Below are positions 1 through 64,000 of a stretch of 64,000 bases of DNA, in pieces. Both the position numbers and the translations under genes were made by a program. The DNA is from Desulfocarbo indianensis. GTDB taxonomy: Bacteria > Desulfobacterota > Desulfarculia > Desulfarculales > Desulfarculaceae. Numbering within the stretch: position 1 is the first letter of the stretch; every line of letters begins with the position of its first letter. The stretch is taken from NCBI GenBank assembly GCA_001184205.1, contig LBMP01000001.1, positions 958,001 through 1,022,000 of the forward strand, read 5' to 3'. The notes beneath the pieces are model-generated. The model was given only the letters and a program-made list of their open reading frames with translations. It was not told the DNA's origin and made no database searches.

Positions 1-31
1 ACATTAATTAATGAGTGGGGGGGCGGGAGGT

Positions 32-622
32 TCAGCCCAGGAGCACCAGGCCGGCCATGAGGCCCATGGGGGTTTCCTGGGGGTCGGCGTCCTTGCCTAT
101 TCTGTTTATGGGCCAGCCCAGGTCCGCGCAAAGCTGGAACACGTTCACCCCCAGGCCGGAAAGGGAAGGCCGCGCCTGATCCGGGAAAAGGCAAGCGCCT
201 TTATGGTCCAGAACCGGGCAAACGCCCTGGCCATCGCAGAACGCCTCCCAGCAGGAGCCGGCGGCCAGGCCATGGGCCTGGGCAAAGCCCAGCTCCAGGG
301 CCAGGCCCTCCAGCCTGGCGGCCAGCCCGTGCACCGCCCGGGCGGTTTGGTGCCTGGCCTGGCTGAGCAGCAGGGCGGTGGGCACGTCGAACTTGAAGGC
401 CAGGGCGCTTTGCTGGCCGGCCAGGAGCGCCTTGAAGCGGGCCGTTGTCATGACGTGGGGGGGGCAGTTGGGGGATTTGCCGTATGCCGGGCAGGTTCCC
501 TGGCCGCAAATTTGGGCCAGGCGCTCCTCCACCAGGATTTGAGAAGCCGACAGGATGGCGGCGGCGTGGGCGCCCAGTTCCAGGGCCTGGGCCATCAGCT
601 TGTCCAGGGCCGTCACGGCCAT
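32..622 (-). CDS. DUF2284 putative metal-binding protein
   Basis: A 196-residue soluble protein whose exact reaction is unknown. The cysteine pattern near residues 38-55 (CGQGTCPAYGKSPNCPPH) is the hallmark of DUF2284 proteins, which are thought to bind metal and are common in anaerobes. A second cysteine group follows (CWEAFCDGQGVCP). I chose the ATG at 622 because GGGAGG lies about 11 bases upstream. The frame stays open further upstream, but that stretch is the terminator and tRNA-Ser gene, so it is not coding. Family assignment is good; function is inferred only at the level of metal binding. Confidence 0.85.
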   Translation of the reverse strand: MAVTALDKLMAQALELGAHAAAILSASQILVEERLAQICGQGTCPAYGKSPNCPPHVMTTARFKALLAGQQSALAFKFDVPTALLLSQARHQTARAVHGLAARLEGLALELGFAQAHGLAAGSCWEAFCDGQGVCPVLDHKGACLFPDQARPSLSGLGVNVFQLCADLGWPINRIGKDADPQETPMGLMAGLVLLG

Positions 623-655
623 TTTATTCCGTCCCTCCCCGCGGGGCCGGCCGCG

Positions 656-688
656 GCCGGCCGCAAAAAAAACCCCGGACGCTGTGCC
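656..688 (-). terminator. Rho-independent terminator of tRNA-Ser
   Basis: On the minus strand a GC-rich hairpin (arms CCCCGGACGC and GCGTCCGGGG around a short loop) is followed by a run of eight T. It lies just downstream of the tRNA-Ser 3' end and upstream of the DUF2284 gene, so it should end the tRNA transcript. Confidence 0.85.
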
Positions 689-710
689 GCGTCCGGGGCG
701 TGAGATCATA

Positions 711-804
711 TGGCGGAGAGAGAGGGATTCGAACCCTCGGTACACCTTTTGGGCGTACACACGATTTCCAGTCGTGCACCTTCGGCCAACTCGGTCATCT
801 CTCC
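711..804 (-). tRNA. tRNA-Ser (anticodon GGA)
   Basis: A 94-base serine tRNA including an encoded CCA end. The acceptor begins GGAGAGA and pairs with TCTCTCC. The anticodon loop reads CTGGAAA (positions 771 to 765), giving anticodon GGA for UCC and UCU codons. The T-loop GGTTCGAATCC is intact and the long variable arm typical of class II tRNAs is present. The gene has its own promoter upstream and a terminator immediately downstream, so it is a single-gene transcription unit. Confidence 0.96.
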
Positions 805-844
805 GATTTGCGCCGTCAAGGGGCCCCTAGCCCCGTCCCACGGA

Positions 845-873
845 GACATACCCGAAAGCGCCACGCCTGTCAA
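845..873 (-). promoter_or_regulatory. Sigma-70-type promoter of tRNA-Ser
   Basis: Minus-strand TTGACA (868-873) and TATGTC (845-850) are separated by exactly 17 bases. The -10 box ends about 40 bases before the tRNA 5' end, a normal leader length for a processed tRNA. Confidence 0.7.
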
Positions 874-969
874 CCGATTGGCGGGCTAAAGTCCAGCGGG
901 AGCCCCATGAATATTGCCCGCTCCCGCCAAAGCGGGAAGGCTCGGGATAAAAATTTGCGCTGGGCCGCC

Positions 970-1293
970 CTAATACCCCAGAAAGCTGGGCGGCGGGGGG
1001 ATGAGATCGCCTTCCTGGGGGGCGTGATGCTCCTCCCAGTAGGATTTAAGCTCGTCCACCCGCTGGGCGGGGATGTCCTTTATGCGGCCCGCCTCGAAAA
1101 TCAGCCAGCTCACCGTGGGCCGCAGGGGCAGGTAGGAAGCCTGGGCCTGGGCCATCACCTCGGGGGCGGGGTATTCCAGGAGCAGATATATCCCGGCCCG
1201 CACCGTGGATAAAAGGTGGTCCATGCGGTCCTCGCCGCGCTCGACGGCGGCGATGGCTTGTTCCAGGTTGTGCCAGGCCACGCTGACGTCCAT
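970..1293 (-). CDS. Hypothetical protein, 107 aa
   Basis: I do not recognise a family. The start at 1293 follows a good GGAGG site seven bases away. The protein is soluble, without signal peptide or membrane segment. It has an acidic, helical first half (LEQAIAAVERGEDRMDHLL) and a proline-rich end (PPPPSFLGY). It stands alone between the tRNA-Ser promoter and the divergently transcribed trmJ-like gene, so the context gives no functional hint. Confidence 0.6.
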   Translation of the reverse strand: MDVSVAWHNLEQAIAAVERGEDRMDHLLSTVRAGIYLLLEYPAPEVMAQAQASYLPLRPTVSWLIFEAGRIKDIPAQRVDELKSYWEEHHAPQEGDLIPPPPSFLGY

Positions 1294-1406
1294 GGCAGGT
1301 CCTCCAGGTTGGAAAAGGGCGCGAAACAATTATGCCACAACCAGCCTCAAGGGCAAGGCCCGGCGGAACCTTGCCCCGGGCCGCGATCCCGGTTATGCTT
1401 GCGGCC

Positions 1407-2159
1407 ATGCTGGATAGATTGGCGCAGCTAAAGATAATCTTGGTAAGGCCCCGTTTCCCGGAGAATATCGGGGCCGCGGCCCGGGCGGTGGCCAACATGG
1501 GCCTGGGCGGCTTGGCCGTGGTGAGCCCGGAGCGGCTGTGGCCCGAGCCCATGGCCCGCCTGGCCTCCAGTTGCGGGGTGAAGGTCCTGGCCGATTTGGA
1601 GGTCTGCCAGAGCCTGGACCAGGCCCTGGCCGATTGCACCGCGGCCATGGCCACCACCGCCCGCCGGGGGCGCGACCGGGGCCAGTTGCTCACGCCGCGC
1701 CTGGCCGCGCCGCGTCTGTTGCAATGGGCGGAGCAGGGCAGGGTGGGCCTGGTGTTCGGGCCGGAGGACCGGGGGCTCACCACCCAGGAGCTGGACGCCT
1801 GCATGATAAGCGTGTGCATCCCCACCACCGTTGATTCATCGCTCAACCTGGCCCAGGCCGTGGTGGTGCTGGCCTATGAACTGCGCATGGCCGCCTTGGA
1901 GGCCCAGGCCGCCCAGGAGGCCACGCCCAAGATCAGCGCCCGGCGCCAGCCGGCGGGCATGGACGAGATGGCCGCCCTGCACCAGCATTTGAAAGAGGCG
2001 CTGGCCGCCATGGACGTGATCCTGCCCGACAACCCCGACCATTTTTACCGGCCTATAAAGAACGTGCTGGAAAGGGCCCGTCCCAGCTCCAGGGAGGTGA
2101 GGGCCTTGCACGGCATCGCCCGCCAGGGCCTTTGGCTGAGCCGCCACCGCGGCAAATGA
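1407..2159 (+). CDS. trmJ: TrmJ-like tRNA/rRNA ribose 2'-O-methyltransferase
   Basis: A 250-residue SpoU/TrmD-fold (SPOUT) methyltransferase that should methylate ribose 2'-OH using S-adenosylmethionine. The three SpoU motifs are visible: motif I VRPRFPENIGAAARA near residue 11, motif II FGPEDRGLT, and motif III SLNLAQAVVVLAYEL. The C-terminal tail of about 80 residues with a conserved helical region (FYRPIKNVLERARPS) matches the TrmJ/LasT subgroup, whose target is position 32 of tRNA. No strong ribosome site marks the start. An in-frame ATG at 1395 is possible, but 1407 begins right at the conserved domain. Confidence 0.88.
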   Translation: MLDRLAQLKIILVRPRFPENIGAAARAVANMGLGGLAVVSPERLWPEPMARLASSCGVKVLADLEVCQSLDQALADCTAAMATTARRGRDRGQLLTPRLAAPRLLQWAEQGRVGLVFGPEDRGLTTQELDACMISVCIPTTVDSSLNLAQAVVVLAYELRMAALEAQAAQEATPKISARRQPAGMDEMAALHQHLKEALAAMDVILPDNPDHFYRPIKNVLERARPSSREVRALHGIARQGLWLSRHRGK

Positions 2160-2270
2160 GCGGCTATATAACATATTGACTGCTGATATCAGGCATTTGA
2201 GGCCGCCCGCCGCTTTGCGGGATAAAGGGGCTGACAAAAACTAAAAGATGGGATATATAAACCGTGGAGG

Positions 2271-2306
2271 GCGGCCAGGGCGAAGGGCCGCTCTTTCGTG
2301 TTTTTT
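2271..2306 (+). terminator. Possible terminator downstream of the trmJ-like gene
   Basis: Arms GCGGCC and GGCCGC flank a nine-base loop. They are followed by a T-rich tract that ends in six T. It lies about 110 bases after the methyltransferase stop. The rest of the 2160-2497 gap holds the promoter and operator of the next gene and no convincing coding region. Confidence 0.45.
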
Positions 2307-2400
2307 AAGCCAGTTGGAGCGGGCGGGTTCTGGAGGGAGCGCCCGCGGGTCAGACAAGCCGGCGTTATATGAATGGAATTCATTTTATATAAAAAAAGCG

Positions 2401-2429
2401 TTGACAGGTTTGCGGGGCCGTGTTACGCC
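2401..2429 (+). promoter_or_regulatory. Promoter of the TetR/FadR-like regulator
   Basis: A perfect TTGACA (2401-2406) is followed after 17 bases by TACGCC (2424-2429). The latter is preceded by TG at 2421-2422, so this would be an extended -10 promoter with a weak hexamer. The FadR-like operator starts two bases downstream, exactly where a bound repressor would block initiation. Confidence 0.55.
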
Positions 2430-2430
2430 T

Positions 2431-2452
2431 TGAATGAATAATCATTCATTCA
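2431..2452 (+). promoter_or_regulatory. FadR/TetR-type palindromic operator
   Basis: The inverted repeat TGAATGAATAATCATTCA (2431-2448), extended to 2452 by TTCA, matches the published Bacillus FadR (YsiA) operator consensus TGAATGAMTANTCATTCA at every position. It sits between the promoter and the start of a TetR-family gene that precedes etfBA. Autoregulation by an acyl-CoA-responsive repressor is the natural inference. Confidence 0.75.
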
Positions 2453-2497
2453 CGTGCGGCTCCCGCCCGCGGGCGGGCCGGCAAGGAATTAAGCGCA

Positions 2498-3115
2498 GTG
2501 AAAAAAGACAGCAGACGCTCCGGAGATAAACATCGGCGCATAATTCAGGCGGCGGTCAAGGTTTTCGCTAAGAATGGTTTTTACAATTCCAAGGTTAGCG
2601 AAATAGCCCGGGCCGCCAAGGTGGCTGACGGCACTATATATTTGTACTTTCAAAACAAGGATGATATTCTCATACGCCTGTTCGAGGAGGAGATGGCCGC
2701 CATCCTCCAGAAGATGACCGAGGAGATCAACCGGGCAAGCGAACCGGCTGAAAAGCTGAAGCGTTTCGCCTTGGCTCATCTAAAGCTGGTGGAGGAGAAT
2801 CAGGAACTGGCCGAAATAATTCAAGTGGAAGTTCGCCAGTCCTCCAAGTTCATGAAGGAGTATGACAACCCCCAGTTTCAGGAATATCTCAATCTCATCT
2901 CCGGCATAATCCGCGAAGGCCAGGCCCAAGGCGTTTTTCGCCCGGAAATCGAGCCGGGGGTTTTCAAACGCGCCTTTTTCGGGGCCTTGGATGAGATGAG
3001 CCGTTACTGGGTCTTGAGCCTGGCCCGCAAATACTCCATAACCAGGGCGGCCGAGGAGATTTCCGGCTTTTTCTTGGACGGCGTGCTGTCGCCTCCCAAG
3101 GCGCCGGCTGAATAA
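2498..3115 (+). CDS. TetR-family regulator, FadR-like
   Basis: A 205-residue transcriptional repressor. Residues 10-60 form the TetR DNA-binding domain, with the typical IIQAAVKVFAKNGF helix and recognition segment VADGTIYLYFQNKDDIL. The C-terminal half is helical and resembles the acyl-CoA-binding FadR/YsiA group. GTG is the start. A FadR-consensus operator lies 46 bases upstream and etfB starts 90 bases downstream on the same strand. I therefore infer that it represses itself and the ETF operon until long-chain acyl-CoA is present; the ligand is not proven by sequence. Confidence 0.85.
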   Translation: MKKDSRRSGDKHRRIIQAAVKVFAKNGFYNSKVSEIARAAKVADGTIYLYFQNKDDILIRLFEEEMAAILQKMTEEINRASEPAEKLKRFALAHLKLVEENQELAEIIQVEVRQSSKFMKEYDNPQFQEYLNLISGIIREGQAQGVFRPEIEPGVFKRAFFGALDEMSRYWVLSLARKYSITRAAEEISGFFLDGVLSPPKAPAE

Positions 3116-3205
3116 AAAGGTATTGATCGCCGGCCGCTACGGCTGGCTTTGCGGCTTACCAAGGGACACCCCGTTCCAGCAGCGCTAAGGAAAGGAGGGG
3201 CATAA

Positions 3206-3976
3206 GTGAATCTAGTGGTGTGCATCAAGCAGGTGCCGGACACCGAAACCCAGATCAAGGTGGGCGCCGACGGCAAGAGCATCAATATGGATGATATCAA
3301 ATGGGTCATGAACCCCTACGATGAATTCGGCGTGGAAGAGGCCTTGCGCATCAAGGCCGACAAAGGCGGCGATGTGATCGTGGTGGGCGCGGGCCCCAAA
3401 CGCGTCACCGAGGCCTTGCGCACCGCCCTGGCCATGGGCGCCGACAAGGCCATCCTTATTGAAGATGAGGGTCTCTACGGAGCCGACCCCATTTTCGTGG
3501 GCAAGCTCCTGGCCAAGGCCATCGAGCCCCTGAACCCGGACATCGTATTCTTCGGCCAGCGCGCGGTGGACGACGATTGCGGCCTGGCCTCCAGCTCCGT
3601 GGCCGAGGCCCTGGGCATGCCCCAGCTGGCCGTGATCGTCAAGCAGGAGCTCGACGGCGACACCATCAAGGTGCAGCGTCCCGTCGAGGGCCAGACCAAC
3701 GTGCTCTCGACCAAGCTGCCGGTGTGCCTCACCGCCCAGAAGGGCCTCAACGAGCCGCGCTACGCCTCCCTGCCCGGCATCATGAAAGCCAAGAAAAAGC
3801 CCCTCGAGGTGAAAACCTTGGCCGATCTGGGCGTGGAGCGCGACGACAAGATCGAGATCGCGGCCATCAATCCCCCGCCTGAGCGCGCGCCGGGCAAGGT
3901 CATCCAGGGCGAAACCCCCGAGGAACTGGCCGTCAACCTGGCCAAGGCCCTGCGCGAGGAAGCCAAGGTCATCTAG
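3206..3976 (+). CDS. etfB: Electron transfer flavoprotein beta subunit
   Basis: A 256-residue EtfB, the AMP- or FAD-binding small subunit of the heterodimer that accepts electrons from acyl-CoA dehydrogenases. It begins MNLVVCIKQVPDTE, the family's standard N-terminus, and carries the conserved FFGQRAVDDDCG region and the recognition-loop area near residues 185-205. The start is GTG behind a strong AAGGAGGGG site. etfA follows after 57 bases with its own ribosome site, so the two are one operon, probably controlled by the upstream FadR-like regulator. Confidence 0.95.
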   Translation: MNLVVCIKQVPDTETQIKVGADGKSINMDDIKWVMNPYDEFGVEEALRIKADKGGDVIVVGAGPKRVTEALRTALAMGADKAILIEDEGLYGADPIFVGKLLAKAIEPLNPDIVFFGQRAVDDDCGLASSSVAEALGMPQLAVIVKQELDGDTIKVQRPVEGQTNVLSTKLPVCLTAQKGLNEPRYASLPGIMKAKKKPLEVKTLADLGVERDDKIEIAAINPPPERAPGKVIQGETPEELAVNLAKALREEAKVI

Positions 3977-4033
3977 GACCATGGCTGCAGCGACGATGCG
4001 AGGAATACATCTTCCGGGAAGGAGTTTTTAGAT

Positions 4034-4999
4034 ATGGCGGGTGTTTGGATTATCGCGGAGCACCGGGACGGCGACTTCCGCAAGGTTACCTTCGAGGCGG
4101 CCAGCGCGGCCAAGACCGTGGCCGACGAGTTGGGTGCCGAGGTCGTGGCCGTGGTGCTGGGCAAGGGACTCAAGGACAAATGCGGCGAACTGGGCAAATA
4201 CGGCGTGGCCAAAGTCCTTTACGCCGAAAACGACGCTTTTGAATACTACACCGCCGACGCTTACGCCGAGGCGGTGGCGGCCCTGGCCAAGGAGCAGGCT
4301 CCGGCGGCCATCATTTTCGGGGCCAGCATGCAGGGCAAGGACCTGGCCGGCCGCCTGGCCGCCAAGCTCGACGTGGGCGCGGCGGTGGATTGCACCGGAC
4401 TGGCCGTGGAAGGCGGCCGCTTGAAGGCCACCAGGCCCATATACGCGGGCAAGGTCTACGCCGACGTGCTGCTCAAGGCCGATCCCCAGGTGGTCACCCT
4501 GCGGCCCAACGTGTTCGACGTGAAAGAAGCGGGCGGCGACGCCGCGGTGGAAGAGGTCTCGCCGGCGGTGAGCGAGCCCAGGGTGAAGCTGGAAGAGGTG
4601 GTCAAGGAGGCCGAGGGCAAGGTGGAGCTGACCGAGGCCACCATCATCGTCTCCGGCGGCCGCGGCATGAAAGAGCCCGACAACTTCAAGATACTCGAGG
4701 AATTGGCCGGCGTGCTCAAGGCGGCGGTGGGCGCCAGCCGTTCGGCGGTGGACGCCGGTTGGCGTCCCCACGGCGACCAAGTGGGCCAGACCGGCAAGGT
4801 GGTGACCCCCAACTGCTACATCGCTTGCGGCATTTCCGGGGCCATCCAGCACCTGGCGGGCATGGGCTCCTCCAAGGTCATCGTGGCCATCAACAAGGAC
4901 CCCGACGCGCCCATTCACTCCAAGGCCGATTTCAGCGTGGTGGCCGATCTCTTCGACATCGTGCCCAACCTGACCGAGGAGTGCAAGAAGGCTGGCTAG
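4034..4999 (+). CDS. etfA: Electron transfer flavoprotein alpha subunit
   Basis: A 321-residue EtfA that partners EtfB and passes electrons from acyl-CoA dehydrogenation towards the membrane or a redox enzyme. The C-terminal FAD-binding domain is clear ([19 protein letters not shown], then [13 protein letters not shown] and [15 protein letters not shown]). No N-terminal ferredoxin domain is present, so this is the simple form rather than the ferredoxin-fused version of some anaerobes. The ribosome site AAGGAG precedes the ATG, and a hairpin terminator follows, ending the operon. Confidence 0.95.
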
Positions 5000-5061
5000 G
5001 GCTCCAGGCTTCAACCGGCCGGGAAGGGGCATTGACCGCTCCCGGACCGGACTACATAAAT

Positions 5062-5105
5062 GAACCCGCGACGCCGGTTTTCCGGAGCCGCGGGTTCGTC
5101 TTTTA
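5062..5105 (+). terminator. Terminator of the etfBA operon
   Basis: Arms GAACCCGCG (5062-5070) and CGCGGGTTC (5089-5097) pair perfectly and are followed by GTCTTTT. It lies about 60 bases past the etfA stop. Confidence 0.7.
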
Positions 5106-5226
5106 TGGCCGTTATACCCGGCTGTGTTATTATTTGCGGAGTTTTTGGGTCCAAAACGGGCGGTCAAGGGGGCGGCGAGCCCCTTTCTGGTGGGATCGGG
5201 CAAATCAAACCCGTGGAGAAAAGCCA

Positions 5227-5991
5227 ATGTGGGATCAGCATCTCAAGGGACGCCGGATCGGCTTGCGCGCGGGCCGCGAGGCCTTCAACCCCGCCCTGCC
5301 CAGCCTGCTCATGATCCACGGCTCCGGCGGCGACAAGGACGCCTGGCGCTCCCAGTTCGGCGGACTGAAGGGCGTCAACGCGGCGGCCATCGACCTGCCC
5401 GGACACGGCGACACGCCGGGGCCCGCCATGGCCAAGGTGGAAGATTACGCCGCCTGGCTGGCCCGGTTCATCGCTTCCGGTCCGCTCAGGCCGGTGCTTT
5501 TGGGCCATTCCCTGGGCGGGGCCGTCGCCCAGATGCTGGCCCTGAGCGACCCCGCCCTCATCAAGGGCCTGATACTGGTGGGCACCGGCAGCCGCCTGCG
5601 GGTGCTGCCCGCCATTTTGGAGGGCGTCATCTCCGACCACCAGGCCACGGCCAAGCTAATCGTGCAATACGCCTACGCCGAGGGGGCGGACCCCGGGTCC
5701 CTCCAGCGCGGCTTGGAGGAGATGCTGCTGCGGCCGCCCCAGCTGCTGCACGGCGATTTCAGCGCTTGCAACGCCTTTGACGTGAGCGCCAGGCTGGGCG
5801 AGATCAAGGCGCCCACCCTCATGATCGTGGGGGCGGGCGACAAGCTGACCCCTCCCAAGTACAGTCAGTTCCTGGCCCAGGGCATCGCCGGCTCGCGGGT
5901 TGAGGTCATCGAGGGGGCCGGCCACATGGTGGCCCTGGAAAAGCCCCAGGCCTTCAACCGGGCGGTGCTGGATTTCATGGCCGGGATATAA
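5227..5991 (+). CDS. Alpha/beta-fold hydrolase
   Basis: A 254-residue soluble alpha/beta hydrolase; the substrate is unknown. The oxyanion region HGSGGDKDAW follows the first strand. The nucleophile elbow is GHSLGG near residue 99, the acid is in VGAGDKLTPP, and the histidine is in GAGHMV near residue 236, so the full catalytic triad is present. The start at 5227 is preceded by GTGGAGAA. It stands alone between the etf terminator and a separate operon, so esterase, thioesterase or lipase-like roles remain open. Confidence 0.85.
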   Translation: MWDQHLKGRRIGLRAGREAFNPALPSLLMIHGSGGDKDAWRSQFGGLKGVNAAAIDLPGHGDTPGPAMAKVEDYAAWLARFIASGPLRPVLLGHSLGGAVAQMLALSDPALIKGLILVGTGSRLRVLPAILEGVISDHQATAKLIVQYAYAEGADPGSLQRGLEEMLLRPPQLLHGDFSACNAFDVSARLGEIKAPTLMIVGAGDKLTPPKYSQFLAQGIAGSRVEVIEGAGHMVALEKPQAFNRAVLDFMAGI

Positions 5992-6163
5992 GCCGGATAG
6001 AGCGCCCCGGAGCGCGATAGGGGGGGCGGCGCTGGCCCTATATTCCCCTCTTGTCTTATCCCGCCGAGTATCCTACATATAAACGGAGCCGCTCGTGATA
6101 ACGGCCGGCTTTGAATCGGCCGGATTGGCGGTCATACTAGGGGCAGAAGAGAGAGGGAACACC

Positions 6164-6361
6164 ATGACCGACGAACCTAAGAAGAAACTGCCCGGAGATT
6201 TCGACACCACCGCTGAGTTGTGGGACCGCATAGCCGACGACGTGGCCCTGCGCGGCACGCCCTGCTTCGACACGGTGGAGGATCTGCTCAAAGATTCCTG
6301 CGAGGCCCAGACCGGGGCGGAAGAAGATGGCCGGCCGCCCGTCGCGAAAGGCCGGCCATGA
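6164..6361 (+). CDS. Small acidic hypothetical protein, 65 aa
   Basis: I do not recognise this protein. It is polar, starts MTDEPKKKLPGDFD and contains one cysteine pair far apart. The ribosome site GAGAGGG precedes the ATG. Its stop overlaps the start of the CoA-transferase/GNAT gene in an ATGA junction, so the two are translationally coupled. That makes a partner or regulatory role for the CoA-transferase likely, but this is inference only. Confidence 0.65.
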   Translation: MTDEPKKKLPGDFDTTAELWDRIADDVALRGTPCFDTVEDLLKDSCEAQTGAEEDGRPPVAKGRP

Positions 6362-8298
6362 ACTGGCGGGAGTATTACCGCGAACATTCCATGACCGCCT
6401 CCGAGGCCCTCAAGCTGTTGCGCTCGGGCAGCAGGATATTCCTGGGCTCGGCCTGCGGAGAGCCCCAATACCTGGCCCGCTCCCTGGCCGAGGCGGCCGG
6501 CACCCTCAGCGACGTGGAGGTGATCCAGGCCATAAGCCTTTCCCAGGATCAATACGCCCAGACCAAGTACGCCGACGCCTTCCGCCCCAAGAAGCTCTTC
6601 GTGGCCGCCGGAGCGCGCCAGGCCGTGGCCGAGGGCCGGGCCGAGTTCATGCCGCTGTATCTCTCCGACGTGCCCCGCCTGATCAGCGAGGGCGGCATCT
6701 CCCTGGACGCGGCCCTGATCCAGGTGAGCCCGCCGGACGAGCACGGCTGCGTGAGCCTGGGGGTTTCGGTGGACGTGGTGGTGGACGCGGTGGAGCAGGC
6801 CAGGGTGGTGATCGCCCAGGTAAACCCCCGCATGCCCCGCACCCTGGGCGAGGGGTTCCTGAGGGTGGAGCAGTTGGACGCCATCGTGGAATACGACGAG
6901 CCGCTCCTTAGCTTCCAGATGCCCGAGCCCAACGAAACCGCCCTGGAGGTGGCGCGCCAGGTGGCCAAGCTGATTCCCAACGGGGCCACCATCCATTTGG
7001 GCTTGGGCCAACTGCCCCAGGCCGCCCTGCGCTTTCTCAAGGACCGCCGGAACCTGGGGGTGCATTCCGATCTTCTGACCGAGGGCTTCGTGGACCTGGC
7101 CGAGGCCGGGGTCATCACCGGGGCCAACAAGACCCTGCACCCCTACCGCATGGTGGCCTCCTTTTGCCTGGGCACCGAGCGCCTGTTCAAGTTTACCCAC
7201 AACAACCCCCAGGTCACCCTCTTGCCGGTGCGCTACACCAACGATCCCGAGGTGATCGCCCGCAACCGCCGCATGATAACCGTGCACGAGGCGGTGGAGG
7301 TGGATTTGACCGGCCAGGTCTGCGCCGACGTGGTGGGCGCCAGGGTCTACGCCGGCCTGGGCGGCATGGTGGACTTCATGCGGGGGGCGGCCCGCAGCCA
7401 TGGCGGCCTGAGCGTGGTGGCGCTCACCAGCACCGGGCCCGACGGCCAGAGCCGCATCCGCCCGGCGTTCAACGCCGGGGCCGGGGTGCTGGTGACCAGG
7501 GCCGGGGTGCGCACCGTGGTCACCGAATACGGCGCGGCCTATCTGCACGGCCTCAGCATCAGCGAGCGCGCGGTGGCGCTCATCGACATCGCCCATCCCA
7601 ACCACCGGGACTGGCTCTTGTCCCAGGCCAAGGAGATGGGCATCATACGCTCCGACTCCATGCTGGCTCCCCTGTTCACCGGGGTCTACCCCGAGGAGTA
7701 CGAGACCACCATCACCCTGCGGGACGGCACCGAGGTGTTCATGCGTCCGGTCAAGCCCATAGACGAGCGCATGGTGCAGGAGTTCTTCTATTCCATGAGC
7801 GACCGGGAGGTCTACTACCGCTTCCTGCATTCCATCAAGGCGTTTCCCCGCAAGGACATGCAGCGCATGGTCAACGTGGACTATCACCGGGAGATGAGCG
7901 TGCTGGCCCTGGTGGGGGAATTCGGCAAGCAGGAGGTGGCCGGCCTGGGGCGCTACGTCCTGGACGGGGCCGAATACCCCGAAGTGGATTTCGCGGTATT
8001 GGAGAAATTCCAGGGCAAGGGCCTGGGCCGGGTGATCATGGAGTTCATCTCCAAGATGGCCAAGGACCGGGGCTTCAAGGGCATTCACGCGGTGGTCATG
8101 AGCGACAACCAGGCCAGCCTGCACATCATCACCCATCTGGGCTACGCGGTGACCGGTTTGATGGGCCAGGGCGTCATAGAGGCCAAGGTGCATTTCGACC
8201 GGCCCGTGGAGGAACCCACCGTTGAACTAAAATACGAAGGCTACGAGCACCTTTCGGGCTCCGGCCGAAAGAAAGAGGAGCCGCTCACCAGAATATAA
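6358..8298 (+). CDS. Acetyl-CoA hydrolase/CoA-transferase fused to GNAT acetyltransferase
   Basis: A 646-residue two-domain protein. Residues 1 to about 430 are a class I CoA-transferase of the acetyl-CoA hydrolase / 4-hydroxybutyrate CoA-transferase type. The probable catalytic glutamate is in AVEVDLTGQV, with the AGLGGMVDFMRGA loop and VVTEYGAAYLHG after it. Residues from about 455 to 620 form a GNAT domain with the acetyl-CoA loop KFQGKGLGRVI. The ATG overlaps the stop of the small upstream gene. The enzyme could exchange CoA between short acids while the GNAT domain acetylates a target or senses acetyl-CoA; the joint role is inferred. Confidence 0.9.
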   Translation: MNWREYYREHSMTASEALKLLRSGSRIFLGSACGEPQYLARSLAEAAGTLSDVEVIQAISLSQDQYAQTKYADAFRPKKLFVAAGARQAVAEGRAEFMPLYLSDVPRLISEGGISLDAALIQVSPPDEHGCVSLGVSVDVVVDAVEQARVVIAQVNPRMPRTLGEGFLRVEQLDAIVEYDEPLLSFQMPEPNETALEVARQVAKLIPNGATIHLGLGQLPQAALRFLKDRRNLGVHSDLLTEGFVDLAEAGVITGANKTLHPYRMVASFCLGTERLFKFTHNNPQVTLLPVRYTNDPEVIARNRRMITVHEAVEVDLTGQVCADVVGARVYAGLGGMVDFMRGAARSHGGLSVVALTSTGPDGQSRIRPAFNAGAGVLVTRAGVRTVVTEYGAAYLHGLSISERAVALIDIAHPNHRDWLLSQAKEMGIIRSDSMLAPLFTGVYPEEYETTITLRDGTEVFMRPVKPIDERMVQEFFYSMSDREVYYRFLHSIKAFPRKDMQRMVNVDYHREMSVLALVGEFGKQEVAGLGRYVLDGAEYPEVDFAVLEKFQGKGLGRVIMEFISKMAKDRGFKGIHAVVMSDNQASLHIITHLGYAVTGLMGQGVIEAKVHFDRPVEEPTVELKYEGYEHLSGSGRKKEEPLTRI

Positions 8299-8324
8299 GC
8301 CATCCGCGCAACAAGGAGGGGAAA

Positions 8325-8717
8325 ATGCCCGCTAAGCCGGCCTGCGGCAACGACTGCGAATCCTGCCCCCGCTACACCGCCGCCCAAAGCGGCGATCCGG
8401 AACGCCTCAAGGAAGTGGCGGTGCTCTGGAAAAGCGTGGGTTGGCGGGCTCAGGTGGTTAGCGCGGAGGAGATCGCCTGCCAGGGCTGTCAGAGCGTGGA
8501 CTGGTGCCGCCACGGCATCCGGGGCTGCGCCCGGGAGCATAACGTGGCCAACTGCGGGCAATGCCGGGAATACCCCTGCGCCAAGGTGGAAGAGATGCTG
8601 GAGCGCACCCTGGCCCACATCGATATCTGTCGCGAGATATGCTCGGCGGCCGACTTCGCGGTGCTGCAAAAAGCCTTTTTCAATAAAAAGGAAAACCTGG
8701 AAGCCGAGCGCGGTTAG
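8325..8717 (+). CDS. DUF3795 cysteine-rich protein
   Basis: A 130-residue protein rich in cysteines: CGNDCESCPRY at the start, CQGC and CRHGIRGC in the middle, and CGQCREYPC further on. This is the pattern of DUF3795, likely a metal or iron-sulfur binding protein of unknown function that is frequent in anaerobes. An AAGGAGGGG site precedes the ATG. It starts 26 bases after the CoA-transferase fusion and may share its transcript. Its last four bases overlap the end of the convergent nhaA. Confidence 0.85.
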   Translation: MPAKPACGNDCESCPRYTAAQSGDPERLKEVAVLWKSVGWRAQVVSAEEIACQGCQSVDWCRHGIRGCAREHNVANCGQCREYPCAKVEEMLERTLAHIDICREICSAADFAVLQKAFFNKKENLEAERG

Positions 8718-10099
8718 CCCGCGCCGCTTGGCGGCCTCTCCCGTCCGCCGCCGCCGGCGGGGGCCGCGGAAAGCAGCAGCCAGCCCAGGAGGCCGGCGGC
8801 CAGGGAGGCGGCCAGCACCCCCGTCTTGGCCAGGTTAAGAAGCTCCGCCCGGCCGAAGGCCAGGCCGGCGATGAAGATGGACATGGTGAAGCCGATGCCG
8901 GCCAGGCAGCCGGCCCCCAACATCTGACGCCAGCTCACGCCGCCGGGCAGGCTGGCCCAGCCCAGCCTGACGGCCAGCCAGGAAAACAGCATAACGCCGG
9001 CCGGCTTGCCCAGCACCAAGCCCACGATCACGCCCAGGGCGGCGGGGTGGCCCAGGGAGGCCCCCAAGTCACCGCCCAGGGGAACCCCGGCGTTGGCCAG
9101 GGCGAAGACGGGCATGATGGCGAAGGAAACCCAGGGATGCAGCCCGTGCTCCAGGCGCTGCAAGGGAGGCTCGGCGCTCAAGATGAGGCCGTGCATGGCT
9201 TGCAGGTTGGCGTGCTGCTCATGATTGCGCAGGATGCAGACGCCGTTTTCTTCCACGCAGGCCTCGAAACGCCCGGTCAGCCAGCGCAGGTTGGCCAGGA
9301 AGTTTTCCGGATCGCTGCGCCGGCTGGCCGGAATGGCCAGCGCCGCCAGCACCCCGGCCACGGTGGCGTGCACCCCGGAATACAGAAAGGCCAGCCACAA
9401 TCCCAGGCTGAGCAGGAAGAAGACCAGGGGATATCTGACGCCCAGGCGGTTGGCCAAAAGCAACAGCCCAAAAAACAGCGCGCCCAGGCCCAGCCAGGCC
9501 CAGGAAACCTGGGCGGTATAGAACAGGGCGATGACCAGCACCGCGCCCAAGTCGTCGGCGATGGCCAGGGCGGTCAGAAACACCTTGAGCGCCAGGGGTG
9601 CCCTTGAGCCGAGAAGGGAGAGCAGCCCCAAGGCGAAGGCGATGTCCGTGGCCATGGGTATGCCCCAGCCCGCCAGGGATTCCCGCCCCAGGTTGAGGGC
9701 CGCGTACAGGGCGGCCGGGGCCAGCATGCCGCCGAGGGCCGCCGCCGCCGGCAGGGCGGCCTGGCGCAGGGTGGTAAGCTCGCCCACCAGCACCTCGCGC
9801 TTTATCTCCAGGCCCACCACGAAGAAAAAAACCGCCATCAGCCCGTCGTTGATCCAATGCTGCAAGGAGCCGCTCAGCGTGAACTCGCCCAGGCTTACCG
9901 TCACCGTGGCGTGCCAGAAATCATGGTAGCCCTGGCTCCAGGGCGAATTGGCCCAGACCAGGGCGGCCAGGGCGCTGGCCAGCAAAAGGATGCCGCCGGC
10001 GGCGGAGGTGCGGAAAAAGAGCAGGAAAGGCTGCAACAGCTGCTCGATGGGCGTGGCCGCGGGCGGCTGGGGCAAAGTGGCGGCGGCCTTGGCGCTCAA
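8714..10099 (-). CDS. nhaA: Na+/H+ antiporter NhaA
   Basis: A 461-residue inner-membrane antiporter exporting Na+ in exchange for protons. It has about twelve membrane segments, and the ion-binding aspartate pair in TALAIADDLGAVLVIALFY is intact, as is MAVFFFVVGLEIKREVLVGE. It is longer than the E. coli protein (388 residues), owing to N- and C-terminal extensions and a soluble loop containing a histidine-rich segment (RNHEQHANLQAMHG). The start is TTG, seven bases after GGGAG. A LysR-type gene lies just upstream on the same strand and may control it. Confidence 0.93.
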   Translation of the reverse strand: MSAKAAATLPQPPAATPIEQLLQPFLLFFRTSAAGGILLLASALAALVWANSPWSQGYHDFWHATVTVSLGEFTLSGSLQHWINDGLMAVFFFVVGLEIKREVLVGELTTLRQAALPAAAALGGMLAPAALYAALNLGRESLAGWGIPMATDIAFALGLLSLLGSRAPLALKVFLTALAIADDLGAVLVIALFYTAQVSWAWLGLGALFFGLLLLANRLGVRYPLVFFLLSLGLWLAFLYSGVHATVAGVLAALAIPASRRSDPENFLANLRWLTGRFEACVEENGVCILRNHEQHANLQAMHGLILSAEPPLQRLEHGLHPWVSFAIMPVFALANAGVPLGGDLGASLGHPAALGVIVGLVLGKPAGVMLFSWLAVRLGWASLPGGVSWRQMLGAGCLAGIGFTMSIFIAGLAFGRAELLNLAKTGVLAASLAAGLLGWLLLSAAPAGGGGRERPPSGAG

Positions 10100-10268
10100 G
10101 TCGGTCTCCCTGCTTGGAAAGAATGGGACAAATCCTTGCCTCGGGGCTGTTGGGCAGGCCGGGGTCGCTCAGGCGCGCCCCCTGTCTAAGGATGGCAAGC
10201 CGGGGGACCGCGGGTCAAGGAAAAGGCGCGCCAAAGGCCGGAAGCGCCCCGGCGCTGCGGGCAGCTTC

Positions 10269-11153
10269 TCAGGCCGGGGCGATGGGGGAATCGTCTCCGG
10301 GAAAGCCGGCCATGATGTATTCGGCCAGGCGGGCCGCCGGCGGGCTTTGCGCGGCCGCGCCGCGGTGCAGCGCCACCTCCACCTCGGGCAGGGCGGGGAA
10401 TCCCCGCCTTTCGTCCAGTTCGCGCATGCCCGGCAGCAGGGTGCCCTGGGCCAACACCCCCACCGCCATGCCGGAGGTCACCGCCGCTTGCAGCCCCGAA
10501 AGGCTGGGGCTCTCATAGGCCAGCAGGTGGGAGCGGCCCTGGTCCTGCAGGGCCGCCAGGGCCAGCGAGCGGAACAGGCAGCCCAGGGGAAACAGGGCCA
10601 GGGGCAAGGGGTCTCTCTCCTCCGGGCCGTTTCGCATGGCGGTGGCCCACGCCAGGCGCTCCCGCCTCACCAGCTCTCCGCTTTTATCGCCGGGGGGGCG
10701 GGTCACCAGGGCCAGATCCAACTCCCCCTGGTCCAAAAGCTTGCGCAACTCCTGGCTCCAATCGCAGCGGACCCGCACCTGCACCAGGGGAAAGGAGCGG
10801 GCGAACCTGGGCAGCGCTCCGCTCAGGAAAGAGGTGGCGTAATCGGCCGGGGTACCCAGACGCACCATCCCTCGCGCCTCCTGGCCGCTCAGCTGGTGCA
10901 GGGCCTCCTGGTTCTGCCGCAGCATGCGCGCGGCGTGGCGCAAAAGCTTCTCGCCGGCCAGGGTGGGCTCCACCCCCCGTTTTTTGCGCTGCACCAGTTC
11001 CATCCCCGACAATTCCTCCAGGCGCTTGATCTGCATGCTTATGGCGGCTTGGGTGCGTCCCAGGCGCTCGGCGGCCAAAGTGAAGCTTTTCAGGTTGATA
11101 ACAACCTGAAAACTCTGCAAAAGGCTCAGTTCCAACAATACTGGTTCAGACAT
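10269..11153 (-). CDS. LysR-family transcriptional regulator
   Basis: A 294-residue LysR regulator. The winged helix-turn-helix is at residues 10-65 (SFTLAAERLGRTQAAISMQI, then KRLEELSGMELVQRKKRG), followed by a substrate-binding-like effector domain (from about residue 95). It lies 170 bases upstream of nhaA in the same direction, which recalls the NhaR-NhaA pairing of E. coli although the gene order differs. It is divergent from the DUF1127 gene across an AT-rich gap. The effector is unknown; control of nhaA is inferred from position. Confidence 0.88.
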   Translation of the reverse strand: MSEPVLLELSLLQSFQVVINLKSFTLAAERLGRTQAAISMQIKRLEELSGMELVQRKKRGVEPTLAGEKLLRHAARMLRQNQEALHQLSGQEARGMVRLGTPADYATSFLSGALPRFARSFPLVQVRVRCDWSQELRKLLDQGELDLALVTRPPGDKSGELVRRERLAWATAMRNGPEERDPLPLALFPLGCLFRSLALAALQDQGRSHLLAYESPSLSGLQAAVTSGMAVGVLAQGTLLPGMRELDERRGFPALPEVEVALHRGAAAQSPPAARLAEYIMAGFPGDDSPIAPA

Positions 11154-11247
11154 AAAAATATATTATAAATATCATTAATTAAATTAGTTTTACTTATCCA
11201 AGTCTACCCGCCATCCTTTTCCCAGACAAGCCAAAAAGGAGGGCGTC
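11154..11247. promoter_or_regulatory. AT-rich divergent promoter region
   Basis: The 94 bases between the LysR gene and the DUF1127 gene are strikingly AT-rich compared with their surroundings (for example ATATATTATAAATAT and ATTAATTAAATTAG). Divergent LysR genes usually bind such intergenic DNA. No single -35/-10 pair is decisive. Confidence 0.45.
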
Positions 11248-11439
11248 ATGCATTTCATCGATACCGCGTTGCAAAGAATCAAACGGGCCTGGCGCAGCAG
11301 GCGGAACAGGGCCGGCTTGATAAGGGAGCTGGCCGGGCTGGATATTGCCCGCTTGGACGATTTGGGCTTGAGGCAAAGCGAGGCGGAAATTCTGCTGAGC
11401 CGCGGGCCCGATCCGCGGCCTGGGGCGGGCCTCAGGTGA
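11248..11439 (+). CDS. DUF1127 small protein
   Basis: A 63-residue basic protein with the DUF1127 pattern: an amphipathic RNA-binding-like region rich in arginine (RIKRAWRSRRNRAGLIRELA) followed by LDDLGLRQSEAEILL. In alpha-proteobacteria such proteins bind RNA and modulate phosphate, arginine or stress metabolism; a role here is unknown. The site AAAAAGGAGGG precedes the ATG. It is transcribed divergently from the LysR gene and may be one of its targets. Confidence 0.75.
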   Translation: MHFIDTALQRIKRAWRSRRNRAGLIRELAGLDIARLDDLGLRQSEAEILLSRGPDPRPGAGLR

Positions 11440-11611
11440 GGTCATTACCTTTTTGCAATGTTGTCACCCAATCGTTGGGCTCCCGCCTCCAACCCGCCAA
11501 AAAGCCATTCTAGACTCGCGGCAGCGGTTGGCGTGAGCAGCCGGCCCATTCGTCACTGATAGTGCGTAGAGAAAACCACCTCCTTATGGCAGGGGGTAGG
11601 GAGGTTTCAAA

Positions 11612-13465
11612 ATGCGGCTTTCCCTGAGGGGCAAGTTTCTCTTACCCGTGGTGATCCTGATGGTTCTGGGCATGGGAGGAGCCACGCTGCTTTCCTTTCA
11701 TAACACCCGCGGGGCTATGGAGAACATGGCCACCGAGCAGGTCCAGGCCCTTTCGGCCAACACCGCGCGGCTTTTGGGGGTTTGGCTGGAAGATCGCAGG
11801 CACGATTTGAAGGTGTGGACCAGGGAGGTGACCTACCGCCTGGCCCTGGAAGACCCGGATTACGTGTCCTTGCAGATGACCACCAAGGGTTTCCGCGCCA
11901 TCTGCAAGGAATACCCGGCTTTCGTGGAGCTGATGCTGGTGGACGACCGGGGGGGCGTGCTGGCCGCGTCTTCCACCGACAAGGTGATGGCCTCCTCGGT
12001 GGACAAGCCTTTCGCCCCCAACCAGAAAGACAAGCAAGCCTATCAACGGGCCATGGCCGGCGAAATGGGCATGGCCCCGGCCGAACGCCACGCCTTGGCC
12101 AAGGGCCCGGCGGTTACCCTCACGGCCCCTTTCAAGGACAAGGAAGGGCAGGTGGTGGGAGTCCTGGCCGCGGTTCTGGATATCGAGGAATTCAACAAGC
12201 TGTATATCAAGCCGGTCAAGGTGGGCGCCAGCGGCTATTTGTATATGGTGGACGGCCGGGGAACCACCCTTTCGCATCCGGACGGCAAGAATTTCCTTAC
12301 GAAATTTTTGCTGGAGCACGATTTCGGCAAGCGGATAATCGCGCAAAAGAACGGGGTGGTCGCCTATGAATGGCAGGGCCGGCCAAAGGTGGCGGCCTTC
12401 AGCCAGGAGCCCAAGAGCGGCTGGATAGTGGCGGCTTCCGCCGCCCAGGAGGATCTCCTGGCCGCGGCGCGCAGGGTGGGGCGGCTCAACAGCCTTTTGG
12501 GGCTGGCGGTGCTGGCTCTGGCCGCCGGGGTGTGCTGGCTCCTGGCCCGCACCGTGACCAAGCCGGTGCGGCGCATCGTGGATCATCTCAATCAGGGGGC
12601 GGGCAGCGTGGCCAACGCGGCGGACCAGGTCTCCGGCGCCAGCCTGGAGCTGGCCCAGGGAGCGGGCGAGCAGGCCGCGGCCCTGCAGCAAAGCTCGGCC
12701 TCCCTGGAGCAGATCACCTCCATAACCCACCGCAACGAGGAAAGCAGCCGGGAGGCCGAACTCCTGGTGGCCGAGGCCAAGGAGGCGGTGACCCAGGCCT
12801 CGGCGGCGGTGGCGGAGATGGCCGCCGCCATGGAGGAGGTCACCTCCGCCAGCAAGGAGATGGCCCAGATCGTGGCCCGCATCGATGCCATCGCCTTCCA
12901 GACCAACCTTTTGGCTTTAAACGCGGCGGTGGAGGCGGCCAGGGCGGGAGAGGCGGGGGCGGGGTTCGCCGTGGTGGCCGACGAGGTGCGCTCCCTGGCC
13001 GGGCGCGCCTCCCAGGCCTCCATCGCCACCGGCGAGCTGATCCAGGCCAATCAGGAGACCACCGCCAAGGGGGCCCAACTGGCCGAAAAGGCTCGGCTGG
13101 CGGTGGAAAGGGTGGAGATCGACTCGCGCAAGGTGGCCGCCCTGGTGGAGGAGATCGCCCTGGCCAGCGGCGAGCAGAGCCAGGGCATCGGCCAGGTCAG
13201 CCGGGCCGTGGCCGATATCGACCGGGTGACCCAGACCAGCGCCGCCGGCGCCCAGCAATCAGCCTCGGCCGCCGAGTCGCTCCTGCAACAGGCGCGCCTG
13301 CTGCGCGGCTTGGTGGAGGAATTGTCCTGCCTGGTGGATGGAGACGGCAAGGGCAAAAGGGCCGTCTCCAATAACGGGGGCTCCGCGCCTCCCCCCATGA
13401 TCGCGGCGGGCCAGGCCCTCTCGCCGGGCCAGGCCGCCCCGCCGGTTCAGGCGCAGCGCTTCTGA
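11612..13465 (+). CDS. Methyl-accepting chemotaxis protein with periplasmic Cache domain
   Basis: A 617-residue chemoreceptor. Membrane segment 1 is at about residues 9-28. A periplasmic double-Cache-type sensor follows to about 285, and membrane segment 2 is at about 293-312 ([17 protein letters not shown]). The signalling helices have the canonical hairpin tip ([20 protein letters not shown], then [17 protein letters not shown]). The receptor should bind a small ligand outside and control CheA/CheW. There is no C-terminal CheR-docking pentapeptide. The start follows GGGAGG. The gene stands alone and ends 19 bases inside the convergent thioesterase gene. Confidence 0.93.
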
Positions 13466-13881
13466 TAGGCTTCCAATTCCTTGCGAAGCCATTCCGGGAT
13501 GTCTTTTTTGTCAAAGGAGGTCATGTCCACGCAGACCGTGACGTTGTGGCCTTCCACCACCACCGCGTCCTTTTCGCCGGTTTTGTAGCCGGTGTAGGCC
13601 CAGGTGATGGAGGTGCGCCCGATGTCGCGCACCCACACCTCCAGGTTTATGCGGTCGCCGAAGCGCAGCCGGCGGCGGAAATCGGCCTCCAGATGCACGG
13701 TGGGGAACCCCATGCCGTATTTGTGGATGACCCGGGCGTATTCCACCCCGATCTCGCTGCTGAAAAACTCTTCCAGGGCGACGTGGAAATAGTGCATGAA
13801 GCGGGGGTAGTAGACAATGCCCGCATTGTCTATGTCGCCGAAGCAAACCTTTATCTGCGCGCTGAAAGCCATTTTGTCCAT
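13447..13881 (-). CDS. YbgC-like acyl-CoA thioesterase
   Basis: A 144-residue hot-dog-fold thioesterase of the 4-hydroxybenzoyl-CoA thioesterase group. The signature [15 protein letters not shown] contains the catalytic aspartate near residue 16. These enzymes hydrolyse short, branched or aromatic acyl-CoA. The protein lacks a signal peptide. It is a single gene whose end overlaps the chemoreceptor gene by 19 bases on the opposite strand. Substrate cannot be read from the sequence. Confidence 0.88.
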
Positions 13882-14014
13882 CCAGTTGTCCTAGCCGTTT
13901 TGGCTGATCCGTTTCTCGCTGAGCGGCTCGGCAGGCCCCCGGCTTCGTTTCCCGCCGCCGATCCCACGGGTTTTCGTCAAATGATTATAACAACAACCCG
14001 GCGCCGGCATGGGC

Positions 14015-14045
14015 GAAAAACTTGGCCGGCGCGGCCCGGCCGGCC
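14015..14045 (-). terminator. Terminator of ruvB
   Basis: On the minus strand GGCCGGC and GCCGGCC arms close an eight-base GC loop and are followed by AAGTTTTT. It begins directly after the ruvB stop codon. Confidence 0.6.
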
Positions 14046-15089
14046 TCAAAACAGCCGTTTTTGCGCCCCGCTGCTGGGTTTTTTGCCCAAGTGCTCGAAG
14101 CCCAGCCGGGTGGCCACCCGGCCGGCCTTGGTGCGTTGCAACAGGCCCTGTTGAATCAGGTAGGGTTCGTAAACTTCCTCGATGGTGTGGGCTTCCTCGG
14201 CCACCGCCGCGGCCAGGGTGCCCAGGCCCACCGGCCCGCCGTCGAACTTGTCTATGATGGTGGCCAAAAGCTCCCGGTCCAGGCGGTCCAGGCCGGCCTG
14301 GTCCACCCCCAGCCGGCTCAGGGCGTAATCGGCCAGGCGGGCGTCCACCCGGCCGTCGCCCTCCACCTGGGCGAAATCGCGCACCCGCTTCAACAGGCGG
14401 TTGGCCACCCGGGGCGTGGCCCGGCTGCGGCGGGCTATTTCCAAGGCGCCTTCCGGGTCTATCTCCATGCCCAGGATGCGGGCGGAGCGCAAAACGATCT
14501 GGGCCAGTTCATCGGCGGTGTAGAAATCCACCCGCACCTGGACCCCGAAGCGGTCGCGCAGGGGGGTGGTGATGAGCCCGGCCCGAGTGGTGGCCCCCAC
14601 CAGGGTGAAGGGGGCCAAGTCCAGCTTCACCACCCTGGCGCTGGGGCCCTCGCCGATCACCAAGTCCAGGCGGAAATCCTCCATGGCCGGATAGAGCGCT
14701 TCTTCCACCACGTGGTTCAGGCGGTGGATCTCGTCCACGAAAAGCACGTCGCGGGGTTGCAGGTTGGTGAGGATGGCCGCCAGATCGCCCTTGCGCTCCA
14801 GCACCGGGCCGCTGGTGAAGGTGATGCCCACCCCCAGCTCGGCGGCTAAAATATGGGCCAGGGTGGTCTTGCCCAGGCCGGGATGGCCGTGCAGCAGCAC
14901 ATGGTCCAGGGCCTCGCCCCTTTGGCGGGCCGCCTCGATGAACACGCTCAGGTTGCCCTTGGCCGCCTCCTGACCCACGAAATCGGCCAGGCTGGCGGGC
15001 CGCAGGGAATCCAGGCCCGCGTCTTCGTCGCAGGGGTCGCCGTCAACCAGGCGGCAGCCGAGAGGATCTTCTGTGCTGTGCTCGGGCAT
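14046..15089 (-). CDS. ruvB: Holliday junction branch migration helicase RuvB
   Basis: A 347-residue AAA+ motor that drives branch migration with RuvA during recombination repair. Walker A ([14 protein letters not shown]) is near residue 66 and Walker B ([11 protein letters not shown]) near 120. Sensor 1 ([19 protein letters not shown]) and the C-terminal winged helix are also present. Length and order match the family. ruvA and ruvC, often upstream, are not adjacent here: the next upstream gene lies beyond a repeat-bearing gap. Confidence 0.96.
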
Positions 15090-15396
15090 GGGGTTTCCTT
15101 GAGCCGGTTAGGCCGGGCCGCGGCGATTCGGGCCCAGCCCCCTCATTCTAATGGCCATGCCGCCAAAAAGCCAGCCGGGGAAACAGGGGTAGAGTGTAGG
15201 CGGGAATAAAAGACCCGCCCCGCGCCAGGCGCGGCGGGGGGCGTCGGGGGGGCGACGGGGGCGGCTGGGGCGGGCGGCGCTCGCCAGGCGGGATCAGCCA
15301 CGGCCCGCAACCTGGGGCGGGCGGCGCTCGCCAGGCAGGATCAGCCGCGGCCCGCAACCTGGGCCGGACGGCGGCCCGCCCCGGTCCGCAGGGGGC
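15090..15396. other. Non-coding gap with GC-rich repeat
   Basis: The stretch between ruvB and the small cysteine-protein gene has no plausible gene. It is extremely GC-rich, contains a two-copy tandem repeat (see the repeat entry), and should hold the ruvB promoter near its left end, though no clear -35/-10 pair stands out. Confidence 0.5.
15265..15358. repeat. 47-bp tandem repeat, two copies
   Basis: Two head-to-tail copies of a 47-base unit (15265-15311 and 15312-15358) differ at only two positions. Each begins CTGGGGCGGGCGGCGCTCGC, and a fragment of a third copy follows. The unit is GC-rich and non-coding. Its origin is unclear; slippage duplication is the simplest reading. Confidence 0.8.
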
Positions 15397-15645
15397 TCAC
15401 TCCACCTTTATCTCGGTCACCCTGGGCTCCGATTTCTCCCCCGGCTTTTTCTCCAGCCACTGGATGCCCTCTTCCAGGAGCGACTGCAAGCCGCGCAGGA
15501 ACTCCACCTGGGCCTTGTGAAAATGGCCCAGGCTCTTATGGTCCTTGCAGGCCTGGTCGAAACGCTCGCGCATGGCGCAGAAGGGGCACTCGGGGCCCTG
15601 GTCCCGGGTTTCGGAGTTTTGGTTTTCAGGCTTGGGCTGACTCAT
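15397..15645 (-). CDS. Small cysteine-containing protein beside ArsA
   Basis: An 82-residue soluble protein of unknown function. It has a CPFCAMRERF motif near residue 20, a further cysteine in FDQACKDH, and then an amphipathic helix (FLRGLQSLLEEGIQWLEKK). The first 20 bases overlap the end of the ArsA-type ATPase gene, so it is translationally coupled to it. The cysteines could bind metal or thiols. A role as partner of the ATPase is inferred from the overlap. Confidence 0.7.
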   Translation of the reverse strand: MSQPKPENQNSETRDQGPECPFCAMRERFDQACKDHKSLGHFHKAQVEFLRGLQSLLEEGIQWLEKKPGEKSEPRVTEIKVE

Positions 15646-16858
15646 GATCTTCCTCCCTGGGGGGGGTGAAGTGAATCACCAGATAATCCTCGTCGAAAAC
15701 GGCCCGTTGGGGCTGGGCCAAGGCGAAGCTGTGCGGCAGGGCCACGTGCTTGCGGAAAACCCCGGCCTGCACGATCAATTCGTCCCCCGCCTTGTTGAGC
15801 CGCACCTCGCCCTTTTGCACGAAGGGCAAATGGAGCCTGGCCTCCAGGCGTCCGTCGCCCTTGATGAACTGCATGGGGGGCTTGGCGTGGAGCAGGGCCA
15901 GGGGGTCCATGTCATCGCCGTAAAGCTCCCGGCCCAGTTCCTCCAGGGCCGCCGCGCCCAGCACCTCGTTTTCCTTGAGGGGAATTTGCATCATGGGCAC
16001 CGGCGCGAAATATTCCCGGGCCAATTCGATGTAGCGCTTCTGCGATTCCGCCCAGTTTCGCAGGGGGCCTTGCAGACCGGCTGGCCAGACCCGGTTGATG
16101 AGCACCGCCTCCACGCTCAGCCCGTACAGGCAGAAATACATGAAGGCGCGCTGGGTCTCCTTGAGCACCATCTTCTCGGGGTTGGTCACCAGGCGCACCG
16201 TGGTCATGGCCGGATCGGCCAGGACCCGGTCCACGCCCTGCAAGCCGCTGAACATTTTTTCGATGCTGGCGAAATAGGCGTCGTCGGGCAGGGGCAGGCT
16301 GGTCATGCGCTTGGCCAGGGGCCGGGCCACCCGGAAAAGGTTGCGCTCCAGCTTGAAGATTTTTTTCATGTACCACTCCAGGGCGGTGGGCAGGCTCACG
16401 AAGCGCATGCTCTCCGCCGTGGGGGCGCAATCCAAGATCAAGGCCTCATAGGCGCGGGTCTTGACGTAGTGGTTTATGTATAGGAGGGCGCAGATCTCTT
16501 CCATGCCCGGCAGCACCGCCACCTCGTCGGCCACCACTTGCTCCAGGCCGGCGGTGCTGAACAAAAGACTTATGTAATTATGAACGTCGTCCCAATATTC
16601 CTGGATGGCGGCGTTGACGTTGATCTCCTGGATTTCCAATCGCGGCGCCACCGGCACGGGCTTGCCGCTCAAATCCAAAAGGCCCTTTTCCAGGTCGAAA
16701 GCGTCGGAAAGGCTGTGGGCCGGGTCCAGGGAGAGGACCAGCGTCTCGCGCCCCTGGGCGGCGCAGAGGGCGCCGGTGGCCGCCGCCAGGGAGGTCTTGC
16801 CGGTGCCTCCCTTGCCGGCGAAAAGGATCAACCTGGGCTCGCGGTTTTCCTGGGGCAT
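15626..16858 (-). CDS. ArsA/Get3-family ATPase with Hsp20-like C-terminal domain
   Basis: A 410-residue soluble ATPase. It has the deviant Walker A of the family (GKGGTGKTSLAAATG), the switch I region SLDPAHSLSDAF, and a switch II-like DCAPTAESMRFVSLP. After residue 320 comes a beta-rich segment (LHLPFVQKGEVRLNKAGDEL) that fits the alpha-crystallin-like domain found at the end of many bacterial ArsA homologues. No arsenite efflux genes are nearby, and arsenite-binding cysteines of true ArsA are not evident. Handling of tail-anchored proteins or another cargo is as likely as arsenic resistance. Confidence 0.85.
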   Translation of the reverse strand: MPQENREPRLILFAGKGGTGKTSLAAATGALCAAQGRETLVLSLDPAHSLSDAFDLEKGLLDLSGKPVPVAPRLEIQEINVNAAIQEYWDDVHNYISLLFSTAGLEQVVADEVAVLPGMEEICALLYINHYVKTRAYEALILDCAPTAESMRFVSLPTALEWYMKKIFKLERNLFRVARPLAKRMTSLPLPDDAYFASIEKMFSGLQGVDRVLADPAMTTVRLVTNPEKMVLKETQRAFMYFCLYGLSVEAVLINRVWPAGLQGPLRNWAESQKRYIELAREYFAPVPMMQIPLKENEVLGAAALEELGRELYGDDMDPLALLHAKPPMQFIKGDGRLEARLHLPFVQKGEVRLNKAGDELIVQAGVFRKHVALPHSFALAQPQRAVFDEDYLVIHFTPPREEDHESAQA

Positions 16859-16982
16859 GGAATCTCGCTTCAGGCGTTTTAGGTTCAGGCGGGGCCGCCC
16901 CGCCGCTACCTAAGGATACCCCGCCTGGGGCCATGATCCAAGCCTCTTGGCAAAGCGGGCGGGGGCAGGCGGCCGCCTAAGC

Positions 16983-17420
16983 CTAAGCCAGGATGCGGGC
17001 CTCGGCCTGGGCCAGCTCCTCGCGGGCTTTTATCAGCTTGCGGTATTTGGCCTGGGCCTTGGCCACGTCGCCACCGGCCAGGGCTTTCAGCAGATCGCCT
17101 TCCAACTCGGCCACCTCCAGGCGCTGGTAATAATCCAGCGACTCGTAGAAATGGGCCAGCACGATCTTGCCGGTCAGAAGCGGGTGGTTGTTGGTCACGT
17201 TGGCGTCGGCGAAACGCAGGCCGTGCTCCAATTCCACCTCCAGGCCGGCGCGGAAAGCGGCCAGGGCGATGTCCAGGCTTTTGGGCGCCACCTGGGTCAT
17301 GATGATGCGCGCCTCCTCCTCTTCCACCTTGGCCTCCTCCAGCTTGGTCCAATCGCGGATGCCCAGCTCCCCGCAGACCCGCCGCACTTCTTCCTTGCTG
17401 ATGTATTCCGGTATTTCCAA
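16983..17420 (-). CDS. DUF5661 protein
   Basis: A 145-residue helical protein of the DUF5661 family, recognisable from the helix with FRAGLEVELEHG and the segment THE NHPLLTGKI-like NVTNNHPLLTGKIVLAH. It contains histidines and glutamates that recall ferritin-like helices, so metal binding is possible but unproven. I chose the TTG at 17420 because AAGGGAGG lies five bases before it; upstream codons lack a ribosome site. It is a single gene downstream of the ArsA region on the same strand. Confidence 0.72.
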   Translation of the reverse strand: MEIPEYISKEEVRRVCGELGIRDWTKLEEAKVEEEEARIIMTQVAPKSLDIALAAFRAGLEVELEHGLRFADANVTNNHPLLTGKIVLAHFYESLDYYQRLEVAELEGDLLKALAGGDVAKAQAKYRKLIKAREELAQAEARILA

Positions 17421-17703
17421 TTGTTCCTCCCTTGTGGCAACGATTAATCCCGCCAAAGCGCCATTCAATGGCATTGTAACCCAAAACCAGGCGGCCGGCT
17501 CGCGGGCGGTGGCAGTCGCTAAACTTACGAAAGTGAAAGACAAACTCCGCCCTGGGGCCGCACGGCGGACTCCCGCGGCCGGCGCAGCCGATTATTTTTA
17601 TCAAGGCTTGTCCTAATTAGCGGTCGGGAATATTATTAAGCGCGAAAAAAAGACATAGGCGCAAAAAAAACCATCGGCCTGCCCGCCATGGATAATAGCC
17701 GCC

Positions 17704-18165
17704 ATGAACGTGGATTTCATCAATCCATTCCTGCTGGCTGCGGTGAGCGTTTTGCAGACCATGACCTTTACCGAAGCCACTCCCCAAAAACCCTATTTGA
17801 AGACCAGGCGCGACCCGGCCGGCGACGTCACCGGCGTCATAGCCATAAGCGGTCAGACCCAGGGCTCCCTGGCCATAACCTTCAGCCGAAGCTGCATCTG
17901 CCATCTGGTGGCCAGCATGTTCGGCGAGGCCGTGGAAACCATCAACCAGGAGGTGAAGGACGCGGTGGGCGAATTGACCAATATGATCTCCGGCGACGCC
18001 CGCCGCCAATTGGCCGAGCGGGGCCTCTCCCTGCAGGCCGGCATCCCCCAGGTCTTCAGCGGGCCGGGCCACAAGGTGGAGCACGCCATTTACGGCCCCG
18101 CCATCGCCGTGCCTTTCCAGACCCCTGGCGGCGATTTCACCATCGAAGTGTGTTTTTCCAGCTGA
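17704..18165 (+). CDS. cheX: CheX-type CheY-P phosphatase
   Basis: A 153-residue CheX protein that removes phosphate from CheY-like receivers in chemotaxis. It begins MNVDFINPFLLAAVSVLQTM, typical of the family, and carries the active-site helix EVKDAVGELTNMISGDARR with the key glutamate and asparagine. The gene stands alone. No good ribosome site precedes the ATG. A separate CheZ-type phosphatase is encoded near 45 kb, so the cell may use two different phosphatases. Confidence 0.88.
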   Translation: MNVDFINPFLLAAVSVLQTMTFTEATPQKPYLKTRRDPAGDVTGVIAISGQTQGSLAITFSRSCICHLVASMFGEAVETINQEVKDAVGELTNMISGDARRQLAERGLSLQAGIPQVFSGPGHKVEHAIYGPAIAVPFQTPGGDFTIEVCFSS

Positions 18166-18650
18166 AACCGCCCGCCGTTTGAACGGCTTTTCCCAGGGCT
18201 CCAGGGCCGCAAGCGCTTGGGGGCCGGAAAAGCCGCTTCTCATATCCCATTAAAAGGAAATCGGCATTCGCATGGCCTGGGGAGGCAAAGGCCGTGTAAA
18301 GCCTGTGAATTTCGCCACAAATCTTCGGCCGCCCCATTTTAACGCCGGCGGTTCACCATAATTAGGAAACGCCATTTCCGCACCGCCGGAGGGCATTACA
18401 ATTAATACTCAATAATAACAAATATATATCCGTTGGCCCCGCGATTGCTGGTTGTTTGCCCGTTAAGCGGCTTCCGCGGGCTTTTGGCCGGGCGGAGAGC
18501 CCGCATCTGCAAACGGTTTTGGGGTGGGGTCACTGAGGCTTGCGCTATTTCGTGAACTTCGGCCAAACCGGCGGAGCCAAGGCCGGCGCGAGGGGTTCAT
18601 GCGGGTAACTCCCCTGGGTGAATCGCCCCAGGGCGGAGGAGGTCACGGAC
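18166..18650. other. Long non-coding leader region before the SLC13 gene
   Basis: These 485 bases hold no convincing gene. They include an AT-rich patch (about 18400-18430, with AATACTCAATAATAACAAAT) that may be a promoter area. From 18560 onwards is a GC-rich stretch of possible stems. A hairpin with arms CCCTGGG and CCCAGGG at 18612-18633 sits directly before the ribosome site. I looked for known riboswitch cores and matched none with confidence. Confidence 0.4.
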
Positions 18651-20231
18651 ATGTTCAAGAACCGCTACGTTCTCTTGGCTATCGCCGTATGCCTGGCCAT
18701 GCTGGTCATGGCGTTGCCCCGGCCGGAAGGCACCCGCTACGAGGTGGTGGGCGACAAGGCGCAAAAAGTGGCCGCCGCGGTGAAAGACGACTTCCGGCTT
18801 CTGCCGGACGACGGCACCAAACGCAAGGGCTACGTGTTGGAATCATTGCAGCCGGGCACTTCCCAGGGCGACGCCGCGCGCCTGGAAAGGGAAGTCAAGG
18901 CCCTGGGTCTGTCTGAAACCCAAGTGCTCTACGTGGACGGCCTCTCGCCCACGGCCAAGCGCTTCCTGGCGGTGCTGGTCTTCCTGGTGTTCCTGTTCGT
19001 TTTCGAGCCCATACCCCTGGAGATCACGGCGGTGGGCATCGGCGTGCTGCTCATAGCCACCGGCGTCACCGACGTCAAGGGCGCCTGGGCCTCCTACATG
19101 CACCCGGTGGTGGTCTTCATCATGGTGTGTCTCATCTTCGCCATCGCCTTGGAAAAGGCCGGGCTCACCAAGCGCATGGGCCAGGCGGTGGCGCGCAAGG
19201 CCGGGGATTCGGTGGTGCGCTTCACCTTCATCCTGGCCGTGGGGTTGGGCCTGGCCTCCTCGGTGATGCACGACGCCGCCGCCGCGGCCATCGGCATCGC
19301 CACCATGCTGCCCCTCATGCGGGCGGCGGGCATCCAGCCCAACACCAACACCGCCCGCTTCATGATGCTTTCGGTGCCGTTCGCCTGTTCCTCTGGCGGC
19401 ATGGGCACCCTGGTGGGCGGCGGCCGCTGCATGGTGGCGGCGGCCTTCCTCAAGGAATTCACCGGCATGGAGCTGAACTTTTTCGACTGGTTCATCTTCG
19501 CCGCTCCCGGAGCCCTGCTCACGGTGCCGGCGGCGGTGTGCGTGGTTTGGCTGGTGTTCCGGCCCGATCCCAAGTTCAAGCTGCCCGCCCCGGATTTGGA
19601 GATCAGGCCCTGGAGCGCCATGGAGATCAAGACCCTCATCATAAGCGGCCTGCTCATGGCCTCCTGGTTGACCAAGGGCTGGCACGGCCTGGATTACTCG
19701 GTGACCGGCATGGTGTCGGTGGCGCTGTTGATTCTCCTGGGCGTCCTGGAATGGGAGGACATCCACAAGCACCTGGAGTGGGGCACCGCCCTGTTCATCT
19801 TCGGCGGCGGCATCGCCCTGGGCCTGGCCATGGACGGCTCCGGCGCGGCGCGCTACTTCGCCAATCTGTTCTTCCCCCTCATCAAGGGCGGCGGCTGGCT
19901 GCTTCTGTTCGTGGGGGTGTGCGTTTTCGGAGCCCTGGTCACCAACGTCATGGCCAACGTGGCCGCCGCGGCCCTGATCCTGCCCATAGTCATCCCCCTG
20001 GCCCGCTTGGAGGGCGTGGACCCGCGCATCCTGGCCCTGGCCCTGGGCATGGCCACCAGCTTCGCCATGCTTCTGGTGATCGGCTGCCCGCCCAACGCCA
20101 TCGCCTATTCCTACCGGCAGTTCAAGTCCTTCGACCTGACCAAGGCCGGCTTGGTGGCCACGCCCATACTCCTGGGCGTCTTGATCCTGGTGGCCTCTGT
20201 TTGGTGGCGCGTCCTGGGCCTGGTGCATTAA
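18651..20231 (+). CDS. SLC13/DASS-family anion transporter
   Basis: A 526-residue membrane protein of the divalent-anion/Na+ symporter family, likely importing dicarboxylates, sulfate or a related anion. The conserved segments HDAAAAAIGIATMLPL, the SSGGMGTLVGGG loop and VTNVMANVAAAALILPI are present. Unusually, about 80 polar residues lie between the first membrane segment (6-25) and the second (near 104), predicting a periplasmic domain. GGAGGAGG precedes the ATG. A receiver protein follows after 22 bases, so signalling control of transport is suggested. Confidence 0.88.
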   Translation: MFKNRYVLLAIAVCLAMLVMALPRPEGTRYEVVGDKAQKVAAAVKDDFRLLPDDGTKRKGYVLESLQPGTSQGDAARLEREVKALGLSETQVLYVDGLSPTAKRFLAVLVFLVFLFVFEPIPLEITAVGIGVLLIATGVTDVKGAWASYMHPVVVFIMVCLIFAIALEKAGLTKRMGQAVARKAGDSVVRFTFILAVGLGLASSVMHDAAAAAIGIATMLPLMRAAGIQPNTNTARFMMLSVPFACSSGGMGTLVGGGRCMVAAAFLKEFTGMELNFFDWFIFAAPGALLTVPAAVCVVWLVFRPDPKFKLPAPDLEIRPWSAMEIKTLIISGLLMASWLTKGWHGLDYSVTGMVSVALLILLGVLEWEDIHKHLEWGTALFIFGGGIALGLAMDGSGAARYFANLFFPLIKGGGWLLLFVGVCVFGALVTNVMANVAAAALILPIVIPLARLEGVDPRILALALGMATSFAMLLVIGCPPNAIAYSYRQFKSFDLTKAGLVATPILLGVLILVASVWWRVLGLVH

Positions 20232-20253
20232 AATAATAATAGAGAGGTGAGCC

Positions 20254-20706
20254 ATGAAGCTTCCCATAGATGTTTTATTGGTGGACGATGAGAAGGACTT
20301 CGTGGAGATGCTCTCCTTGCGGCTGACCGAGGAGGGCCACCACGTGCGCATCGCCTTCTCTGGCCAGGAAGCGCTGGCCGCGCTGGCCGAGGAAACCGCC
20401 AACACCGACGTGGTGGTGTTGGATATCCGCATGCCAGGCATGGACGGCATAGACGCTCTCAAGGAGATCAAGTCGCGGTTTCCCATCGTGGAGGTGATCC
20501 TGCTCACCGGCCACGGCGCCATTGACACCGCCGTGGAGGGCCTTAAGTGCGGGGCCTTTGACTATCTCCTTAAACCGGCGGACTTCCCGGATCTTTTGGC
20601 CAAGCTCGAGGCGGCGCGCAAGCGGAAATACGAGCATGAGGAGCGCATCCGCCTGGGCGAGGCCAAATGCCTGGAGCGCCGCAGCGGAGGCCTTTTCATG
20701 GATTAG
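20254..20706 (+). CDS. Single-domain response regulator
   Basis: A 150-residue receiver protein. The acidic pair VDDEKDF is near residue 9, the phosphoacceptor aspartate is in VVVLDIRMPGMDG, and the conserved threonine and lysine are in LLTGHGAID and YLLKPAD. There is no output domain; about 30 charged residues follow the receiver. It starts 22 bases after the SLC13 transporter and a terminator follows, so the two form one operon. No histidine kinase is adjacent, so its donor is elsewhere. Confidence 0.9.
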   Translation: MKLPIDVLLVDDEKDFVEMLSLRLTEEGHHVRIAFSGQEALAALAEETANTDVVVLDIRMPGMDGIDALKEIKSRFPIVEVILLTGHGAIDTAVEGLKCGAFDYLLKPADFPDLLAKLEAARKRKYEHEERIRLGEAKCLERRSGGLFMD

Positions 20707-20768
20707 GCCGCCGCTTAAGCTAGGGGTGATAAGCCCAGCTTTCATTGGGGCCCTTGCCAGGGCACATT

Positions 20769-20810
20769 GAGGCCCCCGACCTATTTATAGGACGGGGGCC
20801 TCGTCTTATG
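20769..20810 (+). terminator. Terminator after transporter/receiver operon
   Basis: Perfect ten-base arms GAGGCCCCCG (20769-20778) and CGGGGGCCTC (20793-20802) are followed by GTCTTATG. It lies about 60 bases after the receiver gene. Confidence 0.65.
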
Positions 20811-20949
20811 CTTGTATGCAGACGGCTGGAAACGCACCTCACCTTGTTGATTCAACCTGGCCGTCGCGGCCTTGGCTCCCTGGAGACGCCTTTTCCCGGG
20901 AGCCTTAAACAGGACGGCGCCTGCTCCAGGCGTTACAAGGAGGTGCTAA

Positions 20950-21243
20950 ATGAAGGCAGGCATAGTGTTCGGCGGCTCGGGTCCCATTCTGGTGCTGACC
21001 ACCTATGAATCCTTGGAAGACGCCAAGTTCGCGGCCAAGCTGGCCTCCAAGGGCATCGGCAAGTTCATCGCCTACGAGGTGGATTTGGAGCTGGTCAAGA
21101 AGAAGTACGGCCAGCATTTCGACGCGGTTATGAAGGACGTCAAGCAGAGCGACGACTTGAGGGTGCTGGACTACAACGGCCACAACGTGTTCCTGAACTT
21201 CTCTTTCAGCAAGGACGCCAAGACGCCCATCGTGCACGAATAG
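20950..21243 (+). CDS. Hypothetical protein, 97 aa
   Basis: A small soluble alpha/beta protein I cannot assign. A strong AAGGAGGTG site precedes the ATG, so it is surely translated. It starts MKAGIVFGGSGPILVLTTYE, has a lysine-rich central part and ends NFSFSKDAKTPIVHE. No cysteines or metal motifs are visible. It is 60 bases upstream of a tandem universal stress protein on the same strand and is probably co-transcribed, which suggests but does not prove a stress-related role. Confidence 0.7.
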   Translation: MKAGIVFGGSGPILVLTTYESLEDAKFAAKLASKGIGKFIAYEVDLELVKKKYGQHFDAVMKDVKQSDDLRVLDYNGHNVFLNFSFSKDAKTPIVHE

Positions 21244-21303
21244 ACGCGGGCGGGGTTTGGTTTGCTTTCAAGCCTTAAAGTTTGAGATTCAGTGAGGAAT
21301 CCC

Positions 21304-22254
21304 ATGGCCATCCCAGCCCGGATAAAAATACTCCTGGCCCTGGACCAATCGCGCCAGGCCGACGAGGCGGTTCAGTACCTGACCAGCCTGCCCCTGGCGG
21401 GCAGGGTCCATGTCACGCTTTTGCACGTGCGGAGAAACCTGCCGGAAGCCTTGAACAACATGGGCCTGTCCCCCGGCCTGCATAAGAAGCTGGAACCGGA
21501 AAGGCTGGAGTCCTGGCTCAAGCAGGAGAAACAGGCGGTGGAGCTGTTCATGGACACCGCCCGCCGCACCCTTTTGACGGCGGGTTTTCCGGATAATCAA
21601 GTGGAAGTGAAGACCCCCGAGATGAAGGTCGGCTTCGCCAGGGACATCATCGCCGAGGCGGGCAGGGGCTACGGGGCGGTGGTGGTGGGCCGCGCCGGTC
21701 TCAGCAAGCTGAAAGACGCGGTCATGGGCAGCATCGCGGCCAAGCTGGTGGCCAGGCTCGCCCAAATACCGGTTTGGGTGGTGGGGGGACAGCCTCGGGG
21801 CGGCAAGCTGCTCATAGCCATGGATTCCTCCGAAGGCGCCCTGAAGGCGGTGGACCACGTGGCTGGCGTGCTGGGGCCGGGTCCCCAGGAGGTGTTGTTG
21901 TTCCATGTCATCCGCTCCCTGGAATACGGCGGCCAGTTCGTGCAGGGATTCATCGGCGATGAGCTGGAGGAGCGCCTCACCCAGGAGGGCAGGAAGGAAA
22001 TGCAGGCGGTGTTCGAAAGGGCCAGGCAAAGGCTCGTCGCCGCGGGCCTGCCGGAGGCGTCCGTGAAAACCATGCTGGTGACCAGCGTGCCTTCCCGGGC
22101 GGGGGCCATAGCCGATCAAGCCCAATACAACGGCTATGACACCATCGTGGTGGGCCGGAGAGGCATCTCCAAGGTGGAGGAATTCTTCATCGGAAGGGTC
22201 AGCAACAAGGTGCTGGATTTCGCCAAACGGCAGGCGGTGTGGGTGGTGAACTAG
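21304..22254 (+). CDS. Tandem universal stress protein
   Basis: A 316-residue protein with two UspA domains (about 8-155 and 165-316). The first keeps the nucleotide-binding motif in VVGRAGLSKLKDAVMGSIAAK. In the second (GRRGISKVEEFFIGRVSNK) the usual Ser/Thr after the last glycine is replaced by Arg, so binding there may differ. The ATG at 21304 follows GTGAGGAA; an upstream in-frame GTG lacks spacing. Role: stress survival, possibly ATP sensing. It is one of three Usp genes in the window. Confidence 0.88.
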   Translation: MAIPARIKILLALDQSRQADEAVQYLTSLPLAGRVHVTLLHVRRNLPEALNNMGLSPGLHKKLEPERLESWLKQEKQAVELFMDTARRTLLTAGFPDNQVEVKTPEMKVGFARDIIAEAGRGYGAVVVGRAGLSKLKDAVMGSIAAKLVARLAQIPVWVVGGQPRGGKLLIAMDSSEGALKAVDHVAGVLGPGPQEVLLFHVIRSLEYGGQFVQGFIGDELEERLTQEGRKEMQAVFERARQRLVAAGLPEASVKTMLVTSVPSRAGAIADQAQYNGYDTIVVGRRGISKVEEFFIGRVSNKVLDFAKRQAVWVVN

Positions 22255-22329
22255 CCCGCATTGGCCTCTTGGCCGCGAGCGCGGCCATCGCAACCCTTAG
22301 CCCGGCGGCCGGCCCCGGCCGGCTCCGTC

Positions 22330-22380
22330 CCCGCCTTTTCCCGAGCCCAGTAGGGCGCTCAGGGGAAGGCGGGTTTTTTT
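22330..22380 (+). terminator. Terminator after the first tandem Usp gene
   Basis: Arms CCCGCCTT and AAGGCGGG enclose a longer internally paired loop and are followed by seven T. It lies about 80 bases after the Usp stop and ends that transcription unit before the next gene. Confidence 0.8.
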
Positions 22381-22444
22381 CTGGGCGGGCGGCTCTCCTT
22401 TCCCGGCTTGCCCCTTTTCGCTTTCTACCTGTAGAATCAATTCC

Positions 22445-23083
22445 ATGCGCTGGTGGTTCGCCCTCATGATCTTCCTGGCCCTGGCGGGCGGGAGCCCGGC
22501 CGCCTTGGGCTCCGCCTCCGCCGCGGAAGAATTCGGCGTTGACGAGGAATCTCTGGCGGCCAAGGCCCGCCGGGGACGCCTCAGCCAGGACGAGCTTATA
22601 AAAAAGGGCGAGGACCTTTCCTATTTCACCAGGCTCAAGCTCTATCTCTACGCCAAGGAGCTGGAGCCCTATTTCGAGGGCGTGGAAGATACCTTCCGCG
22701 ATTTGGCCCGCGGCGATCCGGCGGACCAGGCGGCCGTGGATAACAGGCGCCGGGCCATCTACCAGGCCCTGGTCCTGACCCGGCGGCGGCTGATGGCCGC
22801 GGAAAGGGACCACCCGGAGCGCGATTGGCGGCGGGGCCTGGCGGGGCTCATCTGGCTGGACCATGAGTGGCGCGGCCGGATATACGAGCAAGGCAAGGAC
22901 GAGATAAAAAATCCCTATGACCTGGTGGCCCTGGTGGACTGCCTGGACGCCAGGCTGCGGGGGCTGGAGCCGGGGGATTTCAACCAATGCCCGGTGCGGC
23001 CGGCGGCAACCAAACCCAAGGACAAGCAAGACGATGAACGGCTTCCTGAACACGGTGAGCGACGAAACGCGCCGGGAGATTGA
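22445..23083 (+). CDS. Secreted hypothetical protein, 212 aa
   Basis: No family recognised. A signal peptide is likely at residues 1-27 (LMIFLALAGGSPAALGSASA). The mature part is charged and helical (YFTRLKLYLYAKELEPYFEG), with a single cysteine pair (CLDARL, QCPVRP) near the end. The last 50 bases overlap the next gene, which is read in another frame, so the two are coupled. Its C-terminus is polar and appears disordered. Confidence 0.62.
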   Translation: MRWWFALMIFLALAGGSPAALGSASAAEEFGVDEESLAAKARRGRLSQDELIKKGEDLSYFTRLKLYLYAKELEPYFEGVEDTFRDLARGDPADQAAVDNRRRAIYQALVLTRRRLMAAERDHPERDWRRGLAGLIWLDHEWRGRIYEQGKDEIKNPYDLVALVDCLDARLRGLEPGDFNQCPVRPAATKPKDKQDDERLPEHGERRNAPGD

Positions 23084-23285
23084 GCGCATCAACGGCGAGA
23101 TCGATGAATTGCAGAAAAACATCCAAGCCAACGACAGGGAGGCCAGGGAACTGATGGAGCGCGAAGCCCGCGGCGAGGGAGTGTTCGCGGCGCGGGTCTT
23201 TGAGTTGAAGCAGAAAAAAATGATGCTCATCACCGAAATCCAGCACCGCAAGGTGCGCATCAATCATCTTCTGCTCAACCCATGA
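23034..23285 (+). CDS. Small coiled-coil protein, 83 aa
   Basis: An 83-residue, highly charged protein with heptad-like pattern (EIERINGEIDELQKNIQAND), predicted to be a two-helix coiled coil. There is no cysteine or signal peptide. The ATG lies inside the end of the secreted-protein gene, with AAGGA about 11 bases upstream. A tandem universal stress protein starts 18 bases after it. Function unknown; it may bind the Usp protein or serve as a small scaffold. Confidence 0.65.
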   Translation: MNGFLNTVSDETRREIERINGEIDELQKNIQANDREARELMEREARGEGVFAARVFELKQKKMMLITEIQHRKVRINHLLLNP

Positions 23286-23303
23286 GCAGGGAGGCTTGAA
23301 ACC

Positions 23304-24248
23304 ATGGAGAAGAAGATACTCATAGCGGTGGACGGCTCCCCAGCCTCCGACCGGGCGGTGGATTACGTGGGCCTCATGGAAGGCGCCATGATCAAGAACC
23401 TGAAGGTGGTGCTTTTTCACGCCATGACGCCCATCCCCCCCTTCATGCGCCGCGAGGGCCAGTCCGACACCGACACCTACCGCCGGGTGGGCGAGCTGGA
23501 GCGCCGCAACCGCAAGGCCGCCCAGGAAGTCCTGGGCAACGCCCGGCAGCGCCTCATGGACCACGGCCTGTCGGAGGAGCACATCGAGGTGAAGGCCATG
23601 CCCCGGGCGGCGGACGCGGCCCGCGATATCCTTTTCGAGGCCGAGCACGGCCTGTACGACGCCCTGGTCATGGGCCGCCGGGGCCTGAGCAAGGCCCAGG
23701 AGCTTTTCGTGGGCAGCGTGACCAACAAGGTGGTGCAGCACGCCGAGCGCCTGCCGGTGTGGATCGTGGGCGGCCGGGTGCACAGCCTCAAGGTGCTCTG
23801 CGCGGTGGACGGCAGCGAGGGCGCCTTGAAGGCGGTGGATCACATGGCCTTCATGCTGGGCCACAACCCGGAGTGCGAGATCACCCTGTTTCACGTGGGC
23901 GCCAGCCTGGCCAATTATTGCCCCTTGAATTTCGCGGTGGAGGAGGCCGAACTGCACCAGGAAATCCAGGGCGACCTCATGAGCAGCGAGGCCGAGTGCA
24001 TGGACAACTTCTACGCGCGGGCGGTCAGGGTGCTCATGGAGGGCGGCTTGAGCCGCGACCAGATCGAGACCAAGTCCAAGGAGGGCGGCATGTCGGTGCC
24101 GGCGGCCATCGCCGAGGAGGTCAAGACCGGCGATTACGGCACCGTGGTGGTGGGCAGGCGCGGCCAGAACCGCTCCTTCTTCCTGGGTCACGTCAGCGAC
24201 AAGGTGCTCTCCCGCGGCGAAAACTTCGCGGTGTGGATCGTGGGCTAG
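23304..24248 (+). CDS. Tandem universal stress protein
   Basis: A 314-residue protein with two UspA domains. The first has an intact nucleotide motif (MGRRGLSKAQELFVGSVTNK). In the second the spacer is shortened and the Ser/Thr is replaced by His (VGRRGQNRSFFLGHVSDK), so only the first half is likely to bind ATP in the usual way. A ribosome site GGAGG precedes the ATG by nine bases. It closely resembles the protein at 21304-22254, suggesting a duplication. Confidence 0.88.
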   Translation: MEKKILIAVDGSPASDRAVDYVGLMEGAMIKNLKVVLFHAMTPIPPFMRREGQSDTDTYRRVGELERRNRKAAQEVLGNARQRLMDHGLSEEHIEVKAMPRAADAARDILFEAEHGLYDALVMGRRGLSKAQELFVGSVTNKVVQHAERLPVWIVGGRVHSLKVLCAVDGSEGALKAVDHMAFMLGHNPECEITLFHVGASLANYCPLNFAVEEAELHQEIQGDLMSSEAECMDNFYARAVRVLMEGGLSRDQIETKSKEGGMSVPAAIAEEVKTGDYGTVVVGRRGQNRSFFLGHVSDKVLSRGENFAVWIVG

Positions 24249-24281
24249 GGCTTGGGCCGCCTGGATTGCCGGGAGCCTCCC

Positions 24282-24776
24282 GTGAGGCTGGGCCGGGCCA
24301 GGCTGATTTTAAGCCAGGCCAGCCGCCGCCACCTGGCCAAGCCCGCCACCCTGGCCCGCTTTCAGGAGGAGGACGCCTTCACCTCGGCCAGGGTGAGGGG
24401 GGAAACCGGACCCCCGGCCGGGAGCCGGGCGGGGGAGGCCGGTCCCTTGCCCGCCGCGCCGCTGACCAAGGAGCCGGGCGACAGCCTGGACTTGGCCGCC
24501 CTGCGCGGTCTGAAGCCGGAAATCCTGGGCCTGGGCCATCAGGATTGCTTCGCCGGGCAGGGGGCGGATGCTTACCTGGCCCGGACCTCCGAGAGCCTGG
24601 CCCAGGTCCGCCGGGGGGTGGCGGCCGGCCAGGCCGCCGGCAAGAGCCAGGAAATCCTGGCGCGGGAGTTGTTTGACCGCTATTATCAGCATGAAATGCG
24701 GCTGTATCCGCCGGATACCATCCTTAACGCCTGCCGGGTGCTGGTGAGGCGCAGCCTGGAGCGGGAAGAGGCATAA
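24282..24776 (+). CDS. Hypothetical protein, possible metallo-beta-lactamase C-terminal remnant
   Basis: A 164-residue product, starting at a GTG seven bases after GGGAG. The first 60 residues are basic and low in pattern. From about residue 70 the sequence LDLAALRGLKPEILGLGHQD resembles the end of metallo-beta-lactamase-fold hydrolases, where a leucine-rich strand precedes a metal-binding GH. The expected N-terminal HxHxDH motif is absent. The last part (LYPPDTILNACRVLVRRSLE) looks like a conserved tail. It may be a degraded hydrolase or a reduced protein. era starts four bases after its stop. Confidence 0.5.
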   Translation: MRLGRARLILSQASRRHLAKPATLARFQEEDAFTSARVRGETGPPAGSRAGEAGPLPAAPLTKEPGDSLDLAALRGLKPEILGLGHQDCFAGQGADAYLARTSESLAQVRRGVAAGQAAGKSQEILARELFDRYYQHEMRLYPPDTILNACRVLVRRSLEREEA

Positions 24777-24779
24777 ACC

Positions 24780-25664
24780 TTGCGCGCGGGATTCGTGGCC
24801 ATAGTGGGTGCGCCCAACGTGGGCAAGAGCACCTTTCTCAACGAGGTGCTGGGCTTCAAGCTGGCCATCACCAGCGACAAGCCCCAGACCACCCGCCATC
24901 GCCTCTTGGGCGTGCACAACCAGCCCGATTTGCAGGCGGTGTTCATCGACACCCCCGGCCTGCACCAGGCCCGCCGCGCCCTGAACCGCCGCATGGTGGA
25001 TATCGCCCTGGCCGCGCTCAAGGACGTGGACGCGGTGCTCTTCATGGTGGAGGCCTCGGCCAAGGGCCTGGCCCAGGGCAAAGATGTGGCCCAAATCCTG
25101 GCCCAGGGCTCCAAGCCGGTGGTGCTGGCCCTGAACAAGATCGATCTGCTCCGCGACAAAAGCGCGCTGCTGCCCCTTCTGGAGCGGGCCTCGGCCTGGG
25201 GAGACTGGGCGGCCTGCGTGCCGGTGAGCGCGCTATCCGGCGACGGCGCGGAGCTGGTGCTCAAGGAGCTCATGGCGCTCCTGCCCCAGGGCGAGCCCCT
25301 TTTCCCGGAAGACGTGATAACCGATCTCAGCGAGCGCTTCCTGGTGGGTGAGCTGATCCGCGAAAAAGTGTTCCGCCTCACCGGCCAGGAGGTGCCCTAT
25401 TCCACGGCGGTGACCGTGGATCAGTTCTTGGAGCCGGAGAACGATTCGCGGCCCGTCGCCATCAGCGCCACCATCCACGTGGAGCGCGATTCCCAAAAGG
25501 GCATCGTCATCGGCAAGCGCGGGGCCATGATCAAGCGCATCGGCAGCGAGGCCCGCCAGGACATGGAGACCCTGCTGGGCCACGCGGTGTTTCTGGACCT
25601 TTTCGTGCGGGTGGAGCCCAAATGGTCCCGTAGCGACAAGGGGCTGGGCAAGCTGGGCTATTAG
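24780..25664 (+). CDS. era: GTPase Era
   Basis: A 294-residue ribosome assembly GTPase that binds the 3' end of 16S rRNA. The G-motifs are all present: G1 GAPNVGKST, G3 DTPG, G4 NKID and G5 VSALSG. The switch segment SDKPQTTRH is typical. The C-terminal KH domain (GKRGAMIKRIGSEARQDME) binds RNA. The start is TTG with GAAGAGG nine bases upstream, and there are only three bases between the upstream stop and this start. Confidence 0.96.
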   Translation: MRAGFVAIVGAPNVGKSTFLNEVLGFKLAITSDKPQTTRHRLLGVHNQPDLQAVFIDTPGLHQARRALNRRMVDIALAALKDVDAVLFMVEASAKGLAQGKDVAQILAQGSKPVVLALNKIDLLRDKSALLPLLERASAWGDWAACVPVSALSGDGAELVLKELMALLPQGEPLFPEDVITDLSERFLVGELIREKVFRLTGQEVPYSTAVTVDQFLEPENDSRPVAISATIHVERDSQKGIVIGKRGAMIKRIGSEARQDMETLLGHAVFLDLFVRVEPKWSRSDKGLGKLGY

Positions 25665-25763
25665 CGGCCGGCTGCAAGGGCGGGGGGCTCCCCCCGGCCC
25701 GCTTCCGGCCATATAAAGCCATGCCGCCATGGGCCGCATCCCGCCTAGGGGGGAGGACAGGCC

Positions 25764-26066
25764 ATGCCAAAGCCGAAAAACCGCAACCGCCCCATTTGGG
25801 CCTCCTGGGCCGCGCTGTTCCTGGCCGCCTGGCTGTTGTGCGCCTGGGCCCCCGCGGCCTGGGCGGAAACGCCCCGGCCGCCCGCCAAGCCCCCGGCGGC
25901 TCCGGCGGCCCCGGCGGCCAAGCCCTATCACGGCAACGTGAAGACCAAGAAATTTCACCGGCCGGGCTGCCGCTATTACCTCTGCCGCAACTGCCTGGCC
26001 CGCTTCGCCACCCGCGAGGAGGCCATCAGGGCGGGCTATGCGCCTTGCAAGGTTTGCCGGCCCTGA
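25764..26066 (+). CDS. Secreted protein with Ada-like metal-binding domain
   Basis: A 100-residue protein with an N-terminal signal peptide (WAALFLAAWLLCAWAPAAWA) and a proline/alanine linker. A compact domain holds CRYYLCRNC and CKVC with the trailing pattern EEAIRAGYAPCKVC. This resembles the Ada metal-binding fold often fused to thermonuclease-like or secreted proteins. Four cysteines could bind Zn2+ outside the cytoplasm. GGAGGAC precedes the ATG. Function unknown. Confidence 0.7.
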   Translation: MPKPKNRNRPIWASWAALFLAAWLLCAWAPAAWAETPRPPAKPPAAPAAPAAKPYHGNVKTKKFHRPGCRYYLCRNCLARFATREEAIRAGYAPCKVCRP

Positions 26067-26110
26067 TGTGATATAGTTCAGCGGCAACGCCAAGCGCCGA
26101 GGAAGCTCTC

Positions 26111-26557
26111 ATGGACGATATCGACAAGAAAATCCTGCGCGCCGTGCAGTCCAAGCTGCCCATCGCCGAAAAGCCCTGGGCCGCCCTGGGCCGGGAGTTG
26201 GGCCTCGGCGAGGAGCAAATCATCGCGCGTTTGGGGGACCTGAAAAAGCGCGGCATCATCCGCCGCATCGGCGGCAATTTCGATTCCAGCAGCCTGGGCT
26301 GGGCCGCCACCCTTTGCGCGGCCAAGGTGCCCGAGGATAAGTTCAGCCAATTCGTGGAGGCGGTGAACGCCTATCCCGGCGTCACCCACAACTACCGCCG
26401 CGATCACCAGTACAACGTCTGGTTCACCTTCATCGCCGAAAACATGGAGCAGATCGATAAGAGCCTGGCCGAACTGAGCCAAGCCACCGGGGTGACCGAC
26501 ATCTGCTCCATGCCCTCCCTGCGCAAATACAAGATCAAGGTGGATTTCCCGGTGTGA
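26111..26557 (+). CDS. ahbA: Siroheme decarboxylase subunit AhbA-type
   Basis: A 148-residue member of the AhbA/AhbB (NirD/L/G/H) family, which looks like an Lrp/AsnC regulator but acts on siroheme in the alternative haem pathway of sulfate reducers and archaea. The N-terminal winged helix (ALGRELGLGEEQIIARL) and the conserved block GVTHNYRRDHQYNVWFTF are clear. NFDSSSLGWAATLCAAKVP points to the AhbA rather than AhbB branch. The usual partner AhbB and ahbC/ahbD are not in the window. A terminator follows. Confidence 0.82.
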   Translation: MDDIDKKILRAVQSKLPIAEKPWAALGRELGLGEEQIIARLGDLKKRGIIRRIGGNFDSSSLGWAATLCAAKVPEDKFSQFVEAVNAYPGVTHNYRRDHQYNVWFTFIAENMEQIDKSLAELSQATGVTDICSMPSLRKYKIKVDFPV

Positions 26558-26587
26558 AACGCCGGGCGGGGTCGGGTGGCGTTTTTT
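26558..26587 (+). terminator. Terminator of ahbA
   Basis: Arms AACGCC (26558-26563) and GGCGTT (26578-26583) pair around a GC-rich loop and are followed by TTTT. It starts directly after the ahbA stop codon. Confidence 0.7.
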
Positions 26588-26818
26588 AGCTTCAGCGCCG
26601 GTGGTGATTGACCGCCGGCGCTTTGAGGTTTTGTTGAGCGACGCCGGCTCGGCCTACCACCGCCGCCCGCGCCGCCCCGCGAGGCAGCTTGCTAGAGGCA
26701 CGGCCGTACGGAGCGCTTTTGGGTGGGCCGCCGCCCTGGTGGGGCTGAACGCGGGATTTTAGGGGGAGGGTTGGTTTGATCGCGCCGCCCGCGCCGCCAG
26801 TCGATGCCGGCGGGCCGG

Positions 26819-27430
26819 CTACTCGACGACCTTGAACTTGTCGCGGCCGCTCTTGCACACCGGGCAGATCTCCGGCGGCTCGTCCTCGAACACATAGCCG
26901 CACACCTGGCAGACGTGATATGCCACCCGGCGCTCGCCGGCCAGGGCGCTGAGCGCGCTTTTGTAGAGCGCGGCGTGGCGCTCCTCCACGTCGCGGGCCC
27001 GGATGTAGGACCAGGCCAGATCGTCGCGCTTGGCCGCGAAGGCCTGCTTGATGAGCTCGGGATAGGCTTCGTCCCTGGCCTTGTTTTCGTTCTCGAAGGC
27101 GCGGCGCAGGTTCTCCTCGGTGGAGCCGGCCACGCCTTCCAGGAATTTGAGATATTCCGCCGCGTGCACCCTCTCCGCCTCGGCCACCGCCTGGAACAGC
27201 GCCGCGATCTGGGGATAGCCCTCGGCCTGCGCCTTGGCCGCGAAGGCCTGGTTGCGCACGTGGGCCTGGCTTTCCCCGGCAAAGGCGCGCTTCAGGCCGG
27301 CCTCCAAGTCCGGGTCCAGGGGCTGATGAAGAATGAACTGGTACATGTCGGCCCCGCATTGGGGGCATTTCAAGGGAGGCTTGTCGCCTTCGTGAATATA
27401 GCCGCAGACCGTGCATTTCCATTTTTTCAC
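26819..27430 (-). CDS. Rubrerythrin
   Basis: A 203-residue peroxide-reducing protein of anaerobes. It has an N-terminal rubredoxin-type CxxC pair (CTVCGYIHEG, then CPQCGADM), a ferritin-like diiron domain (ESQAHVRNQAF and AERVHAAEYLKF, then EERHAALY), and a C-terminal rubredoxin (CQVCGYVFEDEPPEICPVCK). Two rubredoxin-like domains flank the diiron part. The GTG start overlaps the upstream gene's stop as GTGA. It is the last gene of a three-gene coupled operon with DoxX- and rhodanese-like proteins. Confidence 0.92.
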   Translation of the reverse strand: MKKWKCTVCGYIHEGDKPPLKCPQCGADMYQFILHQPLDPDLEAGLKRAFAGESQAHVRNQAFAAKAQAEGYPQIAALFQAVAEAERVHAAEYLKFLEGVAGSTEENLRRAFENENKARDEAYPELIKQAFAAKRDDLAWSYIRARDVEERHAALYKSALSALAGERRVAYHVCQVCGYVFEDEPPEICPVCKSGRDKFKVVE

Positions 27431-27897
27431 GACAAGAACCGCTCCTCCCTGGGCCGGGAGCCCCGCCCCGGAGCCAGGGCCAGCCAGCGGCCGGGGAAAA
27501 AGACCAGCCACAGCGAGGGAACCAGGAAAACCAGATCGCGCAGGGCGGTTTCATAGCCCGCCGCGTGGCCGCCGCCGGGGAAGCAGCCGCAATCATAGCC
27601 CGCGCCGGTGAGGCCGGCGTAGATCATGAGCGCGATGAAAAACACCAACAGGCCGGAACTCCACAGGGCCGCCGCCCTGACGGCCACGCCGAAAACCAAA
27701 AGAGCCCCCAGCAGGAGTTCCAGCCAGGCCATAACCGCGCTGGAGGAGTTGACCAGCCACAGGGGGACCAGCTCGTATTCGGCCACGGCCTGGGCGAAAG
27801 CGGCGGGCTGCCAGACCTTGTCATAGGCGGCATAGAGAAAAACCCCGGCCACGAACAGGCGGGAGGCCAGCGATATCAGTTCTCTCAGGGCTTTCAT
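27427..27897 (-). CDS. MauE/DoxX-type redox membrane protein
   Basis: A 156-residue inner-membrane protein with four predicted segments (for example FVAGVFLYAAYDKV and MAWLELLLGALLVFGVAV). A DCGCF motif near residue 115 marks the MauE/DoxX group of redox-associated membrane proteins, where the cysteines may form a disulfide. Start and stop both overlap neighbours (ATGA with the rhodanese-like gene, GTGA with rubrerythrin). The three products therefore probably act together in redox or sulfur handling; the details are inference. Confidence 0.85.
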   Translation of the reverse strand: MKALRELISLASRLFVAGVFLYAAYDKVWQPAAFAQAVAEYELVPLWLVNSSSAVMAWLELLLGALLVFGVAVRAAALWSSGLLVFFIALMIYAGLTGAGYDCGCFPGGGHAAGYETALRDLVFLVPSLWLVFFPGRWLALAPGRGSRPREERFLS

Positions 27898-28406
27898 GAG
27901 CTGTTGCCCGGCCTTTTGGGCTCGCGCAGGGGGTGGCCCGCCGCCCGCCATTCATCCAGGCCCGCCTCCATCACCCAGACCTCGCCGAAACCCTGCTGGC
28001 GCAGGAATTGGCCGATCTCGGCGGCGGGAAAGCGGCTCACGCCCTTGCCGTAAACCACGATCCGCTTGGCGGCCTCCAGGCTGGGCTTCAAAAGCGGATA
28101 AAGATATTCACGCTCCACCGGGCTAAGGTTCACCGCCCCCCGGATGTGGCTGCGCTTGTATTGGCCCGGATCGCGGGCGTCCACGAAGAGCGCGCCCTGG
28201 CCGTACATGCGGGCCGCGCGCTCCAGGGAGACGCCCTGCCAAAGGGGATGGGATACGTGGGCGGGGGTCAGGCCGATGCCCTGGGGCATGAAGGCGTTGA
28301 ACAGCCACGCGCAGGCGGCCGAGGCCAGGAGGATGATCAGGCAGGCGGCCCAGGGGATATGGCTTCGGCGTTGCGGCGTGATGACACCTTTCGCGAGCAG
28401 GGTCAT
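27894..28406 (-). CDS. Membrane-anchored rhodanese-like protein lacking the catalytic Cys
   Basis: A 170-residue protein with an N-terminal membrane anchor (residues about 18-40: AACLIILLASAACAWLFNAF) and a rhodanese domain. The CDC25-like core FVDARDPGQYKRSHIRGAVN is well kept. The active-site loop reads IVVYGKGVSRFP, so the expected Cys after VVY is Gly. It is thus probably not a sulfurtransferase and may instead bind a partner. It is the first gene of the coupled operon with the DoxX-like protein and rubrerythrin. Confidence 0.82.
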   Translation of the reverse strand: MTLLAKGVITPQRRSHIPWAACLIILLASAACAWLFNAFMPQGIGLTPAHVSHPLWQGVSLERAARMYGQGALFVDARDPGQYKRSHIRGAVNLSPVEREYLYPLLKPSLEAAKRIVVYGKGVSRFPAAEIGQFLRQQGFGEVWVMEAGLDEWRAAGHPLREPKRPGNSS

Positions 28407-28429
28407 GGTTCCAGGCCCTAACAGATTGT

Positions 28430-28513
28430 TGAAAAAGGCCTCCTGGCCTTATTCAATTCCAACTTGGCAAAAACTTTAGTTTCGCCAAGTTGGACGATTT
28501 GCTTTCTTTTTCA
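28430..28513. repeat. Nested inverted-repeat element
   Basis: Outer arms TGAAAAAG (28430-28437) and CTTTTTCA (28506-28513) enclose perfect ten-base inner arms CCAACTTGGC (28459-28468) and GCCAAGTTGG (28484-28493). The stretch is more AT-rich than its neighbours and lies between two minus-strand genes. It could be a REP- or MITE-like repeat or a strong structured terminator; no second copy exists in this window. Confidence 0.6.
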
Positions 28514-28661
28514 AAACCGCGCAAATTGGCGGGCCGTCCCTGGCCCGCTTGGCAGGGTGTTTTGCCACACCCCGCTAATATACCCGCTGGCCGGCGGCAA
28601 GTCCAAACCCGGCGCTGGCGGTTTGGGTGTTATCTGCTAATTACTCGAAACCGCTGACCAA

Positions 28662-29183
28662 TCATTCCAAGGCGTGCGCCGCGCTCAAGCGCAGCAGCCT
28701 GGCGTGCAGGCCGCGAAGCTCTTTTTCGCTCTGCCCCAGGCGGGCCAGCACCTCCCTGGGGCCGGCGGCTTGCCCTTGGGCCAGGCAGGCCTCGTCGCCC
28801 ATGAGCGTAAGCTCCCCCTGGGGCGCCACGAAAACCGGATACATGCGGCAGAAAAGGGGCCGGGCCCGTCTGGGCAGGCGGCAGCCGCCGGGGCCCAGGA
28901 AATGGCAGGCCCCGCCCGCGTCCACCTTCAGGCGCAGGCGGCGGCCGTGATTAAGGGTGCGGGCCAGGGCGGGGTGCAGCGCCTCGGCCGCCGCGATGAC
29001 TCCCGCCCGCGCCCGGTCCGCCACCACGAATTCCTCCGGCGCGGCGCCCGAGGCCTTGGCCATGGTTTTTATCTCGGCCTTGGTGAGGCCGAACATGCTG
29101 TCCGGTCCGTCGGCGGCCAGGCGGCAGCAGCCGCGCCCTCGGGCGTGGCATAAGGCGCAAATGGTCGACTCTTTAGGAGGCAT
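28662..29183 (-). CDS. YkgJ-family cysteine cluster protein
   Basis: A 173-residue protein with the conserved zinc or iron-sulfur cysteine pattern (CALCHARGRGCCRLAADGPD near the N-terminus, then CHFLGPGGCRLP and FCRMYP). These proteins are thought to bind an Fe-S cluster or zinc; their role is not settled. I use the ATG at 29183, which starts just before the first cysteines. An in-frame ATG at 29252 would add 23 residues, but neither has a strong ribosome site. Confidence 0.8.
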   Translation of the reverse strand: MPPKESTICALCHARGRGCCRLAADGPDSMFGLTKAEIKTMAKASGAAPEEFVVADRARAGVIAAAEALHPALARTLNHGRRLRLKVDAGGACHFLGPGGCRLPRRARPLFCRMYPVFVAPQGELTLMGDEACLAQGQAAGPREVLARLGQSEKELRGLHARLLRLSAAHALE

Positions 29184-29485
29184 AAAACAGCAATATTTGC
29201 CGGTGATTAGGTTTGTGTTATACAACCGATTGTAAATCGAAGTATAATCCATTTCTGCCCGCCAGGCCAGGAGTGCGGTTTGGCGCTTTGTAGAGTTACA
29301 TTTTAGCTAATAAGTAGCTTGCATGCAGCCACGGGCCTATGCTAAAAGATGATGAAGCCGCCATCGAAGTATGCAGAAAATTTGGGGTTCGCGGGGCAAG
29401 GGGTCCCGTGGGCGAAGCCGGGAAACCCGTGGTCTGATTGGGTTTTTTGGGAGCAGCTTAGATGTCCTGAGGGAGGGCGAGGAAT

Positions 29486-30787
29486 ATGATTTGGAATGAG
29501 AAATTCGAAACCATGTCCACCGACGAGATGCAGGCCAACCAACTCAAGAACCTGCAAGACACCGTGGCCTGGGTCTACGAGCGGGTGCCGTTTTACAAGA
29601 AGAAACTTGACGAATTGGGCGTAAAGCCCCAGGACATCAAATCATTGGAGGATACGGCCAAGCTGCCGTTCACGGTGAAGACCGACCTGCGGGATAACTA
29701 TCCCTTCGGCCTTTGCGCGGTGCCCATGAACGAGGTGGTGCGGGTGCACGCCTCCAGCGGCACCACCGGCAAGCCCATCACCGGCCCCTATACCAAAAAG
29801 GACCTGGATGATTGGGCGGAGTGCATGGCCCGCAGCCTCTCGGCCAACGGCGTGAAAAAAGACGATATCTGTCAGAACGCCTACGGCCTGGGGCTCTTCA
29901 CCGGCGGCCTGGGCTTTCACCAGGGCGCGGAAAGGCTGGGCTGCACCATCATCCCGGCCAGCTCGGGCATGACCGAGCGCCAGATCACCCTCATGAAAGA
30001 CTTCGGCGCCACGGTGCTCCTGTGCACTCCCTCTTATGCCCTCACCATCGCCGAGAAGGCCCAGGAGCTGGGCGTGGACATCCGCAAGCTGCCCCTGCGT
30101 GTGGGCTGCTTCGGGGCCGAGCCCTGGACCGTGGAAATGCGGCAGGAAATCGAGGACCGCATGGGCATCAAGGCCGGCGAGGCCTACGGCCTGACCGAGA
30201 TGATGGGCCCGGGGGTGGGCTTCTCCTGCGATAACCAGGACGGCTTCCTGCATATAAACGAGGACCACATCCTGGCCGAGATCATCGACCCGGTCACCGA
30301 GGAGGTGCTGCCCTTGGGCGAAAAGGGCGAGCTGGTCTTCACCGCCATCCAGCGCCGGGCCATGCCGCTTCTGCGCTACCGCACCCGGGACATCACCGAG
30401 CTCAAGCGCGAGAAGTGCTCCTGCGGCCGCACCCTCATCAGGATGAAAAAGGTGCTGGGCCGCTCCGACGATATGCTCATCATCAGCGGCGTGAACGTGT
30501 TCCCCAGCCAGATCGAATCGCTTTTGCTGGAAGTGGCCGAGGTGGAGCCCCAGTACGTGCTCATCATCCGCAAGAAGGGCTATCTGGACGCCCTCAGCGT
30601 GGACGTGGAAGCCAAGCCCGAGGTCTACGACATGGGCGAGGAAAAGCTCAAGGAAGTGGAAAAGCTCATCGAGGGCCGCATCCGCGGCGTCATCGGCATC
30701 GGCGTGAAGGTGCGTTGCGTGCCGCCCAAGAGCATCGAGCGCTCCGAGGGCAAGGCCAAGCGCGTGTTCGACGCCCGCAAGCTCTAA
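29486..30787 (+). CDS. paaK: Phenylacetate-CoA ligase (PaaK type)
   Basis: A 433-residue AMP-forming ligase that activates phenylacetate or a related aryl acid to its CoA thioester. The P-loop HASSGTTGKPITGPY is near residue 90. The motif YGLTEMMGPGVG is near 233 and RTRDITEL near 295, followed by the C-terminal domain. Length and motifs match PaaK. GGGAGGGCGAGG precedes the ATG. It is a single-gene unit closed by a terminator. It fits the acyl-CoA catabolism seen elsewhere in the window. Confidence 0.92.
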   Translation: MIWNEKFETMSTDEMQANQLKNLQDTVAWVYERVPFYKKKLDELGVKPQDIKSLEDTAKLPFTVKTDLRDNYPFGLCAVPMNEVVRVHASSGTTGKPITGPYTKKDLDDWAECMARSLSANGVKKDDICQNAYGLGLFTGGLGFHQGAERLGCTIIPASSGMTERQITLMKDFGATVLLCTPSYALTIAEKAQELGVDIRKLPLRVGCFGAEPWTVEMRQEIEDRMGIKAGEAYGLTEMMGPGVGFSCDNQDGFLHINEDHILAEIIDPVTEEVLPLGEKGELVFTAIQRRAMPLLRYRTRDITELKREKCSCGRTLIRMKKVLGRSDDMLIISGVNVFPSQIESLLLEVAEVEPQYVLIIRKKGYLDALSVDVEAKPEVYDMGEEKLKEVEKLIEGRIRGVIGIGVKVRCVPPKSIERSEGKAKRVFDARKL

Positions 30788-30810
30788 TAACTCATAGCCC
30801 GCACGTTGTT

Positions 30811-30842
30811 AGCGGAGCCCCCTCACGGGGCTCCGCTTTTTG
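30811..30842 (+). terminator. Terminator of paaK
   Basis: Arms AGCGGAGCCCC and GGGGCTCCGCT pair perfectly around a four-base loop and are followed by a run of T. It lies about 25 bases past the paaK stop. Confidence 0.92.
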
Positions 30843-31113
30843 TAGTGTTTTTATTCGTAATTCATGCATGTTGCGGTCTTGACGCCGCTTTGCTCCGCGC
30901 GTCAAAGTATTTTTGGGTTAACAAACCCAATGGGCAAGATACTATTTTGCAATCCCCGTCAAGTCTGACAGCATTGGGAAAATCAGCAAAATAAAAAACA
31001 CCTTCCCCGTCGCTGGGTGGCCGTAGGCCCTTTCAGGATCGCTTACGTCCTTGCAAAACAATTTCAGCCTATCTGCCTGTCAGCCAACGCCCCCAACAGG
31101 CGCGGAGTGGTGT
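30843..31113. other. AT-richer non-coding gap
   Basis: No gene is supported here. Composition changes clearly towards AT after the paaK terminator. Two inverted repeats are visible: arms TTGACGC/GCGTCAA at 30879-30905, and TTGGGTT/AACCCAA around a four-base loop at 30913-30930. Either could be a terminator or regulator site. The gap ends with GCGGAGTGG before the peptidase start. Confidence 0.5.
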
Positions 31114-31755
31114 ATGGCCGGCAAAAAGGCGATCACGGCAGGTTTGATTTTATACTTCATCATGCTGGGCTGGTCGCCAGGGGGCGGGTTGCACGCCTCG
31201 GCGGAGAAGCGGCTCGTCCCAAGGCACTCCCAAAATAAACCAGCGCTGGATTCAAGATGGGAGCTCATTGCGCGCCAGGAATTTGATTACTCTTGCGGCG
31301 CTGCGGCCTTGGCTACTCTGCTACGTCTTCAATTCAAGGAAAGCGTCACGGAAAACCTGGTTCTAAATGAGATAATGCGCGGCCTTTCCAAGAAGCAAAT
31401 CGCCGACCGCCGGAAGCATGGCTTATCCTTGTTGGATTTAAAGAAATATTCCCGCGGAAAAGGCTATTCGGCGGTCGCCCTCATCCTGGACGTCAGCGCC
31501 CCATTAAAGCTTGGAATGCCGATAATTGTCTTGCTTGATAACGGTATGTCGCAACATTTCGCAGTGTTGAAGTGCATTCAAAAGGGGAAGGCCTCCTTAG
31601 CTGATCCCGCCAGGGGCAATATCCAAATACCTATAAAGCTTTTTCTACAGGAATGGCGTGGGGTGGCTTTGGTTTTAGAGCGTGAGTCGCCTCGTCGGGG
31701 CTTGGCGGACAAACCTTTAAGCGGCTTTGAGAAGCAAGCGCCAATCAGGCGCTGA
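31114..31755 (+). CDS. Secreted C39-type cysteine peptidase
   Basis: A 213-residue peptidase with an N-terminal export signal (LILYFIMLGWSPGGGLHASA). The C39 core is clear: catalytic Cys61 in QEFDYSCGAAALATLL, His148 in NGMSQHFAVLK and Asp164 in LADPARG. No ABC transporter domain follows, unlike bacteriocin exporters; it resembles free periplasmic C39 peptidases such as FapD of functional-amyloid loci. Codon use is more AT-rich than in flanking genes. The next gene starts 73 bases on and encodes a possible substrate. Confidence 0.85.
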   Translation: MAGKKAITAGLILYFIMLGWSPGGGLHASAEKRLVPRHSQNKPALDSRWELIARQEFDYSCGAAALATLLRLQFKESVTENLVLNEIMRGLSKKQIADRRKHGLSLLDLKKYSRGKGYSAVALILDVSAPLKLGMPIIVLLDNGMSQHFAVLKCIQKGKASLADPARGNIQIPIKLFLQEWRGVALVLERESPRRGLADKPLSGFEKQAPIRR

Positions 31756-31827
31756 CTTGAACAGGGAATGAGCGACATGGTGCCGCTTATTTCTGGTTAT
31801 CATAACCTTGGAAAAGGAGAGCCTGTC

Positions 31828-32331
31828 ATGAGAGCGAATTTTGTATTGAAAATCGGCTTGATGCTGTGCTTAACGGTTGCGTTGACCATTGGCGTGGCGG
31901 CTGCCCAACAACCAGCCATGCTGCAAACCTTGGCTGATTCCGGCATGGTCGTACAAGTGCTTGATGACCACGCCATGGCGCAACTACGCGCCAAGGATAT
32001 CTATTTCATAACACTGCAACACGATTTTTCAATATGGTACAATTTCTATAAAAATGGCGTATATCAAACCACCTACCACAAGGCTACTTATACAATAAAT
32101 CCCGGTAAAACAAAAACCAGGCCTGGCGATCATGCCTACATCAAGGAGAGCGATAACACGTTGGTTTTTTCCCGCGATCGCACAGATCCATCGGATGTAG
32201 ATGTAATAAGCGGCGTTGCGCTAGTAATTTGGGATGACTATGAAGATGAAGGCTATGCCCAAGTTAATGGTGAGCAAGTTCATAAAATTACGCCGATAGA
32301 TGATCCCAATGGCCAAGATTTATACTACTAG
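31828..32331 (+). CDS. Small secreted protein beside the C39 peptidase
   Basis: A 167-residue protein of unknown family with a signal peptide (residues about 8-26). The mature protein begins with a helical stretch and the motif VLDDHAMAQLRAKD (45-58), which is reminiscent of the short leader-like motif with small residues found in some C39-processed secreted proteins. The remainder is beta-like and rich in Tyr, Asp and Thr (FYKNGVYQTTYHKATYTI). No cysteines are present in the mature part. GGAGAGCC precedes the ATG. Being a substrate of the adjacent peptidase is an inference. Confidence 0.62.
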   Translation: MRANFVLKIGLMLCLTVALTIGVAAAQQPAMLQTLADSGMVVQVLDDHAMAQLRAKDIYFITLQHDFSIWYNFYKNGVYQTTYHKATYTINPGKTKTRPGDHAYIKESDNTLVFSRDRTDPSDVDVISGVALVIWDDYEDEGYAQVNGEQVHKITPIDDPNGQDLYY

Positions 32332-32390
32332 GCATATGAATAATGCACGGCACAGCGTTAACTGGAACAGCAATATGCCAAATTAACACA

Positions 32391-33611
32391 TCAAACGGTT
32401 TTGTTGACTAATACGCCTGGATCAGATTTAGAGGGCGGCGCAGTGGTGGAAACGGCTGTGTCGCCCTCTTTTGGGTTAAGAGAGTCAAGAAACTCATCAT
32501 AAAGTTTATCCATGTCGTACATATAACCGCTGTCGCTTTCCAGGTAGCTGTCTTGTTCGCGAAGGGCCTTCCAGTTGAACTCGACTTCGCATGAAAACTT
32601 TTTATATTCAGGCATGGGTTCCGATATGTCCACATCACTGAATACTGCGCGGTCGCCGAATCCATTTTGGTAGTAGGGAGCCACTTTTTCGTTTATGGAG
32701 TCAACCAGATAGCTGTTTAAAAAGCCAACCGCTTCCCTGAGACTTTCCATCCCTTGCTCACCATAGACGATACTTAGCGCACGGGCCATGCCTTGCTCAA
32801 AAACGCCTTCATCAGACATGTTTTCAAGGTAAGAGGCTGCGTCATCGGATTTAATTTGATCCCTGAAAAAGTCGATGACCGGTTGTAGGTCTTCACGTAT
32901 CTTATCGGTTGTGAAATTGCAGGCGCCGCTGATGAAGCTATGGGATCCATCCGGATGGCTAACATATCTTAAGCCGCGTTCCACAACGATTCTTCCCGAG
33001 TCTTCGCGGACAGCGGAATGTGAAACAAATTGCTTTACGCGGGCGGTCATGCCGGAAGAGCTGAACTCCACCTCATAGTCGAAATACTTGGCCATGGCAT
33101 ATGAGATGCTGTATATTCTGCCGTTTTGTTCAGGGCCGGGCTCGCTGAACAATTCTTTTAGGTCTTTGTCCCACTCATTAATAACATCGGAAAATTGGCT
33201 CGAGCCGTACTCGGCACATACATGCTCCAGTACCACGCACAAACCGCCGCCCAAGCTATAATCGCTAAAACCCTGGGAAGTGCTTTGCAACACCATGGCC
33301 ATGGCCGCGTTGGCGGCTTCAGCGCCCAAACGCTCCTCCAATCCATCTATGGTGCTGGTCAAAGAGTCCAGTAAGGGTTGGTAATCTTTTACCTCGCCTT
33401 GCTTGTCCTCGACCGGGGCCGCGGCCATGCGGCGCTCCATCTCCGCTGTGAAGCGCTCCCGGACGCTGGTCTCGGAATTTTGATCAGCGGCGGACGCTTC
33501 ATTCGCGGATGCCAGGACAGGTTCCTGAGGTTCTTTGGCGGGTTTGTTGATGCGAAGGTTGTAGAGAGAACTATTAGCGAACGCATTGATTTGGCAGGCT
33601 TGAAGTCTCAT
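32391..33611 (-). CDS. Unknown protein, 406 aa, with a sigma-28 promoter
   Basis: I do not recognise a family. The protein is soluble, without signal peptide or membrane segment, mostly acidic and helical. It starts MRLQACQINAFANSSLYNLR, followed by a disordered acidic linker and a longer structured part from about residue 75 (LLDSLTSTIDGLEERLGAEA). The start is the ATG at 33611. A near-perfect FliA-type promoter lies 32-59 bases upstream, so it is expected to be expressed with late flagellar genes. The DUF115/Maf-type gene upstream is consistent with a motility link. Confidence 0.7.
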   Translation of the reverse strand: MRLQACQINAFANSSLYNLRINKPAKEPQEPVLASANEASAADQNSETSVRERFTAEMERRMAAAPVEDKQGEVKDYQPLLDSLTSTIDGLEERLGAEAANAAMAMVLQSTSQGFSDYSLGGGLCVVLEHVCAEYGSSQFSDVINEWDKDLKELFSEPGPEQNGRIYSISYAMAKYFDYEVEFSSSGMTARVKQFVSHSAVREDSGRIVVERGLRYVSHPDGSHSFISGACNFTTDKIREDLQPVIDFFRDQIKSDDAASYLENMSDEGVFEQGMARALSIVYGEQGMESLREAVGFLNSYLVDSINEKVAPYYQNGFGDRAVFSDVDISEPMPEYKKFSCEVEFNWKALREQDSYLESDSGYMYDMDKLYDEFLDSLNPKEGDTAVSTTAPPSKSDPGVLVNKTV

Positions 33612-33642
33612 GGATCCCCCCCGGTTTCCTGGTATGGTTTTC

Positions 33643-33670
33643 TTATCGGCAAAATGTTCTGAAAACTTTA
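33643..33670 (-). promoter_or_regulatory. Sigma-28 (FliA) promoter
   Basis: On the minus strand TAAAGTTT (33663-33670) is followed after 12 bases by GCCGATAA (33643-33650). Both boxes match the enterobacterial FliA consensus TAAAGTTT-N11-GCCGATAA exactly; only the spacer is one base longer. It points at the unknown 406-residue gene. This is the strongest regulatory match in the window. Confidence 0.85.
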
Positions 33671-33736
33671 GGATTTTAGGGGGGAGGTGCTTCTGGGGCT
33701 GCTCTGGGCTGAGTTTGGGGATCTCGTGCAGTCTGT

Positions 33737-35503
33737 TTAGATGGTCTCCGGCCGTCCCATGCGGCGGGCGAAACCGGCCATGGCGCGCCGGTCGCCGTGG
33801 CCGGCGGCGTCGGCCAGCTCCTGCAGGGAGGCGGCCACCTGCTTGAGCCCGCCGGCCATGGCCTGGCCCTTGTTCTCCAGATCGGCCAGGCAGAGGTTTA
33901 GCTGGCGGCAGGCCTCGCGCAGGCTGACCCCATGCTCCCTGCCCTTGCACACCAATTGATGCCGCCGTAAAAAGGCCCGCACCAGGCAGCCCTCCAGATA
34001 GGCGGCCTGCAGGGGATCGGCGGCGGCCTGCTCGGCCAGGGCCACGAAAAGCTTGTCCGCCGCGGTGAGCCAGGGGCTGGCCTCCTCCGGCTGGGCCGGG
34101 GGGAAGTCGGCCAGGGGGGCGGCCGCCCGCTGCCAGAGCCGGGTGGCGCTGCCGGCGGCGGCGGAGAGTTCGCGGGCGTAGGCGCTGAGTTCGGCCAGAC
34201 TGAGCCAGCGCTCCTCGCTGAGGGCGGGCAGGGTCAAGGGCTGGCCCGGGGTGAACAGCTCGGAGACGGCCTCCAGGCCGGTCAGGCGGGCGCCGGGCAG
34301 GCCCAGGCCTCGGGCCGCGGTGTTGAGGGCGGTGCCGCCGGCCCTGGCCAGGACCTGGCCCAGGGAGCAGGCCGCCGCCGCCTGGTCCAGTTCGGCGCGG
34401 ACCATGCCGCCGCTCATGCCGGGCATGGTCAGCCGGCCCGAGGGGCTGGTGAGGTCGGCTCCCACCAGGACGATGGGCTTGCAGCCCAGCATGATGGCCA
34501 ATTCGGTCTGGCGGCCCAGGGTGTGGTGCTGGGGCGTGAAAAATTGGGCCAGGGGCTTGAAGGGGCCCAGGGCGGTGCCCCGCGCTCCCAGGCATAAGAA
34601 GCGCGGGCCGGGGTGGGCGCGCAGGGTGGGGGCGTGGGCCACCTCCTCGGCGATCAGGGGAACCCGCTCCAGGTCCGGATGGCAATAGCAGGACAAGCGC
34701 CCCAAAACCGGCCTGGTGCTGACCACGGCGGTGGGGATGATGCCCGCCTCCAGCACCTGGGGCAGGGCCTCGTCGCTGGCCAGCACGGCCGCCCCGCCCA
34801 GGCGCCCGGCCAGCCGCTCCAGGGCCGGGCCCAGGGATTCGCCCGCCTCCATGATCACCGCCGGCCTGCCGTGGCAGGCGTCGATGATTTCCAGGGCCCG
34901 CCCCATGAACACCACCTGGCTGAGGTTGTTCACCAGGTTGGCGCCCCGCGGCTCTTCCCAGCGCAGGGCCAGATCGCGGGCCTTCAAGGCCTGGCCCAGC
35001 ACCCGGTAGAGCCGGGCCCATACCGCCGCGGCCCCGCCGTCGAAATCGTCCCCGGCCAGGTGAAGAAACTCCACCTGCTCGGCCAGGGCCAATTGGGGAT
35101 GGCGGGAGAGGGCCTCCTCCAGGGCGCACTCATGAGGCGCCAGAATCACCAGGTCGCCCTCGCGCAGATAGGTGGTCAGATCGTGGCGGCCCAGGCCGTT
35201 GGCCAGGAGCCGGGCCCGGGGCTCCAGCACGAACACCTGATGCCCCGGCGGCATGGTGTTCATGAGCCGCCGCACTTCATGCAGGGAGCCGCCGCCCACC
35301 ACCACGGTGATGCCGCCGGTTTGGGGCTGATGCTCGGGAGAGGGGACGGGGCCGTCCGCAAGCGCGTCCAGGTCGTCCGGCAGGCCGGAGGCGTCCCACG
35401 CTTCGCCGGCCATCTCCAGCCAGCAGGACACCTCGGGAGCCACCGCGGCCAGCATGGTGAGGTTCTTCTTCAGGATTTGCAGAGAAAAGGCGCTATCCCC
35501 CAC
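33737..35503 (-). CDS. DUF115/Maf-type motility-associated glycosyltransferase-like protein
   Basis: A 588-residue soluble protein of the DUF115 (MptE-like) family, whose bacterial members (Maf) put nonulosonic sugars on flagellin. The family core around residues 165-420 includes RGANLVNNLSQVVFMGRALE, a VIMEAGESLG stretch, and QTELAIMLGCKPIVLVGADL. I prefer the GTG at 35503 because GGGAGG is eight bases before it; a GTG nine bases earlier overlaps that site. Located downstream of a secreted and an SH3-domain gene, and upstream of a sigma-28 gene, its motility role is inferred. Confidence 0.82.
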   Translation of the reverse strand: MGDSAFSLQILKKNLTMLAAVAPEVSCWLEMAGEAWDASGLPDDLDALADGPVPSPEHQPQTGGITVVVGGGSLHEVRRLMNTMPPGHQVFVLEPRARLLANGLGRHDLTTYLREGDLVILAPHECALEEALSRHPQLALAEQVEFLHLAGDDFDGGAAAVWARLYRVLGQALKARDLALRWEEPRGANLVNNLSQVVFMGRALEIIDACHGRPAVIMEAGESLGPALERLAGRLGGAAVLASDEALPQVLEAGIIPTAVVSTRPVLGRLSCYCHPDLERVPLIAEEVAHAPTLRAHPGPRFLCLGARGTALGPFKPLAQFFTPQHHTLGRQTELAIMLGCKPIVLVGADLTSPSGRLTMPGMSGGMVRAELDQAAAACSLGQVLARAGGTALNTAARGLGLPGARLTGLEAVSELFTPGQPLTLPALSEERWLSLAELSAYARELSAAAGSATRLWQRAAAPLADFPPAQPEEASPWLTAADKLFVALAEQAAADPLQAAYLEGCLVRAFLRRHQLVCKGREHGVSLREACRQLNLCLADLENKGQAMAGGLKQVAASLQELADAAGHGDRRAMAGFARRMGRPETI

Positions 35504-35545
35504 CGGTTGCACCTCCCGATACCGATGGCAAACGATGCGCGAATT

Positions 35546-36124
35546 CTACCTTGGGCTGGTGGGGCTTTCAACCCGCCAAGCCTCCGCCAGGGTGGCGGCG
35601 GGCAGGGGCGGCTTGAGGGCGCCGCCCACGAAGCGCAAGAGCAGGGGCTTGACGCCCTGCCCCAGATAGACGAAATGCTGCTCATCGGCGACGTAGTTGA
35701 CCATGAAGGAGCGTTGGGGCCGGCCCCAGGCCATCTCCACCGGCAGCATGCCGTCGCACTCCTGGATGCGGCCCGACATGAGCCGGCGCTTGAGGCCGGG
35801 CGGGAAATCGACGCGGCGGATGCGCTCCAGCCGCTTATGATGCTTATCCGGCGGGCCCCAGACCTTGGCGGCCAGGGCGGCCGGCAGGAGGACTTGGCGC
35901 GGCCTTCCTTCGGGGCTGGGCCAAAGCGCCAGAAAGAAATCGCCGCGCCGGTCCAGGAAATGGAGCGCCTCATAGGGCCGGGCCCGGCCCACCACCGCGC
36001 CCGTTTGGTGGTCCGTGAGCCGGGTTTCCTGCAGGATCACCAGGCTGAAAGCCGGCGGCTCAGCGGCCGCCGCGGGCCCGGCCGCCCAGGACAGCGCCAG
36101 GATCAGGGCGGTCCATAACGGCAT
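35546..36124 (-). CDS. Secreted hypothetical protein, 192 aa
   Basis: A 192-residue protein with an N-terminal signal peptide (PLWTALILALSWAAGPAAAA). The mature part is beta-rich and basic and ends with ATLAEAWRVESPTSPR. No known family is apparent. The ATG at 36124 lies five bases after the stop of the SH3-domain gene, so the genes are probably one operon reading 36783 to 33737. Function unknown; a role at the cell envelope is suggested by the neighbour. Confidence 0.6.
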   Translation of the reverse strand: MPLWTALILALSWAAGPAAAAEPPAFSLVILQETRLTDHQTGAVVGRARPYEALHFLDRRGDFFLALWPSPEGRPRQVLLPAALAAKVWGPPDKHHKRLERIRRVDFPPGLKRRLMSGRIQECDGMLPVEMAWGRPQRSFMVNYVADEQHFVYLGQGVKPLLLRFVGGALKPPLPAATLAEAWRVESPTSPR

Positions 36125-36129
36125 GGGTT

Positions 36130-36783
36130 TTAGTAGAGCGAAGAGGCGGAGCGGCGCCGGCGCCGGCCCAGGGCCAATCCTATGAGCCAGCCCACCAGGA
36201 GCACCCCGGCCCCGGCCAGGAACCATTTCAGGTTGTTGCCCAGGCGCAGGGACTCGACTTCGGTGCTGAGGGCTTCCAGGCGCTCGGCCTGGCCGGCGTA
36301 TTCTTCCTGCAGCTTCTTGTGGGAATTGCGGAGGTTGAGCACGTCGGCGGCGTCTTTTTCCAGCTTGGCGTAGGAGGTTTCCAGTTCCGCCGTGCGGCCT
36401 TGGGCTTGGCTCAGGGCCTTTTTGAGCTCCTGGTTGTCGTTGGTCAGCTCCTCCAGACGGCCCAGGAGCGATTTGTTTTCCGGGTCCATTTTTTTAATCT
36501 TCACCAGCGCCGGCATTTCCTCTTGCAGGTAGCGCTTTATCATCCAGCCGTCCTTGCCGGATTCCGAGCGCACCTGCACCCAGCCGTCCTGCTCGGCCGA
36601 GATTACCTCCACCGATTCCCCGGAGTTGACCACGGCGATTACCTTGTTCTCCACCGAGGGGCCGGACCGCACCGTGACCTGAAGCTGGTCGGTGACGTAC
36701 ATGTTGGACAAGGCCCAGGCCGGGGCGGCCCAAAGAAGCGCGAGGCAAAGCCAGGTCACTTGCAATTGGCGGCATAGGCTCAT
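36130..36783 (-). CDS. SH3-domain, coiled-coil membrane protein (TIGR04211-like)
   Basis: A 217-residue envelope protein. It has a signal peptide (WLCLALLWAAPAWA), a bacterial SH3 domain (residues about 30-90: YVTDQLQVTVRSGPSVENKV), a long coiled coil (about 100-185), and one C-terminal membrane segment with a basic tail (LLVGWLIGLALGRRRRR). This layout matches YgiM-type SH3 proteins. The ATG at 36783 follows AAAGGAG. It likely faces the periplasm while anchored in the inner membrane. Confidence 0.85.
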   Translation of the reverse strand: MSLCRQLQVTWLCLALLWAAPAWALSNMYVTDQLQVTVRSGPSVENKVIAVVNSGESVEVISAEQDGWVQVRSESGKDGWMIKRYLQEEMPALVKIKKMDPENKSLLGRLEELTNDNQELKKALSQAQGRTAELETSYAKLEKDAADVLNLRNSHKKLQEEYAGQAERLEALSTEVESLRLGNNLKWFLAGAGVLLVGWLIGLALGRRRRRSASSLY

Positions 36784-36899
36784 CAAGGCTGCTCCTTTAA
36801 AAAGAATTATTTCCTGGCCGTTGGCGACAAACTAGCAGGATTGGCCTTCAGTGTCAATGTGTCCGCCTCCGGTTCGGCGAAGCCAGGTGCATGCCTTCA

Positions 36900-36928
36900 T
36901 TGACCTTTTTGGGGTTAAATGTTAAAAA
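36900..36928 (+). promoter_or_regulatory. Promoter of the HD-GYP regulator
   Basis: TTGACC (36900-36905) is followed after 17 bases by TAAAAA (36923-36928). It lies about 97 bases upstream of the HD-GYP start in an AT-rich stretch. It also lies in the divergent gap shared with the SH3 protein gene. Confidence 0.5.
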
Positions 36929-37024
36929 CCAATAATAAGTAACCATGGTAGGGAGGCCGACCGGAGAGCACCCGCCCGTCTTCGCCATCTCGAAGGGGCG
37001 CGCCGCCCAGTATTAAGTGAGCAC

Positions 37025-38542
37025 ATGAAAAACGCCCACGTTCTCATCGCCGATGATGAGCCCAGCAACCTGGAGCTTTTGCGCGAGCTGTTCAACCTGC
37101 ACGGCGCGCGCGTGACCCAGGCTTCCGACGGCGAAACCGCCTTGCGCCTGGCCAGGGAGCTGAAACCGGATTTGATTCTCCTGGACGTGGTCATGCCGGG
37201 CATGGACGGCTATGAGGTCTGCCGGCGCTTGAAAAGCGCCGAGGAGACCCGCCGCCTGCCGGTGGTCATGGTGACCGGCCTGGGCGCCCTGGACGACAAG
37301 ATCAAGGGCCTGGACGCCGGGGCAGACGATTTTTTGAGCAAGCCGGTGAACGCCGCCGAACTGCTCACCCGCTCGCGCTCGCTGCTCAGGGTCAAGGACC
37401 TGAACGACGAGCTGGAAGGCGCTTATCACCGCCTGGCCGAGATCGCCTCCTACACCAACGGCCTCTTGTCGCGGTTCGATCCCTATAATTTCGACGCCGG
37501 CGCCAGCCTGCACGAACTGATGGAGTTTCTCTTGGGGCCGGGCGAAACCAGCCGGGCCCGGCCCGAACGGGTGCTGCTGCTTTCCGGCACCGACAACGGG
37601 TCCTGGAACGGCCTCCTGTATTATCTGGACGATAACAAGGTCACTTTCCGCAACCTGGCGGCCAACGTGACCCAGGCCGAGATCGAGCCGCTTTTCATGG
37701 GCCACAACCTGGTGGCCTGGAACCGGGGCGAGGATTTCGGGCCCGCGCCGGAGTCGGGCATATGGCAGCGCCTGGGCGAGCCTCCCCCGCAACGAAACCT
37801 GGTGGCCTTCCGCTCCACCCAGGTGGGGGTGGTGGCCCTGGATTTCCGCAAGCGGGTGGGGCCTTACGACGCCCAGGTGCTATCGGCCCTGGTGGCCACC
37901 ATCCATTTTTTCCTCAAGACCATCAGCTCCCAGGTGCAGGAAGTGGAGAGGGCCTTCCTCTACACCATCGGCGCCTTGGCCAGGGCGGCGGAATATCACG
38001 ACGAGGACACCGGCGACCACATCATGCGGGTGAACCTCTACGCCGAGGAGCTGGCCCGCGCCCTGGGCTGCGAGGAAAACTTCGTGCGGGTCCTGGGCTA
38101 TTCGGCCCAGATGCACGACGTGGGCAAGCTGCACGTGCACCCGGATATCCTGCGCAAGCCGGGCCGCCTCAACGCGGAGGAATGGGAGGAGGTCAAGAAA
38201 CACACCATTTACGGCCTGCATATCCTGGGCGATGACCCCAGGCTGGCCATGGCGCGGGAGGTGGCCATCAGCCACCACGAGCGCTGGGACGGCAGCGGCT
38301 ATCCCCACGGCCTGGCCGGCGAGGACATACCCCTGTCGGGCCGCCTGGTGATGATGGCCGATATCTACGACGCCCTGCGCAGCCGCAGGCCCTACAAACC
38401 GCCCTTTGACCACGACACGGCGTTTAAAATCATCAGCAAGGGCGATGATTATCTCAAGCCTGAATACTTCGACCCCAAGGTCCTGGAAGCCTTCTGTGAT
38501 ATACATCGTCGCATTGAGATGATCTTTGAGAGCGATCAATAG
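37025..38542 (+). CDS. Response regulator with HD-GYP c-di-GMP phosphodiesterase domain
   Basis: A 505-residue protein. Residues 1-120 are a receiver with phosphoacceptor aspartate in LILLDVVMPGMDG and lysine in DDFLSKPVN. A GAF-like middle region follows, then an HD-GYP domain from about 315. The metal-binding HD (MHDVGKLHVHPDIL) and the HHERWDGSGYP signature are intact, so it should hydrolyse cyclic di-GMP. Such proteins tune motility and biofilm. A promoter lies upstream; no partner kinase is adjacent. Confidence 0.93.
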   Translation: MKNAHVLIADDEPSNLELLRELFNLHGARVTQASDGETALRLARELKPDLILLDVVMPGMDGYEVCRRLKSAEETRRLPVVMVTGLGALDDKIKGLDAGADDFLSKPVNAAELLTRSRSLLRVKDLNDELEGAYHRLAEIASYTNGLLSRFDPYNFDAGASLHELMEFLLGPGETSRARPERVLLLSGTDNGSWNGLLYYLDDNKVTFRNLAANVTQAEIEPLFMGHNLVAWNRGEDFGPAPESGIWQRLGEPPPQRNLVAFRSTQVGVVALDFRKRVGPYDAQVLSALVATIHFFLKTISSQVQEVERAFLYTIGALARAAEYHDEDTGDHIMRVNLYAEELARALGCEENFVRVLGYSAQMHDVGKLHVHPDILRKPGRLNAEEWEEVKKHTIYGLHILGDDPRLAMAREVAISHHERWDGSGYPHGLAGEDIPLSGRLVMMADIYDALRSRRPYKPPFDHDTAFKIISKGDDYLKPEYFDPKVLEAFCDIHRRIEMIFESDQ

Positions 38543-38645
38543 CGATAGGCCGGGCCCCTTGGGGTAGGGGCCTGTCAGCGGCCAAGTTAGCATTGGCCCC
38601 GTTGTGAACGTGGAAGATGACAAGCCTTAGAGCGAAGGAGGAACC

Positions 38646-39512
38646 ATGAGTGAGTTCAAGAAAATCGGAGTCGTGGGCGCGGGCACCATGGGCAACGGCA
38701 TTGCCCAGTTGGCGGCCCAGATGGGGGCCGAGGTGGTCATGCGCGACATCAATGACGACTTCGTGCAGCGCGGCATAAAAGCCGTGGACAAGTTTCTGTC
38801 CAAGGGCGTGGAGCGGGGCAAGGTCACCGCGGAGCAGAAATCGGCCGTGCTGGGCCGCATTCTGGGCACCACCGACATGGGTGATCTGGCCGATTGCGAT
38901 TTCGTGATCGAGGCCGTGATCGAGGACCTGGATCTGAAAAAGCAGGTGTACGGCCAGTTGGATGAAATTTGCAAGCCCGAGGTGATCCTGGGCACCAATA
39001 CCAGCTCCATGAGCATCACCCTGATCGCCGCCGCCACCAAGCGGCCCGACAGGGTGGTGGGCATGCACTTCTTCAATCCGCCGCCCCTGATGAAGCTGGT
39101 GGAGATCATCCGCGGCTACCACACCAGCGACGCCACCGTGAAGGCCACCATGGAGCTGGCCCAGAAGATGGGCAAGGAGACCGTGGAGGTGAAGGTGGAT
39201 TCGCCCGGCTTCATCGTCAACCGGCTCATGATCCCCCACATGATCGAGGCGGTGAAACTCTTGGAAGAGGGCGTGGCCACCCGGGAAGACATCGACAAGG
39301 CCATCAAGATGGGCCTCAACTACCCCATGGGTCCCTTCGAACTGATGGACTTCACCGGCATCGACATTTGCAAGTTCGTGGCCGATTACTTCTATAAGGA
39401 GCTCAACAAGGAGCTCAAGTGGGCCTCCCCCACCACCCTGAAGAATCAGGTGCGCTCCGGCAAGCTGGGCCGCAAGAGCGGCGCCGGCTGGTATGACTAC
39501 GCCAAGAAGTAG
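38646..39512 (+). CDS. hbd: 3-hydroxybutyryl-CoA dehydrogenase
   Basis: A 288-residue NAD-dependent dehydrogenase that oxidises 3-hydroxyacyl-CoA. The Rossmann motif GVVGAGTMGNGIAQLAAQMG opens the protein. The conserved FNPPPLMKLVEI and DSPGFIVNRLMIPHMIEAV are present, and the C-terminal dimerisation part ends with GRKSGAGWYDYAKK. Length is typical for Hbd/PaaH. GAAGGAGG precedes the ATG. It is a single-gene unit with a terminator, and it completes part of the acyl-CoA pathway with EtfBA and PaaK. Confidence 0.95.
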   Translation: MSEFKKIGVVGAGTMGNGIAQLAAQMGAEVVMRDINDDFVQRGIKAVDKFLSKGVERGKVTAEQKSAVLGRILGTTDMGDLADCDFVIEAVIEDLDLKKQVYGQLDEICKPEVILGTNTSSMSITLIAAATKRPDRVVGMHFFNPPPLMKLVEIIRGYHTSDATVKATMELAQKMGKETVEVKVDSPGFIVNRLMIPHMIEAVKLLEEGVATREDIDKAIKMGLNYPMGPFELMDFTGIDICKFVADYFYKELNKELKWASPTTLKNQVRSGKLGRKSGAGWYDYAKK

Positions 39513-39530
39513 ACCTTAAGCCCCATGACA

Positions 39531-39560
39531 AGCCCGGCCCCCCCCAAGGGGCCGGGCTTT
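39531..39560 (+). terminator. Terminator of the hydroxybutyryl-CoA dehydrogenase gene
   Basis: AGCCCGGCCCC pairs with GGGGCCGGGCT around a short loop and is followed by TT. It lies about 18 bases after the stop. Confidence 0.75.
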
Positions 39561-39607
39561 CACTTGGCGCGCGAGCCGGCAAGCATGGCGCAGGGGCCGG
39601 CCGCCCG

Positions 39608-39808
39608 CTATGGGGCCTGGCGCCGTTTGGTCACGCTCTGCCCCCCGATTCCCCAGTTGTCGGTCTCCACGGTTTCGATGATCACCACCGTGGTGGCCGG
39701 GTTCTTGCCCAGTTCTTCCTGCAACAGCTTGGTGACGCCGGCGATGAGGCGTTCCTTTTTCTCGGCGGTGAGGCCGTCGGGCGTCAGTTTGATGTTCACG
39801 AAAGGCAC
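39608..39808 (-). CDS. 4-oxalocrotonate tautomerase-family protein
   Basis: A 66-residue small tautomerase. After removal of Met the catalytic Pro1 is exposed (PFVNIKLTPDGLTAEKKERL). The family's beta-alpha-beta fold and TDNWGIGGQSV end are recognisable. It may keto-enol isomerise aromatic breakdown products; substrate is unknown. It is separated by ten bases from the end of the giant chemotaxis protein gene upstream on the same strand and may be read through from it. Confidence 0.88.
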   Translation of the reverse strand: MPFVNIKLTPDGLTAEKKERLIAGVTKLLQEELGKNPATTVVIIETVETDNWGIGGQSVTKRRQAP

Positions 39809-39818
39809 GGTAACCTCC

Positions 39819-42800
39819 TCATTGGTTTTTGGCGATGGTTTGACGGACCATATCCAATAATTCCTCGCGGTGAAAGGGCTTGGCCAAGAGCCCCTGGGCC
39901 AGCCGGCGCAGTTCCTGGCCGATGGCGAAACCGGTGGAAAGCACGACCGGCAGCTCGGGGGCCAGCTCCCGCAGTCTGGCCAGGCATTGCCCGCCTCCCA
40001 TGCCCGGCATGGCCATGTCCAGGAGCACCAGCCCGATGGCCCGGCCGCGCTCCTGAAAGACTTGCAGGGCCTCCTCGCCGCTATGGGCGCAGAGCACCTG
40101 GTAGCCGGCCTTTTGCAGGGTCCGCCGGGTCACGTCCAGGAGCAGCTCTTCATCGTCCACCAAAAGCACCATCCCCGAGCAGGCGGCGGAGTCTTCTTCC
40201 CTCGCCGCCGGAGCGCCGGGGGAAGCCGGCGCGGCCCCGGCCTCCGCGCCGCCCGGCGGCGTCTGCGGAGGCTCCATTTCCCGCAGCAGTCGGCTGGCCC
40301 TCCGCCCCGCCTTGAATATGATCTCCAACTGGCGGGGGGTGGCGATGCCCTGCTTGGCGTCCTCCAGGGCGATTTCCGCGTTGCCCAGCACGGTGCACAA
40401 ATAATTGTTCAGGTCGTGGGTCAGCTCGCCGGCCGGCGGCGGCGAATGCCCGATCCTCAGCAACAAGGACAAAGGCCCGCTCTTGCCGTCGCGCACCAGG
40501 CTCAGCCGGGCCTGCAGCCTCGTCCTGTGCAAGGCCCCCCCCTGCAGGCCGATACTCACGGCCAGCTCGCCGGGCGCGCCGGTGAGGAGATGCCGCCTGG
40601 CCCGTTCGTAAGCCGGCCGGTCGGAGGGGATCAGCAGTTCGCGGAATTCGCGGCCCAGGCATTCTTCGCACCGCTTGCCCAGAATCCGGGCCATGGCCCG
40701 GTTGGCGCTCAGCAGGCGGCCCTCCAAATCGAGCAGGGCCATGCCTCCCTCGGCCAGGTCAAAGGCCCGGCGCAAGCGGGCCTCGTTCTGGCTCAGCCGC
40801 TCGCGGGAGAGCTCCTCGTAGGTCACGTCGCGGGCCACGCTCAGCACCGAGATCACCCCGCCATGAAGACCCAACTCGGGCAGCAGGCGCACCTGATGGC
40901 GCTTGGCTGGTTCCAGGGGGGGCGGCGAAAGGCTTAAGCGGCTTTCCCGGCCGCTGGCGAAAACCTTGGCCAGCTCCGCCTCCCAGGGCTGGCAGCGTTC
41001 GCACGGCACGCCCAGCTCCCGGTCGGTCTTGCCCAGGATGGCCCGGCGCTCCAGGCCGCTGGCCTTTTCCATGGCGCGGTTGACGCGGGTATAGCGCAAG
41101 GAGCGGTCCAGGCGGGCGATGATGTCCGGCGACTCTTCATCAAGGGCGCGCAGCTCCTGGCTCAGCATCTGTTCTCTGGTCACGTCTTGCAGGCACAGCA
41201 CCGCGCCGCGGGGTCTGTCATCCTGGCCGGCGATGGGATGGAGCTTAAGCAGGTGGAACGATCCGTTGCGTTCGATCAGCTCCTCGCCTGCCAATCCCTG
41301 GTACAGGGCCTTGGACGCCAGTTCGGATAACTGGGGAAGCAGGACCTGCGTTTCCAGGGGCTGGCCCACCTGGGCGGCGGAGATGCCCAATACGCCGGAC
41401 GCCTCGGGCGTGATGCGGGTTATCAGCCCCCGCCGGTCCAGGAACACCACGGCGGCCCGCTGGGCCTGCAACAGGGCTTCCATCTCCGCCTTGAGCCGGC
41501 CCAGCTCGGCGGAGCGGGTTTCCAGCTCCTGATTGATGGTGGCCAATTCCTCGTTGCTGGCCGAAAGCTCCTGGTTGGCGGTGTCCAATTCCTGGTTGGC
41601 CGCGTCCAACTCCTCGTTGGCGGCCTGCGCCTCCTCGCAAAGGGAGACCAACTCCTGGTTGGCCGCCTGCATGTCTTCCACCATCACGGAAAGATGCTTT
41701 TGGGAGGCGGCCAGTTTGCGGTGCAGGCTTTCGCCTGGGCCGGTTTCTTCCAGGCCGGAGGGGGGGAACTGCGCCGGCCGCGGCAGGAAGATCACCGCCA
41801 GATGTCCGTCCAGGGCGCCTCCCAGGCGCTTGGCGTGGATGTCGACCCGCGAGGCGATGCCTTGCTCGTCAAAGGCAAGGCCCTGCACCGAAACCGGCTC
41901 CTCCCGTAACGCCGCCCTGGAAAGAGCCATGGCCAGGCCGGCCCGGAGGCGGGGGTGGGCCATGTCCAATATGTAATGGGGGTCGCGGGCCGGCGCGGGG
42001 CTCAAGAAAGGCTGGCCGTCTCCCAGGATGAAGAGCGCTTGTTTGGCCTGATTCACCACGGCCAAACAGGCCCCGGCCGCGCCCAGGGCGGCCCGCGCCG
42101 CGTCCGCCTCCAACTGGGGCCGGCTGGGTCCTTCCAGGCTGTAGCGGTCGTCCCTGGGCCAGGGCCGGGGGCGGATGCCGCCGGGGAGGCGGGTGAAGAC
42201 TTTTTGCATTTTGTCGGCCACCCGGAATAGCCCGCCCAGGCCGCCCAGGGATTCGCTCTGCCCCAGGAAAAGAATGCCCTCCGGCTTGAGCCCGAAATGA
42301 AAGCGCCCCAGGGTCTGCTCTTGCAGGGGGGCGGAAAAGTAGATCAGGAGATTGCGGCAGGAGATAAGGTCCAGGCCGGAAAAGGGAGGGTCCTGTATCA
42401 GGTTTTGCCGGGCGAAGATAATGCGCTCCCTAATGCGCCGCCTGGCCCGCAGCAAGCCGTCCCCCTGGGCGAAGTGCCGTTCCGCCACGGCCGGATCAAG
42501 TCCCTGGGCGGCGCCGGCTCGGAAAACGCCGCGCCGGGCCTGGGCCAGGGCCTGGCCGTCCAGGTCGGTGGCGAAGATTTGCACCTTGTGCCAATGGGGG
42601 CGGTCCCGCCAAAGCTCGGCCAACAATATCCCCAGGCTGTAGGCTTCCTCGCCCGAGGCGCAGCCGGGCACCCAGGCCCTGAAGCCGGCCTCGGCGTCCC
42701 TGCTCGCCAGATAGACGGACAGGCTGCGGCGCAGGGCGGCGAAGGCCTGGGGATCGCGGAAAAAGCTGGTGACCGATACCAGGATGTCCTTGCAGAGCTT

Positions 42801-43619
42801 CTGCTGCTCTTCCGGGGTATCCCGCAGAAAGTCGAGATAGACCGACGCCTGGTCGAGGCGGTGCAGGGCCATGCGCCGGGCCACCCGCCGTCTTATGGTG
42901 CTGGTCTTGTAATCCCGGAAATCGCAGCCCGTGCAGCGGTAGACCGCCTTCAGGATGCCGTGCAGGGTGTCCGGCGCCATGCTTTCCGTGAGGTCGCGGC
43001 CGGCGTCGCCGGCCAGGCAGCCCAGCGCCTGCTCCAGGCAGGGCCCCAGGTTTTCCGGGGCGAAGGTGAGGTCGGCCAGGCCGGTGGCCAGGGCCGCCCG
43101 CGGCATGGCGGCCCGCCGGCAAGTGGCGGGGTCCTGCACCAGCACCAGGCCGCCGGCGGCCTTGACCGCGCGCACGCCCAGGGCCGAATCCGCCGCCTCG
43201 CCCGCCAGCACCACGGCCACCGCCCCGGCGCCCTGGTCGTGGGCCAGGGAGCTGAAAAAGGAATCCAGGGAAGGGAAGGGGTCCGTTGCACGGTCCCGAG
43301 GGGCGAGCGCCAGCCTCCCCCGGCTGAAGCCGAGCGCCTGGTCCGGCGGGCAGACATGCACCACGCCGGCCTGGAGCTCCTGGCCGTCGGTAGCCTGCCG
43401 CACCTGACAGGCGGCGCCCGAACAGTTTATCAGCGACGGATCGCAATTTTGCCGGGCGCCGTCCTGCCGGACCAGGACGTAGGCCAAATCGGCCGGCAGG
43501 CCGGGCAAGGCCAGGCGCAAAGCCTGGCAGCTCCCGGCCCCGGAGCCGATGGCCACCACTACCGGCTTGGCCCGGCTTTCATCCGGCCGGGAGGGCAGGT
43601 CTGCGGCTGACGAATGCAA
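39819..43619 (-). CDS. CheB-CheR-PAS protein ending in DHp helix and receiver, no ATPase domain
   Basis: A 1266-residue signalling protein. Residues 18-200 are CheB-like, about 210-470 are CheR (VSVTSFFRDPQAF, then AWVPGCASGEEAYSLGI), and 640-720 a coiled coil of NQEL-type repeats. About three PAS domains follow. Near 1064 is a histidine-kinase H-box (GELTHDLNNYL), but only about 84 residues separate it from the receiver (VLLDMAMPGMGGG; about 1148-1262), so no ATP-binding domain fits. In CheB the histidine after the first strand appears replaced (YVLVRQDGAR), so esterase activity is doubtful. The start is TTG, preceded by GGGGAGGGG. Confidence 0.9.
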   Translation of the reverse strand: MHSSAADLPSRPDESRAKPVVVAIGSGAGSCQALRLALPGLPADLAYVLVRQDGARQNCDPSLINCSGAACQVRQATDGQELQAGVVHVCPPDQALGFSRGRLALAPRDRATDPFPSLDSFFSSLAHDQGAGAVAVVLAGEAADSALGVRAVKAAGGLVLVQDPATCRRAAMPRAALATGLADLTFAPENLGPCLEQALGCLAGDAGRDLTESMAPDTLHGILKAVYRCTGCDFRDYKTSTIRRRVARRMALHRLDQASVYLDFLRDTPEEQQKLCKDILVSVTSFFRDPQAFAALRRSLSVYLASRDAEAGFRAWVPGCASGEEAYSLGILLAELWRDRPHWHKVQIFATDLDGQALAQARRGVFRAGAAQGLDPAVAERHFAQGDGLLRARRRIRERIIFARQNLIQDPPFSGLDLISCRNLLIYFSAPLQEQTLGRFHFGLKPEGILFLGQSESLGGLGGLFRVADKMQKVFTRLPGGIRPRPWPRDDRYSLEGPSRPQLEADAARAALGAAGACLAVVNQAKQALFILGDGQPFLSPAPARDPHYILDMAHPRLRAGLAMALSRAALREEPVSVQGLAFDEQGIASRVDIHAKRLGGALDGHLAVIFLPRPAQFPPSGLEETGPGESLHRKLAASQKHLSVMVEDMQAANQELVSLCEEAQAANEELDAANQELDTANQELSASNEELATINQELETRSAELGRLKAEMEALLQAQRAAVVFLDRRGLITRITPEASGVLGISAAQVGQPLETQVLLPQLSELASKALYQGLAGEELIERNGSFHLLKLHPIAGQDDRPRGAVLCLQDVTREQMLSQELRALDEESPDIIARLDRSLRYTRVNRAMEKASGLERRAILGKTDRELGVPCERCQPWEAELAKVFASGRESRLSLSPPPLEPAKRHQVRLLPELGLHGGVISVLSVARDVTYEELSRERLSQNEARLRRAFDLAEGGMALLDLEGRLLSANRAMARILGKRCEECLGREFRELLIPSDRPAYERARRHLLTGAPGELAVSIGLQGGALHRTRLQARLSLVRDGKSGPLSLLLRIGHSPPPAGELTHDLNNYLCTVLGNAEIALEDAKQGIATPRQLEIIFKAGRRASRLLREMEPPQTPPGGAEAGAAPASPGAPAAREEDSAACSGMVLLVDDEELLLDVTRRTLQKAGYQVLCAHSGEEALQVFQERGRAIGLVLLDMAMPGMGGGQCLARLRELAPELPVVLSTGFAIGQELRRLAQGLLAKPFHREELLDMVRQTIAKNQ

Positions 43620-43716
43620 AGAAGTCCCCTCCCCGATGTCCCCTCATGTCTACCAAATTAGCATGATAAACCGGCCGTCCCAAAAGGATTCGGCGGGCGA
43701 GGCCCCCGCGCCTGGC

Positions 43717-43760
43717 AAAAAAAGCGCCGGGCGCTCCGTCCACAAGGAGAAACGCCCGGC
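43717..43760 (-). terminator. Terminator of the Hsp20 operon
   Basis: On the minus strand GCCGGGCG and CGCCCGGC arms are followed by GC and a run of seven T. It is about 30 bases beyond the stop of the second Hsp20 gene. Confidence 0.8.
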
Positions 43761-43789
43761 AAAGAGCTTCCGGCCAGGTTGGGGTCCGC

Positions 43790-44191
43790 TTAGCCGGCTT
43801 GCACCTCGATGCGCTTGGGTTTGGCTTTCTCGGCCTTGGGCAATACCAGCTCCAGAACGCCGTCTTTCAGCTTGGCCTCGATCTTGGCGCGGTCGATGGC
43901 TTCGCCCAGCGCGAACTGGCGGTAAAAGGTGCCGCTGTTCCATTCGCGGAGCAAGCGCTGTCCCGGCTCGGCCGAGGCCTTGGCCACGCCCTCGATGGTG
44001 AGTATCTCCTCATCCAGCCTTATGTGCAAGTCATCCTTGCCCACGCCGGGCAGATCGGCCAGGAGCACCAGGGCTTCCTGGGTTTCGTAGATATCCACCA
44101 GGGGGGAGTACACGGGTTCGTTTTTGGTCCTCTCGGTGCCAGGGGAAACCTGGGATTCGCCGCGGGGGGCGAGGTCCGTGGAAACGCTCAT
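43790..44191 (-). CDS. Hsp20/alpha-crystallin small heat shock protein
   Basis: A 133-residue chaperone that holds unfolded proteins without ATP. The alpha-crystallin domain spans about residues 27-130, with LADLPGVGKDDLHIRLDEE at its start and the conserved LKDGVLELVLPKAE near the end. A short N-terminal arm precedes it. GAAAGGAGG precedes the ATG. It follows a second Hsp20 gene by 19 bases, so both share one promoter and terminator. Confidence 0.93.
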   Translation of the reverse strand: MSVSTDLAPRGESQVSPGTERTKNEPVYSPLVDIYETQEALVLLADLPGVGKDDLHIRLDEEILTIEGVAKASAEPGQRLLREWNSGTFYRQFALGEAIDRAKIEAKLKDGVLELVLPKAEKAKPKRIEVQAG

Positions 44192-44210
44192 GGCGGCTGC
44201 CTCCTTTCAC

Positions 44211-44672
44211 CTAATCCGCGCTGATGGCGATCTTGCGCGGCTTGGCCGCCTCGGCCTTGGGCAAAACGATTTGTAGCACGCCGTCGGAGAGACGGGCTTC
44301 CACCTTGTCCTGATCCACCTCGGCGGGCAGGCCCACCACCCGGTTGAATTCGGCCCAACCGCGCTCCCGGCGGTGGAAACGGGCCCCCTCGGGTGCCTCC
44401 GGCGGCTGGCGCCGGCCGTGCAGGGATACTTGTTTGCCTTTGACTGACAGCTCGATGTCTTGGGAACTCACGCCCGGCAGTTCGGCGCTCAGCAGAAAGC
44501 GGTCGGCGTCCTCCCGCAGGTTTATGGGCGGAAAAGCGCCGGTTTCCCAGGATTGTCCCTCACCGGAGGGCAGGGCTCCCAGCACCCGTCCCATCTCGCG
44601 CCGCAGGCGGTCCATCTCGCCCAGGGCGCCGCGCCAGGACCCCAAGGGGTAAAAGCCTCTGCTTAGAATCAT
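44211..44672 (-). CDS. Hsp20/alpha-crystallin small heat shock protein
   Basis: A 153-residue small heat shock protein. The alpha-crystallin domain runs from about residue 47 (NLREDADRFLLSAELPGVSS) to the end, with the signature LSDGVLQIVLPKAEA. It differs clearly from the second Hsp20 downstream, so the pair may form mixed oligomers. The ATG at 44672 is six bases after AGGAGG. A promoter about 160 bases upstream (44832-44859) drives the operon. Confidence 0.93.
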   Translation of the reverse strand: MILSRGFYPLGSWRGALGEMDRLRREMGRVLGALPSGEGQSWETGAFPPINLREDADRFLLSAELPGVSSQDIELSVKGKQVSLHGRRQPPEAPEGARFHRRERGWAEFNRVVGLPAEVDQDKVEARLSDGVLQIVLPKAEAAKPRKIAISAD

Positions 44673-44831
44673 GGCGATCCTCCTTGGATTCATCACGGGT
44701 AAACGGCCCATCCCTTGCCGATTTATCGGCTCGCGTCCCGCCGCCTGGGCCCGGGCGGCAAGACCCATGATTTTTTATGTGGTTGCCCGGCCGGAGCTTG
44801 CAATAAAGGGAACCAAACCCCTTCTATGCAA

Positions 44832-44859
44832 AAGATAAGCAGGCCGGAAAACCTGTCAA
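44832..44859 (-). promoter_or_regulatory. Promoter of the Hsp20 operon
   Basis: Minus-strand TTGACA (44854-44859) is followed after 16 bases by TATCTT (44832-44837). It is a good vegetative-type promoter; a heat-shock sigma-32 pattern (CCCCAT-like -10) is not evident. The leader to the first Hsp20 would be about 155 bases, long enough for RNA-level control. Confidence 0.65.
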
Positions 44860-44896
44860 GGCCGGGCGGCGGTCAATTGATCCGATCTCAGGCGGA

Positions 44897-44930
44897 AGAA
44901 AAAAACGGCCCGGGCCGTGGCGGCCCGGGC
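44897..44930 (-). terminator. Terminator of the CheZ-like gene
   Basis: Minus-strand arms GCCCGGGCCG and CGGCCCGGGC pair perfectly around a three-base loop and are followed by a run of T. It lies about 25 bases after the stop of the CheZ-like gene. Confidence 0.85.
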
Positions 44931-44955
44931 GGCGTTGGCGGCGTGAAAAAGCGTT

Positions 44956-46626
44956 TTAGAAGCCCATGGACTCCAGGAGGGAGTTCACCGAATTCTGGTC
45001 CAGTTTGGAGGCTTCCTCCTCTTCTCCCTCGTCCGTGCCCTGGATACGCAGGCTGACCAGGGCCTTGTCCACCTCCTCCTGGGCCAGCTTCTCGCTTTGG
45101 TCCGTGGTCACGTCCTTGCGTTCCGCCTTGACCTTCAGCTTGGAGCCGAAGCTCACCACCATGGCCAGGAGCTGCACCTGGAAGTCGGTGAGAAGCCTGA
45201 CGATACGGTAGATGGCTTGGCCGGAGAGGTCCTGGAAGGAAAGCGCCTCGATGATGCCGTTGACCGAGGAGAAAATGACCCCCATGGATTGATCGAGCTG
45301 CTGCACCAGCTCGGGCTGCACCGTGTTGGACGGCGCGCCGCCCGAGGCGGCCAGGGCTTCCTCCAAAAGGGCCTCCAGGTCCGCGGCCGGTTGGGGCGGG
45401 GCCAGTTGGGCGCTTTTGGCCTTGATGGCCTCGGCCAGCTCGCCGAGCTTGGCCAGGGCCTCGGGGCTGGGACCGGCCGGAGCCGGGGCCGGGGCCGGGG
45501 CCGGTTTGGGGGCTGGCGCGGCCGGGGCCTCGCCGGGCATGGCTTCCAGGGGCAGGGTCTGCTCCAGGAATATCTGGTCCACGGTGGAGGCCATTTTCTT
45601 GATGATCTGCTTGAAACGGTCCTGGTTGGTGGCGTTGAAAAGCACCTTCAACACGCCCTTGAGGTCCAGGTTCAGGAAATTGTCCTCGTCGGGCCCTTCG
45701 CTGACCAGCTGGTTCAGGCCTTGCTCCACGGCCGGACCGTCGAATCCCTTGTCAGCGGCGTCCCACATGGCCTTGATGTGCTTTTTGACGGTCTCGTTGG
45801 TGCAAAGCTCATAGGTGGTTTGGAAAACCAAATCCAGGGGGAACTTGTAGTGGGGTCCGGCCGGCTCCGGTTCCGGCTCCGGCGCGGCCTCGGCCGGGGC
45901 CGAGGTCGGGGCCGAGGCCAGCCCCTCGGCGGCGGCCTGGGCCAATTCAGCCAGCTCGGCCAGGGGATCGTCGCCCAGGCCGGCCAGATAGCCCTTTATT
46001 TCCTCCAGGGCCTGGCTCAGCTTTTGGCGCGCCTCGCCGCCGTCGCCGGCGGGTTCGGCGCTGGCCTCCCCGCCGGCGGGGCTGATCTGCTGCATGATGG
46101 CCCGGGCCTGGTCAATGGCCTCCTGAATGCTTTCGCCCTGGTCCATGATCTGCAAGGTGGCCTGTTCGGTCATCTTGACCACGGATTCCAACTGGTCCTT
46201 GGCCTGCTCCAGCTGCTCGCCGGCGGCCTCCAGGTCCAGGGCGTCTACCTTGTCCACCTTGACGTCGCGGATGGACATGCTCAGGCGTCTGGCCAGGCGG
46301 CCCACCTCGCGGAACATGTCATGGGAAAGCTCGCGGTAAAACTCCTCGTCCTCGGGCGCGCCCGCGGCCGACTGGATGGGCTCCGCGCCGGGGCCGGGCT
46401 CGGGGATCTCCACCTCGGGCCAATCATCATCCAGGCCCGGCTCGCCGGCGGGGGGGGCGGAGGGCGGCGGCTGGGGCAGCGCCTGGGCCGGGGGCGGCGC
46501 GGCCAGGGCCGGGGCTCCCCCCGGCGCGGAGGTGGCCGTGATGTGATAAATAGCCTCGACGGTGCGAATGGTGAGCGACCCGCCGCTGAGTTCCAGATTT
46601 ATCTCGGGAGGTTGTGGTCCTGCCAT
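44956..46626 (-). CDS. cheZ: CheZ-type CheY-P phosphatase with large inserted region
   Basis: A 556-residue protein containing both halves of CheZ. Residues 95-180 match the first CheZ helix (QLESVVKMTEQATLQIMDQ). Residues 441-500 carry the active-site helix with SFQDLSGQ, whose Asp466 and Gln470 correspond to the catalytic pair of E. coli CheZ. The extreme end (SVNSLLESMGF) matches the CheY-binding tail. Between them lie about 260 residues, with a folded part at about 258-362, flanked by Pro/Ala linkers; E. coli CheZ has only 214 residues. GAGGTGAT precedes the ATG. queH ends five bases upstream. Confidence 0.85.
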   Translation of the reverse strand: MAGPQPPEINLELSGGSLTIRTVEAIYHITATSAPGGAPALAAPPPAQALPQPPPSAPPAGEPGLDDDWPEVEIPEPGPGAEPIQSAAGAPEDEEFYRELSHDMFREVGRLARRLSMSIRDVKVDKVDALDLEAAGEQLEQAKDQLESVVKMTEQATLQIMDQGESIQEAIDQARAIMQQISPAGGEASAEPAGDGGEARQKLSQALEEIKGYLAGLGDDPLAELAELAQAAAEGLASAPTSAPAEAAPEPEPEPAGPHYKFPLDLVFQTTYELCTNETVKKHIKAMWDAADKGFDGPAVEQGLNQLVSEGPDEDNFLNLDLKGVLKVLFNATNQDRFKQIIKKMASTVDQIFLEQTLPLEAMPGEAPAAPAPKPAPAPAPAPAGPSPEALAKLGELAEAIKAKSAQLAPPQPAADLEALLEEALAASGGAPSNTVQPELVQQLDQSMGVIFSSVNGIIEALSFQDLSGQAIYRIVRLLTDFQVQLLAMVVSFGSKLKVKAERKDVTTDQSEKLAQEEVDKALVSLRIQGTDEGEEEEASKLDQNSVNSLLESMGF

Positions 46627-46631
46627 GTAGA

Positions 46632-47201
46632 TCACCTCTCGGCTGGGGTGTTTTTTGCCGCTTTGCCCGCTCCGCCCGCCAGATAGCGGTCGCGTTCGGA
46701 AAAGATGCAGCCGCAATAAGCCTGGCGGTAAAGGCCCAGCTCCTGGCTGAGTTTTATCCCCTCGCGCCAGAGGGGACGGTAATCGCGATATAGAAAAGGC
46801 ACGCCGCGTTCGGCGGCCACCGCCTCGCCGGTTTGGCGCACCAGGTCGTGTTTTTGGCGCACCGAATACAGCAGCGTGGTGGTGAAGGCGTCGTATTTGC
46901 CGCGCTTGGCCACCTGGGCCGCCCGGGTCAAACGGTCGTGGTGGCAGATGCGGCAGCGCATCTCCTCGCGGAAAGCCACCCGCCGCAGCCACTTCTCGGG
47001 TTCGTATTCATCCTGCACGGTGAGCGGCAAACCCTGCTCGCCCGCCCAACCGGTCAAGGTTTCCAGCCGGCGTTGGTTTTCGGTGTAGGGCTGGATGTTG
47101 GGGTTGTAATACAGCCCTCTTAGTTCACAACCCTCCCTTTGCAGTTCCCGCACGGGCATCAGCGCGCAAGGGGCGCAACAAATGTGCACTAGCACGCGCA
47201 T
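46632..47201 (-). CDS. queH: Epoxyqueuosine reductase QueH
   Basis: A 189-residue enzyme that reduces epoxyqueuosine to queuosine in tRNA, the non-cobalamin alternative to QueG. The diagnostic cysteine clusters are present: HICCAPC at the N-terminus, CRICHHDRL in the middle and YCGCIFSERDRY near the end. They bind an Fe-S cluster and a second metal. It is the gene directly upstream of the CheZ-like gene (five-base gap) and probably transcribed with it, although the functions do not obviously connect. Confidence 0.92.
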   Translation of the reverse strand: MRVLVHICCAPCALMPVRELQREGCELRGLYYNPNIQPYTENQRRLETLTGWAGEQGLPLTVQDEYEPEKWLRRVAFREEMRCRICHHDRLTRAAQVAKRGKYDAFTTTLLYSVRQKHDLVRQTGEAVAAERGVPFLYRDYRPLWREGIKLSQELGLYRQAYCGCIFSERDRYLAGGAGKAAKNTPAER

Positions 47202-47271
47202 GACAAGTCTTTGACATTCATTCTAGTTAACGGCAAGAGAAAAAGCCAGTTCTTTTCATGGGTTCCCGTTG

Positions 47272-47889
47272 TCAGCCCGCCGCGGACTCCAGCTCCTGCA
47301 CCAAAATCAGCCCCAAAACCGCCAGGCATTCCAAATCCAGGAAGTTTGGCGCGGTGATATCGTAGAAAACCTTGGCTTCGGCGGGGAAATCCTCGTCCTC
47401 GTCATAAAAAGTCATTAATAATGGAATCTTGGGGAGGGCGGGGAACAGAAGGCTGGCGTCGCCGGGGGCGTATTCGCTTCCCGGCCCCGCGCCCAGGGCG
47501 GCGGCGGCGGTTTCAAGCGCCGCCAGGCGGCCGCCGAAAAACTTGGCCGCCCGCTCCTCCACGATCCGCGAGAGGCTGCGGGCGAAATCCTGGCCGCCGG
47601 GTAACTCGCGGTAGGGCGCGAAACGGAGGGCGTTTTCGCCCCGGCCGCCATGGGTGATGTAATAAGCCAGCACGATGCGGTGATTGAGCGGGGCCCCGCC
47701 GCCGTGGGCCAGGGTGACGCCCTGGCCGTCCACCAGGAAATCGCGGCCCAAAAAGGGGACCAGGGCCGCGCCCTCCCGCTGGGCCAAGCCCAGCTCGCGG
47801 GCCGCGCCGGCGATATCGGCCCCGGCCAGGCGTGGCAGCAGTTCCTGATATACTTTTTCGTAAACTTCCGGGTTTTCCGATTCGAACAT
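47272..47889 (-). CDS. DUF3786 domain protein
   Basis: A 205-residue soluble protein of the DUF3786 family, whose members are common in anaerobes and sometimes fused to Fe-S cluster domains. The conserved LNHRIVLAYYITHGG region and FPALPKIPLLMTFYDEDEDFPA are clear. There are no cysteine clusters in this copy. It starts six bases after the stop of the KdsC-like gene, so the two are co-transcribed. Function unknown. Confidence 0.85.
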   Translation of the reverse strand: MFESENPEVYEKVYQELLPRLAGADIAGAARELGLAQREGAALVPFLGRDFLVDGQGVTLAHGGGAPLNHRIVLAYYITHGGRGENALRFAPYRELPGGQDFARSLSRIVEERAAKFFGGRLAALETAAAALGAGPGSEYAPGDASLLFPALPKIPLLMTFYDEDEDFPAEAKVFYDITAPNFLDLECLAVLGLILVQELESAAG

Positions 47890-47895
47890 GGCGGT

Positions 47896-48441
47896 TCACG
47901 CCTTTCGGGGCGGCCTCTTTTCGGCCAGCAGATCCAAGAGTTCGCGCAGGGCTCCCCGGCCTCCCGGCTTGCGCAGCTTCACGTGGGCCCCGCCCAGGGC
48001 CCAGGGGTGGGCGTCCAAGGGGGCGGCGGCCAGGCCGGCGATGATCATGGCCGGCAGGTCGTCCAGGTCGGCGCCCACGTACATGACCTGGCGGGGCTCC
48101 AGTTGGTGCTCGAAGATGATGGTCTGCATCATGGGCGCCTTGGCCCCCTGATGCACGCGGTGGGTGAAGCCGTTTTCGCGGCACCAGGCCGCCACCGCCT
48201 TGAGGCTCTGGCGGGAGGCCACCACCGCCTTGCCGCCCAAGGCCAGCCAGTTTTCCAGGCCCAGCACGTCGCTCCTGCCGATGACCACGCTCTCGGAGCC
48301 GTCGGGCCCGCAGATCACGCCGCCGTCGGTGAGCACGCCCTCGGCCTCCACCACCACCAATTCGATTTCGCCCAAAAGCGTGTCCAGGTCTTTTTCGTCC
48401 TGGGGGGGCTTGGGTTTGAAACCATCGGGAGTTTGCTGCAC
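47896..48441 (-). CDS. KdsC-like HAD protein with altered catalytic residues
   Basis: A 181-residue member of the KdsC/NeuA-type HAD family, normally a 3-deoxy-manno-octulosonate 8-phosphatase. The fold motifs are recognisable (ELVVVEAEGVLTDGG; YVGADLDDLPAMIIAG). The catalytic Asp-x-Asp is Glu-Ala-Glu here, and the later VGDD is VGAD, so phosphatase activity is unlikely. The start is GTG. It may be a regulatory or structural pseudo-enzyme for sugar-nucleotide synthesis. No kds or lps genes lie nearby. Confidence 0.8.
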   Translation of the reverse strand: MQQTPDGFKPKPPQDEKDLDTLLGEIELVVVEAEGVLTDGGVICGPDGSESVVIGRSDVLGLENWLALGGKAVVASRQSLKAVAAWCRENGFTHRVHQGAKAPMMQTIIFEHQLEPRQVMYVGADLDDLPAMIIAGLAAAPLDAHPWALGGAHVKLRKPGGRGALRELLDLLAEKRPPRKA

Positions 48442-48530
48442 TTTGAACCGTTCCCCGTGTTGAAGAAAAATAGCCGTCCAACTGGGTTAATTTAACCCCC
48501 GCGGTCGGGCAAGGCAAGCTCGCGTGGGCG

Positions 48531-49040
48531 CTAGCGGGAAACCAGGGCAAAGGCGGCGGCGGAGCCCTCGGTCTTTTCCAGCACCAGACGGTACAGCGAT
48601 CCGTCCAGGCGGAAGCTCACGCTTTGGCCGGGCCGCATGATCACCAACCCCTCCTTGCCGCCCAGGACCTTGACCCGCACCCTGGCCCGCCCCCCCGCCG
48701 CGTCCAGTTCCTCCAGGGTGAACACCACCCGGCCGTTCAAGGCCGCCACCGCCCGTTGCGGGCGCAGCAGAAGCTTGCCCTCCGCCAGCCCAGCCGCCTC
48801 GGGCTCCGCCAGGGCCGCCAGCGGGTCCGAGCCCCCAGCGGCGAGCCGGCCCGCGCCGTCGATCTCGGCCCGCAGGCGCTCCGCCCTGGCCTGGGCCAAG
48901 AGCGCCTTTTCCCGGCAGCGCTGCAATTCGCCCTGGTAATAATCGCTGGCCAGGCCGAAACCCACGGCCACGAGCAAGGCCGCCGCCAAAAGGGCCACGG
49001 TCCAGGCCCCGGCCTTGGTCCGCATTATCCAATCAAGCAT
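48531..49040 (-). CDS. Hypothetical membrane-anchored coiled-coil protein, 169 aa
   Basis: No family recognised. One membrane segment at about residues 14-33 (VALLAAALLVAVGFGLASDY) is followed by a short coiled coil (LQRCREKALLAQARAERL) and a beta-rich end (VFTLEELDAAGGRARVRVKV). It probably projects into the periplasm. The start is the ATG at 49040. It lies 89 bases upstream of the KdsC-like gene on the same strand. The neighbouring upstream gene is the giant coiled-coil transglycosylase-like protein, so an envelope role is suggested. Confidence 0.58.
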   Translation of the reverse strand: MLDWIMRTKAGAWTVALLAAALLVAVGFGLASDYYQGELQRCREKALLAQARAERLRAEIDGAGRLAAGGSDPLAALAEPEAAGLAEGKLLLRPQRAVAALNGRVVFTLEELDAAGGRARVRVKVLGGKEGLVIMRPGQSVSFRLDGSLYRLVLEKTEGSAAAFALVSR

Positions 49041-49197
49041 GGCGAGCCCCTTTCGGGAGGAAACACCTGGGCCATTATCCGCCAGGGGGCCCGGCCGGGC
49101 AAGCCGCCCGCGCCAGCTCCTTGGCGGCAAAAGCGCCGGGCCTTGGAGTTCAGCGGCGCTCGCCTGATCGCGGTGATGCCCGCCGGGTCGCGCGGGC

Positions 49198-52100
49198 CTA
49201 GGGTTTGACGAACTTGGCCAGGGACTTTTGGCGTATGGCCACCTGGCCCGAATAGCGGTTGGAGCCGTTGTAGCGCTTCATGACCTTGTTCATGTCCACC
49301 CGCGCCTCCACGTGCCGGCCGGCGGGCAGCCAGGCCTCCTGCATCAGCTCGCGCAGATGGAAGGCGGCCATGTAGGTGGCCATGGTGAGATGGTGCTCCA
49401 GGCGCACGTCCCGGGGCGGCGGCGCGAAGCCCATGCGCTCCATGGAATTGGCGATGAGCGCCTTGGTGGGTTCGTAGATCTGGAAGGGGCTGGCCGAGCG
49501 GTCGGCGTCGCCCAGGACGTTGGCGAACCAGGTCTCCTGGTGGGCGATGGCCAGGAGGAAGGTCACCGGCAGGGTGAAACGCTTGGCCGCGCAGTACATG
49601 TCAAAGGCCAGGTTCTTGGCGTAGCGGTCCAGATCGCCGGAATAGGTCATCTCGCGCTGGCGCAGGAAGATGTTCAGCTTGTCCTTGATGTAGGGGGTCA
49701 TGCGGGCCAGGAACTCGGCCAGGCTCATTTTTTCTATGGCCCCCACCGGCAGCACCTGGCCGCTGAAGGACTTGGGCGGGGCCCAGGCCCGGTCCAGCTT
49801 CTTGAGGGCGTGCTCGTTGGCCGCCACCGCGCCCAGGGCCTCCTCGGGGCTGAAGCCCAGGGTCCGATATTCGCGGTAGAGCCTATCCAGGAAAAGGCCT
49901 TGGGCCTTTTCGGCGGCCGGCTCCACGGCGGCCAGGGCCTTGGCCGAGGGGGGCAGGCCGTTCTTGGCCAGTTCGCGGAAAATCAGGGGATGGCGGCTGG
50001 CCAGGGCGCGGGCGGTCTCGGCCAGATCGGCCAGGTCCCTGGCTTCCACGGCCGAGCGGCCGGCGAAGACCGCGCGGGCGCTGGTGATGAGCACCCTCTG
50101 GGAAAGCCCGGCCCGTTGGGCCAGCTCGGCCACCTGGGCCTTGATCTCCGGGGAGATGGGCTCCCGGGTGGGCCGCAGGGGCAGGAGGTTGACCTCCACC
50201 CGGCCGCTGCCCAGGGGCTCGGGCACCCGCAGGGCCCTGGCGGGCAAATTGATCAGCGGTTCGGGCGCCAGGCGCTGGGCCAGATGCTTCACCACCGGCC
50301 GGGGCGCGGTGAGGGGCACGTCGGAGCGGGTGGCGGTGGTGGGGGTGCTGGGCGCGGCAAAGGTGAGCCCGGTGGCCAGGGCGGCGATGACCGCCCAATG
50401 CCCCACGGTGCCCCGTCCCAGGTCGCGCAGGCGGCGGCGCAGGGCCGCCAGCCGGTCCAGGGCGCGGTCCACCTGGTCTGAATTCAGCGGAGTGACCCTG
50501 ACGCCCACCACCGGCGGAGCGGCCTTTTCGCCGGCCAGGTCGGCCAGGGCCACCATGTGGGCGATGCGGCCCAGTTGCTCCTGCAGGGTGCTGGCCTCGG
50601 CCCGCAGGCGGTCCACCTCGGCCCGCAGCCCGGCCACCTCCTCCTGGTGGGCCAGGCCGGAGATGGTGAGCGCGCCGGCCAGATCGCGGGCCAGGGAGGC
50701 CCAGCGGCCGGCTTCGCTCTGGGTGGCGGCCAGTTCCACCGCCACGGCCTTGCCTTCCAAAAGGTCCAGGGCCTGGCGGGCGCGGGCCGATTTTTCCGCC
50801 GCCAGGGCCTGGCGGGCCTCGTCGCGCTGGGCGTTGGCCTCGTGCATGAGGCGCTTGGTCTCGGTCACTTCGAAACGGGCCTGCTCCAGCTCGGAGCGGG
50901 TGCGGGTCAAAAGCCATTGCTGGTGTTCGGCCTCGCGCCGCCAATCGTCCATCTCCCGCAGGGTGAACCTGGCTTTTTGCAGCAGGCGGTGGCGCTCCAG
51001 GCTCTTGGCCTTGAGCGCGCCGGCCAGCTTCTGGTTGCGCTCCAGCTGGTTGGCCAGGCGGCGGGCGGTCTCCTCGCTCACCTCCAGGCGCTCGGCCAGC
51101 TCGTAGGCCCAGGCCTGATCGCGGCGGGTGACGGTGAGCTCGGCCTCCTGGGCGCGGATCAGGCTGCGCTGGCTGATGGCCTTTTGGCGCAGGGAAAGCA
51201 GGCGGGTCTGGCTGATCTGGCCGCGCCGGCGTTCGTCCTGGTAGGCGCGGCGCAGGCCGGCCAGGCGCCGGGCCGAGCGCACCCTGGCCCGCGCCAGGCG
51301 CTGCCGGTCCGCGGCCATGAGGCCGAGGCTGCCGGAAAGGCGCCGCAGGGCCCCTTCCAGGGGCGCGCGCACGGCGTCCAGCACCGGCTCGGACAACAGA
51401 TCGCGCCAGCCCTGGGCCGAGGCGGCCAGGGCGTTGAGCCTGGCCAGTTGAATCTGCCTGCCCGAAAGGCGGCGCAGGCTGCCGGAAAAACGTTTCAGCG
51501 CCACCGGCGGGCTGGAAAGCTTGCCCGCCGTGGGCTCGGGCAGGCGCGCCCGCAATTGGGCGGCGCTGGCCTTGAGCTGGGCGGCGCGCTCCTGATGCCA
51601 GGCGGCGCGCTCGGCCACCACGGCCAGGGAGGGCAGGATATCCCAGGGCTTGAGCCTGGCCAGCAGTTCCACCACCGGCGCCGCCGCTTCCAAGAGCCCC
51701 AGCCGGCGCTGGGCCAGCTCCTGGGCCAGGAGCGGCAGCTCGGCGGCCAGGGCCTGGGCCTGGGCCAGGGCGGCCCGCTCGGCCTTGCCCGCTTCGCGCC
51801 AGGCCTCCTGCAGGGCCTTGCCCCGCTCTATGCCGACGGCCAGGCCCTGGCGCAGGCGGTCGATCTCCGCCTGGGCCTGTCTGGCCTCGGGCAGCAAATT
51901 CTGGATTTCGGCCAAATTGGTGGAGATGCCCGCGGCGGCCCGGGCCCGGGCCGAGGGGCCGGCGGTGTCGCTCTGGGTCAGGGCCTTGAGCAGGGGGGGC
52001 AGCTCGGCCTCCAGGCGCGCGATGTCGCGGTTAACCTCCCGCAGGCGGGAAAGCGCGGGCCCCACCCGGCCGGCGCGCTTTTGCAGCAGCCGCTCCAGGC

Positions 52101-53076
52101 GGCCGAGCGCGGTTTCCAGGCGCCGGCAGCGCCGGCCGCTCTCGGCGGCCTGCTCCAGGGAATCCTCCGCCGTCTCCAGTGACGGCGTCTGGGACTCCGA
52201 GGCCTCCATGGCCACGGCCGGGGCCAAAAGAGCGGAGGCGGCGTTGAGCAGGCGGGAGTGCAAGAGGCGCAGGGAAAGCTTTTTAAGCACCCGGCGGTCC
52301 ACCAGGGCCATCTCCCGGCGCAGCCCGTCCAGGGAGGCCTGGGCCGCCTCCAGGCGCTCCGCCTTTTGCGCCAGCTCGTCCTCGGCCCTCTGGGCGGCGC
52401 GCTCCTTGGCCTTGACCAGGGCCAATACCCGGGCGGCGCGCTCCTTGGCCAGGGCCACGCCCTGCTCCATTTCGGCGGCCTTGGCCCGCTGTTTGCGCAG
52501 GCGGAGATTGAGCGCGTGCAGGCGGTGGCCGATTTTCTCCAACTGGGCCGGGCTCACCCGGCGGCCCGAGGCGTCGGCGAAACGGCCCAGGCCTTGCGGC
52601 TCCAGCGCTTGCAGCCAGGCGGTGATGGACTGGACCTGGCTGGCGGTGGCCTCGGCCTTCTGCCGTTGCAGCCCGGCGAATTCCTGCAGCCGGCGGACCT
52701 GCTCAAAGGCCTCGCCCAGGCCGCGCCGGGCGTTTTGTTTTTGTTGGGCGGGCAGCCGGCGGGCTTCGGCCAGGCGCTGGCGGGCCTTGGCCATGAGGCG
52801 CTGCCGGTGGGCTATCTCGGCGGCCGCCCGATCCTTGGCCAGGCGCTCGCGCCGGTGCAGCAGCTCCAGGTTGGCTTCGCTCAGCCCCGCCCCTTCCCAG
52901 GGGGGGGCGGCCGGCCACAGGTCCTCCAGCCATTGCGCCAGCGGCCTGTCGCGCAGGCCGCTCTCCAGAAGGCCATCCGGCGCCGGGGCCGCCGCGCCTT
53001 GCACGGAGCCAAGCAGGGACGAGAGTTTCTCGACCAGAGCCTGGAGTTCGTTTATGCTGAAAGATGTATGCTGCAT
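49198..53076 (-). CDS. 1292-aa coiled-coil protein with lytic-transglycosylase-like C-terminus
   Basis: A very large protein of unknown overall family. Residues about 60-880 are almost all charged heptad-type coiled coil. A membrane-type segment follows near 890-910 (HWAVIAALATGLTFAAP). After a Pro-rich linker and a helical part, the last 124 residues look like a lysozyme-fold transglycosylase domain: an AIAHQETWF helix with the likely catalytic Glu1181, GDADRSASPFQIYEP, and YNGSNRYSGQV. The N-terminus lacks a signal peptide. It resembles tape-measure-like or envelope scaffold proteins, but no phage genes are near. Start ATG with weak GGAAA. Confidence 0.72.
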   Translation of the reverse strand: MQHTSFSINELQALVEKLSSLLGSVQGAAAPAPDGLLESGLRDRPLAQWLEDLWPAAPPWEGAGLSEANLELLHRRERLAKDRAAAEIAHRQRLMAKARQRLAEARRLPAQQKQNARRGLGEAFEQVRRLQEFAGLQRQKAEATASQVQSITAWLQALEPQGLGRFADASGRRVSPAQLEKIGHRLHALNLRLRKQRAKAAEMEQGVALAKERAARVLALVKAKERAAQRAEDELAQKAERLEAAQASLDGLRREMALVDRRVLKKLSLRLLHSRLLNAASALLAPAVAMEASESQTPSLETAEDSLEQAAESGRRCRRLETALGRLERLLQKRAGRVGPALSRLREVNRDIARLEAELPPLLKALTQSDTAGPSARARAAAGISTNLAEIQNLLPEARQAQAEIDRLRQGLAVGIERGKALQEAWREAGKAERAALAQAQALAAELPLLAQELAQRRLGLLEAAAPVVELLARLKPWDILPSLAVVAERAAWHQERAAQLKASAAQLRARLPEPTAGKLSSPPVALKRFSGSLRRLSGRQIQLARLNALAASAQGWRDLLSEPVLDAVRAPLEGALRRLSGSLGLMAADRQRLARARVRSARRLAGLRRAYQDERRRGQISQTRLLSLRQKAISQRSLIRAQEAELTVTRRDQAWAYELAERLEVSEETARRLANQLERNQKLAGALKAKSLERHRLLQKARFTLREMDDWRREAEHQQWLLTRTRSELEQARFEVTETKRLMHEANAQRDEARQALAAEKSARARQALDLLEGKAVAVELAATQSEAGRWASLARDLAGALTISGLAHQEEVAGLRAEVDRLRAEASTLQEQLGRIAHMVALADLAGEKAAPPVVGVRVTPLNSDQVDRALDRLAALRRRLRDLGRGTVGHWAVIAALATGLTFAAPSTPTTATRSDVPLTAPRPVVKHLAQRLAPEPLINLPARALRVPEPLGSGRVEVNLLPLRPTREPISPEIKAQVAELAQRAGLSQRVLITSARAVFAGRSAVEARDLADLAETARALASRHPLIFRELAKNGLPPSAKALAAVEPAAEKAQGLFLDRLYREYRTLGFSPEEALGAVAANEHALKKLDRAWAPPKSFSGQVLPVGAIEKMSLAEFLARMTPYIKDKLNIFLRQREMTYSGDLDRYAKNLAFDMYCAAKRFTLPVTFLLAIAHQETWFANVLGDADRSASPFQIYEPTKALIANSMERMGFAPPPRDVRLEHHLTMATYMAAFHLRELMQEAWLPAGRHVEARVDMNKVMKRYNGSNRYSGQVAIRQKSLAKFVKP

Positions 53077-53118
53077 TAATTTCCGGCTGCTGCCCCTTTT
53101 TCCGGCAAAGGATGATAA

Positions 53119-53589
53119 ATGATGTCAGTTTCAGGAAAGATTGTCAACATAATCAAATGGCTGTGCTCCCTGGCCTTTCTGCTGGCCCTGGCCGCCCAGG
53201 TTTTGGCGGCGGAGCCCTATGTCATCCATCCTGTGCAAAATCCCGACCAAGTGCGCCCTTTGCCCGCCTCGGCCTGGCCGCCGCCCGAGTCCGACCAGAG
53301 CGACCTGCTCCTGAAATTGTCTTATTTGCGAGGGGTCTTGGACGCCCTGCAATACGCCGAGGTCGCACCTAAGACTATCGGCAAAGTTCTCAAGGATCTT
53401 GAGGGGATGAACCTGCATCAGGTGGCCGCGGCCATAGACCGCTACTATCTGGCCGACCCCCGCCGCCGCTCCCTGCCGCCGGCCTCGGTGCTTTTCAGGG
53501 TGCTGCCCAGGGAGCGCGGCCAGGTGGAGACCTCCACCCTGCCCAGGGCCGCCGAGCCCGTTGCTCCGGCCAAGACGGACCAGCCCTAA
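53119..53589 (+). CDS. Secreted hypothetical protein, 156 aa
   Basis: A 156-residue protein with a signal peptide (residues about 12-30, WLCSLAFLLALAAQVLA). The mature part contains KLSYLRGVLDALQYAEVAPK, helical and without cysteines, and a disordered C-terminal tail. It vaguely recalls Rap1a/Tai-type periplasmic proteins, which have a YxxGVxDA motif, but lacks their cysteines. It is divergent from the giant coiled-coil gene, sharing a 42-base gap. Function unknown. Confidence 0.6.
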   Translation: MMSVSGKIVNIIKWLCSLAFLLALAAQVLAAEPYVIHPVQNPDQVRPLPASAWPPPESDQSDLLLKLSYLRGVLDALQYAEVAPKTIGKVLKDLEGMNLHQVAAAIDRYYLADPRRRSLPPASVLFRVLPRERGQVETSTLPRAAEPVAPAKTDQP

Positions 53590-53670
53590 GCCCTTGCTTT
53601 TTTAGCGGTGAAGCCAATAAGGCGGCGGTAATTTGACGTAGGCCGGCTTGGGGTTTTGAGGGGCTTTTCA

Positions 53671-53711
53671 GAAAAAATACTCCCCCGGACGGCGGCCGCC
53701 GTCCGGGGGAG
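53671..53711 (-). terminator. Terminator of the secreted 641-aa protein gene
   Basis: A perfect 32-base palindrome (53680-53711; arms of 16, starting CTCCCCCGGACGGCGG) is followed on the minus strand by TATTTTTTC. It begins six bases past the stop codon of the gene at 53717-55642. Confidence 0.85.
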
Positions 53712-53716
53712 AGCCT

Positions 53717-55642
53717 TTACTTGTCCTTGTTTTCCTCGGCCACCGGCACCCGGTCGCCGGTGCGGGTCAGCTCCAGTTCGCCCCAGGCCCCGGTGATGAG
53801 CTTGGGCTGGTGAAAGGTGCAGACCTTATAGAAATAGCCGTCGCCGTCCTTGGCCATGACGGCGGCGGCCATGTGGCGCGACTTCACCGGGCTGTTGCCG
53901 CCGCTCATGCGGTCCAGCCACCAGTCCTTGTCGATGATGTTCAAGCGGTAGACTTCCGGCCAGCCGGCGTTGGCCGTGAGCTCGCGCATCTTGGCCTCCA
54001 GGGCCTTGTTGGTCATGCGGGCCGGGGGCAGGGTGACCGACTTGGCCGCCGCGCCGGCCGCCTTTTGGGCCATGGCCTGATAGACCTTGAAGTCATCGCC
54101 TTCGATCGTAAAACCGCCCTGGACATAGGTGTCGCCGTAATAGGCCACCTTGAAATCCAGCGAGTGCTTGCCGGGCGCCAGCTTGCTCAGGTGGTCCAGC
54201 ATCTCCATGGGCCCCTGGCGCAAGGTGGCGGTGGATTTGCCGTAGACGATATCCGGGTCCGAGTAGGCGGTGATCTTTTCTGGCGCGATCTCGAAAACCA
54301 GGTACTTGCGCGCCAGGTAGGCGGGCTTTTTCAGCTCCACGAATTGGGCGTGGATTTTTTTGCCGTCGATGAGCACGTCGATGCGCACCGGGGCGTTGTT
54401 CTGGCTGCGGTAGATCTCGCTCCAGGGCTTGGTGGCCAGCGCCAGGGCGTAGATATGGTCGCCGGCCTTGAAGCTCTGGGTGAGGCCGCTGGGGTTGGCC
54501 GGGTCCGGGGGCTCCTTGCTGAAAACGAACCGCCCCAGCTTGGCCGCGTCCTCGGCCTTTTTATTGGCGTAGCTGGCGTGGTTGCTGTCGTAGTTGTCCA
54601 GATAGCGTTTGAGATGCTTTTCCACGGCTTGCAGCTCCGGGGATTTGCCGCCGCTGAAATCGGTTTTTTGATATTCATCCCAAAGGGGGGCCAGCTCCGC
54701 GTGGATGGCTTCCCATCCCCGCCAGAGGTTTTCATCGTCGCTGGCGTAGGTGGCCAGTTCCTTGCCGCTGTTGGGGGAGACAAAGGGCTTGAGCTTGTCT
54801 ATCCACTCCTGGCTCAGGGCCTCGGCGTCCTTGGCGCTGGCCGCGGCTTTTTGCTTATGGGAATCAGCAGCGGCCACCTTGCCCTGCAGGGCCGCCACCT
54901 TGTCGCGGGCCCGCGCCAGGCTCGCCTGGGCGGCCTGGACTTCAGGATGCCCCATGGCCTCGGGGTAGCTCTTGGCTATCTCGTCCAGATAATCCTGGGC
55001 GGACTTTAAATGCATGTCGGCCTGCTTGGCCCGCCAATCCGCCGAGGCGCTTTTGCCCAGCACCCGCTCCACCTGGGCCAGTTCCTTGTCCACCTTGCCC
55101 AGTCGGTTCTTGGCCCCGCCCGGCAGCTTGGCGGAGGCCTGCGTCGTTTGGCCGCCAGCGGCGGATGCGGCCGGGGCGGCGGCGCTGGCCTCGCCGGATG
55201 AAGCCGCCTGGACCTTTTCCTCCACCTTGGCCAAACGCCGGTCCGCGGCTTTGATCTGCGGGTTGTCGGGCGAATACTTGCCTTTGTAGCTCTTGTCTAT
55301 TTCCAGGCGGTAGGTGTTGGCCCGCTTCACGTTCTGCTCGGCGCGCTTGGCCCGGTCCTGAGGCCCGCCCGCGCCCTGGGCCAGGGCCTTCTCCGCCTTG
55401 TCCAGCTCTTGATTGATTTTCTTCAGGCGGCTGGCCACGCCGCCGGGCAAGGCGTCCTTGTCCACCAGGCCGATCTCCTGGCCGGCTTCCTTCAGGTCCT
55501 TTTTGACCCGGCTGGCCGCGCCGCCCATGGCGCTGCCCACGTCGTCCAAAAGACCGGCCTGGGCCGCCTGGCCCCAGAACCCCGCGCCAAGCGCCAGCCC
55601 CAGGGCCAAGGTTAACGAGAGAATGCTTTTTCCACTCCGCAT
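53717..55642 (-). CDS. Secreted helical protein with repeats, 641 aa
   Basis: Unrecognised family. A signal peptide is at residues 1-28 (LTLALGLALGAGFWGQAAQA). Two similar units follow (PGGVASRLKKINQELDKAEK near 65 and PGGAKNRLGKVDKELAQVER near 165), each with a coiled-coil helix and charged linkers. From about 300 on it is a larger mixed domain containing KPWSEIYRSQNNAPVRIDVL and DHLSKLAPGKHSLDFKVAYY. Many alanines suggest a periplasmic scaffold. It is a single-gene unit with a perfect terminator. The ATG at 55642 follows GGGGGAT. Confidence 0.62.
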   Translation of the reverse strand: MRSGKSILSLTLALGLALGAGFWGQAAQAGLLDDVGSAMGGAASRVKKDLKEAGQEIGLVDKDALPGGVASRLKKINQELDKAEKALAQGAGGPQDRAKRAEQNVKRANTYRLEIDKSYKGKYSPDNPQIKAADRRLAKVEEKVQAASSGEASAAAPAASAAGGQTTQASAKLPGGAKNRLGKVDKELAQVERVLGKSASADWRAKQADMHLKSAQDYLDEIAKSYPEAMGHPEVQAAQASLARARDKVAALQGKVAAADSHKQKAAASAKDAEALSQEWIDKLKPFVSPNSGKELATYASDDENLWRGWEAIHAELAPLWDEYQKTDFSGGKSPELQAVEKHLKRYLDNYDSNHASYANKKAEDAAKLGRFVFSKEPPDPANPSGLTQSFKAGDHIYALALATKPWSEIYRSQNNAPVRIDVLIDGKKIHAQFVELKKPAYLARKYLVFEIAPEKITAYSDPDIVYGKSTATLRQGPMEMLDHLSKLAPGKHSLDFKVAYYGDTYVQGGFTIEGDDFKVYQAMAQKAAGAAAKSVTLPPARMTNKALEAKMRELTANAGWPEVYRLNIIDKDWWLDRMSGGNSPVKSRHMAAAVMAKDGDGYFYKVCTFHQPKLITGAWGELELTRTGDRVPVAEENKDK

Positions 55643-55731
55643 GAATTTATCCCCCTGGCGTGCGTTATGGCAGGCGGGGGAATAATAGCATATGCCGGGA
55701 AAGAAGCAGCGCTCTTGTGATGGAATTAGGC

Positions 55732-56220
55732 TTAAATGAGTTCCAGCGCCGCCCCCAGGGAAGGGGTGGCTTGGCTGACATCTTGGGCCAAGCGCCGGGC
55801 CTCGGCCAGGGCGAACCAGCGGCCCTCGATTATCTCGGCCGGATTGGGCCGGGGCTCCTCGCTGGTGAGGGCGCGGTAGACCCGCACGAATTCGTTTTCC
55901 GTGCGGGGGCAGGCCGCGATGGCGCCCACTTCCTCCAGGGCGAGGCGCAAGCCCAATTCCTCGTCCAGCTCGCGCAGGGCGGCCTGGGGATAACCCTCCT
56001 CCGGGTCCACGTGGCCGCTGGCCGAGGTGGTCCATTTGAGGGGATGGGTGTCTTTTTCGGCCGAGCGGCGTTGCAGATACAAGCGGCCCGCCCGGTCGAA
56101 GACCAGCACGTGCACCGCCCGGTGCCTTAAGCCCTGGGCGTGGATATCGCCCCGCCGCCGCACGCCCACCACCCGGTCCTTGTCATCCACCACCGGCAGC
56201 AGCTCGTCCGCGCTGTTCAT
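55732..56220 (-). CDS. NUDIX hydrolase (YfcD-like)
   Basis: A 162-residue hydrolase of nucleoside-diphosphate-X compounds. The Nudix box GHVDPEEGYPQAALRELDEE (residues about 69-88) followed by LGL is complete. The N-terminus LLPVVDDKDRVVGVRRRGD and the HPLKWTTSASGHV run place it with the YfcD/IDI-like subgroup that may act on isoprenoid-like or nucleotide substrates. Its start overlaps the stop of the preceding gene as ATGA, so they are translationally coupled. Confidence 0.9.
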   Translation of the reverse strand: MNSADELLPVVDDKDRVVGVRRRGDIHAQGLRHRAVHVLVFDRAGRLYLQRRSAEKDTHPLKWTTSASGHVDPEEGYPQAALRELDEELGLRLALEEVGAIAACPRTENEFVRVYRALTSEEPRPNPAEIIEGRWFALAEARRLAQDVSQATPSLGAALELI

Positions 56221-56540
56221 GCGGTCTCCAGACCCAGGGCGCGCAGCCGCTCCAAAAACGGCTCGGCCAGCACGGAGGGCACCAGACAGTTGCGCCGGTA
56301 GGATACCTTGTCGTCTTCTATCAACAGGCGGTAGCCGTCGGTCTCCCGGCTGAAACTGACCCTGACCTCGGGCCGCTCGGCCGCTTCTTCCAGCTCGGCC
56401 AAGAGGCTTAGGTAAATACGGTACAGGCGGTACACGCGCTGACCGTCAGGCTCGTTGAAACGGTCGAAACTCCGGTTGCGGCTGGGCGGATGCTCTGCCA
56501 TCAAAAGACCGAGCACCCGTTCAAGTATGTCATGATCCAT
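56217..56540 (-). CDS. Hypothetical protein, 107 aa
   Basis: A 107-residue charged soluble protein that I cannot assign. It starts MDHDILERVLGLLMAEHPP and includes a helical RVYRLYRIYLSLLAELEEAAE segment, then a short beta region (VRVSFSRETDGYRLLIEDD). A single cysteine is in YRRNCLVPS. The ATG at 56540 follows GAGG at about 11 bases. Its stop overlaps the NUDIX gene start, so they are one unit; a partner role with the NUDIX hydrolase is inferred only. Confidence 0.6.
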   Translation of the reverse strand: MDHDILERVLGLLMAEHPPSRNRSFDRFNEPDGQRVYRLYRIYLSLLAELEEAAERPEVRVSFSRETDGYRLLIEDDKVSYRRNCLVPSVLAEPFLERLRALGLETA

Positions 56541-56707
56541 ATGAACGATAGCCTCTTTGGGGGGTCGGACGCTTCTTTCATTTTCCCACAACAGGCCGCC
56601 GCCGCCGCCAAGTTTTTTTTATGGGGCGGGGATGGGGCGAGCTTGTCAGCCGGAGCCGGCTATGGCAGTCTAGCCTGGTCGTTTCACCCTTGGCTGGGAG
56701 AGGCAGC

Positions 56708-57490
56708 TTGAGCCGCGAGTACGTGCACCTTGAACGCGAGGGGGCGGTGGCCCTGGTGGTCATGGACAATCCCGCCACCCTTAACGCCATGGACGAGGAC
56801 CTGGGGCCGCAATTGGCCCGCGCCTTGGAGGGTCTGGCCCTTGACCAAACCACGCGGGCGGTGGTGCTCAGCGGCGCGGGCGGGGTGTTCAGCGGCGGCG
56901 GCAACATGGCCCGCGCCCACGAGCACCTCAAGGACCACGAGGGCGCGAGCGAGCTTTTCGCGGCCTACACCAAGTGGGTGCAAAGGGTGGTGGCGGCCCT
57001 GACCGGCCTGCCCCAGCCGGTGGTCTGCGCGGTGGAGAAAGCCTCCTCCGGCGCGGGCCTGGGCTGGATGCTGGCCTCCGATTTCGTGATCTGCGATGAG
57101 GCGGCCAAGCTGGTGGCCGGCTTCCTGGCCATAGGCCTGGGGCCCGGCGCGGGGGTGAGTCTGAACCTGGCCCGCCGCCTGGGCCTGGCCCGGACCAGCG
57201 AGCTTCTGTATCTCAACCGGCGGCTGGAGCCCCGGGAGGCCCTGGCCTGGGGCCTGGTGGACGAGCTGCGGCCGGCGGCGGAGGTGCTGCCCAGGGCGCT
57301 GGAGCTGGCCGCCCAACTGGCCCGGGGACCGGCCCGGGCCCTGGCCGCCAGCAAGGCCCTGCTCAACGCCGCCGCGCGCCGGGGGCTTCTGACCCAGTGC
57401 AGCGACGAGCGGCGGGTGGTGATGCAGGTGGCCGATCTGCCCGAGTTTCGCCGCCGGGTGACCCGTTTCATGGGAGGCGGCCGGGATTGA
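56708..57490 (+). CDS. Enoyl-CoA hydratase/isomerase-family protein
   Basis: A 260-residue crotonase-fold protein that binds an acyl-CoA. The family core (VVMDNPATLNAMDEDLG, oxyanion loop SGAGGVFSGGGNMARAH) is present. In the catalytic region, however, the segment SSGAGLGWMLASDFVICDEA and GFLAIGLGPGAG lacks the two glutamates that act in water addition in classical hydratases. It may therefore be an isomerase or another crotonase reaction. The TTG at 56708 follows GGGAGAGG. A nitroreductase and an alcohol dehydrogenase gene follow on the same strand. Confidence 0.8.
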   Translation: MSREYVHLEREGAVALVVMDNPATLNAMDEDLGPQLARALEGLALDQTTRAVVLSGAGGVFSGGGNMARAHEHLKDHEGASELFAAYTKWVQRVVAALTGLPQPVVCAVEKASSGAGLGWMLASDFVICDEAAKLVAGFLAIGLGPGAGVSLNLARRLGLARTSELLYLNRRLEPREALAWGLVDELRPAAEVLPRALELAAQLARGPARALAASKALLNAAARRGLLTQCSDERRVVMQVADLPEFRRRVTRFMGGGRD

Positions 57491-57582
57491 GGCTTGGGCG
57501 GCCGCCCCGTGGCCGGCCGGGGTAGCTTGAGGCTTCCGCCGCCTGGCCGCCGGACGGTTAATTTGCTAAGGAGAGGTTGCTT

Positions 57583-58251
57583 GTGGAATTCAACGAGGTT
57601 TTAAAGGGACGTTACTCCTGCCGGCGCTATCAGGAAAAGCCGGTGCCCGCCGCCCTGGTGGAACAGTTGGTGAAAAAAGCCCAGCAGGCGCCTTCCTGGG
57701 GCAACACCCAGCCCTGGCGGGTCTACGCCGCCGGCGGCCAGACCGCGCTGGCCATACGCCAGGATTTGGTGCGGGCCCACCAGGCCGGGGAAAAGGAGAC
57801 GCCCGACATCGGAATGCCCGCCGGCTTCAGCGGGGACATGATGGACCGCTACCGGGACTTGGGCCGGGCCCTGTTCAAGGTTTTGGGCATCGGCCGCGAC
57901 GACCATGAAAAGCGCTCCGCCCACTACGCCAACAACTTCAACGCATTCGGCGCGCCGGCCCTGGTGTTCGTAGCCGTGCCGGCCGGCGAGACCGCCTACG
58001 CGGCCTACGACGCGGGGGCGTTCGTCTCCCTTTTCTGCCTGGCCGCCGCCGAGGCGGGCCTGGGCGCCTGCATAATCGCGGCCCTGGCCCGCTATCCCCA
58101 GGCGGTGCGCCGCCATCTGCCCATCCCGCAGAGCGAGAGCCTGGTCATCGGCCTGGCCCTGGGCTGGCCCCTGGCCGGGGCCGAGGTCAACGCCTTCCGT
58201 TCCGGCCGGTCGCCCCTGGAAAAGGCGCTGGTGATGAAGGGACTGGAGTAA
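57583..58251 (+). CDS. Nitroreductase-family flavoprotein
   Basis: A 222-residue FMN-dependent oxidoreductase. The starting GRYSCRRYQEKPVPAALVEQ binds the FMN phosphate (R and Y residues), and the conserved APSWGNTQPWRVYAAGG is typical. The later IPQSESLVIGLALGWP closes the fold. Substrate is unknown; quinones, nitroaromatics or enoates are possible. I chose the GTG at 57583, nine bases after AAGGAG; a TTG six bases earlier is too near to that site. Followed after six bases by a dehydrogenase gene. Confidence 0.88.
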   Translation: MEFNEVLKGRYSCRRYQEKPVPAALVEQLVKKAQQAPSWGNTQPWRVYAAGGQTALAIRQDLVRAHQAGEKETPDIGMPAGFSGDMMDRYRDLGRALFKVLGIGRDDHEKRSAHYANNFNAFGAPALVFVAVPAGETAYAAYDAGAFVSLFCLAAAEAGLGACIIAALARYPQAVRRHLPIPQSESLVIGLALGWPLAGAEVNAFRSGRSPLEKALVMKGLE

Positions 58252-58257
58252 ACGACC

Positions 58258-59220
58258 ATGTTGGCCGTGTGGCTGGAAAAGGGCCGGGTGGAGACGCGCC
58301 AATTGCCCCGCCCGCAAATCGAGCCGGGCGAGGCCCTGGTCCGGGTGCTGGTGGTGGGCCTGTGCAACACCGACCTGGAGCTTCTGGCCGGCTATTACGG
58401 CTTCCAGGGGGTGCCGGGGCACGAATTGGTGGGCCTGGTGGAGGAGGCTCCCTCGCGGCCGGAGCTGGTGGGCCGGCGGGTGGTGGCCGATATCAATCTG
58501 GGCTGCGGGGTGTGCCCGCTCTGCCGGGCGGGCGATGCCCGCCATTGCCCGGACCGTAAGGCCCTGGGCATCAAGGGCGCACCGGGGGCCATGGCTGAAT
58601 ACCTGGCCCTGCCGGCGGCCAACCTGATGCCGGTGGCCGAGGGGCTGAGCGATCAGGAGGCGGTCTTCGCCGAGCCCCTGGCCGCGGCCCTGGAGCCGGC
58701 CCAGCAAATCCAGCTGCGCGGCCGCGACCGGGTGCTGGTCCTGGGCGACGGCAAGCTGGGGCTCCTGTGCGCCCTGGGGCTCCGGCACTGGACGCCCGGC
58801 CTGATCCTGGCCGGGCGGCACCCCGGCAAGCTCTCCATCGCCCAGGCCCAGGGGGTGAGGGTGCTCCTGAGCAGCGATCCGGCCCTGGGCCAGGGCGGCT
58901 TCGACCTGGTGGTGGAGGCCACCGGCCGGCCGGAGGGGCTGGCCCAGGCCTTAAGCCTGGTGCGGCCGGAGGGGGTGATCGTGGCCAAGACCACCAGCCA
59001 CGAGCCTTCCCGCCTGGATCTGGCCAGGCTGGTGGTGGACGAGATCACCCTCCTGGGCTCGCGCTGCGGCGATATGCGCCTGGCCCTGCATTTCCTGGCC
59101 GAGCGTCTCCTCCAGGTGGAGCCGCTGATCCAGGCCAGCTATCCCCTGGCCCAGGCGGAGCGGGCCTTCGCCCTCGCCGGGCGGCCCGGCGCGCTGAAAG
59201 TGCTCCTGGACCTGCGCTGA
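58258..59220 (+). CDS. Zinc-dependent medium-chain alcohol dehydrogenase
   Basis: A 320-residue MDR dehydrogenase. The catalytic zinc ligands are visible: Cys in GLCNTD and the His and Glu in PGHELVGLVEE. The structural zinc loop CGVCPLCRAGDARHC has all four cysteines. The NAD(P)-binding Rossmann motif is VLGDGKLGLLCALG. It likely oxidises a secondary alcohol or polyol. The ATG is six bases after the nitroreductase stop. The three genes from 56.7 kb to here run in one direction and may form an operon. Confidence 0.9.
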   Translation: MLAVWLEKGRVETRQLPRPQIEPGEALVRVLVVGLCNTDLELLAGYYGFQGVPGHELVGLVEEAPSRPELVGRRVVADINLGCGVCPLCRAGDARHCPDRKALGIKGAPGAMAEYLALPAANLMPVAEGLSDQEAVFAEPLAAALEPAQQIQLRGRDRVLVLGDGKLGLLCALGLRHWTPGLILAGRHPGKLSIAQAQGVRVLLSSDPALGQGGFDLVVEATGRPEGLAQALSLVRPEGVIVAKTTSHEPSRLDLARLVVDEITLLGSRCGDMRLALHFLAERLLQVEPLIQASYPLAQAERAFALAGRPGALKVLLDLR

Positions 59221-59257
59221 GCCCAGGCCCTTTGCCGGGCGCTTATCCCCCCCCAGC

Positions 59258-60382
59258 CTAGAAAATCCAGCTGAACTGCGCGCCCGCCAGCCATTCGCGG
59301 CCCTGCGACTCGCCGGTGAGCGGGTCGTCGCCGTGGTCGTAGAGGGCCACTTCGGGGTGCAGGCTGAAAAAGGGATTCAGGTCGATGTGCAGGGCCGCCA
59401 CCAGGGCCAGGCGCTGGCTGGAGTCGTCCCGAAAGCCCAGGCCCTTCCAGGCGTCGTTTTCAAAGCGCTCGTAGCCCACCGCGCCGATGAGCATGGTGTT
59501 GCCGATCTTGTATTCCAGGCTGAAGAGGCCGCCCAGGGTTTCGGTGTCCTCCAGGGAGCCGCCCGCTTTCGCCACCGGCGCGGCCAGGGCGGGATAGAAG
59601 GGATACTCCTGGTAGAAGTTGACGCCGTAGTGGATTTGCAGCTTGAGGCCCAGAGCGCCGCTCACGTAGCGCAGGGGCAGGTTCACCGCCCAGGTGTCGT
59701 ATTCCTGTTTCAGGCCGCTTCCCTCGTAGCTGTGGCGCACAAAGGAAAAGCCGGGGTGGGTCATGAAGCCGCCGGCGGTGATCCTGGCGGTGAGGCTAAA
59801 GCGGGGCAGGTCGCCGTAGAAATCCTGGCCGGCGGCGCCGGTCTGGTCGCGGGGGTCTTCCAGGGCGAACTGCAAACCCCAGGCCGGGGTCTCGTAGGTG
59901 AGCTGCGCCTGGGCCACCCTGTCCGGCCAGAGCTGGCCCCAGCCCCACAGATAGGCGTGGCCGCCCTCGTTGAGGCCCAGGTATTGGCGGGCGTGGTAGG
60001 CCAGGCTGCCGAACCAGTTGTCGGTGCGGCCCGCCAAGAGGCGAAAGTTGCCGCTCTTCCACCAGCCATAGGCGTAGCGCAGGCTCACGCTGGCCTCGGG
60101 TTGATGGGACTTGAGGCCCAGCTCCACCAGGCCGCCGGCGTTCTTGTCCGCGCTGGTCCAGGTGGCCCGCAGATAGGAATGACCGGGCAGGTTGACAAAG
60201 GAGCCGGTGACGTCCTCTTTTTGATTGGCGGTGAGCTCCTTGTCCCGCGTCCACCAGCCGAAGTCGGTGAGCATGCGCCCGCCCACGGTAACCGAGGCCC
60301 CCGGCGATTCGGCGGCCAGGGCCGGACAGTGCCAGAGCAGGCCGGCCGCCAGGGCCAACGCCGTCCAAAAAATTCTTTTCAT
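59258..60382 (-). CDS. Outer-membrane beta-barrel porin-like protein
   Basis: A 374-residue exported protein. A signal peptide ends near residue 24 (WHCPALAAES). The rest alternates aromatic, Gly and polar residues in a beta-barrel way (YLRATWTSADKNAGGLVELG). The chain ends in Trp-Ile-Phe, as outer-membrane barrels require for assembly. No known porin family is identifiable, though carbohydrate- or alginate-type porins are similar in length. AAGGAGGTGGG precedes the ATG at 60382. Convergent with the alcohol dehydrogenase gene. Confidence 0.75.
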   Translation of the reverse strand: MKRIFWTALALAAGLLWHCPALAAESPGASVTVGGRMLTDFGWWTRDKELTANQKEDVTGSFVNLPGHSYLRATWTSADKNAGGLVELGLKSHQPEASVSLRYAYGWWKSGNFRLLAGRTDNWFGSLAYHARQYLGLNEGGHAYLWGWGQLWPDRVAQAQLTYETPAWGLQFALEDPRDQTGAAGQDFYGDLPRFSLTARITAGGFMTHPGFSFVRHSYEGSGLKQEYDTWAVNLPLRYVSGALGLKLQIHYGVNFYQEYPFYPALAAPVAKAGGSLEDTETLGGLFSLEYKIGNTMLIGAVGYERFENDAWKGLGFRDDSSQRLALVAALHIDLNPFFSLHPEVALYDHGDDPLTGESQGREWLAGAQFSWIF

Positions 60383-60499
60383 GCTTCCCACCTCCTTGGG
60401 ATTGAATAAAACCAGGGGCGGATGCAGGCTGTAACTATGAAGCTAGCACGTCGAACCGGGCTCTGTCCAAGCCCGCCCGCGGCTGCTATCATGCGGAGC

Positions 60500-61372
60500 A
60501 TGGAGTTGATCGATCTGCATACCCACACCACGGCCAGCGACGGGAGCCTGACGCCGGCCCAATTGGTGGCCGCCGCGCAGAAGGCCGGGCTCAAGGCGGT
60601 GGCGGTCACCGATCACGACACCGTGGCCGGCCTGGATGAGGCCCTGGCCGCGGGCCGGGGCCTGGCCCTGGAGGTGGTGCCGGGGGTGGAGATAAGCCTG
60701 GAGGTGGGCCTGGCGGGCGGGGCGCATCTCCTGGGCCTGTGGGTGCGGCCCAATCACCCGGCGCTTTTGGCGGGCCTGGCCCGCGTGCAGGAGGCCCGCC
60801 GCCGCCGCAATCCCCTCATCCTGGCCAAGCTGAACGGCCTGGGCCTGGCCCTGGACATGGCCGAGGTGAACGCCCAGGCCGGCGGCGGGCAGGTGGGCCG
60901 GCCCCATATCGCCATGGCTTTAGCGGCCAAGGGCTACGCCGCGAACCAGGGCGAGGCTTTCAACCGCTGGCTCAAGGCCGGCGGGCCGGCCTACGTGGCC
61001 AAGGAGCGCCTGAGCCCGGCCCAGGGCATCGGCCTGGTGCGGGCGGCGGGCGGGGTGCCGGTGCTGGCCCATCCCGGCCTTTTGGATCTGGACCGGCCCG
61101 GCCTGGAGGCCCTGGCGCGCCGGCTGCGGGCCGTGGGCCTGGAGGGCCTGGAGGCTTATTACAGCGAGCACGACGCGGCCACCCAACGCGGCCTGGCCTC
61201 CCTGGCCGCGCGGCTGGGCCTGGTCTTGAGCGGCGGCAGCGATTTTCACGGCGAGGGCAAGCAGCGGATACGCCTGGGCACGGGCAAGGGAGGCCTGCGG
61301 GTGCCGGCATCGCTCTTGACCGCGCTGAAACAAAGGCGGGAACTCATAAGAAAGGAGGCGGAGGATGCCTGA
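60500..61372 (+). CDS. PHP-domain phosphoesterase (RNase AM/YciV-like)
   Basis: A 290-residue PHP-family metal-dependent phosphoesterase. The metal ligands DLHTHTTASDGS, VTDHDTVAG, the HPGLLDLD strand and GSDFHGEGK are all present. The family includes 5'-3' exonucleases acting on 3',5'-bisphosphonucleotides and small RNA ends. The start is uncertain: an ATG nine bases earlier is also possible, and neither has a strong ribosome site. Its end overlaps the RNase Z-like gene by eight bases. Confidence 0.88.
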   Translation: MELIDLHTHTTASDGSLTPAQLVAAAQKAGLKAVAVTDHDTVAGLDEALAAGRGLALEVVPGVEISLEVGLAGGAHLLGLWVRPNHPALLAGLARVQEARRRRNPLILAKLNGLGLALDMAEVNAQAGGGQVGRPHIAMALAAKGYAANQGEAFNRWLKAGGPAYVAKERLSPAQGIGLVRAAGGVPVLAHPGLLDLDRPGLEALARRLRAVGLEGLEAYYSEHDAATQRGLASLAARLGLVLSGGSDFHGEGKQRIRLGTGKGGLRVPASLLTALKQRRELIRKEAEDA

Positions 61373-62165
61373 CGGCCTGCGACTCACGGTGCTGGGCTCC
61401 GGCTCCTGCGAGCTGAGGCGGCAAAGGTCCTCCCCCAGCTATCTGCTGATGGCCGGGGGCAACGCCTTCCTCCTGGATATGGGCCAGGGGGCCTGGCGGG
61501 CGCTGACCAGGCAGGGGGTGTCCCCCGCCATGCTGAAGGGCGTTTTTCTGAGCCATCATCACCTGGATCACATCGGCGATCTCCTGCCGCTGCTTTTCGC
61601 CCTCAACTATGATCCCCTGATGCATGAAACGGCCCGCATCACCCTCTTCGGGCATCCCGGCCTGGCCAAGGTGCTGGAAGGCCTGGCCGGCGTCTTCGGC
61701 TCCTGGGCGCGGCCGCCCCGGGAAAACCTGCGCACCGTGTGGCTGGAGCACGGGGAGCGGAGCGAACTGGACGGGCTGCAGATACTGGCGGGCGCGGCCA
61801 GCCATATCGAGACCTCCCTGGCCTACCGCCTCGGCTTCGGCGGGTTGAGTCTGGTTTATCTGGGCGACAGCGAATACGATCCCTCCCTGGCGGAACTGGC
61901 GCGGGGTGCCGAGCTGGTGGTGGCCCATTGCGCGGCCAGCGACGAGCGGCCCAAACCCGGCCACTTGGGCCCCACCCAGGCCGGCCGCCTGGCCGCCGAG
62001 GCGGGGGCCAAGGCCCTGCTGCTTTCCCATTTTTATCGGGAGGTGGACCCCCTGCAGGCGGTGGCCGCGGCGGGCAAGGTTTTCGACGGCCGGGTGCTGG
62101 CCGCCGAGGACGGCATGTGCCTGGATCTGGAGCCCGCCGCTGGTGCCAAATTGCACAAATCTTAG
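61365..62165 (+). CDS. Ribonuclease Z-like metallo-beta-lactamase protein
   Basis: A 266-residue MBL-fold hydrolase. The metal-binding HHHLDHIGD (motif II) is near residue 65. A glycine-rich strand GSGSCELRRQRSSPSYLL lies at the N-terminus, LVYLGDSEYDPSL is the next metal aspartate, and a histidine in LLSHFYREVDP ends the site. It belongs with the RNase Z/ElaC group but is shorter than tRNA-processing RNase Z and lacks the long flexible arm. RNA maturation or another phosphodiester is possible. Overlaps the PHP gene by eight bases, so they are coupled. Confidence 0.85.
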   Translation: MPDGLRLTVLGSGSCELRRQRSSPSYLLMAGGNAFLLDMGQGAWRALTRQGVSPAMLKGVFLSHHHLDHIGDLLPLLFALNYDPLMHETARITLFGHPGLAKVLEGLAGVFGSWARPPRENLRTVWLEHGERSELDGLQILAGAASHIETSLAYRLGFGGLSLVYLGDSEYDPSLAELARGAELVVAHCAASDERPKPGHLGPTQAGRLAAEAGAKALLLSHFYREVDPLQAVAAAGKVFDGRVLAAEDGMCLDLEPAAGAKLHKS

Positions 62166-62673
62166 GAACAAACAGACCTTTTGGCCCTTGACCTGAAGCG
62201 GGTGATTTTGATAGCCTGCATCACGAGGTAAACAAAGACCGACCCTTTCTCTTGCCCAGATCGAGAAAATCGAGGCTTTGCATGGCGCGGCTTGAATAGC
62301 CGTCGTGGTGTTGGCCGGCACTATGGGGGTCAGCGAAATCCCAGCGAGCAATATGAGAGGACGGAACCCGGCAAGCTGCCTTGGCGACCGGCCGTTATTG
62401 CTCCCAGCCCGCGGGCGGCGCGCAGGCCGCCCCCGAAAGATGGCCGCCCCGCCGGGCGTCGAGGCTGGATATGGATCAAGCCGCATGATGCGGCGATGCG
62501 CGGCGCCCATGGCCCCAAGGCTACTCCCAGCCGGCTCCAGCGAGTTTTTCATCCGAGAAGCAGCGGCCTGGATTTTTCCAACCACATGGCGACCCGAGTG
62601 GGAGGCCTTCACTCCGGGAGCAGGCGCGCCCGGCGCAGGGCTCGCCCAACATGAACCACTGCCGAGGTAACCC
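62166..62673. other. Non-coding gap
   Basis: These 508 bases hold no gene I can support. Short open frames occur on both strands, but none has a ribosome site, coding-like pattern or recognisable product. No strong terminator, tRNA or riboswitch core was recognised. The promoter of the stress-protein gene should lie at the right end. A structured RNA cannot be excluded. Confidence 0.45.
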
Positions 62674-63165
62674 ATGAAGAGCAAAGTGTTGATTCCCGTG
62701 GACACCGCGCGCAATTCGCTCACCGCCGAGGAATACGCCCTCAAGCTGAATTGGCGCATGCCCATCAGCGTCACCTTGTTGAACGTGGTCAATACCAAGC
62801 GCCTGGAAGGGCACGGCATCAGCCCCTCCGACCAGGAGCGCATCAAGAAATCCATGCACCGCCGGGCCGAGGACGTGCTGAAAAAGGCGGCGGAACCCTT
62901 TAGCAAGGCGGAGGTGGATTTCGAAACCCGCGTGGTGGAGGGAGCGCCGGGCCTGACCATTTGCGGCCTGGCCCAGGACGAGAATTTCGACATGGTCATC
63001 ATCGCGCAGAGCGGGCTCAGCGAGTGGGAGGAAATCCTGGGCGGCAGCGTGGTGCGGACCGTGCTGAACAAATGCCAGATTCCAGTGCTTTTGGTGAAGC
63101 ATTCGCCCGATCAGCTGGAAAATCAGCTCAAGCTGAGGGGAGAACGGGGGCTTTTGCCCGGCTAG
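62674..63165 (+). CDS. Single-domain universal stress protein
   Basis: A 163-residue UspA-family protein, a stress-induced nucleotide-binding or signalling protein. It begins MKSKVLIPVDTARNSLTAEE. The nucleotide motif region reads AQSGLSEWEEILGGSVV, in which the first glycine of the usual pattern is replaced by Ala, so ATP binding may be reduced. It lies 177 bases upstream of the TRAP receptor gene. It differs from the two tandem Usp proteins near 21-24 kb by having one domain. Confidence 0.85.
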   Translation: MKSKVLIPVDTARNSLTAEEYALKLNWRMPISVTLLNVVNTKRLEGHGISPSDQERIKKSMHRRAEDVLKKAAEPFSKAEVDFETRVVEGAPGLTICGLAQDENFDMVIIAQSGLSEWEEILGGSVVRTVLNKCQIPVLLVKHSPDQLENQLKLRGERGLLPG

Positions 63166-63342
63166 CCGGCGGGAGCCCGCGAGAGCGTTTGGTTGCAAAG
63201 GGGAAAGGAGGTGGGCCGCTTGCCCGCCGGCGCTTTGGGACCCCAAAAAGGCCCCAGGGAGAAAACGCGCCAAAAGGCGGGGCAGATCGGCAACCTAAAT
63301 TTAACCGTGGTTTTTTCACACGCTAAGCGTAAGGGAGGGTTT

Positions 63343-64000
63343 ATGCGGATGAAGAAATGGATGTTGGTTTTAGCGGTCGTGGTGGCGGCGGTGGCCTTGG
63401 TGGTGCCTGCGGCCATGGCCAAAAAGCCTTCACTGGAGAAATGGAAGCCTGCCTTTGACTATTCCAAAGCCAAATACACCGTCAAGGTGAGCAACGTCAG
63501 CCATCCCGCCATCAAGGGCGTGTTCGCCGGGTTCGCCATCCGCGACGCCTTGTGGAAGGCCACCAACGGCCAGGTTTATTTCGAATACATCCCCTTCAGC
63601 ATGCTGGGCGGCGAGGTGGAGGTGCTGAACCAATTGCAAATGGGCGCCATCCAGGGCATGAGCGTCAGCTCGGTGGCTTCCACCAACCTGGGGCCCCGCA
63701 TGGGCATCGTGAACCTGCCCTTCTTGGTCAACTCCTACGAGAAGCTCGAAAAATTCGTGGGTAACAAGAAGATGTTCCAGCATTTCCTGGATGCCATGGA
63801 CCACCAGGGCATCATGGGCATGGACATCACCGCCTATGGCCGCTACGGCTGGGCCACCACCATCCCGGTGAAGAACATAGCCGACGCCAAAAAGGTCAAG
63901 TTCCGCATCGCCGAGGCGGCGGTCAACAAGCTTCTCTACAAGTCCTGGGGCTTCAATCCCGTGGTCATGCCCTGGCCCGACGTGCCCACCGCTTTGAAGC
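63343..64000 (+). CDS. TRAP transporter solute-binding protein (DctP type), cut by window end
   Basis: The window ends inside this gene; 219 codons are seen. The first 27 residues are a signal peptide (MLVLAVVVAAVALVVPAAMA). The mature part matches DctP/TeaA-type periplasmic receptors (LGPRMGIVNLPFLVNSYEKL, and the VKFRIAEAAVNKLLYKSWGF stretch, which precedes the ligand-binding strand). It captures an organic acid for the DctQM membrane subunits, expected just downstream. AAGGGAGGG precedes the ATG; a second ATG six bases on is also possible. Confidence 0.9.
   Translation, partial: MRMKKWMLVLAVVVAAVALVVPAAMAKKPSLEKWKPAFDYSKAKYTVKVSNVSHPAIKGVFAGFAIRDALWKATNGQVYFEYIPFSMLGGEVEVLNQLQMGAIQGMSVSSVASTNLGPRMGIVNLPFLVNSYEKLEKFVGNKKMFQHFLDAMDHQGIMGMDITAYGRYGWATTIPVKNIADAKKVKFRIAEAAVNKLLYKSWGFNPVVMPWPDVPTALK

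What the first reader, a model, noticed from the sequence alone, without database searches (positions are those of the whole stretch)
32391..33670. Unknown gene with near-perfect sigma-28 promoter
Both FliA boxes match consensus exactly, with a spacer one base longer. The downstream 406-residue protein has no recognised family, so it is a good candidate for a new late-class flagellar or chemotaxis component. The upstream DUF115/Maf gene supports a motility context.
Basis: partly seen in the sequence, partly recalled or inferred. Interest (0 to 1): 0.7.

Follow-up and report, generated by a model that had tools for sequence, protein, structure and literature searches.

The report
Flagellar-regulon protein, probably flagellum-exported
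A gene of unknown family carries a perfect switch for the last stage of flagellum building; relatives in a dozen bacterial genera carry the same switch and a similar protein ending, so it is probably an accessory protein made with, and perhaps pushed out through, the flagellum.

Summary
The ATG-started 406-aa ORF (33611 to 32391, minus) lies 31 nt after TAAAG-N15-GCCGATAA (33670-33643), the window's only exact match (0 in 100 shuffles). The "one base longer" spacer is the norm in this genome (6 of 6 exact sites). No Pfam or NCBIfam family fits.

The gene has relatives: 29 of 63 genomes of its class and one genus elsewhere in the phylum. Of 54 relatives with enough upstream DNA, 39 carry a FliA site matching at least 11/13 positions, against 0 of 54 on the opposite strand and 5 of 273 control ORFs. 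FliA control is therefore conserved family-wide.

The family reads leader, helical domain D1, zero to two D2 modules, then a conserved C-terminal tail (here GVLVNKTV). Similar tails end unrelated FliA-driven proteins: 11 of 30 clusters against 3 of 280 control ORFs. SprA-related proteases of this class also have FliA sites (13 of 13 readable), and a Campylobacter SprA-related protein needs the flagellum for secretion (PMC5223770).

Best reading: accessory late-flagellar protein, probably a flagellar-export substrate. FliA control is near certain; export is inferred.

The parts
33666..33670 (-). -35 box TAAAG of the FliA promoter
   Evidence: exact match
33643..33650 (-). -10 box GCCGATAA of the FliA promoter; TAAA-N16-GCCGATAA overall
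   Evidence: exact match
33616..33622 (-). run of seven G that could serve as Shine-Dalgarno, 5-11 nt before the ATG
   Evidence: sequence read; inference
32391..33611 (-). coding sequence, 406 aa (P0001); no same-strand gene follows closely, so probably monocistronic
33471..33611 (-). N-terminal leader, residues 1-47, predicted disordered, no hydrophobic Sec-type stretch by eye; proposed export signal, inferred
   Evidence: pLDDT < 50 over residues 1-47; N-terminal motif statistics
33078..33470 (-). helical domain D1, about residues 48-178
   Evidence: found in 53 of 56 family members; helices
32622..32924 (-). helical module D2, about residues 230-330
   Evidence: found in 35 of 56 members, twice in 5 long ones
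32394..32417 (-). C-terminal tail GVLVNKTV, last 8 residues
   Evidence: conserved G-x-L ending in the family alignment; tail counts
33737..35512 (-). upstream neighbour, DUF115/MptE-like (PF01973); not considered part of the system
   Evidence: GC contrast

Best explanation
The gene is a class-3 (late) gene transcribed by FliA from its own promoter once the hook is finished. Its product is an accessory, non-core protein of a family so far unnamed. Shown here: the promoter, its family-wide conservation, the domain layout, and the conserved tail. Inferred: the protein has no Sec signal, uses its disordered N-terminal segment as a flagellar type III export signal, and leaves the cell through the flagellar channel at the stage when flagellin is exported. 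D1 and D2 are the cargo that acts outside or on the filament. The C-terminal tail, shared in form with other FliA-driven proteins, would serve a common step such as chaperone or export-gate binding, or filament-associated retention.
For: FliA control; conserved upstream of relatives found by protein similarity (39 of 54 at >=11/13, 24 at >=12, 8 at 13; opposite strand 0 of 54; control ORFs 5, 0 and 0 of 273), with at least one >=12/13 site in each of the 12 genera that have members. Exact sites in the class precede flagellins, FliD-like, FlgM, FlaG and SprA-related genes. Flagellar coupling: the family occurs in 28 of 53 flagellin-bearing class genomes and 1 of 10 without flagellin, that one being a match with two stops inside and a 69-aa open frame (Fisher p 0.013). 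Export: N-terminal flagellin-type motif GL[RSKQN][IVLM] in 23 of 50 members against 11 of 280 control ORFs and 5 of 283 internal windows, in five members at residue 35, where the seven flagellins examined have GLR[IV]. FliC residues 1-47, and by some reports 26-47, direct flagellar export (passages in PMC6337784). SprA-related proteins share the regulon (13 of 13 readable with FliA sites >=11/13); their C. jejuni relative CJM1_0395 reaches the supernatant only with a flagellum (PMC5223770, passages).
Against: P0001's own best flagellin-like segment (NAFANSSLYNLRINKPAKEPQE) is not significant: 29% of shuffles score as well, so the motif evidence comes from relatives. By the flagellin profile only 10 of 50 members pass the controls' 99th percentile. 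15 of 54 members have no site >=11/13, several of them in genus g17. FliA control does not prove export: one 12-member FliA-driven cluster has tail-less, often acidic ends and may be cytoplasmic. The C. jejuni SprA protein carried a C-terminal FLAG tag and was still flagellum-dependent (methods and figure legend passages), so a free C-terminus is not needed there. The co-occurrence test is confounded, since 8 of the 10 flagellin-less genomes are one genus. The structure model is poor (mean pLDDT 53.9).
Confidence: 0.55

Rival explanations
1. A FliA-driven cytoplasmic protein (regulator, chaperone or motor-associated factor) that never leaves the cell.
For: Some FliA-driven families look cytoplasmic: a 12-member ~150-aa cluster without the tail. 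P0001 has no Sec signal by eye and no secretion domain; its export motif is not significant on its own.
Against: A long disordered leader and very variable length and paralogue number (up to several per genome) are unlike a motor or regulator; N-terminal flagellin-type motif in many relatives.
Confidence: 0.27
2. A minor structural element of the filament or hook-filament junction, assembled rather than released.
For: Conserved N- and C-terminal ends around a variable middle recall axial proteins; the FliD-like proteins of the regulon end in a similar I-[DNSEG]-x-Y-Y; one rod-like protein (Flg_bb_rod, L167) has the same kind of tail.
Against: No flagellin, hook or rod domain. Absent from many flagellated relatives, so not needed for assembly.
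Confidence: 0.12
3. The promoter match is coincidence and the gene is transcribed otherwise.
For: 19 reversed-pattern matches in the class show that some exact sites arise by chance; read-through from the DUF115 gene cannot be excluded, as no terminator-like site was found between the two genes.
Against: Family-wide conservation, 24 of 54 at >=12/13 against 0 of 273 controls.
Confidence: 0.03

Closest known systems
SprA-related metalloproteases (PF12118; C. jejuni CJM1_0395)
   Same: FliA site upstream in this class (13 of 13 readable); in part similar C-terminal tail (own genome: NPLSKTV); N-terminal NALASNGLSVGLR stretch of some members resembles P0001's NAFANSSLYNLRI by eye; the C. jejuni relative is flagellum-dependent in the supernatant (PMC5223770)
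   Different: P0001 has no HExxH motif and no PF12118 match; its body is predicted helical and of another family
Campylobacter flagellar co-expressed determinants (Feds) and Cia/FspA secreted proteins
   Same: sigma-28-coupled or flagellum-secreted accessory proteins (described in the passages of PMC5223770; primary Fed paper not held)
   Different: no sequence comparison was made; another phylum; secretion of P0001 untested
Flagellin
   Same: FliA control; GL[RKQ][IM] motif at residue 35 in five relatives of P0001, the same residue as in flagellins
   Different: no flagellin domain; motif not significant in P0001 itself

Membership tests
FliA (sigma-28) late-class gene | TAAA / GCCGATAA boxes at accepted spacing ahead of the gene | tested here: met
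FliA (sigma-28) late-class gene | FliA and flagellin encoded in the genome | tested here: met
FliA (sigma-28) late-class gene | promoter kept across relatives | tested here: met
   39 of 54 against 0 of 54 and 5 of 273
FliA (sigma-28) late-class gene | transcript lost without FliA | not testable with these tools
   needs a mutant
Flagellar type III export substrate | disordered N-terminal export segment, no Sec signal | tested here: inconclusive
   residues 1-47 pLDDT < 50 in a poor model; Sec signal judged by eye only
Flagellar type III export substrate | flagellin-type export motif | tested here: inconclusive
   enriched in relatives; not significant in P0001
Flagellar type III export substrate | flagellum-dependent presence in supernatant | not testable with these tools
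   experiment needed
SprA-related (PF12118) | family profile and HExxH motif | tested here: not met
   no HExxH in the translation
Flagellar axial protein (rod, hook, HAP, flagellin) | corresponding Pfam/NCBIfam domains | tested here: not met
Chemotaxis protein | MCP, CheW, receiver or similar domain | tested here: not met

The most novel reading that the evidence does not exclude
In these bacteria a short C-terminal tail, roughly [VILF]-[DNSE]-x-x-[VAILG]-COOH, is a portable tag on many unrelated FliA-driven proteins, P0001's family among them. Together with a flagellin-like leader it would mark a flagellar secretome recognised by one common chaperone or export component, with P0001's family as a large modular branch of it.
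Probability: 0.3. Interest if true: 0.78.

Novelty: new member of a known kind. Interest (0 to 1): 0.52.

Why it matters
Non-flagellar cargo of the flagellar exporter is known mainly from Campylobacter (my general knowledge). A conserved FliA-driven family in another phylum, with a recurrent C-terminal tail on unrelated regulon members, gives a testable list of candidate flagellar secretome proteins and a candidate shared signal. It also shows that promoter conservation across relatives can place proteins that no profile library names.

Tried and rejected
DUF115/Maf as motility context: rejected as weak (GC contrast, no flagellar family in the neighbours, flagellar genes elsewhere). Fold-based identification: AlphaFold2 on four sequences gave mean pLDDT 53.9 and Foldseek had no match above probability 0.10 in the 50 rows shown; not interpreted. 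Solved-structure profile search: best E 0.078, rejected. PHROGs: E >= 0.04 only. Flagellin-type export motif in P0001 itself: tested and not significant. PDZ-ligand or protease-degron readings of the tail: considered, no consistent position, not pursued. A 'YjfB-like' label for L005, L112 and L123 came from recall; Pfam did not confirm it. The tail regex was shaped on the class data, so its class figure is post hoc; it was fixed before the outside-class set was read: 5 of 39 ORFs there against 3 of 280 controls, and two of those five (L216, L229) do not look flagellar. One of the three control hits (L203, ending INVTV) has no FliA site. Literature: searches found nothing describing this family or a shared tail; that covers only this library, these terms, and the listings seen.

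Full report
OBSERVATION. The 406-aa ORF starts at ATG 33611 and stops at 32391 on the minus strand. Upstream lies TAAAG-N15-GCCGATAA (33670-33643), exact in both boxes, with the -10 box ending 31 nt before the ATG. It is the only exact match in the window; none of 100 shuffles has one. The window genome has six exact sites, all TAAAG and all with the same spacing, against two for the reversed pattern, so the spacer is normal here. In 63 genomes of the class the exact pattern (14 or 15 nt after TAAAG) occurs 123 times against 19 for the reversed pattern (my sum over).

REGULON CHECK. I read what lies downstream of these sites. In the window genome: a SprA-related protein (PF12118, E 2.9e-30), a FliD-like protein, a 61-aa protein, P0001, a 141-aa ORF ending GGVVLSETA that resembles L176 by eye, and one site (L002) without a clear gene. 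Across the class, 119 unique sites were read; the other four of the 123, in G022, G029, G039 and G040, lie ahead of P0001 relatives and were read elsewhere. Of the 119, 70 had a credible complete ORF and 49 were dropped for lack of one. The targets include flagellins, FliD-like, FlgM (1.1e-19) and FlaG (1.9e-8). The site is therefore the working FliA promoter of these bacteria.

FAMILY. P0001 has no Pfam match at E<=1 and nothing near cut-off in NCBIfam. A search of 60 relatives gave matches in 11 genomes including its own. A profile of seven members found the family in 29 of 63 class genomes and in 9 of 395 genomes drawn across the phylum, three of them outside the class, all of one genus. 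One member lies in CP026657.1, Deltaproteobacteria bacterium Smac51, and two more loci in metagenome-assembled Deltaproteobacteria. That G003 is Desulfarculus baarsii and that many carriers are termite-gut lineages is my recall, not a call. In the window's own family only its genome and G006 have members.

PROMOTER CONSERVATION. These relatives were found by protein similarity alone. Of 56 members collected, 54 have at least 200 nt upstream. In the 350 nt before the start, 39 of 54 have a site matching >=11 of 13 positions, 24 have >=12 and 8 have 13; the opposite strand of the same DNA gives 0, 0 and 0. Upstream of 273 control ORFs from twenty 20-kb stretches the numbers are 5, 0 and 0. All 12 genera with members have at least one member at >=12. 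This is the strongest result here. 15 of 54 members have no such site; 7 of these are of genus g17.

ANATOMY. Profiles cut from the alignment show D1 in 53 of 56 members and D2 in 35, with two D2 copies in five long members. Short members of about 235-300 aa keep the tail. The AlphaFold2 model (four sequences) is poor overall, with helices best in residues 50-134 and 235-310 and disorder at both ends; no structural match is usable. Invariant near the C-terminus are G399 and L401.

TAIL. With the first regex ([VIL][DNSE]..[VAIGL] at the very end), 40 of 54 family ORFs not cut at the 3' end match, against 3 of 280 control ORFs. At the level of unrelated clusters of FliA-driven proteins in the class, 11 of 30 have a tail majority (regex widened to [VILF][DNSE]..[VAILG]), p 3e-10 against the controls; the regex was shaped on these data. 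In the outside-class set, read after fixing the regex, 5 of 39 ORFs (4 of 30 clusters) match, p 0.0009 by ORF, but two of them do not look flagellar. SprA-related proteins were found by profile regardless of promoter: 16 of 63 genomes. 13 were readable by my rule; 3 were dropped because no HExxH-bearing frame was found. All 13 have a FliA site >=11/13 (opposite strand at most 9), and 5 of 13 match the tail by my reading. The tail is not universal: flagellins, a 12-member cluster and the SprA-related proteins of family f4 lack it.

LEADER. GL[RSKQN][IVLM] occurs in the first 60 residues of 23 of 50 members (six short or broken ones left out of the 56), 11 of 280 control ORFs, and 5 of 283 internal windows. 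In five members it sits at residue 35, where the seven flagellins examined have GLR[IV] in RLSSGLR[IV]N. A gapless flagellin 26-47 profile passes the controls' 99th percentile in 10 of 50 members against 6 of 230 internal windows. P0001 itself does not pass: 29% of shuffles do as well. FliC 1-47 directs flagellar export, while reports on 26-47 alone conflict (PMC6337784, passages).

FLAGELLUM LINK. Flagellin is present in 53 of 63 class genomes. The P0001 family is in 28 of these and in 1 of the 10 without flagellin, G028, where the match has two stops and a 69-aa open frame; Fisher p 0.013. Eight of the ten are one genus, so this is weak. In print, the C. jejuni SprA-related protein CJM1_0395 is absent from the supernatant of an flgG mutant in two strains (PMC5223770; abstract and passages). 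This does not concern P0001 directly; it shows that a co-regulated family can be flagellum-secreted.

ORIGIN. P0001 (GC 0.505) and the convergent neighbours at 31051-32331 (0.53, 0.45) stand in a 0.65 window next to a 0.72 gene. With the patchy distribution this suggests lateral acquisition.

VERDICT. FliA control: about 0.95. Accessory late-flagellar family: about 0.9. Export through the flagellum: about 0.55-0.6, inferred. The shared tail as a functional tag: about 0.3.

Noticed in passing
window 31051-32331, plus strand: C39-type peptidase (PF03412, 2.2e-17; FapD/FilB-like by NCBIfam, below cut-off) followed by a 187-aa ORF with a signal-like start; both low in GC and convergent with the studied gene.
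   Followed up: partly
L120 and relatives (72 aa), 14 members downstream of FliA sites: Small unnamed FliA-driven family MLVSSDFLGYLNRKK... ending STVNVVL; 14 of 14 match the tail pattern; no Pfam or NCBIfam match for the representative L120.
   Followed up: partly
L085 and relatives (about 130-220 aa), 12-13 members downstream of FliA sites: Second unnamed FliA-driven family, MADRVGQIGQLVRTLGSQL..., without the tail; no Pfam or NCBIfam match for L085.
   Followed up: no
L282-L297: SprA-related proteases of the class: 13 of 13 readable members have a FliA site of >=11/13 upstream.
   Followed up: yes
L116 (G024:C34:20642-20704): Array of four overlapping exact FliA sites formed by a 12-nt repeat, close to the contig end.
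   Followed up: no
L050 (G028:C127:32466-32861): Broken family member in a genome where no flagellin was found.
   Followed up: partly
L167 and L276: Small proteins (117 and 112 aa) behind FliA sites, ending HLDLIG and TLDIKA; L167 matches Flg_bb_rod and Flg_bbr_C, L276 looks alike by eye.
   Followed up: no

Follow-up and report, generated by a model that had tools for sequence, protein, structure and literature searches.

The gene at positions 44956–46626 of the window (the whole stretch of 64,000 nucleotides of Desulfocarbo indianensis DNA that was analysed) encodes, on sequence comparison, a CheZ-family protein with predicted CheY-P phosphatase activity, in which a domain of two repeats occupies the place of the hairpin tip. 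The properties computed here are the CheZ identity of the protein, the tip position of the insert, the confidence of its fold, its duplication, its conservation, its co-inheritance with CheZ and its separate conservation after loss of catalysis. We propose, at about even chances, that the insert, held on flexible tethers, is a docking domain which positions CheZ and whose function does not depend on catalysis.

Identity and architecture of the protein

The open reading frame lies on the minus strand, with its ATG at 46626 and its stop at 44956–44958, and specifies 556 residues (Table 1). The original prediction took a protein carrying both CheZ halves to be a genuine CheZ, and the profile searches bear this out: PF04344 matches in two stretches (1.6e-19; 71.1 bits against a curated cut-off of 30.7), and E. 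coli CheZ (1kmi) is the sole significant relative of the protein in the PDB (7.5e-5). The FQDLSGQ helix and the CheY-binding tail, both read from the sequence at the time, are indeed present and align with their E. coli counterparts. The long hairpin helices (132–181 and 438–502) are present in the predicted structure; all structure models discussed here are AlphaFold2 monomers, either of the full-length protein or of the insert alone. A single PF04344 protein, the one described here, was found in the genome, which also encodes FliM, CheA and CheW and has three CheX matches.

With E. coli CheZ (PF04344, 1KMI) the protein shares the hairpin helices, the catalytic FQDLxGQ helix, the C-terminal CheY-binding helix and the order of these parts. 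It differs in the added N-terminal beta motif and, above all, in the tip, where E. coli residues 87–125 with the CheA-short site correspond to 256 residues with a folded domain. This placement comes from aligning E. coli CheZ to profiles built from the insert-bearing CheZ family: residues 182–437 replace E. coli 87–125, DDWF tip included, and the D(D/E)WF motif (E. coli 95–98) is missing because the insert occupies that region. An interruption of about 260 residues at the hairpin tip had been predicted, and it agrees with the alignment in both length and position.

The tip is a region of known function in E. coli CheZ, where residues 70–133, with the aromatic pair 97/98 at the tip, are responsible for CheA-short binding and polar localisation (PMC7750401). 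CheZ proteins of alpha- and delta-proteobacteria are reported to be without CheA-short-binding tip sequences, and in the alpha-proteobacterial proteins that have no such motif other regions direct polar localisation (PMC7750401). The CheZ of Azorhizobium caulinodans and of other alpha-proteobacteria is like the present protein in this respect. The A. caulinodans protein differs in having a hairpin shorter than that of E. coli and no inserted domain, and it is localised by its N-terminal helix and its bundle (PMC7750401).

Table 1. Positions of the cheZ-like gene, its parts, and the PilZ-like genes adjoining cheZ at other loci
Feature	Residues	Position	Strand	Basis
cheZ-like gene with inserted double-repeat domain	556 aa	44956..46626	-	ORF, translation, Pfam CheZ 1.6e-19, full-length conservation in relatives
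N-terminal beta module (PPEINLELSGGSLTIRTVEAIYHITA), three short strands	6–31	46534..46611	-	conserved; strands predicted
CheZ N-terminal helix and first hairpin arm	93–181	46084..46350	-	aligns with E. coli CheZ 16–86; helices 91–121, 132–181
Variable stalk/linker	182–257	45856..46083	-	low conservation; helices 196–217, 223–238, then acidic Pro/Glu-rich linker; pLDDT <50 at 242–254
Inserted domain	258–362	45541..45855	-	pLDDT 95, pTM 0.87 alone; holds all five invariant columns
Repeat 1 of insert	259–299	45730..45852	-	hhalign against repeat 2 profile
Repeat 2 of insert	317–357	45556..45678	-	hhalign against repeat 1
Variable linker/stalk	363–437	45316..45540	-	Pro/Ala-rich, then helices 388–407, 416–427; low conservation; pLDDT <50 at 373–384
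Second hairpin arm/catalytic helix	438–502	45121..45315	-	aligns with E. coli CheZ 126–168; predicted helix 438–502
Catalytic motif FQDLSGQ	464–470	45217..45237	-	D466, Q470 = E. coli D143, Q147
CheY-binding C-terminal helix	541–556	44959..45006	-	aligns with E. coli CheZ 197–214; predicted helix 544–553
PilZ-like gene, f38		L104:7250-7603; L105:9327-9764; L106:7017-7415; L151:439-795	same as cheZ	
PilZ-like gene, f68, after motB and motA		L110:7050-7466	same as cheZ	
PilZ-like gene, f81		L108:6835-7272	same as cheZ	
PilZ-like gene, f2, weak		L098:4797-5165	same as cheZ	

Fold, duplication and distribution of the inserted domain

A folded part at about residues 258–362 had also been foreseen, and the models agree: pLDDT is 94–98 over these residues in the full-length model and 95, with a pTM of 0.87, when the insert is modelled alone. 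The domain model is mostly helical. It is parted from the hairpin by Pro/Ala-rich stretches of low confidence (242–254 and 373–384, both with pLDDT <50), and the helical segments that flank it on each side are variable in sequence. Judged by profile comparison, the insert arose by internal duplication: a helix-turn-helix-strand unit of about 41 residues occurs in it twice. The profiles of the two repeats align over 41 columns, ungapped, with an hhalign probability of 97% (E 1.1e-10), and the alignment score of 47 compares with at most 16.4 across 150 column shuffles. Across the family, conservation of the insert matches that of the CheZ core. Among 49 proteins, five columns show no variation (C275, H283, F295, K344 and F353), all of them within the insert, and the invariance of C275 and H283 extends to the catalytically dead sequences.

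No Pfam family matched the insert domain of the window, and a Pfam search of all 49 inserts gave scattered weak matches, with no family common to more than 6 members. One of these, a FliG_N match to a single insert (0.0027), was taken as chance. A PDB sequence search with the insert profile returned chance matches only. With the insert alone, Foldseek found nothing at E<=0.001 (best E 1.3) and VIA-align nothing with Z >=5 (best Z 4.7, 89 residues, 4.5 Å, 1vjx); the fold search with the full-length protein returned only generic helical bundles. Assignment of the insert as a PilZ domain was rejected on the mostly helical model and the lack of a Pfam PilZ match. As modelled, the insert appears to be of no recognised family; it should be noted that a missing fold match does not prove a new fold.

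The original prediction had mentioned neither the N-terminal beta module nor the duplication, and it saw neither the wide occurrence of the variant nor the loss of the catalytic site in one lineage. The module is kept in nearly all family members, and its strands (8–12, 17–21 and 26–30) are predicted with pLDDT 72–85. When the motif was sought in other proteins of 9 genomes, only two chance-level matches were found besides CheZ.

Relatives of the 556-residue protein occur in 37 of 40 related genomes. Among 297 Desulfobacterota genomes, 88 have a CheZ of some kind and 28 match the insert profile, every match lying inside a CheZ-like frame (2 of the 28 frames are truncated at contig ends or interrupted by breaks). 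With such a spread, the insertion is no accident of a single genome. Some insert-bearing genomes carry a plain CheZ as well. A peptide-pattern scan of genome contigs recovered four close relatives only, and a search of the plasmid collection gave no match. Because all 28 matches lie in CheZ-like frames and the domain is absent from Pfam, the insert domain appears to have evolved together with CheZ.

A tree was computed from the CheZ core only, with the insert columns removed and the root not inferred. All insert-bearing proteins fall on one side of a branch (98/99), with the proteins of genomes G140 and G168 among them, and catalysis is lost once (support 100/100). In these two proteins (L124 and L125), the insert is absent and about 110 residues stand in its place; the N-terminal motif, the CheZ core and FQDLSGQ are kept, which shows that the insert has been dispensable at least once. 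A single gain of the insert with one later loss would be consistent with this tree. The original prediction knew of no described example of such an insertion; likewise, no description of an insert-bearing CheZ variant was found in the open-licence literature searched.

Short second CheZ-like paralogues were observed at four loci of families f81 and f68 (L129, L130, L133 and L134). In these, SYQDVARQ replaces FQDLxGQ, so that the spacing of Asp and Gln is kept and the surrounding motif is not.

The sister genus that lacks FQDLSGQ

In g4, a flagella-less sister genus within the same family as the genome of the window, none of the six available sequences has FQDLSGQ (L031, L032, L033, L034, L050 and L051), and the first hairpin arm is partly deleted. 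A PF04344 search of the g4 genomes covered gave no match, and neither did searches of g4 genomes for FliM, CheX and CheC. Identity of the former catalytic helix is 39% within g4 versus 76% among sister genera; the corresponding values are 65% versus 72% for the insert and 86% versus 79% for the N-terminal motif. In two g4 pairs, the catalytic helix has dN/dS values of 0.54 and 0.95, the insert values of 0.27 and 0.47, and the N-terminal motif values of 0 and 0.29, all estimated by a simple method from small samples.

The g4 CheZ-like protein is therefore likely to be a pseudo-phosphatase, to judge from its sequence, and the added modules are probably selected for something other than dephosphorylation. 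Since these modules remain conserved in g4 after loss of the active site, they would serve in some way for which phosphatase activity is not required, and the insert domain very probably has a function of its own. CheA and CheW are retained in most g4 genomes. One genome (G010) has lost CheA, CheW and the insert-bearing protein alike; another (G018) has no CheA or CheW match, yet keeps the insert-bearing protein. A link between this protein and the chemosensory array is suggestive only. With the active site lost and the module kept, g4 is, in our opinion, a natural experiment that parts docking from catalysis, and it suggests a possible reuse of CheZ as a pseudo-phosphatase adaptor.

Possible roles of the insert and its gene neighbourhood

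The insert is a ready candidate for what positions CheZ in bacteria without a CheA-short site: this conserved, putative docking module sits exactly where E. coli CheZ docks, and it is found across the phylum. In the proposed mechanism, the flexibly tethered two-repeat domain would stand in for the tip with which enteric CheZ binds CheA-short. The insert, and probably the N-terminal beta motif too, would bind a partner in the chemosensory array, at the cell pole or at the motor, and this binding would set the location of CheY-P removal. Docking itself, the partner and the consequence for CheY-P are what we infer, not what was computed; the position of the insert, its linkers and its conservation without catalysis make docking the most likely role. 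Against it stands the neighbourhood of cheZ in the window, which consists of queH, DUF3786 and HSP20 genes and includes no che genes. Moreover, the invariant Cys and His could serve a ligand or metal instead of a protein partner. The G140/G168 branch, whose CheZ does without the insert, counts against docking as well. A further proposal, whose chances we put slightly below even, is that the insert is a new fold that arose by duplication of the unit and that, together with the N-terminal beta module, it equips CheZ for a further task, that of a non-enzymatic scaffold or adaptor; CheZ would then persist as a catalytically dead adaptor in a flagella-less lineage.

The original prediction had named a sensor or a localisation module as possible roles. 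The flexible linkers on either side, as modelled, speak more for a docking domain on a tether than for a sensor in rigid connection with the helices. In a sensor, a metal, ligand or redox signal received through C275/H283 would alter phosphatase activity allosterically. The invariance of these two residues in all 49 sequences, the dead ones among them, the well-folded predicted domain and the hosts, which belong to the largely anaerobic Desulfobacterota, speak for such a role. We nevertheless consider it unlikely, since the Pro/Ala-rich, low-confidence linkers leave no rigid path to the helices, one conserved Cys and one conserved His would make a metal site only with help from the dimer partner or other groups, the structure searches matched no ligand-binding fold, and the domain is conserved in g4, where no active site remains to be regulated. 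Conservation after the loss of catalysis speaks equally against a purely enzymatic role such as an action of the insert on CheZ itself, by oligomerisation or capping of the bundle, and capping fits less well with flexible linkers. In the CheZ dimer both tips lie at the same end (1KMI), so that two inserts would be close together; the insert has an internal two-fold repetition, and in E. coli CheZ activity has been proposed to be regulated by clustering of the protein. Even so, self-association seems to us quite unlikely to be the role of the insert.

That the insert is a neutral, tolerated passenger is extremely improbable. The hairpin tip is permissive for insertion, and two genomes do without the insert, but its conservation equals that of the CheZ core across the family, five of its residues are invariant, and it is under purifying selection without catalysis (dN/dS 0.27 and 0.47; former catalytic helix, 0.54 and 0.95). 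The passenger reading was rejected on this conservation. Very unlikely, too, is a partnership of insert-bearing CheZ with a PilZ-type c-di-GMP receptor encoded upstream, through which c-di-GMP would recruit or withdraw the phosphatase. In f38, f68, f81 and, weakly, f2, cheZ is directly preceded on the same strand by a PilZ-like gene, in which RRxxxR and, partly, (D/N)xSxxG are retained. However, no homologue was found at E<=1e-4 in the genome of the window or in five other searched genomes of the family, the upstream gene of f4 is only doubtfully related, and the pair also adjoins an insert-less CheZ (L151) and is thus not tied to the insert. In the case of the genome of the window, the homologue search led to rejection of a PilZ partner. 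PilZ adaptors that act on chemotaxis or motor proteins are known (MapZ, YcgR), and the adjacency of PilZ-like genes and cheZ in some families recalls them; unlike these adaptors, the insert itself is no PilZ domain, and that PilZ homologue is missing from the genome of the window.

Several observations on gene order may be added. In several families, the PilZ-like gene upstream of this cheZ is often separated from it by a gap of about 4 bases or overlaps it. In the window, cheZ comes after queH and DUF3786, an order that is kept in the family, g4 included. CheX and CheC also strip phosphate from CheY-P and are unrelated to CheZ in fold and sequence. A CheX match (3.6e-23) lies at 17827–18120 (+) of the window, about 27 kb from cheZ; because the two share the window, two kinds of CheY-P phosphatase appear to coexist in this genome. 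An open reading frame of 1292 residues at 49198–53076 (-), for which no Pfam family scored above cut-off, is by eye mostly coiled-coil, with a C-terminal part like a lytic transglycosylase. Another, of 1266 residues at 39819–43619 (-), looks by eye like a fusion of CheB and CheR that includes PAS-like parts and has a receiver-like C-terminal end.
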